Shown here: positions 1-25,521 of the stretch, piece after piece
Position numbering within the stretch: the first letter of the stretch is position 1
Layout: each line of letters starts with the position of its first letter
Source: a virus
Length of the DNA: 25,521 nucleotides
Reading direction: 5' to 3' (one strand)
IMG/VR virus record: IMGVR_UViG_3300030049_000298
Span: 1-25,521 of that record
Translations under genes and position numbers: made by a program
Notes under the pieces: generated by a model
Seen by the model: only the letters and a program-made list of their open reading frames with translations
Database searches by the model: none
Told to the model about the DNA's origin: nothing

Positions 1-18
1 AATCGGGAAGATTGTGTT

Positions 19-186
19 TCATCTATTTTTTCCAAATTGATATTTTTTAGCTGATAAATCTGCTTCATAAGCTTCTTTGAGAGCAATACATTCACTATTC
101 CAATGTCGATATAGATCAGAATTTTTTGTATAAAGATATTGCTGGGCTTTTTTAGAAGCAAATGTGATTTCGTCTTCAATTTTCAT
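19..186 (-). CDS. Small protein of unknown function, 55 aa
   Basis: I do not recognise this protein. It is a complete frame from ATG at 186 to TGA at 19, beginning MKIEDEITFASKKAQQYLY and ending in a basic tail (KKYQFGKNR). It is charged, likely helical and cytoplasmic, with no membrane segment or cysteine pair. The start is supported by GGAGAAA six bases upstream and by overlap with the stop of the membrane-protein gene before it, which suggests translational coupling in a two-gene unit behind the promoter at 403-430. Confidence 0.6.
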   Translation of the reverse strand: MKIEDEITFASKKAQQYLYTKNSDLYRHWNSECIALKEAYEADLSAKKYQFGKNR

Positions 187-370
187 TTAGTTTCTCCAAA
201 GAATGTATGATCATGAAAATTCCTGCATATAACCACGTAAATGCAAGAATAAAATATTCAATCGATGAATGTTTATCATGCATGATAAACATTATAGTAA
301 AGGAAAGAGATAGAGCTGTAAAAAGTAGTCCAATTAAAATTGAAACACTATAATAGATTATTTTTAACAT
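176..370 (-). CDS. Small two-span membrane protein, 64 aa
   Basis: The protein has two hydrophobic helices, about residues 4-29 and 38-57, separated by a short polar turn (HDKHSSIE), with a short charged tail (EKLNEN). That is all that can be seen; no family is recognised, and small inner-membrane proteins of this kind are common in the early accessory regions of large phages. AAGG lies about nine bases before the ATG, and a clear promoter ends 33 bases upstream. Its stop overlaps the start of the next small gene. Confidence 0.6.
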   Translation of the reverse strand: MLKIIYYSVSILIGLLFTALSLSFTIMFIMHDKHSSIEYFILAFTWLYAGIFMIIHSLEKLNEN

Positions 371-402
371 TTGGAAAACCTTTTAATATGGATTAGATTT
401 TC

Positions 403-430
403 ATCTTACCATATTGGGAATTTATGTCAA
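403..430 (-). promoter_or_regulatory. Sigma70-type promoter
   Basis: On the minus strand TTGACA (425-430) and TAAGAT (403-408) are 16 bases apart. The spacer carries TTCCCAATATGG, which is nearly repeated in the promoters at 1723-1750 and 13110-13137. It would drive the membrane-protein gene at 176-370 and the gene after it. Confidence 0.7.
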
Positions 431-431
431 G

Positions 432-887
432 TTAAATTGGATCTTTTTCTTTAAGATAAGATAGAGAATAATGATTATTATCCCAATCAATTTTTACCAC
501 AATATTCTTATCATTTTCTTCAGCATATTCAATGGCTTCGATTAAAGTATCAAAAGTTTGAATAGGATTAAATGATTCATCAATTGATTTTTTCTGTCCA
601 TTGAATCTTATATTTGAATCTTGTAGGACAGCAAATGGAAGTTTAGCTAATTCGTGTACAACTTCAACATCTTCGGTAACTTCATCTTTTTCTTCCTCTC
701 CAAGAAGAATTACACCAGTTTCCAACATTTTTAAAACTTCGGCGTGATAATCATGTCCTTCTTGGACCAATTTATTAACTAAATGTACTTGACCTAAAAG
801 ATGCACAGCAATTGTTGATGCTTCTTCGGAAGTAAGATCTTTGGTTGGTTTTAATTCTTTGACTAATTCGTTTATAGTGTCGTTCAT
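432..887 (-). CDS. Acidic protein of unknown function, 151 aa
   Basis: No family is recognised. The N-terminal half (to about residue 75) is predicted helical and rich in Glu and Leu. The C-terminal half looks like a small alpha/beta fold, with a helix near FDTLIEAIEYAEEN and a strand NIVVKIDW. No catalytic motif or membrane segment is visible. The start is supported by AGAAGGAA six bases before the ATG. That ribosome-binding site lies inside one arm of a perfect 13-bp inverted repeat (891-929), so translation may be structure-controlled. Confidence 0.6.
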   Translation of the reverse strand: MNDTINELVKELKPTKDLTSEEASTIAVHLLGQVHLVNKLVQEGHDYHAEVLKMLETGVILLGEEEKDEVTEDVEVVHELAKLPFAVLQDSNIRFNGQKKSIDESFNPIQTFDTLIEAIEYAEENDKNIVVKIDWDNNHYSLSYLKEKDPI

Positions 888-890
888 GAT

Positions 891-929
891 AATTCCTTCT
901 AAACAGCTTTTAACTATTTAGAAGGAATT
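891..929 (-). promoter_or_regulatory. Perfect 13-bp hairpin holding a ribosome-binding site
   Basis: AATTCCTTCTAAA at 891-903 is the exact reverse complement of 917-929, with a 13-base loop. In the minus-strand RNA one arm contains AGAAGGAATT, the ribosome-binding site of the gene starting at 887, so the hairpin would hide it. There is no U-tract, which argues against a simple terminator. Confidence 0.55.
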
Positions 930-932
930 GAT

Positions 933-1322
933 TTAGGTATTATGAACTTTACAACCATCATAACAAAAAACAATCGTATTATGCATCAGTTCAATGTGTG
1001 TAAAATCTCCATAAAATGTGGTATCTGAAGCATATGTCAAACCTTCACGTTCCCAACATTCATCAATATATTCAAGATCTTCTTCATCACAATCTTTATA
1101 TTGATCTAGCCATTCTTTTTGGGCATTTTCGACTCGAAGATATTCTTGTTCGTCAATTTTTGAAATATTAAGTTCGATTCCACCAACTTCTGCTTTATAC
1201 CATACTATATCATTATGTTTACTATGAATAATAAACGCGGCGGTGAACAGATAATATGTACGTTCTGTTCCCTTGAAATATTGATCGGGAGTTTCATTTG
1301 AGAATGTAACTTTCCAAAACAT
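933..1322 (-). CDS. Acidic protein of unknown function, 129 aa
   Basis: I do not recognise this protein. It is rich in aromatic and acidic residues, with an acidic run around residues 77-90 (KDCDEEDLEYIDECWE) and four cysteines spread over the C-terminal half. No membrane segment or nucleotide-binding motif is seen. The start has GGAGAG seven bases upstream, and a promoter (1349-1377) sits directly before it. The 13-bp hairpin begins just after its stop. Confidence 0.6.
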   Translation of the reverse strand: MFWKVTFSNETPDQYFKGTERTYYLFTAAFIIHSKHNDIVWYKAEVGGIELNISKIDEQEYLRVENAQKEWLDQYKDCDEEDLEYIDECWEREGLTYASDTTFYGDFTHIELMHNTIVFCYDGCKVHNT

Positions 1323-1348
1323 TTTGTCTCTCCTTGTTGGTATGATTT

Positions 1349-1377
1349 AATATACCAAATTATTAGAGTTATGTCAA
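1349..1377 (-). promoter_or_regulatory. Sigma70-type promoter
   Basis: Minus-strand TTGACA (1372-1377) and TATATT (1349-1354) have 17-base spacing. The -35 box contains the TGA stop codon of the upstream gene (1374-1376), a compact arrangement seen at several promoters here. It serves the gene at 933-1322. Confidence 0.7.
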
Positions 1378-1703
1378 GCAGCTTTCTTTTCCAAAGCAAT
1401 TTCATTCAATTGTCGAACATACTTGCAAATACGAGGATAACCTTTGGAAGTTTGTTCCATCCAATGATTCAATTGGAAATCCAGCAATTCCCCTCGCTTA
1501 ATAAAGGTCTTGGCGCTAATGGAGCCTTGTCGAGCATCACAAGGCATAAAGCCTCGTAGATTAACATTTTTGGTAATGTTAGAAGCTCGTTCATCTTCGG
1601 TCTGGCGCTTAAACAAAGCTACCAAAGCCCGTCCAACAACCTTATTGCGAAGTTCATCTTTTTCCAAAAGAGCCTGCAGGCTTTCGCGAGTTACAATGGT
1701 CAT
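1374..1703 (-). CDS. Conserved phage/plasmid protein of unknown function, 109 aa
   Basis: From memory this belongs to a family of about 100-110 residues that recurs in phages, plasmids and prophages. Recognisable parts are the opening MTIVTRESLQALL, the block VVGRALVALFKRQTEDE, then GSISAKTFIKRG, and a C-terminal RICKYVRQLNE. No function is known to me. It has no membrane segment and is mostly helical and basic. AAGGAG lies eight bases before the ATG, and a strong promoter (1723-1750) precedes it. Base composition is slightly less AT-rich than in the flanking genes. Confidence 0.7.
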   Translation of the reverse strand: MTIVTRESLQALLEKDELRNKVVGRALVALFKRQTEDERASNITKNVNLRGFMPCDARQGSISAKTFIKRGELLDFQLNHWMEQTSKGYPRICKYVRQLNEIALEKKAA

Positions 1704-1722
1704 TTGAATTCTCCTTCAATTC

Positions 1723-1750
1723 ATAATACCACATTGAGAATAATTGTCAA
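1723..1750 (-). promoter_or_regulatory. Sigma70-type promoter embedded in an inverted repeat
   Basis: Minus-strand TTGACA (1745-1750) and TATTAT (1723-1728) have 16-base spacing, with spacer element TTCTCAATGTGG. The -35 box and the start of the spacer lie inside the left arm of the 25-bp inverted repeat 1739-1763/1928-1952. Confidence 0.7.
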
Positions 1751-1952
1751 TAAAATTCTGTTGTTAGTGTGAGGAATCACAGATGCGAAGAACCTAAGTT
1801 CAACTAGACATTTTTCGTTGGGAGTACTAATTCCAACTTATAATATCTTAAAATCTTATAACGACCCTTCTGGCCAGATGATCATTAGCTCAATTTGCAG
1901 GATAAAGGGCTGATTACCTTCATTGTCCAACAGAATTTTATTGACAATTATT
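1739..1952. repeat. Perfect 25-bp inverted repeat around a 164-nt gene-free core
   Basis: Positions 1739-1763 are the exact reverse complement of 1928-1952. The 164-base interior has no convincing reading frame but contains several hairpins: TGTGA-GGAA-TCACA (1768-1781, a GNRA-type loop), a 7-bp stem at 1817-1837 with loop GTACTAA, TTATAA pairs at 1838-1861, and CCCTT/AAGGG at 1865-1909. It could be a structured RNA, a small insertion element or a duplicated promoter arm. No matching target-site duplication is visible at the flanks. Together with 1704-2047 this is the longest coding-poor stretch outside the tRNA block. Confidence 0.8.
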
Positions 1953-2041
1953 TTCTAAAACCTTTTGTGTATTTACCCAACAGATAAATTGGATAAATAA
2001 TAATTCCAAACAAAGGAACAATTCCATAGTAAATAATTCAT
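1948..2041 (-). pseudogene. Possible small membrane protein with a one-base frameshift
   Basis: An ATG at 2041 (AGG ten bases upstream) opens MNY. Skipping one T then gives a membrane-protein-like frame (YYGIVPLFGIIIYPIYLLG, basic tail YTKGFRK) ending in TAA at 1948-1950. Without the shift the second frame has no standard start codon. About 30 residues and one span would result. The 3' end runs into the right arm of the inverted repeat. It could be a decayed gene, an error in the T-run, or a gene with an unusual start. Confidence 0.3.
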
Positions 2042-2047
2042 TTTTTG

Positions 2048-2233
2048 TTACCTATTACACATTGATACATAAGCCCAATATAATCCTCCAAATATAACAA
2101 CAATTGGAAGAAGAATTATAACCCAAGGAGTATTAATTTTACCCGTAATTTTGAGCCAAATTAAACCAAAAGTTATCATCCAAAACCACGGAATGTGACT
2201 TAGATCGGTATTGTTTCTTGATTCGTGTTCCAA
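2048..2233 (-). CDS. Small two-span membrane protein with TTG start, 61 aa
   Basis: Two hydrophobic stretches, roughly residues 15-29 (PWFWMITFGLIWL) and 36-56 (PWVIILLPIVVIFGGLYW), flank a short basic turn (KITGK). The likely start is TTG at 2231-2233, because GAGGAG lies eight bases upstream and no ATG precedes the first membrane segment in this frame. The gene overlaps the end of the upstream gene by 34 bases. No family is recognised; it is a probable inner-membrane protein. Confidence 0.55.
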   Translation of the reverse strand: MEHESRNNTDLSHIPWFWMITFGLIWLKITGKINTPWVIILLPIVVIFGGLYWAYVSMCNR

Positions 2234-2544
2234 TTTGAAATCTCCTCGACATCAACTATATTCTTTTCTGAATCGTTGTCAAGACAATTTAAATTAAAAT
2301 TTTCATAAATTTTGCCAGTAACTAGAACATTAGCAGTTGTTTCAAATTCAAATTTATCATTATAAATATAAACTCGAGAACTTCCGGGATTTGATTCATA
2401 ATAATCATTAGTATAATATATTATTTCACCTTCAATGTATAAATCATCATCAAATTGATAAAATGGAAGATTGGGATCAAAATTCTCGGTTGAAGTTGCA
2501 ATATGATAATTTTCGTGGCAATAAAGATTTCCTTTTATAATCAT
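2200..2544 (-). CDS. Acidic protein of unknown function, 114 aa
   Basis: I do not recognise this protein. It is acidic and Asn/Tyr-rich, and looks mostly beta (for example DDLYIEGEIIYYTND and SRVYIYNDKFEFETTANVLVTG). It has no membrane segment. A TTG at 2571 would extend it by nine residues, but ATG at 2544 overlaps the TGA of the preceding 28-codon gene (ATGA), which fits translational coupling. Confidence 0.55.
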   Translation of the reverse strand: MIIKGNLYCHENYHIATSTENFDPNLPFYQFDDDLYIEGEIIYYTNDYYESNPGSSRVYIYNDKFEFETTANVLVTGKIYENFNLNCLDNDSEKNIVDVEEISNWNTNQETIPI

Positions 2545-2627
2545 ATTGAACTTTCTACATATTTTATCCAAGCTTGTAAATCTTGTTTTGTTTCTACAAT
2601 AATTCTTAACAAATCTTCACTATCCAT
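2541..2627 (-). CDS. Very small helical protein, 28 aa
   Basis: The ATG at 2627 opens an acidic, helix-like peptide (MDSEDLLRIIVETKQDLQAW, then IKYVESSI) that stops in an ATGA overlap with the next gene. No clear ribosome-binding site is seen. The same frame upstream holds another short stretch, 2640-2699 (MINQVILKLEDVQVCNNLP), separated by one TAA. The pair may therefore be two micro-genes or one gene of about 50 codons broken by a stop. Confidence 0.4.
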   Translation of the reverse strand: MDSEDLLRIIVETKQDLQAWIKYVESSI

Positions 2628-2711
2628 AACTATATTGTGTTATGGTAGATTATTACAAACTTGAACATCTTCAAGTTTTAATATGACTTGATTAATCATA
2701 CGAAAATCCAC

Positions 2712-2966
2712 TTAAATTTCGCCTATTGCATGAAGATAAAGATCTAAGATCGCCGATTCTTCTTCCCTAGCTGCTTTAGAAATTTTACGAAGTTTAATGA
2801 CTCGTTTCAGAATCTTAACATCAAATCCATTTCCTTTAGCTTCGCTAAAAACTTCTTTTAAATCATTTTTAACTGCATCAGCATCTTCATTGAGACGCTC
2901 TACTCTCTCAATAATAGATTTAATTTGATTTTGTGCCGTTGAATCAATTACTGTTACTTCTGTCAT
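2712..2966 (-). CDS. GapR-family (DUF2312) DNA-binding protein, 84 aa
   Basis: GapR is a small nucleoid-associated protein of alphaproteobacteria that binds overtwisted, AT-rich DNA ahead of polymerases and stimulates gyrase and topoisomerase IV. Here the whole 84 residues match the family pattern as I know it: a first helix with RVERLNEDADAVKNDLKEV, the hallmark EAKGNGFDVKILKRVIKLRK, and a C-terminal EEESAILDLYLHAIG. Length equals that of cellular GapR. AAGGAAC lies before the ATG. It sits in the unit downstream of RNA ligase. The phage protein could keep supercoiling favourable for phage DNA or compete with host GapR; that role is inference. Confidence 0.88.
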   Translation of the reverse strand: MTEVTVIDSTAQNQIKSIIERVERLNEDADAVKNDLKEVFSEAKGNGFDVKILKRVIKLRKISKAAREEESAILDLYLHAIGEI

Positions 2967-2980
2967 TTTGTTCCTTTTTG

Positions 2981-3154
2981 TTAAGCCGCGTCTTTATGTT
3001 TTTGATATTCTTGATCAACAAGATCAGCATATCGATCTTGCATAGCTGGATATGCACCTTCATCTGCAAGTTTTTCTGCTTGTTCTTCAGATAAACCAGC
3101 ATCTAAAGCTTCATAATATATACGTTCCCATTCTTGAATAAAAAGTTCTTTCAT
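2981..3154 (-). CDS. Small acidic helical protein, 57 aa
   Basis: This gene runs from ATG at 3154 to TAA at 2981, with AGGAG seven bases before the start. The product is acidic and likely all-helical (MKELFIQEWERIYYEAL, then GLSEEQAEKLADEGAY, then a C-terminal helix ending KHKDAA). The LSEEQAEKLADEG segment looks like a short helix-hairpin unit. No function is recognised. The next upstream gene ends one base before this ATG, and GapR follows after a short gap. Confidence 0.7.
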   Translation of the reverse strand: MKELFIQEWERIYYEALDAGLSEEQAEKLADEGAYPAMQDRYADLVDQEYQKHKDAA

Positions 3155-3155
3155 T

Positions 3156-3347
3156 TCAAGCTCCTATTTGATGAAGTTTTTCTCGAAGTTCTTCTATTTC
3201 ATAAGCCATTGCCATCATACAATTAACTCCAGACCAGGAGTCTTTAAGCCACGGTTCACCATGACGTAGAATTCTACAAGTTCCGTCAGATAACTGTTGA
3301 ATTGTATACTTTCCACCAGAAATGTCAATACTAAATGTAATATTCAT
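3156..3347 (-). CDS. Small protein of unknown function, 63 aa
   Basis: The N-terminal half appears to be a beta-hairpin module (FSIDISGGKYTIQQLSDGT, then CRILRHGEPW), followed by a helix (MMAMAYEIEELREKLHQIG). No family is recognised. Its ATG overlaps the stop of RNA ligase (TAATG), and GGGAGAA inside the ligase 3' end is its ribosome-binding site, so it is coupled to the ligase. Confidence 0.6.
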   Translation of the reverse strand: MNITFSIDISGGKYTIQQLSDGTCRILRHGEPWLKDSWSGVNCMMAMAYEIEELREKLHQIGA

Positions 3348-4663
3348 TAAAATTCTCCCTCCAATTCATCTTCAATACTATTACCTTCCCAAATATTCCA
3401 GATCGGAAGATCATTTTGGAAGATATTTTTACGAACTTCCGATTCAAACTTACTAGTCGAACCACAAGCTTTAACAATCATGTCGCGCAGATTGTCTTCA
3501 ATCGAGCCAGAAAGTTCAATATTATTCCATTCTTCAAAAAGTTTAAATCCAATGCGCTTAGCAATAGGACTTACTTCTTCATTTAGAGCAAATTCCTTTC
3601 GAGCAGCACGAGAATTCATTTCTCGAAGATTATCAGAGTTTTCAAACATACCTTCACCAACTTCATCAATCTTATATTTTTCATTGGCATTAACTAAAGC
3701 AGGAACCAATTCATTATGATATTGTCCTAAAACCTCATTATAACGTTTTACAACACCTTTGGCATAAATTTCAAGATTGTTACGATAATGTTCAGGAACC
3801 AAAGGAATAATGTCATCAATGGTATCAGACATAATACATTGAAATACATAACGTTCAGTTTCAATGGCACTACGAGTACGATGTAAAAGTTTGTAATCAT
3901 CACCTTTAATTTTTACGCGGCGGCCATTAGGAAATTGAACAACAACACCCTCTTCGTCCTTTAAGTCGGTAATCATTTGGATAAAATCTTCGGGATTTTG
4001 ACCGTCTTCAATCACCCAACGCTTTACAATAGGAATATTCCACTTATCATTAAACCAAATAAGGTCTTCATAATTAAAATACTTTCCGGTTCTGTTTTCT
4101 CGAATAGCAAGAAGAACAAGATTTTCTTTCGGATAATTAATAATTATCCGATGAAGAGGATTTCCAACATATTCAAAAATTGCAGTATATTCATTTCCTA
4201 AAAATTGAATAAAACGCAAATATTCGGGATTTTTATCAACAAAAGTTTGAATATCGGGGCTCATATGAGTAATTCCAGCCTTTGTGCATGGTTCGATTTT
4301 TCCATTAATCTTTACAAATCGAACCATGCTACCATCAAGCTTGTCATAAGCTTCATATGAAGACCAATCAAGATTTTTGAAAGAATTTGGATTGCCTTGA
4401 TTTAAATTCATGAACTTATGAAATGGTAGGCTAATAAGTTCCTTTTCTTTTGAAAATATGGTCCCACGCATGTTGAAGCGCAAAGAACGCATTAGGCGTT
4501 CATGATCAGAAATTGCTTGTGCATCAGGATCATCAAATTCTGCCATAATGCTTACATAGTTAAAAACGAAATAATCGCCTTTATCATACATTTTGAAATC
4601 ATCTCGTCCTTGGATGGCTTCCATCCAAGTTTCAAAATTATTCGTGAAGGGCCAATGTTCCAT
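3347..4663 (-). CDS. rnlA: T4 Rnl1-type RNA ligase, 438 aa
   Basis: ATP-dependent RNA ligase that joins 3'-OH to 5'-phosphate RNA ends through a lysyl-AMP intermediate. The nucleotidyltransferase motifs appear in order: motif I KLDGS with Lys108 as the expected AMP acceptor, motif III/IIIa FEYVGNPLHRIIINY (163-177), motif IV DEEGVVVQF (237-245) and motif V RVKIKGDDY (249-257). The last 180 residues form the helical C-terminal domain typical of Rnl1, where it contributes tRNA specificity. T4 Rnl1 repairs tRNA cut in the anticodon loop by the host nuclease PrrC. No polynucleotide kinase partner is in this window. The gene has its own promoter (4684-4712) and ribosome-binding site GGAGATAG. Confidence 0.92.
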   Translation of the reverse strand: MEHWPFTNNFETWMEAIQGRDDFKMYDKGDYFVFNYVSIMAEFDDPDAQAISDHERLMRSLRFNMRGTIFSKEKELISLPFHKFMNLNQGNPNSFKNLDWSSYEAYDKLDGSMVRFVKINGKIEPCTKAGITHMSPDIQTFVDKNPEYLRFIQFLGNEYTAIFEYVGNPLHRIIINYPKENLVLLAIRENRTGKYFNYEDLIWFNDKWNIPIVKRWVIEDGQNPEDFIQMITDLKDEEGVVVQFPNGRRVKIKGDDYKLLHRTRSAIETERYVFQCIMSDTIDDIIPLVPEHYRNNLEIYAKGVVKRYNEVLGQYHNELVPALVNANEKYKIDEVGEGMFENSDNLREMNSRAARKEFALNEEVSPIAKRIGFKLFEEWNNIELSGSIEDNLRDMIVKACGSTSKFESEVRKNIFQNDLPIWNIWEGNSIEDELEGEF

Positions 4664-4683
4664 TTCTATCTCCGTTAGAAAAT

Positions 4684-4712
4684 ACTTTAACGTATTTAGA
4701 TCATATTGTCAA
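4684..4712 (-). promoter_or_regulatory. Sigma70-type promoter for RNA ligase
   Basis: Minus-strand TTGACA (4707-4712) and TAAAGT (4684-4689) have 17-base spacing, about 20 bases upstream of the RNA ligase start. It is divergent from the plus-strand endonuclease gene. Confidence 0.65.
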
Positions 4713-4720
4713 CACTTATG

Positions 4721-4728
4721 TATAAATA
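4721..4728 (+). promoter_or_regulatory. T4 late-type promoter box TATAAATA
   Basis: The exact T4 late-promoter consensus TATAAATA stands 27 bases before the ATG of the plus-strand GIY-YIG gene. A comparable box lies at 17923-17930 on the minus strand, 29 bases before a gene start. Confidence 0.5.
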
Positions 4729-4754
4729 GTTATGAAACTTTTGAAGAGGAAAAA

Positions 4755-5459
4755 ATGTCTATTAGAACCTATTTAACAAAATTAAATGAAGAAAAAAATA
4801 CATATAGATATTATGTGTATGCATATTTACGTGAAGATGGAAGTCCATATTATATTGGTAAAGGAACTAAAGATCGTGCTTGGATTAATCATAGAACAAA
4901 AGAAGGAGGAACACAACTTCCTAGAAATAGAAATAATATTATTTTATTAGAGATAAATTTATCTGATATTGGAGCGTGTGCATTGGAACGCAGATTAATT
5001 CGTTGGTATGGTAGAAAAGATATTGGAACAGGAATTCTTCATAATAGAACCGATGGAGGTGAATCACAACCAAAAAAACATCCATTCTATCACAAATTAA
5101 ATTTAACAGATGAAGAATTTAAAAATATATTAATTGAAGAAACCAACAAAGGAATTTCAAGAGGTAAGATTGCAAAAAGGTTGGGCGTATCTGAAGCAGC
5201 AATTAATATATGGTTTAAAAAATTAAATCTTCAACGTAGAAGAAATGAACTGCGTGATCCTGAAATACTCTATGATTTATATGTTAATCAACAATTGAGT
5301 GCTGGACAGATAGGAATTAAAATAAACTGCACTAACGCTGCCGTACAACAATATCTCAAAAAATTCAATATTCCAATAAGGAATGCTTCAGAAAGACAAA
5401 AATTATCTTGGAAAAATCCAAATTCAAAACAAACATATCAACATTTAAATAATCATTAA
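4755..5459 (+). CDS. GIY-YIG homing endonuclease, 234 aa
   Basis: Free-standing homing-type endonuclease, the only intact gene on the plus strand. The N-terminal GIY-YIG nuclease domain is clear: YVYAYL and YYIGKGTKDRAW (Arg of KDRAW is the expected catalytic Arg), then ALERRLIRWYG with the conserved metal-binding Glu, and NRTDGGE. After about residue 115 come two helix-turn-helix DNA-binding repeats (GISRGKIAKRLGVSEAAIN and LSAGQIGIKINCTNAAVQQY). The start at ATG 4755 is supported by AGAGGA four bases upstream and the TATAAATA box. The gene fills the gap between RNA ligase and the convergent 5456-5641 gene, overlapping the latter's stop, as expected for a mobile intergenic insertion. Confidence 0.88.
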   Translation: MSIRTYLTKLNEEKNTYRYYVYAYLREDGSPYYIGKGTKDRAWINHRTKEGGTQLPRNRNNIILLEINLSDIGACALERRLIRWYGRKDIGTGILHNRTDGGESQPKKHPFYHKLNLTDEEFKNILIEETNKGISRGKIAKRLGVSEAAINIWFKKLNLQRRRNELRDPEILYDLYVNQQLSAGQIGIKINCTNAAVQQYLKKFNIPIRNASERQKLSWKNPNSKQTYQHLNNH

Positions 5460-5641
5460 TATTTTGGTATACACGTTACCATTTTATTATGAAAGAAACG
5501 ATGACCTCGAAAAGCCATTTGTCGTACTTCTTGAACACACATTTTATCACGAATCAATAATGGTCTCCGTTTACACATATTATTTATGTAAATTCTATCT
5601 CTTATGGAATTTGTGTTATGTAAATTAAATTTTATTTCCAT
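5456..5641 (-). CDS. Small basic protein of unknown function, 61 aa
   Basis: ATG at 5641 opens MEIKFNLHN; the middle and end are strongly basic with a stretch RRPLLIRDKMCVQEVRQMAF followed by RGHRFFHNK. Three cysteines and histidines (MCKRR, KMCVQ, GHRFFH, VTCIP) could bind metal, but no recognised zinc pattern is complete. It starts inside the end of the upstream gene and is the last gene of its unit. Its stop overlaps that of the convergent endonuclease. A longer frame to 5665 exists but lies deeper inside the neighbour. Confidence 0.55.
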   Translation of the reverse strand: MEIKFNLHNTNSIRDRIYINNMCKRRPLLIRDKMCVQEVRQMAFRGHRFFHNKMVTCIPKY

Positions 5642-6165
5642 TGATGATCTCGTTGTTTTTTCCAATTTTTCTCTTTATGACGATATACATCATCCCAAGA
5701 AGTCGGAAGATTTGATTTTTTACGATTTCCCCGAACTTTAATATCATATTCGATACAATCATCGTCATAATTAATAAAATCGTTTTCGCGAATTTCGGAA
5801 ATTGTTTTTGGATGTCTCCAACATCCTCTCCAATATCTATTATGAATTCCTTCTACAGGACCATTTCTAAAAACAAAACGTCCAGGTCTTCGATAATATT
5901 TTCTTTTTTGTGGATTTTGAAGAATAACTTCTTGAATTTTCCAATCTGGAATTTCTAAATTGAATTCATCATAAAATTTAATTTGATGAAAAGGATTATA
6001 ATTATAATCTCCAGGTTGTAGATTTATTTTCCAATGCCAAACTTTTAAGGCGTCAAGAAGAGAATCATAAACCTCTTTTATGGCTATAGAATCATAGATA
6101 CCACTAATGATAGTTACAACAGTAACTTCCTTAATGTTAGTCCAATCTCTTTTGTGTTTTTGCAT
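5632..6165 (-). CDS. Conserved phage protein of unknown function, 177 aa
   Basis: The C-terminal half looks like a family I recall from many tailed phages: RNGPVEGIHNRYWRGCWRHP, then KTISEIRENDFINYDDDCIEY, then LPTSWDDVYRHKEKNWKKQR with a final HQWK. No function is known to me. The protein is basic and aromatic, with no membrane segment, and the C-terminal WKKQRDHQWK suggests nucleic-acid contact (inference). AGGAG lies six bases before the ATG. The 72 bases upstream hold a doubtful 14-codon frame (6190-6234). Confidence 0.65.
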   Translation of the reverse strand: MQKHKRDWTNIKEVTVVTIISGIYDSIAIKEVYDSLLDALKVWHWKINLQPGDYNYNPFHQIKFYDEFNLEIPDWKIQEVILQNPQKRKYYRRPGRFVFRNGPVEGIHNRYWRGCWRHPKTISEIRENDFINYDDDCIEYDIKVRGNRKKSNLPTSWDDVYRHKEKNWKKQRDHQWK

Positions 6166-6237
6166 TTGTTTCTCCTAAGCTGAAATAGCCTAGAAAAAAT
6201 CAATTTGTTCCCATTTATACATTTTATGTTCCATAAT

Positions 6238-6453
6238 TTATTTAGTTAAAATTTCACCAGTTTCCATATTATAATCGTCTCTTAGACCAGTGTCAACAAT
6301 AGAAGCAATATTCGGATTATATTTTTTAATCCATTCTATATAATCTTCTGCGATATTTGAACCAGAAGCTAATATTCTAATTGTGCAATCTACTCCTTCG
6401 TTTTGAAGGGTAACATCAAACCATATACGCTTTTCGATCCAAGGTTCATTCAT
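6238..6453 (-). CDS. Small protein of unknown function, 71 aa
   Basis: An acidic protein with a predicted beta-beta-alpha start (WFDVTLQNEGVDCTIRILA, then SNIAEDYIEWIKKY) and no recognised motif. Its ATG overlaps the stop of the 269-aa gene (TAATG), so the two are translated as a coupled pair. A role linked to that neighbour is inference. Confidence 0.6.
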   Translation of the reverse strand: MNEPWIEKRIWFDVTLQNEGVDCTIRILASGSNIAEDYIEWIKKYNPNIASIVDTGLRDDYNMETGEILTK

Positions 6454-7262
6454 TATTTTCCAAGCTCCGTTAAAATTTTGTCTTTAACTTCTTCAATTTT
6501 TCCATGAGGAACATATAATGTTCCATTAGGTCCGTCAAATCTAATTGTATCATCTACAGCAGGTTGGGCTGCAGTTTTTAAAGTATCTAATATAAACATT
6601 CCTTCGCTTTTACTTTTGGAATTATAATAATTCATTCCAAGGTTTATGTTATTTTTTGCATCATCGGTATCGAGATAAAAAATTGGATATTTATATCCAA
6701 TTTTTTTATATGGTTGTACATTAATTTTCCAAACTCCATTTACTCCATGTTTTGGAAATGAAACATCGTCCTTTTTATTATTTAGCCTCCATGAATCTTG
6801 ATATTCTAACAACATAAAATATGATTGTAATTTATATATTCCTCTGGGTTCATAATATTTAAAATCATAAACAATTGGGCGACATCCTTCTAAATTTGCA
6901 GTAGAACCAATTTTATTAATCTTAATTTGACCTGGATTATTTAAATGAAGAATGGTAGCAAGATCGACTCCATTACGAGTAATCTCAAATTCCATAAAAT
7001 CTTTCCACTTTTTACAATGAAAATAATATGACTTTAGATCTTTTTGATGGTCTATCTTATATTCTGTTAATTGGAGAAGTTGATCATTATTAATTTTTGG
7101 AAATTGTTCAGATAAAAGTTGTTCCAAAAATTTCTTTTGTTCTACTTTTTGTAATTCTTCGCATGTAATATCTTCGGTCATTTCTTTTTCCTTTTTAAAA
7201 GAACTTTTATAAGCTACTTGAGGAGTTTCTTCACATTCAAAAAGTTTATGAATCCATTTCAT
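6453..7262 (-). CDS. Protein of unknown function, 269 aa
   Basis: I do not recognise this protein. The N-terminal 80 residues are charged and helical, with a likely coiled segment (EELQKVEQKKFLEQLLSEQF). From about residue 85 on it appears to be a beta-rich domain with many Tyr and Phe (KYYEPRGIYKLQSYFMLLEY, then YKYPIFYLDTDD). The end holds IRFDGPNGTLYVPHGKIEEV. No catalytic motif, signal peptide or membrane segment is visible. It follows the metallophosphoesterase by two bases. Confidence 0.6.
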   Translation of the reverse strand: MKWIHKLFECEETPQVAYKSSFKKEKEMTEDITCEELQKVEQKKFLEQLLSEQFPKINNDQLLQLTEYKIDHQKDLKSYYFHCKKWKDFMEFEITRNGVDLATILHLNNPGQIKINKIGSTANLEGCRPIVYDFKYYEPRGIYKLQSYFMLLEYQDSWRLNNKKDDVSFPKHGVNGVWKINVQPYKKIGYKYPIFYLDTDDAKNNINLGMNYYNSKSKSEGMFILDTLKTAAQPAVDDTIRFDGPNGTLYVPHGKIEEVKDKILTELGK

Positions 7263-7264
7263 TT

Positions 7265-8014
7265 TTAAATTTCCACAATTAAAGGAACATATGTATCTAA
7301 TTCAAGAGGATATCCTCTTGCATGACAAATCATAGGAATTTCTGATTCCTTATGAATTATTGTATTACGTGCATGTGTATGACCATAACCCCAATACAAA
7401 ATATTATCTTTGTTCTCATTCAAAATATAATCTAAATCATTACAGAAATATGAATTTAGATTTGAACCTAAATATTTTAGATCAATACATTGTTGAGACA
7501 TCATAAAATGAGTAAGGATTACATTTTTCATATCGGATCTGATACTATCTTTAATATATTGAACTTCTTGTTCATATATTTCTTGCATTCTTTTTACAGA
7601 AAACATTTGATTATTATCACGTATGACGTGAAAATCTGAAATACTACGTTCAATATAATAAGGATCATATTTGTATCCCGATAATATTGCATCACTCCAG
7701 AGTGTAGCTCCCACAAAATTTACATTATCAATTACACAGCAGCCAGGATTTAGAACAACAATATTATCTTCCGACCAAGTCTTTGATTCTTCTTGTATAT
7801 CATTATAATCATGACCATACCGTTCATGATTTCCTAGTAGGAATAATACAGGTTTATTCCTTGGAAATTTTTTCTTGGCCCATGCAACCCCTTGATAACG
7901 ATTTGAAATATCACCAAGAAGAGTTACAATATCATATTCATCTTCATTTGGAAGAATAATAGGTTCTTGCCGAGCGTGCTCCAAATGTAAATCGCTCATC
8001 TGTAATATTTTCAT
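7265..8014 (-). CDS. Calcineurin-like metallophosphoesterase, 249 aa
   Basis: Binuclear-metal phosphoesterase. All the family motifs are present in order: SDLHLE (Asp8, His10), LLGDIS (Asp35), GNHE (Asn62, His63), ILTHF (His169) and GHTH (His212, His214). Length is normal for the single-domain class. The substrate cannot be read from sequence; related phage enzymes are described as phosphodiesterases or protein phosphatases. No signal peptide is seen, so it is cytoplasmic. It lies in a run of small unknown genes downstream of the CCA-adding enzyme, where an RNA-end or nucleotide substrate would be plausible (inference). Confidence 0.9.
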   Translation of the reverse strand: MKILQMSDLHLEHARQEPIILPNEDEYDIVTLLGDISNRYQGVAWAKKKFPRNKPVLFLLGNHERYGHDYNDIQEESKTWSEDNIVVLNPGCCVIDNVNFVGATLWSDAILSGYKYDPYYIERSISDFHVIRDNNQMFSVKRMQEIYEQEVQYIKDSIRSDMKNVILTHFMMSQQCIDLKYLGSNLNSYFCNDLDYILNENKDNILYWGYGHTHARNTIIHKESEIPMICHARGYPLELDTYVPLIVEI

Positions 8015-8015
8015 T

Positions 8016-8180
8016 TTATGTCCAAGTCTTAATTGTTTTTATTGCATCTTCAAATTTATTAAAAATTCCGCTATACTGTTCTTTCGAATCATATGTAATT
8101 TGATATAATTCAAATTTTGGAGGAAAATCATCTGTACGATAAATTTTAGCTCCATCTTCTTCATGTACTAATATCAACAT
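8016..8180 (-). CDS. Small protein of unknown function, 54 aa
   Basis: ATG at 8180 (MLILVHEEDGAKIY) is chosen over an upstream start at 8216 because AGAGGAAG lies just before it and it overlaps the stop of the YodC-like gene (TAATG). The product looks like a small beta sheet with a C-terminal helix (FNKFEDAIKTIKTW). No family is recognised. Confidence 0.55.
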   Translation of the reverse strand: MLILVHEEDGAKIYRTDDFPPKFELYQITYDSKEQYSGIFNKFEDAIKTIKTWT

Positions 8181-8383
8181 TATGCTTCCTCTGGTCTTTT
8201 GTAATCTTTGGGCCATCTGGATATGAATAAATTATCAGGAGAAAATATATCAGAATATATTTTATTATCTCGTTTCCATTCACAAACTAACATACCAAAA
8301 TCATTATATTCTACAACAAGCATTTCTTTTGGTGCACCCGATCTTACATCAACAACATATGCGCCAATTGAAATTTTAGTCAT
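8180..8383 (-). CDS. YodC-like (DUF2158) small protein, 67 aa
   Basis: The pattern fits the YodC/DUF2158 family of about 60 residues, in which an SH3-like strand set carries a conserved S-G-x-P followed by C-x-W: here VVDVRSGAPKEMLVVEYN, then LVCEWKRDNK and SPDNLF. Function of the family is unknown. The start overlaps the upstream stop by eight bases and lacks a strong ribosome-binding site, so coupling is likely. The family match is from memory and moderately certain. Confidence 0.5.
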   Translation of the reverse strand: MTKISIGAYVVDVRSGAPKEMLVVEYNDFGMLVCEWKRDNKIYSDIFSPDNLFISRWPKDYKRPEEA

Positions 8384-8669
8384 TTACATCAAAACCAAAT
8401 TTACCATCTTTTTTACAGTTTGTCTTTAACCAATTTTGACATTTCATCATTACGTTAATTGTATCGGGAAGATAAAAAGAATTTGTGGCATATTCCATTT
8501 CATACCACACATCATTCTCTTTTTCAATAAATTTGAAGAAAATGTGTTTGCTATCAAAATGATCTGGATCTTTAATTAAAACGATACCTGTTTTAGCTCC
8601 AAAAAATGCATGAATATAATCATATTCATCTAAATCTCTATCAACCCATCGAATAGGTTCAGTATTCAT
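8376..8669 (-). CDS. Protein of unknown function, 97 aa
   Basis: An acidic, aromatic-rich protein (for example WVDRDLDEYDYIHAFFG and ENDVWYEMEYATNSFY) with a C-terminal segment MMKCQNWLKTNCKKDGKF. The end WLKTNCK resembles WLEKNADFKNICYK in the preceding gene, so the two may be distant paralogues. No function is recognised. ATGA overlap with the preceding gene. Confidence 0.55.
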   Translation of the reverse strand: MNTEPIRWVDRDLDEYDYIHAFFGAKTGIVLIKDPDHFDSKHIFFKFIEKENDVWYEMEYATNSFYLPDTINVMMKCQNWLKTNCKKDGKFGFDVND

Positions 8670-9007
8670 ATAGTTTCCTTCATTTTATAACAAATATTTT
8701 TAAAATCAGCATTTTTTTCTAACCACATTTTAGTGGCTAATATTATAGTAATATAATCATCAATTAAAGTTGCTTCTATAACTTCATCGAAGTCAACACA
8801 TTTCCAATATTTTCCCATTTCATCTTCACATAAAATAGCTGTTGCTAATGAAAGCTCTTTTGTTGATTTGTGTTCTAATATTAGAATACTTAAAGTATTA
8901 TCTCTATGTATAATTATATCTATACAATTATATCCGTCAGGATGTTCAACATCTTGTGATTTTTTGGTCGATTTTAATTTAACTTTAATATCAAATGTTT
9001 CTTTCAT
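8666..9007 (-). CDS. Protein of unknown function, 113 aa
   Basis: ATG at 9007 is preferred to TTG at 9019 because GGAG lies seven bases upstream. The product is beta-rich (DIKVKLKST, CIDIIIHRDNTLSILILEHK) and ends in a helix TKMWLEKNADFKNICYK that resembles the C-terminus of the following gene product. No motif is recognised. It starts directly at the end of the CCA-adding enzyme gene. Confidence 0.55.
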   Translation of the reverse strand: MKETFDIKVKLKSTKKSQDVEHPDGYNCIDIIIHRDNTLSILILEHKSTKELSLATAILCEDEMGKYWKCVDFDEVIEATLIDDYITIILATKMWLEKNADFKNICYKMKETI

Positions 9008-9008
9008 T

Positions 9009-10220
9009 TTAAACTCCAATTAATTCATCATAATTTGCTGTAAAATCAGATTCAATAAATTTGTCATCAATTTCCTTGAGTTTATTAGCCAGTTTTTTAC
9101 CTGTTTCATAACCCATTTTAATTAGATGATCACCCGTAACTGGTCTATTGGGAATTGTGTAATTATTAATATAATTAATCACGTGTTCTGATGGTTTTTT
9201 ATCCCCTTTGGTGGCCCAAAGTAGTTTATATTGATCAAGATATGCTTCTTTACCCATAATATAAAGCGCTTTACGAATTGTTTTTTCATTCCAATCTAGA
9301 ACCATTTTAGCATCGGAAATTATAGTATTTCTTAGACGTCTTTTTGTAATATTTGATAGCCGCATGGCTTTACAAAGATCATCAATCGCTTGTAGATTAT
9401 TTGGAATCATACTGCGAAGTCTAAGAATATCATCCGATTTAATTCCCCAACGTTCATTTAGAATTACAAGACCATGATAATCATCAAGACCTTTAAAATG
9501 AGGAATAAATTCTTTAATGATATCAAGGTTATTCATGTCTCGAACAATAAAACGACCTTTATCAATCTCTAGAATTTTTAGAAATTCTTTGGAAATTCGT
9601 TCTCTTGAAAGTTCTTTTAGATAATTCTTATATTTTGCACAAGCCATTTCAGAAGCAAAATCGGGCATTCCTTTTCCATAATATGCCATATGTCTAAAAT
9701 AACGCAATATACGAAGATAGTCTTCTTTGATTCTTTCTTCGGGATCGCCAACGAAAATCACTTTTCCTTTTAAACAATCTTCAATTCCATGACCAAGTGG
9801 ATCATGTACATTACCCTGATCATCAATTAGAATTGTATTCATTGAAAAATCTCTACGTTTTGCATCTTCTATCCAAGAATTGGTAAATTCTACTGTAGCA
9901 CGACGCCCATCAGTTTCCAAATCTTTTCTAAGTGTCGTAGACTCCACGCAAAGACCATTTCTAAAAATACTTACGGTTCCATGCAAAAGACCAGTTTCCT
10001 GTACTTTAAATCCAAGTGTATTTCTAAAAATTTCAATTACTTTTTCAACAGGAATTTTTGTGGCTAAATCAACATCATTAATAGGGAGTTTTAATAACGT
10101 ATTTCTTGAAGCTCCTCCACAGACTCTTACACAATCTTTTCCGCCCTTAGTACGAAAAATGTCGAAAATATCTTGTAGTCGTTGATCTTGAAACCAAGCT
10201 TCATTCGCAATGTTCATCAT
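9009..10220 (-). CDS. cca: CCA-adding enzyme (tRNA nucleotidyltransferase), 403 aa
   Basis: Class II enzyme that adds or repairs the 3' CCA of tRNA. The head domain shows motif A (VCGGASRN, then NDVDLAT with catalytic Asp49 and Asp51), motif C (TDGRRATVEF), motif D (IEDAKRRDFSMNT, 114-126, expected to set CTP/ATP choice) and motif E (ERIKEDYLRILRYFR, 159-173). The rest is the helical tRNA-binding body. The ETDGRRATVEF and EDAKRRDF forms look like the alphaproteobacterial version. The usual GGAVRD is altered to GGASRN. All five tRNAs upstream encode CCA, so repair fits better than maturation. A weak promoter (TTGATT at 10249-10254, TATAAT at 10227-10232) would give an almost leaderless message. 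ATG 10217 is an equally possible start. Confidence 0.93.
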   Translation of the reverse strand: MMNIANEAWFQDQRLQDIFDIFRTKGGKDCVRVCGGASRNTLLKLPINDVDLATKIPVEKVIEIFRNTLGFKVQETGLLHGTVSIFRNGLCVESTTLRKDLETDGRRATVEFTNSWIEDAKRRDFSMNTILIDDQGNVHDPLGHGIEDCLKGKVIFVGDPEERIKEDYLRILRYFRHMAYYGKGMPDFASEMACAKYKNYLKELSRERISKEFLKILEIDKGRFIVRDMNNLDIIKEFIPHFKGLDDYHGLVILNERWGIKSDDILRLRSMIPNNLQAIDDLCKAMRLSNITKRRLRNTIISDAKMVLDWNEKTIRKALYIMGKEAYLDQYKLLWATKGDKKPSEHVINYINNYTIPNRPVTGDHLIKMGYETGKKLANKLKEIDDKFIESDFTANYDELIGV

Positions 10221-10250
10221 AAATCCATTATATATTATTTTGATAAAAAA

Positions 10251-11249
10251 TCAAGTTTTTTGTTTAAAAATTTCCGCCAAAGAATATTCACGAGGTGTTG
10301 TTCCCAAAGTTATATTGTTTAATTCCGCCACCTTTAAACTTTCATTATAAGTTAAAGATCTGAATTTAACAATATCAAAACAACGTCCAGGACGTCTTAA
10401 TGCTTCATCAATTTGTCTAATATCATTAATATTAGCAGTGAAAATCATTTTTTTGTTTTCAAAAGATACTAAACCATCAGCCGCATTAAGAATTTTAGAC
10501 ATAACCCGATTATTATCATGTAGACGATCTTTTAGAAGAAGATCAGCATCTTCTAATACAAGAAAATTGGCGTCCGAATTTGAAAGAAAGTTTACATATA
10601 ATTGATCATCTTGCATAACAATATCATCATATGTTACATAACAACAACCATCACCTCTAGTTAACATATTTCTAAGAAGACTAGTTTTACCAGTCCCCGG
10701 AGGACCTAAAAATATTAATATATTTTCTGTACTATTAAGAAAACTATCAACATATTCATTTACATTTGGAATAAATGGATAATATTCATTTTTCAAATTA
10801 TAATGATTTTCTAAAGGAAATGATGAAGATTGGAGTCCGTTACTTCCTTTAAAAAACCAGTAGACAAAATTTTCTTTATTGGTTAAAATATAAATTTCTT
10901 CAATTTTACGATAAATTTGTTCGACATCAAAGACTAAACCGAAAATTGTAATATCAATTTTCCTATTAATAATACCAAACGGATTATTAACTTTATCGAT
11001 ATTACAAACCATAAATAAAGTTTTATTTTGAATTACAAATTTTGATGGACTTAAAATATCCAAAGAATTAATTGAAAATAAAGATCTTAAATTTGAAATA
11101 ATATTCGAAACAGATTCTTTAATATTAATATTTAAATTAATAACTAAATCTACAGTTTGTTTTTCTTTAAATTGATTTAAGAGAGTATCAACACCAAAAT
11201 CTTCAACTGCAGTTTCAGTATAAGATTGATAAGTTAAATTTGGATTCAT
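10251..11249 (-). CDS. BCS1-like AAA ATPase, 332 aa
   Basis: The C-terminal half is a single AAA+ module: Walker A GPPGTGKT (182-189), Walker B FLVLEDAD (229-236), sensor-1 region IFTANIND (269-276) and RRPGR (285-289), which matches the arginine-finger segment of BCS1/FtsH-type AAA proteins. The N-terminal 165 residues are phage-specific, beta-rich and without a transmembrane segment, unlike mitochondrial BCS1. It probably remodels or unfolds a protein or ribonucleoprotein; the target is unknown. The gene begins only 23 bases after the last tRNA gene and has no strong ribosome-binding site or own promoter, so it is co-transcribed with the tRNAs and the CCA-adding enzyme. Confidence 0.88.
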   Translation of the reverse strand: MNPNLTYQSYTETAVEDFGVDTLLNQFKEKQTVDLVINLNINIKESVSNIISNLRSLFSINSLDILSPSKFVIQNKTLFMVCNIDKVNNPFGIINRKIDITIFGLVFDVEQIYRKIEEIYILTNKENFVYWFFKGSNGLQSSSFPLENHYNLKNEYYPFIPNVNEYVDSFLNSTENILIFLGPPGTGKTSLLRNMLTRGDGCCYVTYDDIVMQDDQLYVNFLSNSDANFLVLEDADLLLKDRLHDNNRVMSKILNAADGLVSFENKKMIFTANINDIRQIDEALRRPGRCFDIVKFRSLTYNESLKVAELNNITLGTTPREYSLAEIFKQKT

Positions 11250-11272
11250 TATATACTTTCATGATAAAATTG

Positions 11273-11364
11273 TGGAGCCAAGGGGGAGATTCGAACTCCC
11301 GGTGTTAGGATTTACCTTATTCCAGATTACAAAACTGGTGCCGTCGCCGCTGAGCCACCTTGGC
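11273..11364 (-). tRNA. tRNA with UGU anticodon (Thr by position) and long variable arm
   Basis: Acceptor GCCAAGG/CCTTGGC, discriminator U73 and an encoded CCA. The D stem has 3 bp. Anticodon stem CCAGT/TCTGG has a T-T mismatch at its inner pair and loop TTTGTAA, giving anticodon UGU. The T arm is GGGAG-TTCGAAT-CTCCC. The variable region is 21 nt, as in class II tRNAs (Leu, Ser, Tyr), which does not fit a normal tRNA-Thr. However, G1-C72, C2-G71, G35 and U36 are E. coli Thr identity elements. Confidence 0.75.
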
Positions 11365-11394
11365 ATATAACTTATTTAGTTCTAAAGAAAATAT

Positions 11395-11485
11395 TGGTAC
11401 GAGGTAAGGGGGTCGAACCCTTATGCTACTATTATTTCGCTTCCGTTTCTAAAACGGAAATGTATCCCAATTCCATCAACCTCGC
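11395..11485 (-). tRNA. tRNA-Leu (UAG)
   Basis: Acceptor GCGAGGT/ACCTCGT (G1-U72 wobble), A73 and an encoded CCA. Anticodon stem TCCGT/ACGGA encloses loop TTTAGAA, anticodon UAG. A long class II variable arm and T-loop TTCGACC are present. It looks normal. Confidence 0.88.
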
Positions 11486-11493
11486 ATAATATT

Positions 11494-11648
11494 TGGTAGC
11501 CCATCTCGGACTCGAACCGAGAAGCCGAAGCACTGGATTTTGATTTTTGCTTATTCAGGATTTGCACCTTCAATATATAATTGTTCTATAGAGTTATCAT
11601 ACTCTACTTTAAGCCGTCCAGCATGTTTACCAATTTCATCAATGGGCC
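11494..11648 (-). tRNA. tRNA-Leu (probably CAA) interrupted by a 72-nt insertion in the anticodon loop
   Basis: Acceptor GGCCCAT/ATGGGCT, A73 and encoded CCA, a Leu-type D arm (ATG-AAATTGGTAAA-CAT) nearly identical to that of the neighbouring tRNA-Leu, anticodon stem CTGGA (11617-11621)/TCCAG (11533-11537), a short class II variable arm and T arm CTCGG-TTCGAGT-CCGAG are all intact. Between the two halves of the anticodon stem are 79 nt instead of 7. Removing 72 nt leaves loop NTCAAAA, anticodon CAA. The insertion folds: GCTTA pairs with TAAGC, enclosing TAGAGT/ACTCTA, CAAT/ATTG and AGG/CCT. It is too short for a normal group I intron. It could be an intron-like element or a dead tRNA. Confidence 0.75.
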
Positions 11649-11657
11649 ATAATATTT

Positions 11658-11743
11658 TGGTGCCTCTGACAAGATTTGAACTTGCAACCATTTAAGGACT
11701 AGGGTTTGAGCCTAGCGTGTATTGCCATTTTCACCACAGAGGC
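11658..11743 (-). tRNA. tRNA-Leu (CAA)
   Basis: Acceptor GCCTCTG/CAGAGGC, A73 and encoded CCA. Anticodon stem CTAGG/CCTAG encloses loop CTCAAAC, anticodon CAA. Class II variable arm; T arm GCAAG-TTCAAAT-CTTGT. Its anticodon duplicates the one inferred for the interrupted tRNA-Leu next to it. Confidence 0.88.
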
Positions 11744-11757
11744 ATAATATAAAAATT

Positions 11758-11834
11758 TGGTGCGGGATAGGAGATTTGAACTCCTAAAACTCTTGGGTTT
11801 AGACCAAGCGACTTTACCAATTTCCTAATCCCGC
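11758..11834 (-). tRNA. tRNA, anticodon UAA (Leu by position), with C33 and short variable loop
   Basis: Acceptor GCGGGAT/ATCCCGC, A73, encoded CCA, T arm AGGAG-TTCAAAT-CTCCT. Anticodon stem CTTGG/CCAAG gives loop TCTAAAC, so the near-universal U33 is C and the anticodon is UAA. The variable loop is only 6 nt, unlike a bacterial tRNA-Leu, and the D stem is weak. It is the first tRNA after the promoter. Confidence 0.7.
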
Positions 11835-11849
11835 TCAATTATATGTGTT

Positions 11850-11954
11850 TTAAGCATTGTATCGGATCACGTTCCCAGATGGACGATCTTTCCAATCTTC
11901 ACATCAAAAAACTAAATTATTAATCCTCTTTCGAGTGTTATTAATAAACCACAT
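11850..11954 (-). other. 34-codon frame in the tRNA leader, interrupted by one in-frame TGA
   Basis: From ATG at 11954 the frame reads MWFINNTRKRINNLVF, TGA (11904-11906), then CEDWKDRPSGNVIRYNA and TAA. The second half looks protein-like, so the frame may be a small gene broken by TGA, a readthrough gene or a chance frame. It lies between the promoter at 11974-12002 and the first tRNA. Only a weak AAGAAAGAG is upstream. Confidence 0.3.
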
Positions 11955-11973
11955 AATCTCTTTCTTATTTAGT

Positions 11974-12002
11974 ATAGTAATCCATCTTTTTGATCTTGTC
12001 AA
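11974..12002 (-). promoter_or_regulatory. Sigma70-type promoter of the tRNA block
   Basis: Minus-strand TTGACA (11997-12002) and TACTAT (11974-11979) have 17-base spacing. It directly follows the stop codon of the gene at 12003-12221 and points into the tRNA genes, the AAA ATPase and the CCA-adding enzyme. Confidence 0.7.
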
Positions 12003-12221
12003 CTATTCATTTTGTCTTTCTTTTCCTGCTTTTGTATGAATTAACATTTGATGACAAATTTCACCATGTTGATAAATTGTGGTTCCATTTTTCTGTGGGT
12101 ATCCAACAATAGTACTATAATCTACTATACAACCATCAGTAAAATAGTCAACCAAACATATTGTAATTGTACATATAAACAAAAGAATAATTAGGGGAAT
12201 TAAATATTGTAAAAATTTCAT
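12003..12221 (-). CDS. Small membrane-anchored protein, 72 aa
   Basis: One N-terminal hydrophobic helix, about residues 6-26 (YLIPLIILLFICTITICLV), is followed by a polar domain with Cys and His (DGCIVDY, HGEICHQM) and a basic tail (KAGKERQNE). It is probably a signal-anchor protein with the tail in the periplasm, where its cysteines could pair; a spanin or exclusion role is possible but not shown. The ribosome-binding site is weak (AAGATAG). Confidence 0.55.
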   Translation of the reverse strand: MKFLQYLIPLIILLFICTITICLVDYFTDGCIVDYSTIVGYPQKNGTTIYQHGEICHQMLIHTKAGKERQNE

Positions 12222-12231
12222 ATTTTCTATC

Positions 12232-12525
12232 TTAATTCATTTTCAAAGGTGTTACAAGCTGAATTCCATCAACATGAGTGGCATATGAAGTACCATCTTC
12301 ATTTACAAAAAGAGTGAATTCGATTTCATATCCACAATATTTAAACTGTTCTATCGCATTATCAGAAAGACCAAGACTGAATCCTAATGCCGAATTATTA
12401 TCATTATTACTATAAAGATAGAATTTTGTAGTAATTGGCCATTTCTTCTTAGCTTCTTCTTTTTCAATTTTTACCAAAGCTTCTTGAAGACGCTTGATTT
12501 CAGTTTTAATTTCTTGCTTATTCAT
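12232..12525 (-). CDS. Protein of unknown function, 97 aa
   Basis: The chosen start, ATG at 12525, has AGGAG eight bases upstream. An in-frame ATG at 12612 (AGGG nearby) would add 29 residues, but those codons overlap a long hairpin (12567-12607). The protein begins with a charged coiled-coil-like helix (EIKTEIKRLQEALVKIEKEE), followed by a beta-rich part (TTKFYLYSNN, GYEIEFTLFVNEDG, GIQLVTPLK). No family is recognised. Confidence 0.55.
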   Translation of the reverse strand: MNKQEIKTEIKRLQEALVKIEKEEAKKKWPITTKFYLYSNNDNNSALGFSLGLSDNAIEQFKYCGYEIEFTLFVNEDGTSYATHVDGIQLVTPLKMN

Positions 12526-12566
12526 TTCCGTCTCTCCTTCATAATTGAAATGGATTTTTGCATCAC

Positions 12567-12607
12567 CCAAGGTTTCATTATGTAAATAATATTTACGATA
12601 ACCTCGG
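12567..12607 (-). other. Long hairpin between two small genes
   Basis: Minus-strand arms CCGAGGTT and AACCTTGG (8 bp, one G-U) enclose a second stem GTAAATA/TATTTAC (7 bp) separated by a small internal loop. The stem lies just after the gene ending at 12614 and before the strong ribosome-binding site of the next gene. It has no U-tract. It could protect an mRNA 3' end or control translation. Confidence 0.5.
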
Positions 12608-12613
12608 ATCATT

Positions 12614-12841
12614 TCAATATTCCCTTGTATGATCTAAACATTCTTGCTCAAGATAATCCCATTCATCCTGGGTTATCACATTATAATCATTTTTATCAAA
12701 TTGTCCACCGTTTTGATAAAAAATTCGCACATTTTCTACTTCACCATCACGGGAAACAAATGCACGAATTCTTATTGGAATCGGAATAAGATTTTCCAGG
12801 GCGGAAAATTCCATCATTTTTTCAAATTCAATGTAAGGCAT
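12614..12841 (-). CDS. Acidic protein of unknown function, 75 aa
   Basis: The sequence suggests strands PIPIRIRAFVSRDGEVENVR and RIFYQNG followed by an acidic helical tail (QDEWDYLEQECLDH). No motif is recognised. It follows the preceding gene's stop by two bases with GAAGAA upstream, in the unit behind the promoter at 13110-13137. Confidence 0.6.
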   Translation of the reverse strand: MPYIEFEKMMEFSALENLIPIPIRIRAFVSRDGEVENVRIFYQNGGQFDKNDYNVITQDEWDYLEQECLDHTREY

Positions 12842-12843
12842 TT

Positions 12844-13089
12844 TTATTCTTCAATTGTAATTGTAATCATAGACGTATCATCGAGTCTAATTACACGATT
12901 TCCATTTTCTAAGGCAAGAATCGCTTCTCCCGTTTCATTTTTATATGATTTTTCGACATAATTTCTTATTTGTCCAACACCATCTTTAAGATTTTCTTGA
13001 CCAATGGTGATAAGATCACTATCAGAAACTTTCTGTTCATAAGTCTTTTCTACACCAGACTTAAACAAAATTTCAAAAATAATTTTCAT
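12844..13089 (-). CDS. Small protein of unknown function, 81 aa
   Basis: ATG at 13089 is chosen because AGGAGA lies directly before it and the promoter at 13110-13137 would place the transcript start just upstream; a longer frame to 13140 would begin inside the promoter. The fold looks beta-rich (MKIIFEILFKSG, then EAILALENGNRVIRLDD and SMITITIEE), compatible with a small SH3-like barrel, but no family is recognised. Confidence 0.65.
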   Translation of the reverse strand: MKIIFEILFKSGVEKTYEQKVSDSDLITIGQENLKDGVGQIRNYVEKSYKNETGEAILALENGNRVIRLDDTSMITITIEE

Positions 13090-13109
13090 GATTAGTTCTC
13101 CTTTCATGT

Positions 13110-13137
13110 AATATAACATATTGGGAAAAATTGTCAA
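13110..13137 (-). promoter_or_regulatory. Sigma70-type promoter
   Basis: Minus-strand TTGACA (13132-13137) and TATATT (13110-13115) have 16-base spacing and spacer element TTCCCAATATGT. It sits two bases downstream of a strong terminator, so it starts a new unit. Confidence 0.75.
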
Positions 13138-13138
13138 C

Positions 13139-13164
13139 AAAAAAGAGGGTTTCCCCTCTTTTTT
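13139..13164 (-). terminator. Rho-independent terminator, probably bidirectional
   Basis: A perfect 11-bp stem (AAAAAAGAGGG at 13139-13149 with 13154-13164) has a 4-base loop and runs of A and T on either side. On the minus strand it ends the unit that finishes with the holin-like gene. Confidence 0.88.
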
Positions 13165-13184
13165 CTAAACCAGCGAAGAGGACT

Positions 13185-13625
13185 TTATTTTGGTTTAGGT
13201 TTTGAAGTTGTAACTACAACATTTGCTGCAGGAACATTTGCACCACCTGGAGCTAATTTAATAAACAAATCAGAGAGGTTATCTAAACCTTGTACAAATT
13301 TTGCTTCCAAAAGCTGACTTAAACCAGCATCAGTAACACCCAATTTAGCCAAAGCTTCGGGGGTCAATTCTTTAAGATAAGCAGCAGCTGTTTTAATAAC
13401 GTCATCACGAACAGATGCTAAATCGGTACTTGATGGATTTTTGGCAGCAACAGATACTGCATAATTTAGAGCATTTGTAATTGCATCACTAAGATAGGCC
13501 CTACGAACATCTCCCGCTTGAAGATTGAGAAATTGCCATATATAAGGTACAATTGATGCAACAAGAGCTGCAATAACCCAACCCGAAAATGGACTTACAA
13601 AAGTAATAATTGTTGATAATGTCAT
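13185..13625 (-). CDS. Holin-like small membrane protein, 146 aa
   Basis: ATG at 13625 (AAGGAA eight bases upstream) is preferred to the frame start at 13715, which lies inside the nuclease gene. An N-terminal hydrophobic helix (residues 3-31, with PFSGWVIAALVASIVPYIW) is followed by a soluble helical region (DAITNALNYAVSVAA, then VIKTAAAYLKELTPEAL and GLSQLLEAKF) and a Pro/Lys-rich tail (TTSKPKPK). One membrane helix plus an Ala-rich helical domain matches the LLH-type phage holin pattern as I remember it. No lysin gene is beside it, so lysis function is unproven. It is the last gene before the terminator. Confidence 0.5.
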   Translation of the reverse strand: MTLSTIITFVSPFSGWVIAALVASIVPYIWQFLNLQAGDVRRAYLSDAITNALNYAVSVAAKNPSSTDLASVRDDVIKTAAAYLKELTPEALAKLGVTDAGLSQLLEAKFVQGLDNLSDLFIKLAPGGANVPAANVVVTTSKPKPK

Positions 13626-13653
13626 AATTAAAATTCCTTGTGTTAAATGTGTA

Positions 13654-14322
13654 TTATTTAGTATCAAACCATTTAATTTCTTCAAGATATGCGTATAAAA
13701 TTTTGACACATTCATTCATTGATTTGATTAAAATTTGGGGTTCAACTTCATCTTCAACACTAATAATTAGAACACATTGTTTTGGAAGAAGATTTTGATC
13801 TTTGGTTAATTCGGCCCACATTATTCCATAACATGCCAATTGACACCAATAATTTAAAACATATTTGTCCAATTTTAATTTTTTGGAAGTTTTATAATCG
13901 ATTACGCTTGGAACTTCATCAAATAGACCAATGATATCAGTTCTACCTGCTAATTTTAATCTATGAGAATATAAGGCAACTTCTGATGCCCATATGGCAC
14001 CTATTCTTTCATCAATAACTTTTTTGAGTCCTTTAAATCTTTTTCTTTCAATTGGATTTAAATTTGGAAGAGGTTCATCTTTAACATAGGCTTCACATAA
14101 ATTGTGAATGATTGTACCGAAATTGGCTGCTTGTTTTGTTTGTCTAGCTGCTTCTTCATGTCCAATTCTATCCCTCCAGCGATCAAGACCTTCTTTTCCA
14201 AAATCTTTGAGCATAGTTGTAACAGATTTATATTTTTCACCATTTGGTGTTATATAATTTCTAAAACCATTGATATTTACTGTGTCTAATTTTAGATCAA
14301 ATTTTATATCTAGATAAGCCAC
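13654..14322 (-). CDS. PD-(D/E)XK (RecB/Cas4-like) nuclease, 222 aa
   Basis: Single-domain exonuclease of the RecB-type PD-(D/E)XK superfamily. The motifs are GTIIH (His73), GRTD (Asp129), VIDYKTSK (Asp142 and Lys144) and, after the core, QLACY (Gln161, Tyr165), which is the QxxxY motif of the RecB/AddB/Cas4 branch. There are no iron-sulfur cysteines as in Cas4 and no helicase domain. The start is GTG at 14322; its G is shared with the TAG stop of the upstream small gene, so translation is coupled. It probably trims DNA in phage recombination or host DNA breakdown, next to PhoH and the 5' nuclease. Confidence 0.85.
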   Translation of the reverse strand: MAYLDIKFDLKLDTVNINGFRNYITPNGEKYKSVTTMLKDFGKEGLDRWRDRIGHEEAARQTKQAANFGTIIHNLCEAYVKDEPLPNLNPIERKRFKGLKKVIDERIGAIWASEVALYSHRLKLAGRTDIIGLFDEVPSVIDYKTSKKLKLDKYVLNYWCQLACYGIMWAELTKDQNLLPKQCVLIISVEDEVEPQILIKSMNECVKILYAYLEEIKWFDTK

Positions 14323-14513
14323 TATGCGTAAGTTTGTTCTTTCTTATTATAAATTCGTTGAATATCTAACATTATTTCGTGAAGAATAACTCCTGTTGGA
14401 TCACCACAAGACAATGATTTTTCTTGTTCGGTTTTCCATTCATTAAAATATTGAGTTAGAAGATTTAACTTCTCAAAAGTTGTAATTGGATATACTGATA
14501 AATTACGGATAAT
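14322..14513 (-). CDS. Small protein lacking a standard start codon, about 63 aa
   Basis: A clearly protein-like frame (RNLSVYPITTFEKLNLLTQY, then FNEWKTEQEK, GDPTGVILHEIMLDIQRIY) ends in TAG at 14322-14324, overlapping the nuclease GTG. Upstream it opens with ATA-ATT-ATC codons directly after a near-perfect GAGGAGG (14518-14524) inside the end of the HD gene, and has no ATG or GTG and no TTG before the middle of the protein. An AUU or AUC start is therefore likely. Function is unknown. Confidence 0.55.
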   Translation of the reverse strand: MIRNLSVYPITTFEKLNLLTQYFNEWKTEQEKSLSCGDPTGVILHEIMLDIQRIYNKKEQTYA

Positions 14514-14995
14514 TATTCCTCCTCGTGCATAAAAAGAAAACTCTCTTTTGGTGTTCCAAGCTTTTCTTCAATTTGAAGATATAGAGTTTGATATTTAACA
14601 AGACGTTCTATATCTTTTTGCTTTATCCCTTTCAAACGCCGAATATCGCTATTGTGGCGAAGATCAGCCAATTTAACTCTCATAGCATCACGATTTGAGA
14701 AAATTGCTTCTTTATATTGTTCGTAAGTTTGCCCATCAATTTTTGTAAGACATTTTACAGCAGTAATAACTCGTTCACTCATACCAATTGTTCTAAAATC
14801 GTCATATGTAATATTAGTATCTTCAATTACATCATGAAGAAGTGCAATGCATTGCACTTCTTCATCATCACTTTTTGTATAAAACATTACACGTAATGGA
14901 TGTAATGCATAAGGATTACCTCCTTTATCAAATTGACCATGATGAGCTGTAGTTGCCATTAAAATAGCTTGGCTAAGCATTTCACCTTTTTTCAT
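14513..14995 (-). CDS. SpoT/MESH1-type HD hydrolase, 160 aa
   Basis: HD-domain phosphohydrolase resembling the hydrolase half of RelA/SpoT and the small MESH1 enzymes that remove pyrophosphate from (p)ppGpp. Seen in order are AHHGQFDKGGNPYALHPLRV (metal His32), LLHDVIEDT (HD at 54-55, ED at 58-59) and VKLADLRHN (107-115), with no synthetase domain. The start at 14995 is preferred to ATG 15010 because AAGGA precedes it and the promoter would start RNA near 15009. A dedicated strong promoter suggests it is needed in its own right, perhaps to hold down the stringent response (inference). Confidence 0.85.
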   Translation of the reverse strand: MKKGEMLSQAILMATTAHHGQFDKGGNPYALHPLRVMFYTKSDDEEVQCIALLHDVIEDTNITYDDFRTIGMSERVITAVKCLTKIDGQTYEQYKEAIFSNRDAMRVKLADLRHNSDIRRLKGIKQKDIERLVKYQTLYLQIEEKLGTPKESFLFMHEEE

Positions 14996-15015
14996 GATAT
15001 ATCCTTTCATTTCAC

Positions 15016-15044
15016 ATTATAACATAATGTGTAAATTTAGTCAA
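15016..15044 (-). promoter_or_regulatory. Sigma70-type promoter of the HD hydrolase
   Basis: Minus-strand TTGACT (15039-15044) and a perfect TATAAT (15016-15021) have 17-base spacing. The -35 box overlaps the end of phoH. Confidence 0.75.
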
Positions 15045-15744
15045 ATTCTGATAAAATCCAAGATTTAACAAATTCTGATCTACAAATGTCTTCAATACCA
15101 AATTCAACGAATGAAACTTCTTTCATCTTTTTCAATCTTTTTAAGGCTTTTATAAATCCTTGTTTTTCAAAATCTTTTTCAAGATCGCTTTGACGATAAT
15201 CGCCTGAAACAATAATTCTACAATTATCTCCACAACGAGTTAAAATACTTGAGATTTCATGTTCATTACAACTTGACGCCTCATCAATAAAAATTATAGC
15301 ATCATTAATTGTTATACCGCGAATATAAGATGTTGTTAAAAATTCTATCGTACCTCTATTTTTAAGAGTTATGTATGCATCATCTCTATGATATAAATCA
15401 TTACAAATAGCTTGATATGGTGTTTCCAAAACTGCAGCTTTTTCTTCTAAATTTCCAGGAAGAAATCCTTGATCTCTTACTGGAACTGCACTTCTTACAA
15501 TTATTAATTTTGTATATTCATTATTTTCGATTGAATCTAGGGCCAAATACATTGAAATTAAAGTTTTTCCAGATCCAGCATAACCATGAAGTGTTAAGTG
15601 TTGACCCTTTTCATACTCCTTAAATGCTCTATTCTGTGCAAAACCAATTGGTTGAATATGTCTTAATTCAAAATTACATTTTTGAATATTATTAGTAACT
15701 CTTTTTGTAGTATTGGTAACTTTTTTTGCATTTGAATGGCGCAT
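15037..15744 (-). CDS. phoH: PhoH-like ATPase, 235 aa
   Basis: P-loop ATPase of the PhoH family, common in T4-like and marine phages. Walker A is GYAGSGKT (54-61), followed by the family blocks VPVRDQGFLPGNLEEK (88-103), Walker B AIIFIDEAS (149-157) and SGDYRQSD (180-187). The first 30 residues are basic and variable. Cellular PhoH proteins are ATPases linked to RNA metabolism and phosphate starvation; the phage role is not settled. AAGGAG lies before the ATG. Neighbours are nucleases and RNase H. Confidence 0.93.
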   Translation of the reverse strand: MRHSNAKKVTNTTKRVTNNIQKCNFELRHIQPIGFAQNRAFKEYEKGQHLTLHGYAGSGKTLISMYLALDSIENNEYTKLIIVRSAVPVRDQGFLPGNLEEKAAVLETPYQAICNDLYHRDDAYITLKNRGTIEFLTTSYIRGITINDAIIFIDEASSCNEHEISSILTRCGDNCRIIVSGDYRQSDLEKDFEKQGFIKALKRLKKMKEVSFVEFGIEDICRSEFVKSWILSEFD

Positions 15745-15809
15745 TTAGCACTCCTTTTTAGGTTAAAATTAATCATAACCAAAAGTTCACACACTTTCAT
15801 AATTTAATT

Positions 15810-16076
15810 TTATATATTAATATTGTTTCCTTTATAAAATCCTTTCAATCCTTGAAGTTTTTCTCTAAATGCACCATCTGTTTTATAAGCGGACATTGGT
15901 AAACCCGAATGAAGAAGGGGACTTCCAAGTTCAGATTCGTTTGTTTCTGGAAATCTTAAATGTTCATTTTCTTTCAAATAAACTATAAGTTCATCCCAAG
16001 AAAATAAAGGCGATTTGATATCTTTATTTTCTATTGTATTGTGTAAATCATAAGTTTTATATATTGTACGAGCCAT
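15810..16076 (-). CDS. Conserved-type small phage protein of unknown function, 88 aa
   Basis: The end (GLPMSAYKTDGAFREKLQGL, then KGFYKGNNINI) resembles the conserved C-terminal pattern of small proteins I recall beside replication genes in T4-like phages, where a G-x-P segment precedes D-x-x-F-R/K-x-x-L. The N-terminal part is basic then acidic (SWDELIVYLKENEHLRF). No function is known to me. Its ATG overlaps the stop of the upstream gene (TAATG). Confidence 0.55.
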   Translation of the reverse strand: MARTIYKTYDLHNTIENKDIKSPLFSWDELIVYLKENEHLRFPETNESELGSPLLHSGLPMSAYKTDGAFREKLQGLKGFYKGNNINI

Positions 16077-16252
16077 TATTTTTTGGGCTTTCTATATTTT
16101 GGGATATAAAGAGGAGCGGCTTCCTCTTCTACATTTGTTGATATTTCTCTGGAATGAAGACGATCTTCATGTCTTCGATTGGAAGCTTCTCTTGCTTTTT
16201 TAATGTTTTTATATTCATTATCTTTGTTATAAGTACGAAAAGTTCGGCCCAT
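16076..16252 (-). CDS. Small basic protein, 58 aa
   Basis: ATG at 16252 to TAA at 16076. The product is highly basic and probably unstructured or a single helix (MGRTFRTYNKDNEYKNIKKA, then REASNRRHEDRLHSRE), with an acidic patch (VEEEAA) and a Lys-rich tail (IPKYRKPKK). It could bind nucleic acid, but no family is recognised. It lies between the DUF6433-like gene and the 88-aa gene, overlapping the latter's start. Confidence 0.65.
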   Translation of the reverse strand: MGRTFRTYNKDNEYKNIKKAREASNRRHEDRLHSREISTNVEEEAAPLYIPKYRKPKK

Positions 16253-16264
16253 AGCTTTTTAGTT

Positions 16265-16675
16265 TCAGTCCTCTATTAAGTTTGGAAAAGTTAAATCAAT
16301 TAATTCTCTTGTAATATTTTTATATTGCCAATTTTTATCTTTAATGTCAATCAATAATTGAGCATCTTTTGGATGAATATTTTCCAACATAGAAATAAAA
16401 CGAAATTCTTTTTGTCTTGGTGTCAATGCGGTTGAATATTTTAAGAAAATATAAAGCAATCTAATATCTGCCCAAAGATAACCATGAGAATTTGTTTCAT
16501 CACAAGGTTTAAACGGAGGAGCACCTTCGGGAAGATCCCATTCTTTTGAACCAAATACATATCGCAAAAGTTCTTGGAGGCGACCATTGCCGGCTTGTCT
16601 AAGCGCATAAATGCGATGTTCATCTGTTGGGAGGTTATCTATTTCATCAAATAGTTCATATACGGCTTTTTGCAT
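16265..16675 (-). CDS. DUF6433-like conserved T4-type phage protein, 136 aa
   Basis: This matches a family widespread in T4-like phages that I believe is DUF6433: an N-terminal helix pair, then LLRYVFGSKEWDLPEGAPPF, then a segment with FRFISMLENIHPKDAQLLID and the end ITRELIDLTFPNLI. Function is unknown. It is usually found near replication or recombination genes, as here, directly after RNase H and overlapping its stop. The family name is from memory. Confidence 0.65.
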   Translation of the reverse strand: MQKAVYELFDEIDNLPTDEHRIYALRQAGNGRLQELLRYVFGSKEWDLPEGAPPFKPCDETNSHGYLWADIRLLYIFLKYSTALTPRQKEFRFISMLENIHPKDAQLLIDIKDKNWQYKNITRELIDLTFPNLIED

Positions 16676-17520
16676 TAGTTAAAATCATTCCTATAATCAA
16701 TAAGTTTCGTTATTTTATATTTTATAAAATACGTCAATAAATTTTTTCCATTTTTTTGACTTTGTATTTTAAAATCTTCAATCGCGGCTTCTTGTATATC
16801 AAGAGGTACACAATTAAGATTTATTAAAGTGTTATTTCTTTTCCAATTTATAATTCGGTCTCCATCCCATGTTTCTATTGGTGTTGTCAAAAGTTCTTTC
16901 AAAATTTCTTTGGTGAGAGATTTTTGTCGTATTTTATCAACAACACTGTTGTCTACCGATAAGATATTTGGGATAGCATCAACTTTATCACCTTCTATAA
17001 TATGTTCTTCTAAGTATTTATATGGTTCATCGATTATAAGAAGTTTTTTCTTCAGAGGAAGATATTGAGAAACATTGTTAAGGCGTTGAAGTTGCGCGAA
17101 ATCTTCATCTTCGGAAATTATTATGTTGGGTTGATGATTAAAATTTTTACACAAAACGTAAATAATATCATCCCCTTCAGCCTTTTCAATTTCGATGACG
17201 GGCCAATCGGTATATTTTCTCAATTCTATTTTGATATTTTCAAAAAGATCAAAAATCTTGGGCCAATCAATATCGTTATCGCCTTTATCTCGATTAGCTT
17301 GCCTATTACCTTTGTAAAAGGGATATAGCTCTTTCCGCCAGGACTTTTTGCTGTCACAAGCGATTACAATGCGACCATACTTCTTTTTAAATTTTACGTT
17401 GGTAGCTCGAATAATATTGAGTAAAATTTCACGGAGTTTGTTTTCGTCAAATGTACTTTCTACATTACGAGCAGCGAACAAACTTACGTGAAGAATGTTG
17501 CTTAGATCAAATATGATCAT
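16675..17520 (-). CDS. rnh: T4 RNase H-type 5'-3' exonuclease (FEN family), 281 aa
   Basis: Flap-endonuclease-like 5' nuclease that removes RNA primers and short flaps from lagging-strand DNA. The acidic residues of the FEN active site appear in order: Asp5 (IIFDLSN), Asp56 in ACDSKKSWRKELYPFYKGNR (54-73), AEGDD (114-118), SEDEDF (136-141) and GDKVDAIPNI (177-186, helix-3-turn-like site). Length is close to T4 RNase H (about 305). The ATG overlaps the upstream stop (TAATG), with GGAAG before it. Confidence 0.9.
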   Translation of the reverse strand: MIIFDLSNILHVSLFAARNVESTFDENKLREILLNIIRATNVKFKKKYGRIVIACDSKKSWRKELYPFYKGNRQANRDKGDNDIDWPKIFDLFENIKIELRKYTDWPVIEIEKAEGDDIIYVLCKNFNHQPNIIISEDEDFAQLQRLNNVSQYLPLKKKLLIIDEPYKYLEEHIIEGDKVDAIPNILSVDNSVVDKIRQKSLTKEILKELLTTPIETWDGDRIINWKRNNTLINLNCVPLDIQEAAIEDFKIQSQKNGKNLLTYFIKYKITKLIDYRNDFN

Positions 17521-17894
17521 TATTCTTCCTGTGCCAAATTCCCAATAGATTCTTCATTAATAATTTCATCAATTGCTTCTGCATGTTCGTTACAAAAATC
17601 ATCTAAGGGGTGCCAAATATCAAAATGATCAAACATGGAAGCTCGAATTAAATTTATAGCTAATAGAATTTTACGATCATCGACAATAGTAAAACCAGCC
17701 ATTTCATAAGCTTCCATTAAAGTTGGCATTATAAATGAACATGCATCTTCAATGGCGCTTAATTTCATATCGAAAAGATTTTCCATAATCTTTTCCGGTA
17801 ATTTGTTATTAATAATTTTGTGTTTTGGAAACTGAATTATATTAGTTTCTTTGGGTAATTTGATTGGATCTAATAGCGCCGAATTGGCTGTCAT
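17520..17894 (-). CDS. Conserved-type phage protein of unknown function, 124 aa
   Basis: An acidic, mostly helical protein with a Pro-rich start (LPKETNIIQFPKHKI), a helical centre (MENLFDMKLSAIEDACSFIM, then AYEMAGFTIVDDRKILLAIN) and an acidic tail (EAIDEIINEESIGNLAQEE). Similar short proteins stand next to RNase H in other T4-like phages as far as I recall, but I know no function. GGAG lies ten bases before the ATG and a TATAAATA box 29 bases upstream, suggesting late expression. Confidence 0.6.
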   Translation of the reverse strand: MTANSALLDPIKLPKETNIIQFPKHKIINNKLPEKIMENLFDMKLSAIEDACSFIMPTLMEAYEMAGFTIVDDRKILLAINLIRASMFDHFDIWHPLDDFCNEHAEAIDEIINEESIGNLAQEE

Positions 17895-17922
17895 AAATTT
17901 GGTACTCCATATGATTACAGTA

Positions 17923-17930
17923 TATTTATA
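17923..17930 (-). promoter_or_regulatory. T4 late-type promoter box TATAAATA
   Basis: A minus-strand TATAAATA lies immediately after the stop of the 390-aa gene and 29 bases before the ATG at 17894, the same geometry as the box at 4721-4728. Confidence 0.45.
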
Positions 17931-19103
17931 TTATTTGGCCCCCATGATAAGCAGTGTATCTTCACCAGTCCGACTCGGGATGGCTACGCCGGTTGCTTTG
18001 ATAGCTCCAAACATCTTGGAGGCTTGCATTCTAGGGAGGCCCACAAGGGCTTTAATTTGCACCATAGCCTTACTTGTGCGTTTAGCTTCTGACTTCGTTT
18101 CATCGTAGTTTAGAATCGTGGTCCCTTTAATACCGAGGGTCTCATTTTCCTTTGAAACATATTTTGTCAAAATTTTGTATTTGGTATTGTAAGTGATTAG
18201 GATTTGGCTTCCGATGATATTTTTTGGGTTTATGCTTACGAGACCCATTTCATTATCATTCAGCTTAAATTTCAAGGCGCTAATTGTCACAGCCTCTTTT
18301 TTGGCCGCTTTTGCCGAAGCTTTAATTCGAGCCTTCTCGCTGATTTTGCGGGGCTTTTTGGCAACTACATTGCCCCTTGTCCATGTCACACAAGCTTCTA
18401 GAAGCTTATCGTAAATGGAAATTGAGGTATTGTAGCTTGTAACTCGATCCTTTTTTTCAGATCGAGTTAGTCCTTCACAATCACCTTCCAAATTTTCAAT
18501 AAGATCGTTCTTTAGACGATTATAATGTTCAACAAGGGTCTTAATATGACCGGGTTTCACATCTAATTCCTTGAAAATTTCGAGGGGTTTAAAATCCTCA
18601 ATTTCCCAAGAACCCGTCCAAACATAATCGATATATGCATCAATATCGCCAATAAATTCCTTGGCTTTATTTGCTGTACGATCTTGGAGATTAACAACGT
18701 TGTTTTCGACAATACGTTGTTCTTGAATGTTATTTCCAACTTGAATTGCATTTTCCAGTTTGGCCTTATACCAAGCCATACTTTCATCGGAAAGTGTACA
18801 ACCTCGTTCTAGCATGTTGGAAATTGATCCAACAGTCAACATAATCTTTCCCGAACGTTTTGCTGCTGAAATTTGCTTGGGAGTGTAACCCAAAGTTTTC
18901 ATTGAAATTAATGTAATTTCTACAGCTTGATCGGCTTCCATAAAACGGGAATACCAATTCAACGCTGCTGTATATGAACTCGAATTGTTTGAATAATCAA
19001 ATCCAGCTTCTGGTTCGGGACCAAAACCTTTCGATTCTACAATCTTAAGGGCTGCTCCCCCAATTTTCATTTTCTTGGGCTTGCGCTTATGAATATATGC
19101 CAT
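17931..19103 (-). CDS. Conserved T4-type phage protein of unknown function, 390 aa
   Basis: The protein starts with a basic tail (MAYIHKRKPKKMKIG) and has a helical first half (ALNWYSRFMEADQAVEITLI is a likely conserved start), a Lys/Ala-rich linker (KARIKASAKAAKKEA, about 265-280) and a C-terminal module with NPKNIIGSQILITYNTKYK, then GIKGTTILNYDETKS. I recall the pattern of NTKYR/K followed by KGTT and N-[FY]-D in conserved proteins of marine T4-like phages, without known function. It may bind nucleic acid. Codons are less AT-rich than in the sugar genes beside it. AAGGAG precedes the ATG and a promoter lies upstream. Confidence 0.7.
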   Translation of the reverse strand: MAYIHKRKPKKMKIGGAALKIVESKGFGPEPEAGFDYSNNSSSYTAALNWYSRFMEADQAVEITLISMKTLGYTPKQISAAKRSGKIMLTVGSISNMLERGCTLSDESMAWYKAKLENAIQVGNNIQEQRIVENNVVNLQDRTANKAKEFIGDIDAYIDYVWTGSWEIEDFKPLEIFKELDVKPGHIKTLVEHYNRLKNDLIENLEGDCEGLTRSEKKDRVTSYNTSISIYDKLLEACVTWTRGNVVAKKPRKISEKARIKASAKAAKKEAVTISALKFKLNDNEMGLVSINPKNIIGSQILITYNTKYKILTKYVSKENETLGIKGTTILNYDETKSEAKRTSKAMVQIKALVGLPRMQASKMFGAIKATGVAIPSRTGEDTLLIMGAK

Positions 19104-19123
19104 GTGTATTTCTCCTTAAAGAC

Positions 19124-19152
19124 ACATTAGACGATTATGAGTTATAAGTCAA
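19124..19152 (-). promoter_or_regulatory. Sigma70-type promoter
   Basis: Minus-strand TTGACT (19147-19152) and TAATGT (19124-19129) have 17-base spacing. The -35 box overlaps the 3' end of the methyltransferase gene. It drives the 390-aa gene and the RNase H-PhoH unit. Confidence 0.6.
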
Positions 19153-19807
19153 GGCTTTTATAAACAACATCTTTTCGATCATCACCAATTCCATAGCTTC
19201 CGACTTCCATATAGAAGGCGAGACTATTGAGAAAAATTAAAATTTCATCATTTCCATTTTCACAACTAATCACTGGTTTATATTTTTTGATTGTGTTAGA
19301 AGCACCTTGAAGAGCATTTAATTCATAACCTTCAACATCTAATTGGATAAAATCACAAGCATCTAATGCCAAATTATCAATTGTTAATGTTGGAATTGTA
19401 CCATTTTCTATTCTATTTACTTTATTTTCACCGACGTTATTTGGATATCCACCTCTTATTAAGGAAACTAATTCATTTTCAGAACCCAAAGCAGAATTAT
19501 ATTTAAAAATGTTATCACTTTGACAATTATTAACTAAACAATGAAAAGATAGTGGATCGGGTTCAAAAGTATAAACTCTCCCAAATATTTCGGAAAAGAG
19601 TTTTGGATATAAACCACAACATCCTCCAGCTTGAATACAAACATTATAAGAGTCAATATGTTTTATCCACATATTTCGAAGATTGGGCCATTCTTGAGAA
19701 ATTATATGCCAGCAACCAGAATCGGATTTAGTCCATAACCAAGGACCCAATCCATCAATTTCTTCATGAATAACTTTGGTTAATGTATCTGAATAATCAT
19801 ATTCCAT
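19142..19807 (-). CDS. FkbM-type methyltransferase, 221 aa
   Basis: S-adenosylmethionine-dependent methyltransferase of the FkbM class, which usually methylates sugars of polysaccharides. The SAM site is VCIQAGGCCGLYPKLF (56-71) followed by YTFEPDPLSFHCL (79-91), where Glu82 should hold the ribose. The family-typical second half is IPTLTIDNLALDACDFIQLD, then VEGYELNALQGA and PVISCEN. The first motif has Q-A-G-G in place of the common D-V-G-A. It is the last gene of the sugar block and its ATG overlaps the gmhA stop. It probably caps or decorates the heptose-containing glycan (inference). Confidence 0.85.
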   Translation of the reverse strand: MEYDYSDTLTKVIHEEIDGLGPWLWTKSDSGCWHIISQEWPNLRNMWIKHIDSYNVCIQAGGCCGLYPKLFSEIFGRVYTFEPDPLSFHCLVNNCQSDNIFKYNSALGSENELVSLIRGGYPNNVGENKVNRIENGTIPTLTIDNLALDACDFIQLDVEGYELNALQGASNTIKKYKPVISCENGNDEILIFLNSLAFYMEVGSYGIGDDRKDVVYKSLDL

Positions 19808-20409
19808 TATAATTTAATTGACCCAGCTGCAGCTCCATATTCTAATCTAATATGTTGGGCCATAATATGACATAGAGATTGAGTAATATCTTCAACAATT
19901 CCATAATTCTTTGCATCAATATGAATCACAATATCAGCCAATCCTTTTTCACGAACTTTACCACCATCAAAACCAACAATTGCAATTGATTGTAATTGAT
20001 GTGTTTTTGCTGTTTCTAAGGCTTTGATAATATTAGGTGAATTTCCACTAGAAGAGATTGCCAATACAAGGAGATATAAGTTGTTTTTTACATAATGTTT
20101 AATTTGTTCGGAAAATATATCTTCATAAGAATAATCATTAGCTATTGCTGATATTAAAGGAAAATTTGAAGTTAAGCTAATCATATTAGGTTCTAAATGT
20201 GTATCATGACGAATACCTTTAGTATGATCACAAGAAAAATGTTCAGAAATCGCAGCAGAACCACCATTACCAAATACCAAAATTGGAATTCCTAATCGAG
20301 CAGCTTGTATAATTACATTCGATGCCCTTTCCAAATCATTTTGATTGATTGTATCAAATGCATCATTTAATTGTGTTTTATATGATTCAAAATAATTTTT
20401 TATATTCAT
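19807..20409 (-). CDS. gmhA: Sedoheptulose-7-phosphate isomerase GmhA, 200 aa
   Basis: SIS-domain isomerase that converts D-sedoheptulose 7-phosphate to D-glycero-D-manno-heptose 7-phosphate, the first step of heptose nucleotide synthesis. Seen are the phosphosugar loop VFGNGGSAAISEHFSCDH (45-62), ISLTSNFPLISAIANDYSYE, ISSSGNSPNII and VGFDGGKVREKG, then VEDITQSLCH carrying the late conserved His. The SAAISEHF form is that of the GmhA versions found beside HddA rather than the E. coli form. It overlaps the kinase gene by ATGA. Confidence 0.87.
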   Translation of the reverse strand: MNIKNYFESYKTQLNDAFDTINQNDLERASNVIIQAARLGIPILVFGNGGSAAISEHFSCDHTKGIRHDTHLEPNMISLTSNFPLISAIANDYSYEDIFSEQIKHYVKNNLYLLVLAISSSGNSPNIIKALETAKTHQLQSIAIVGFDGGKVREKGLADIVIHIDAKNYGIVEDITQSLCHIMAQHIRLEYGAAAGSIKL

Positions 20410-21383
20410 GTTTTCATTTCCACTTTAGAACCCACATTAATAAATTTAAAATGAAGTTGTTGATAATTTTTCATTGCTTCTAAAAATTTAAACTTGTTTG
20501 ATGATTGTACATAAAATAATGCATATCCTCTACCGCCGGCCCCTAAAATTTTTCCGCCCAAGGCGCCACCATCTCTAGCTATTTTGTACATTAAATCAAT
20601 ATTGGAATTAGAAATATCTTTTGCTAAACTTTTCTTAATTAACCAAGATTCGTGGAGGAGAGAGCCAAAATCATCTATTTTATCATTCTTGAGAAGGTTA
20701 ATAGATTGTTTAGTCATTTCGACTAATTGTTTTGTTGCATCTATATTTATGTTGTTTTTTAAATTATCTACTTGATTCTGAAGAACGTTCGATGCTTCTC
20801 CATTTATACCAGTATGAAAACAAAAAAGATTTTCTTGGAGACCATAATATATTTTATCAGATAAATATAAATGTTCCACAAACACATCATTATTTTCGAA
20901 ATATAATATATTTAGACCTCCAAATGCAGCTGCATATTGATCTTGTTTACCAATGGGTTGTTTGCATTTATCAATTTCAATATGGCAAGCCAATTCGGCC
21001 AAAGCGTATGGACTCATTGAGGTATTATATTTAATATTATGGATAGCATTTAATAAAGCCACTATATATGATGAACTAGAACCAAGTCCAGTTCCTTTTG
21101 TTGGAATATCAGAAAACGAACATATTTCCATATTAGAAGTTAGATCAAAATATTTTAAACATTCTCTTACTAAATTGTGTTTAATATTTTCAATATTAGT
21201 TTCGAGTTCTAATTCTGAATATATAACTTTTAGATGAGGAGCTACACATCGATTAACTGCCATGTATATTTTAGAATCTATTGTTGTTGAAAGAACCATT
21301 CCCTCATTATTTTCATAAAATTGAGGAATATCACTTCCTCCCCCAAAAAAACTACAGCGAAGAGGTGAGCTTGTTACTATCAT
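20406..21383 (-). CDS. hddA: HddA-type heptose-7-phosphate kinase (GHMP family), 325 aa
   Basis: GHMP-superfamily sugar kinase. The three motifs are present: PLRCSFFGGGSDIPQFY (7-23), KGTGLGSSSS (96-105, ATP loop) and GGALGGKILGAGGRGYALFY (272-291); KQPIGKQDQYAAAFGG (141-156) is the family block with catalytic Asp148. The GGGSD form and adjacency to gmhA identify it most likely as the kinase making D-glycero-alpha-D-manno-heptose 1,7-bisphosphate in the GDP-heptose route. A fucose or other sugar kinase is less likely. No ribosome-binding site precedes the ATG; it is coupled by ATGA overlap to the glycosyltransferase gene. Confidence 0.85.
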   Translation of the reverse strand: MIVTSSPLRCSFFGGGSDIPQFYENNEGMVLSTTIDSKIYMAVNRCVAPHLKVIYSELELETNIENIKHNLVRECLKYFDLTSNMEICSFSDIPTKGTGLGSSSSYIVALLNAIHNIKYNTSMSPYALAELACHIEIDKCKQPIGKQDQYAAAFGGLNILYFENNDVFVEHLYLSDKIYYGLQENLFCFHTGINGEASNVLQNQVDNLKNNINIDATKQLVEMTKQSINLLKNDKIDDFGSLLHESWLIKKSLAKDISNSNIDLMYKIARDGGALGGKILGAGGRGYALFYVQSSNKFKFLEAMKNYQQLHFKFINVGSKVEMKT

Positions 21384-22378
21384 ATGGAGGTATTAAATGT
21401 AAGCATTTCTTGTTTGGAGAATTGTCTAGATTCTACTGTTGGATATTGTTCTTGAAGATTTTGCATAAGATTCAACCATTGCTGGGAAACTTTACCGATA
21501 TTAAATCTATTATCGGCATATTGTTTAACAAAATTTAAATAACCTTTGGTATTCTCATTCAAAACAACATTAATAGCATGTTCTAAATTGTGATAAAATA
21601 AGTTTACGTGTTTATTTGGATCTTGAAGAAATTGATACATAGATGTTAAACCGCCGCCTGTATCAGATAAAGCTGCTAAATTTGGATGAACACAAATTAA
21701 TCCAGCCGACATAGATTCCATCAAAACTCTACAGCTGGTTTCTTGCCAAATACAAGGATATGCCAAAATATGACTTTCTTTAATAGCCTTCTTGATATCT
21801 TCTCTATTAACCGTACCATGATAAGTCATTTGGGAATGATTATTCATTTCTTCAAATAATGGTTCGAAAGGTTTGTCAGCACCGGGCCAGCCATAAATTC
21901 CAAAACTAGAATATACATGAAGATGAATGTTTGGATATTTTTTGGCTAATTCTTTAAATGTGGGAACTAAAAGAGTTAGACCTCGTTGAGGAGTTGAAAA
22001 ATAAATAAGATTTATTATTTCTTGACTTTTTTCAATTAAATCGAAAGGCTCTAATGGGGTTTCAATAACTGCTAATTTATCATCCATTGGAATTCCAAGA
22101 TGATCAATAAAAGAATTCATTTGCCAATTGCTACTAAAAACAATTTTATGAAATTTATTTCTTTTAGATTCATCTTTTAAAAATTGTGATTCTGGATCTT
22201 GCCACGTGTCATGTGCCCAATACACTCTAATTTTATCTTCTTCTAATTCTCTAACTCTCGATGGAATTATTTGAAATTCTTTAGATAATTCTTCGGGTAT
22301 TAATTTACCAATACTTCTTTTGGTAATTTCTGTACCACCTTGTGAATTGATGGAAATTTCATTTTCTTCAGCAAACAT
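21380..22378 (-). CDS. GT-B (GT4-like) glycosyltransferase, 332 aa
   Basis: The C-terminal half has the GT4 signature: a nucleotide-sugar fold (IHLHVYSSFGIYGWPG), MTYHGTVNREDIKKAIKESH, then AYPCIWQETSCRVLMESMSA with the paired Glu (E-x7-E) and GLICVHPNLAALSDTGGG. The N-terminal half is shorter than usual and opens with SQGGTEI, the acceptor-side glycine loop. It has no membrane helix. Placed between the nucleotidyltransferase and the kinase, it probably transfers the sugar made by this block to a glycan, protein or DNA acceptor; the acceptor cannot be read. Confidence 0.85.
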   Translation of the reverse strand: MFAEENEISINSQGGTEITKRSIGKLIPEELSKEFQIIPSRVRELEEDKIRVYWAHDTWQDPESQFLKDESKRNKFHKIVFSSNWQMNSFIDHLGIPMDDKLAVIETPLEPFDLIEKSQEIINLIYFSTPQRGLTLLVPTFKELAKKYPNIHLHVYSSFGIYGWPGADKPFEPLFEEMNNHSQMTYHGTVNREDIKKAIKESHILAYPCIWQETSCRVLMESMSAGLICVHPNLAALSDTGGGLTSMYQFLQDPNKHVNLFYHNLEHAINVVLNENTKGYLNFVKQYADNRFNIGKVSQQWLNLMQNLQEQYPTVESRQFSKQEMLTFNTSI

Positions 22379-22381
22379 TAT

Positions 22382-22783
22382 TTATTTTAATCTCTTTCTA
22401 AGCTCTGTGGATGAATAATTATGAAATCTTGGAATATAAAAAATTTCAATGTGTCGATCTTCACATATTTTTTCGCCGGTGAATTCTTTGTTTATATAAT
22501 CCGATCCCAAAAATCTTTTATCGTATTTGTACAAATTTAAGATATTTTCAATATCTTCTTCAGTATCATATGGTAATATTCCATCGACAAATCTGCAAGA
22601 AGCTAATTGTGTATATCTTTCGAATGTTGTTTGGATTGGTTTGTTTTTATTTCTTCTTTCTAGAGAAGGATTTATATGAAGACCAACAGTTAGATGATCA
22701 CAATTCTCTTTTGCTGCATTTAAAAAATTAAGGTGTCCTACATGAAGAATATCAAATGCACCAAAACATATACCAGTAATCAT
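22382..22783 (-). CDS. Cytidylyltransferase-family sugar-phosphate nucleotidyltransferase, 133 aa
   Basis: Small Rossmann-like nucleotidyltransferase of the TagD/HldE-C class. The signature is GAFDILHVGHLNFL (the H-x-G-H site), with RRNKNKPIQTTFERYTQL holding the phosphate-binding basic residues, GSDY and the closing YSSTELRKRL, which is the family's ISTT/SST-R loop. It joins CTP or ATP to a sugar or glycerol phosphate. In this operon a heptose 1-phosphate substrate is plausible, but GDP-heptose pathways use a different enzyme (HddC), so the nucleotide is uncertain. ATGA overlap with the upstream gene. Confidence 0.83.
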   Translation of the reverse strand: MITGICFGAFDILHVGHLNFLNAAKENCDHLTVGLHINPSLERRNKNKPIQTTFERYTQLASCRFVDGILPYDTEEDIENILNLYKYDKRFLGSDYINKEFTGEKICEDRHIEIFYIPRFHNYSSTELRKRLK

Positions 22784-23076
22784 TTTAAATTAATTTCCTT
22801 CGCATCAACAACAACTGCATAATTATGAAGACGATCCCAACGAAATGATCTCCATGCGCCAAATTCTAAATCCCAAACGGATTGATGAGGTTTTTCATAA
22901 TCGACATCTTTGATTTCATAATTCATATTAAGTTCTTTAAAAATGTCGGGTTTTAAAGTTGCTTGGATGGTTCTCATTGAACCATCGACCTTTTCGATCA
23001 TAAGAGCAACGGATGATTCTTCTTGAAGAAGTCTTAATACTACTGCTCGTTCATTCACATCCTTAAAATCTATCAT
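22780..23076 (-). CDS. DUF2693/WYL_2 SH3-like domain protein, 98 aa
   Basis: The pattern fits the phage family DUF2693 (WYL_2), a small Sm/SH3-like barrel: MIEKVDGSMRTIQATLKPDI (26-45) and the hallmark VWDLEFGAWRSFRWDRL (67-83). The function is unknown; the fold suggests binding of a nucleic acid or small ligand. It starts in an ATGA overlap with glutaredoxin and ends in one with the nucleotidyltransferase, linking the redox and sugar genes in one transcript. Confidence 0.8.
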   Translation of the reverse strand: MIDFKDVNERAVVLRLLQEESSVALMIEKVDGSMRTIQATLKPDIFKELNMNYEIKDVDYEKPHQSVWDLEFGAWRSFRWDRLHNYAVVVDAKEINLK

Positions 23077-23315
23077 GATTCTAAATATCCATCGTTAAAA
23101 TATTGTTCTAATTCAACAAATCCACCTATATATTTATCATTGATAACAATGATTGGAAATGTGCGTGCTGTGGGGAATTTTTCGATAATATCGTCCCTCG
23201 AAATATCTTCGGGCATGTTGATTTTTGTAAAGGGGATGTGATGTCGACTTAAAAGTTCTCTGGCTCGAACACACCAGACACAATCTTCACGAGTATATAT
23301 TTCAATATTCATCAT
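23073..23315 (-). CDS. Glutaredoxin, 80 aa
   Basis: Thiol-disulfide oxidoreductase of the glutaredoxin fold. The active site is CVWC (Cys12, Cys15) instead of the usual CPYC, followed by the cis-proline TFP (Pro54) and GG (64-65) in YIGGFVELEQYF. Phage glutaredoxins such as T4 NrdC reduce ribonucleotide reductase, but no nrd gene is in the window. Start ATG 23315 is placed nine bases after GGGAG. Overlaps both neighbours. Confidence 0.9.
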   Translation of the reverse strand: MMNIEIYTREDCVWCVRARELLSRHHIPFTKINMPEDISRDDIIEKFPTARTFPIIVINDKYIGGFVELEQYFNDGYLES

Positions 23316-23643
23316 TAATTATTACTCCCGATTTTTCATAAACATCACGAATCCAAGATATTGCAGGTTTTATAGAAGTATACATTCCAAAATTTACAAA
23401 CATTTCACACTTTTCAAATAGATAATATCTAGCCTTATAAGCATTAACTATATCAATAACATATGCATTAATTCTAGTTTCTGTAAATGGTGTAAACATC
23501 TCACCCTCAAATTGAGGTATTAATTCTTCCAATTCATCAATATACATATTTAAAATTTCAATTGGGTCTTCAATTGAAAAATCTCTAATTAAATTTTTTG
23601 GAGTAGTGTCAATATTTATTAATTTATATTCAAATGGAATCAT
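23302..23643 (-). CDS. Protein of unknown function, 113 aa
   Basis: A helical, acidic and aromatic protein (IEDPIEILNMYIDELEELIP, then INAYVIDIVNAYKARYYLF, and ISWIRDVYEKSG near the end). No catalytic motif or membrane segment is seen. AGAGGAAA lies just before the ATG. It stands between the AdoMet-decarboxylase-like gene and glutaredoxin. Confidence 0.6.
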   Translation of the reverse strand: MIPFEYKLINIDTTPKNLIRDFSIEDPIEILNMYIDELEELIPQFEGEMFTPFTETRINAYVIDIVNAYKARYYLFEKCEMFVNFGMYTSIKPAISWIRDVYEKSGVIINDEY

Positions 23644-23655
23644 ATTTTCCTCTAT

Positions 23656-24045
23656 TTAATAATATTTTTTACCCGTCGCTTTAATTTCAAATTTATCATC
23701 ACTTCTATCTACAAACATCCAAGTTAATTCTGTTGGATTGAATTCTTCAATCAGCTTAATACAAGTTTCAATTTCATAAGGTTTACAACTATAACAATCA
23801 AATTTCATTTTTTTATTATGATTGAAAAAATGAGCCGAAAAATGTGAAGTTGTTAACATTCCAATTAGACTTATGCCCTCATTTCCAATAGTAGAATCAT
23901 ATTTTACAACAGATGGAAAAAATACTTCCATGTTTAATTTTTTAACTAAACGATCACACCAATCTTCAATTTTTGGAATATCCGAAACAACTGGTGTAGA
24001 TTTAAATTTTGCGTCAATCATTAAATGTAGATGAGTATCGGACAT
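23656..24045 (-). CDS. AdoMet decarboxylase (SpeD)-like protein, 129 aa
   Basis: The layout matches the small SpeD class, pyruvoyl enzymes that cleave themselves at a serine: IGNEGISLIGMLTTSHFSAH holds a Ser-His pair (Ser67-His68) and a further His72, followed by FDCYSCKPYEI (82-92) with the expected Cys. The end LIEEFNPTELTWMFVDR is also family-like. The usual E-S-H is T-S-H, so self-processing is not certain. Cellular SpeD makes decarboxylated AdoMet for spermidine, and some phage homologues have been reported to act on ornithine or arginine. No spermidine synthase is present. Its own promoter (24091-24118) begins the long sugar unit. Confidence 0.68.
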   Translation of the reverse strand: MSDTHLHLMIDAKFKSTPVVSDIPKIEDWCDRLVKKLNMEVFFPSVVKYDSTIGNEGISLIGMLTTSHFSAHFFNHNKKMKFDCYSCKPYEIETCIKLIEEFNPTELTWMFVDRSDDKFEIKATGKKYY

Positions 24046-24066
24046 AATTACATTCCCGCTATGTTA

Positions 24067-24084
24067 AACTGCAAGAACGCAGTT
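24067..24084 (-). other. Short leader hairpin
   Basis: AACTGC (24067-24072) and GCAGTT (24079-24084) form a perfect 6-bp stem with 6-base loop in the 5' leader of the SpeD-like gene, between promoter and start. No U-tract follows, so a regulatory or stabilising role is possible. Confidence 0.4.
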
Positions 24085-24090
24085 AATTAA

Positions 24091-24118
24091 ATTGTAGTGT
24101 ATTTATAGTTTTTGTCAA
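24091..24118 (-). promoter_or_regulatory. Sigma70-type promoter of the SpeD-glutaredoxin-sugar unit
   Basis: Minus-strand TTGACA (24113-24118) and TACAAT (24091-24096) have 16-base spacing. The spacer contains a TATAAATA box (24100-24107), so early and late control could overlap. Confidence 0.65.
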
Positions 24119-24175
24119 TATTTAAAAGATTTCTGTAAAGAACAAGAATTATCTTATTACTCTATAGAAGAAACT

Positions 24176-24350
24176 ATGATTAATAGAAAAAAGACGGCCT
24201 CCCCCAAGAAATCCCAAAATTCCTTTTTCTTATGAAATTATAGAAGAAAATGTTAAATTATATGAAGAACCGCGAGAATTTGCCAAAACTAGAAAAGCTG
24301 GCCCAAATCATTTTAGAGGTGGAAGACCTAGATCTAAAGGCGCTCGTTAA
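24176..24350 (+). pseudogene. Plus-strand basic protein with a one-base frameshift
   Basis: ATG at 24176 opens MINRKK, but the long protein-like frame (RRPPPRNPKIPFSYEIIEEN, then VKLYEEPREFAKTRKAG, then FRGGRPRSKGAR, ending at TAA 24348-24350) is shifted by one base. The shift falls at a run of six A (24187-24192); five A would join both frames. In the long frame a TGA (24177-24179) blocks any earlier start. The product would be about 57 residues, Pro/Arg-rich and very basic. It is either an inactivated gene, programmed slippage or a homopolymer error. The stop abuts the convergent minus-strand gene. Confidence 0.5.
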
Positions 24351-24644
24351 TTATTCATATTCACTTTCATCTTTAACATCGGTATGACCATCTGCTCTAC
24401 GTTGTTCCCGCATAGCTTTTTGGAGGGAAGGAATGTGGCTATTAGCATCATGATTTGCCCAAAAGAGTGAATCATCATCCCATCCATTGGGTCGTTCATC
24501 CGACTTGTGGTGGATCGTACAAAAGAGATTGGGGATTAATTCTTTATCCTCTGGCTTATCAACAACACCCGTTGGAAGTAAAACCTCGTTTACAGGTTGA
24601 CTTTCAACGAACTTTGAAAAACTAAATTTCTTTTTATCGGTCAT
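24351..24644 (-). CDS. Small protein of unknown function, 97 aa
   Basis: A polar protein with basic start (MTDKKKFSFSKFVESQ) and acidic end (DVKDESEYE). The centre holds a His/Trp-rich part (LFCTIHHKSDERPNGWDDDS, then LFWANHDANSHIPSLQKAM). Histidines and aspartates could bind metal, but no recognised site is complete. AAGGAATAG precedes the ATG; a promoter lies at 24667-24695. Confidence 0.6.
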   Translation of the reverse strand: MTDKKKFSFSKFVESQPVNEVLLPTGVVDKPEDKELIPNLFCTIHHKSDERPNGWDDDSLFWANHDANSHIPSLQKAMREQRRADGHTDVKDESEYE

Positions 24645-24666
24645 TTTCTATTCCTTTTCAGATGTA

Positions 24667-24695
24667 ACTATATATGTTTTCTATTTATATGTCAA
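24667..24695 (-). promoter_or_regulatory. Sigma70-type promoter
   Basis: Minus-strand TTGACA (24690-24695) and TATAGT (24667-24672) have 17-base spacing. TATAAATA (24682-24689) lies in the spacer, as at 24100-24107. It overlaps the end of the GIY-YIG gene. Confidence 0.65.
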
Positions 24696-25155
24696 GAGAT
24701 ATTTCTGACATAATCTCTTTTTCTAAATTATATATGTTATTGACTTTTGATATAATTTGTGATCTAGATATTCTACAATTTATAATTCCATTATAAAATT
24801 CATTTGGTTTAAACAAAACGCCATAATACATTTGTATCCATGTTTCAAAATAGTTTAATAAAACTTTTGAATCAACAAACAATAATATTATTCTATCAAA
24901 ATTATCTTCACCATATAATTGTATATCTTTTTTTAACTCTTCGCAACTACCAAAATAAAAAATCCAATCACTTTGAACTTTAAAATGTCTTTTGTTATTT
25001 TTACCTTTTAATGGTTTTTTTGTTATTTTATTAAACAAAACTTTTTGACCAAAATACTTTTTATTATTAATTTTATTTTTTATCATATAAACAAAACCTA
25101 TTGCGTGTTCGGGGGGAACAATAATTTTTTGTTTTTTATATATCCATTCAGACAT
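24685..25155 (-). CDS. GIY-YIG-domain endonuclease-like protein, 156 aa
   Basis: A second GIY-YIG protein, unrelated in layout to the plus-strand one. GFVYMIKNKINNKKYFGQK (20-38) is the GIY-YIG pair in its FVY/YFG form, followed by a basic stretch (KPLKGKNNKRHFKVQSDW), IFYFGSCEELKKDIQLYG (65-82), and ETWIQ with the expected metal-binding Glu104, then FYNGI. This architecture is familiar from free-standing T4-like phage endonucleases. There is no helix-turn-helix. Start ATG 25155 is preferred to TTG 25161. It is co-oriented with its neighbours. Confidence 0.75.
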   Translation of the reverse strand: MSEWIYKKQKIIVPPEHAIGFVYMIKNKINNKKYFGQKVLFNKITKKPLKGKNNKRHFKVQSDWIFYFGSCEELKKDIQLYGEDNFDRIILLFVDSKVLLNYFETWIQMYYGVLFKPNEFYNGIINCRISRSQIISKVNNIYNLEKEIMSEISLDI

Positions 25156-25234
25156 AATCAAAGCCTAGAATTTGTTTTCTACATCTATACATGATAGTGG
25201 TTGCTGCTTTTGTTGTTTCAAAATCAACCATCAT
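25148..25234 (-). CDS. Very small protein, 28 aa
   Basis: From ATG at 25234 the frame reads MMVDFETTKAATTIMYRCRK then QILGFDYV and stops in TGA at 25148, overlapping the GIY-YIG start by eight bases. It looks protein-like and fits the tight packing, but has no clear ribosome-binding site. No function is recognised. Confidence 0.4.
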   Translation of the reverse strand: MMVDFETTKAATTIMYRCRKQILGFDYV

Positions 25235-25237
25235 TCA

Positions 25238-25378
25238 TCAATCGTCAATCGTAAATTCTTTAATATCGGGATCTTTACAGTATGGACAATATTGAATTTT
25301 ATTAAAATCCGAATCTATTACAACAATAATATATTCCGATTTACAATTATCACATTGATATAAGATACGCTCTGTCAT
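25238..25378 (-). CDS. Zinc-ribbon protein, 46 aa
   Basis: ATG at 25378 to TGA at 25238. Two CxxC pairs, YQCDNCKSEY (Cys9, Cys12) and QYCPYCKDPD (Cys31, Cys34), are 18 residues apart and form a classic zinc ribbon. The tail is acidic (IKEFTIDD). Tiny zinc ribbons in T4-like phages are usually of unknown function and may bind nucleic acid or polymerase. The ribosome-binding site is weak. Confidence 0.75.
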   Translation of the reverse strand: MTERILYQCDNCKSEYIIVVIDSDFNKIQYCPYCKDPDIKEFTIDD

Positions 25379-25385
25379 GTATTAT

Positions 25386-25521
25386 TTAGTCTTCGTGCGG
25401 AACAACCGAAATTATATGTAATTTTCCTTTAATTCCTTCTAAATGTTTAGTTAAAATATCATGTTTAGTTACTTTCCATTTTTGACCTTTATCTAAAAGA
25501 TATTCTCTTTCTATAGAAGGA
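25386..25521 (-). CDS. C-terminal fragment, possible ADP-ribosyltransferase
   Basis: Only the last 45 codons lie in the window; the 5' part is beyond the right edge. The visible sequence PSIEREYLLDKGQKWKVTKH has an E-x-E pair followed by a Leu-Leu and K-W-K-V strand, which resembles the E-x-E active-site strand of VIP2/Alt-type ADP-ribosyltransferases. The end LHIISVVPHED fits a final strand. T4 uses such enzymes to modify host RNA polymerase. The upstream NAD-binding Arg and STS motif cannot be checked here. Confidence 0.45.
   Translation of the reverse strand, partial: PSIEREYLLDKGQKWKVTKHDILTKHLEGIKGKLHIISVVPHED

Follow-up and report, generated by a model that had tools for sequence, protein, structure and literature searches.

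The window analysed here, 25,521 bases long, is a virus record from IMG/VR. Under default settings, ARAGORN recognizes four tRNA genes in it, all on the minus strand, for Leu(UAA), Leu(CAA), Leu(UAG) and Thr(UGU). Between the Leu(CAA) and Leu(UAG) genes sits a fifth, likewise on the minus strand (11648-11494); it is a complete tRNA-Leu(CAA) gene whose anticodon loop holds 72 extra nucleotides (11615-11544). An earlier note on this DNA had described a tRNA-Leu split at precisely these coordinates, which are correct, and the gene is read from the minus strand. The intact Leu(CAA) gene that the note placed alongside it is also present according to ARAGORN (11658-11743) and adjoins the split gene, giving two Leu(CAA) genes at this location. 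The parts of the split gene are as follows:

11616..11648, minus strand: 5ʹ exon of 33 nt, with acceptor strand GGCCCAT, the D arm, the 5ʹ strand of the anticodon stem (CTGGA) and C32, assigned from the sequence and from ARAGORN on the joined exons
11544..11615, minus strand: predicted 72-nt intron, composed of 1 nt, the span from P1 to P1ʹ and 5 nt, assigned from a covariance model (CM) and covariation
11494..11543, minus strand: 3ʹ exon of 50 nt, with UCAAAA (U33 and anticodon CAA), TCCAG (the 3ʹ strand of the anticodon stem), the variable arm, the T arm, acceptor strand ATGGGCT and ACCA

Neither ARAGORN nor Rfam calls this gene under default settings, and Rfam searches of the window at the gathering score return tRNA matches only. 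The unspliced gene goes uncalled, whereas the 83-nt product of joining the exons is called by ARAGORN as tRNA-Leu (caa). When run in intron mode on the split gene, ARAGORN reports tRNA-Leu (caa) with a 72-nt intron.

At least eight tRNA genes are split by the same element; they come from several distantly related phages and have seven or more kinds of anticodon. The eight distinct introns range from 51 to 80 nt and represent a lower bound based on the viral-contig matches listed. Leu(CAA) is the interrupted tRNA in the window and in Caulobacter phage Cr30, and the others, found in metagenomic phages, are tRNA-Leu(UAA), -Gln(UUG), -Lys(UUU), -Thr(UGU), -Ala(UGC) and one tRNA with a UAA anticodon. 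This recurrence is not what random decay would produce.

In a blastn search of phages, the whole split gene, insert included, aligns to positions 81128-81292 of Cr30 (67%, E 0.06), where no feature is annotated; this alignment is weak by its E-value, yet the joints are conserved and the stems carry compensatory changes. The third intron came from searching IMG/VR for the two halves of a tRNA-Leu separated by a gap; it lies in a tRNA-Leu(UAA) gene that is identical in four contigs (L130, L146, L171 and L175). Scans based on a three-way consensus added tRNA-Thr(UGU) (L191), tRNA-Gln(UUG) (L214), tRNA-Lys(UUU) (L305) and tRNA-Ala(UGC) (L330), with the Ala and Thr introns on one contig. MAFFT alignment of all introns misaligned P2 and P3, and models were first built from three similar introns, those of the window, Cr30 and the Gln gene. 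This first CM detects introns outside its training set, with E-values of 1.1e-8 (Thr), 1.8e-5 (Ala), 8e-4 (Leu(UAA)) and 3.9e-3 (Lys), and a retrained CM yielded the eighth intron (L370), in the tRNA with a UAA anticodon from the Thr/Ala phage. The window intron scores 88.7 bits with CM R1, of which it is a training member, and 77.2 bits with CM R2. All phage CM matches with E < 0.01 fall in an anticodon loop.

Other searches define the reach of these methods. Two strict sequence patterns found Cr30 only, and of the five matches to a strict pattern in 85,000 prokaryote genomes, not one has the fold. The pattern TGCAAATN{8,22}AAAATCAAAA is too loose for discrimination, and the loci inspected among its listed matches were, besides the window and Cr30, coding or chance matches. 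Members from the TAGAW... scan of viral contigs are those among the matches listed, so the member count is to be read as 'at least'. No match was obtained by BLAST of the other introns against phages or of the window gene against plasmids, and a search for related loci with the window CCA-adding enzyme returned no relative. One CM match of 37.6 bits (L374; 296 genomes, in the phylum of G009) was rejected, being without a T-loop and a surrounding tRNA; because the CM alone yields such occasional false positives, tRNA context is part of the definition of the element. An assembly artefact was likewise rejected, since the element recurs in Cr30 and in several independent assemblies.

Some further interrupted genes were encountered. 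Six tRNA-Leu-like genes carry other, unrelated insertions that do not fit the fold and that, where ARAGORN calls them in intron mode, are about 44-72 nt long: L138 (reverse complement, ~2340), L143 (~7054), L163 (reverse complement, ~6665), L128 (reverse complement, ~928), L185 (~1021) and L154 (reverse complement, ~3101). They may be additional types of split phage tRNA, or genes in decay. The Rfam tRNA cut-off, which the window gene fails, is passed by L350:1468-1613 and L370:1462-1589 (39 and 47 bits) with a large insert.

All eight introns can be drawn with one consensus fold, consisting of 1 nt, P1 (5 bp), AA, P2 (usually closed by a G-U pair), AGAW, an optional P3, A, P4 (NNG UGCRAAY CNN, with a T-loop), RAA, P1ʹ and 5 nt. 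In the window, its elements are located as follows:

11610..11614, minus strand: 5ʹ strand of P1, GCUUA, pairing with 11549-11553; five pairs, 100% paired in the eight introns, four of the five with compensatory changes
11608..11609, minus strand: invariant joint AA between P1 and P2, found in 8/8 introns
11588..11607, minus strand: P2 hairpin with a G-U closing pair; 97.8% paired, 5/6 pairs with compensatory changes
11584..11587, minus strand: joint AGAA; AGAW in most introns, AGUU in L330 and AUUA in the two introns lacking P3
11571..11583, minus strand: P3 hairpin, missing in two of the eight introns (L305, from the Lys gene, and L370)
11557..11569, minus strand: P4 hairpin AGG-UGCAAAU-CCU with the T-loop-like loop UGCRAAY; loop kept in 8/8 introns, stem covarying and 100% paired
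11554..11556, minus strand: joint GAA; RAA in all introns
11549..11553, minus strand: 3ʹ strand of P1 (P1ʹ), UAAGC, supported by covariation
11544..11548, minus strand: 3ʹ tail AAAAA, preceding the predicted 3ʹ splice site; 5 nt in 8/8 introns when the 7-nt loop is restored

The earlier note had seen a GCTTA/TAAGC stem enclosing three hairpins, the last resembling a T arm, and this arrangement proves to be both the minimum-energy fold of the insertion (z -2.2) and the structure upheld by covariation across the eight homologues. It is also contained within the minimum-energy fold of the whole precursor. Folding of single sequences recovers the consensus ab initio for five of the eight introns, and the minimum-energy folds of the remaining three (L130, L330 and L370) keep P1 but not the interior. 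In the alignment of the eight introns, 97.7% of pair cells are paired and compensatory double changes occur in 14 of the 18 pairs. This alignment is fitted to the model, but the conserved AA, T-loop and RAA provide a further anchor for P1 and P4. Cells with double changes number 44, compared with a mean of 13.0 after shuffling, and none of 500 shuffles was as good by any measure; slid control alignments are 31-41% paired. Judging from these sequence comparisons, chance or random decay is not a reasonable explanation of the window insertion.

The ends of the introns follow a simple rule, lying invariably 1 nt before P1 and 5 nt after P1ʹ. For the first members, from which it was derived, the rule is not an independent test. 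When the introns are cut accordingly, all eight products are called by ARAGORN as tRNAs with a 7-nt loop, whereas none of the eight precursors is called. ARAGORN in intron mode bases its lengths on a 7-nt loop without reference to P1, and for all eight introns these lengths (72, 73, 62, 80, 75, 51, 62 and 54) agree with those counted from P1. Insertion points nevertheless vary, from 32/33 (the three Leu genes) through 33/34 (Thr and Gln) and 34/35 (Ala and L370) to 35/36 (Lys). Because the insertion points vary while the distances to P1 are fixed, the ends follow the fold of the intron and not a tRNA coordinate. Three joined tRNAs were compared with those of other phages, and the products from Cr30 (tRNA-Leu), L370 and the Gln gene align unbroken to intronless tRNA-Leu, tRNA-Leu and tRNA-Gln, respectively. 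By these alignments, empty (intronless) sites exist.

No Rfam family matches the introns scanned at E<=10, and thus there is no group I, group II or ribozyme match. At 51-80 nt, the introns also do not have the features of group II. A bulge-helix-bulge (BHB) consists of two 3-nt bulges around a 4-bp helix and holds both splice sites, usually at position 37/38. In all of the phage precursors, the gap between the anticodon stem and P1 is instead one asymmetric 13-nt loop (sides of 2+11 to 5+8) with no central helix, and the sites are 32/33 (three), 33/34 (two), 34/35 (two) and 35/36 (one). Assignments as a BHB intron, a group I intron or a true nested tRNA were all rejected on such grounds, as was a resemblance of the T-loop to a cobalamin-riboswitch-like L5, for which there is no Rfam match.

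We consider it likely, on the strength of this conserved and covarying architecture, that the insertion represents a class of very small, structured introns not described before. The 'unknown intron-like element' suggested earlier as one reading is thereby strongly supported. Its excision from the precursor RNA, followed by exon joining, would produce an 83-nt tRNA-Leu(CAA) in the window. The fold itself, with P1 and a junction that includes the T-loop hairpin, should set the cut sites, because the ends are fixed relative to P1 and not to tRNA position. Excision that is directed, and perhaps catalysed, by RNA is the favoured reading because the element is spread across hosts, its end distances are fixed and its unpaired joints are invariant. 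Sealing could be carried out by the intron RNA or by an RNA ligase, either a phage T4 RNA ligase 1-type (Rnl1) enzyme (window, Cr30 and G007) or host RtcB elsewhere. More tentatively, these RNAs might constitute a new ribozyme class, in which a T-loop-junction RNA of 51-80 nt excises itself, rejoins the exons and is spread by neighbouring homing endonucleases.

The proposed means of spread draws on the genes found next to the introns. Homing-endonuclease-like ORFs overlap or abut four of the eight interrupted tRNA genes:

L346, 1623-2147: HNH ORF at the split tRNA-Thr gene
L352, 1597-2238: HNH ORF at the split tRNA-Ala gene
L350, 1024-1536: HNH ORF at the split tRNA-Leu(UAA) gene
L345, 1620-2303: phrog_1271-like ORF at the split tRNA-Gln gene

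In Cr30, a homing endonuclease lies 3 kb from the split tRNA. As a counter-case, an HNH endonuclease gene (L350, 2534-2965) stops one base before an intronless tRNA-Tyr gene. These associations are suggestive of linked homing endonuclease genes that help the introns to spread between tRNA genes by collaborative homing. The carriers themselves are divergent, with few proteins shared between long records and median identities of about 29-46%; the window and Cr30 are the closest pair (11 shared ORFs, about 38%).

Several other ORFs in these records were noted. Two ORFs of the window resemble homing endonucleases, one on the plus strand (4593-5459) that matches HNH/HTH phage families and one on the minus strand (24685-25161) that matches SegE GIY-YIG (PF19835, 3.4e-26), and neither lies close to the split tRNA. 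A small protein encoded on the minus strand (2712-2966) strongly matches a GapR-like DNA-binding domain (PF10073, 3.3e-28). GapR is known from Caulobacter and its relatives, and the match is fitting for an alphaproteobacterial host. The 134.5-kb contig G005 carries several large homing endonuclease genes and two large ORFs (L381:7973-10849 and L376:9816-12398) that both match terminase large subunit profiles.

The main rival to RNA-directed excision is protein-dependent splicing, wherein a phage or host nuclease recognizes the folded intron and cuts it at both ends, after which the exons are sealed by host RtcB or by Rnl1 together with a polynucleotide kinase. Two genes of the window are relevant in this regard, the second as context only:

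3347..4663, minus strand: T4 RNA ligase 1-type protein (PF09511, 2.1e-18; phrog_562, 9e-52), a candidate sealing enzyme
9009..10220, minus strand: CCA-adding tRNA nucleotidyltransferase (PF01743, 1.2e-20; phrog_2244)

Rnl1-type ligases are encoded by the window, Cr30 and G007. In Cr30 (L368), the ORFs at 9037-9531, 9524-10720 and 13391-14464 comprise overlapping ORFs for Rnl1 and for an AAA_33 kinase like T4 Pnkp, together with a second RNA ligase nearby (PF09414), and these predicted genes are a ready tRNA repair set. G007 likewise has a PF09414 match and a kinase homologue. However, no match to PF09511, PF09414 or RtcB was found in G005, a possibly incomplete contig that carries three introns; Rnl1 is common without the intron, which the CM found in none of 12 named Rnl1-bearing phages checked; and no nuclease common to the carriers was identified. 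The link to an RNA ligase drawn in the earlier note therefore stands as possible for the window but does not generalize, and we regard splicing by proteins as possible though somewhat doubtful.

A second alternative holds that the insert is a tRNA mimic, a miniature tRNA-like domain that host RNase P and a 3ʹ endonuclease excise before the exons are ligated. RNase P and RNase Z type cuts leave 3ʹ-OH and 5ʹ-phosphate ends that Rnl1 can join, and such ends would suit the ligases described above. The order of the arms is indeed that of a tRNA (P1 as acceptor, P2 as D arm, P3 as anticodon arm and P4, with its T-loop, as T arm), and if the first nucleotide of the intron faces the first nucleotide of the tail, a 4-nt 3ʹ overhang results as in tRNA (CCCA in L370). 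The resemblance to a tRNA nested in a tRNA ends there, as neither the Rfam tRNA covariance model nor ARAGORN recognizes anything within the intron coordinates, RAA separates P4 from P1ʹ and so breaks the stack of T arm on acceptor, the tail is not NCCA in 7/8 introns, and P3 is missing in 2/8. Processing as a tRNA mimic is thus unlikely.

Slightly less probable still is that the insert is never spliced, the gene being either decayed or host to a stable structured insert with another role, such as a decoy or regulator. The window would permit this, as the exception among the carriers: its intact Leu(CAA) gene makes loss of the split copy tolerable. Against it, the covarying fold is conserved in eight tRNA genes, the exons are intact in 8/8 and their joined products are recognized. 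Moreover, by counts from contigs that may be incomplete, four phages show no other tRNA with the anticodon of the split one. ARAGORN lists five tRNAs in Cr30, none for Leu; 36 in G003, none for Leu(UAA); 34 in G007, none for Lys(UUU); and 28 in G005, without Thr, Ala or Leu(UAA). In each case, the split genes (three in G005) supply what is missing. The dead tRNA gene offered earlier as the null explanation is accordingly disfavoured.

Group I introns have G as the last intron base at the 3ʹ splice site. A reduced group I intron is hardly credible, for although bacterial tRNA anticodon loops do host group I introns that travel with homing endonucleases (PMC3984707), the phage elements are only 51-80 nt long, match no Rfam family at E<=10, form a single 3- or 4-way branched junction in place of the group I core (P3-P9), and in no case end in G (predicted last bases A, A, A, U, A, C, A and A).

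If the elements are spliced, as we favour, they would represent a class of intron distinct from the group I, group II, spliceosomal and BHB types. Novelty as an intron class is conditional on splicing, and an element spliced only by proteins would rather be a variant of tRNA intron. An intron of this kind that spliced itself would be a natural splicing RNA of very small size, and we know of no self-splicing RNA this small. Default tRNA gene finding would, given splicing, be overlooking working tRNAs, with split genes supplying Leu, Thr, Ala and Lys in four phages. Since Cr30, among the carriers, is a named phage that infects the laboratory bacterium Caulobacter crescentus, the chemistry is directly testable. 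Our survey of the literature, with preprints and most subscription papers outside its coverage, returned no report of such an intron. According to a 2014 review, all phage introns then known were in protein-coding genes despite the many tRNA genes of phages (PMC3984707), and spliced elements of this kind would be introns in phage tRNA genes, unknown at the time of that review (PMC3984707).

Several known systems share some of these characteristics. Group I introns of tRNA genes, including cyanobacterial tRNA-Leu(UAA), also occupy the anticodon loop in a bacterial setting and are linked with homing endonucleases, but they are four to five times larger and have a P3-P9 core, whereas the phage introns are unmatched by Rfam. 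T4 Rnl1 and Pnkp repair breaks in the anticodon loop. Homologues of Rnl1 occur in three intron-bearing records, but the T4 system reseals loops cut by the host and removes no intron, and in G005 no ligase was found. The protein-spliced introns of archaea and eukaryotes (EndA/TSEN with RtcB or Trl1) are similarly small, reside in the anticodon loop and restore a 7-nt loop upon removal. However, they use site 37/38 and a BHB, whereas the phage introns use sites 32-36, possess their own multi-helix fold and keep fixed distances from it to their ends. Finally, ORF-less group I introns of phages can be moved by a neighbouring free-standing endonuclease through collaborative homing (PMC3984707). The phage tRNA introns resemble this arrangement in being small, ORF-less and located beside free-standing homing endonuclease genes, but they differ in that they are not group I introns and the genes that host them encode tRNAs.
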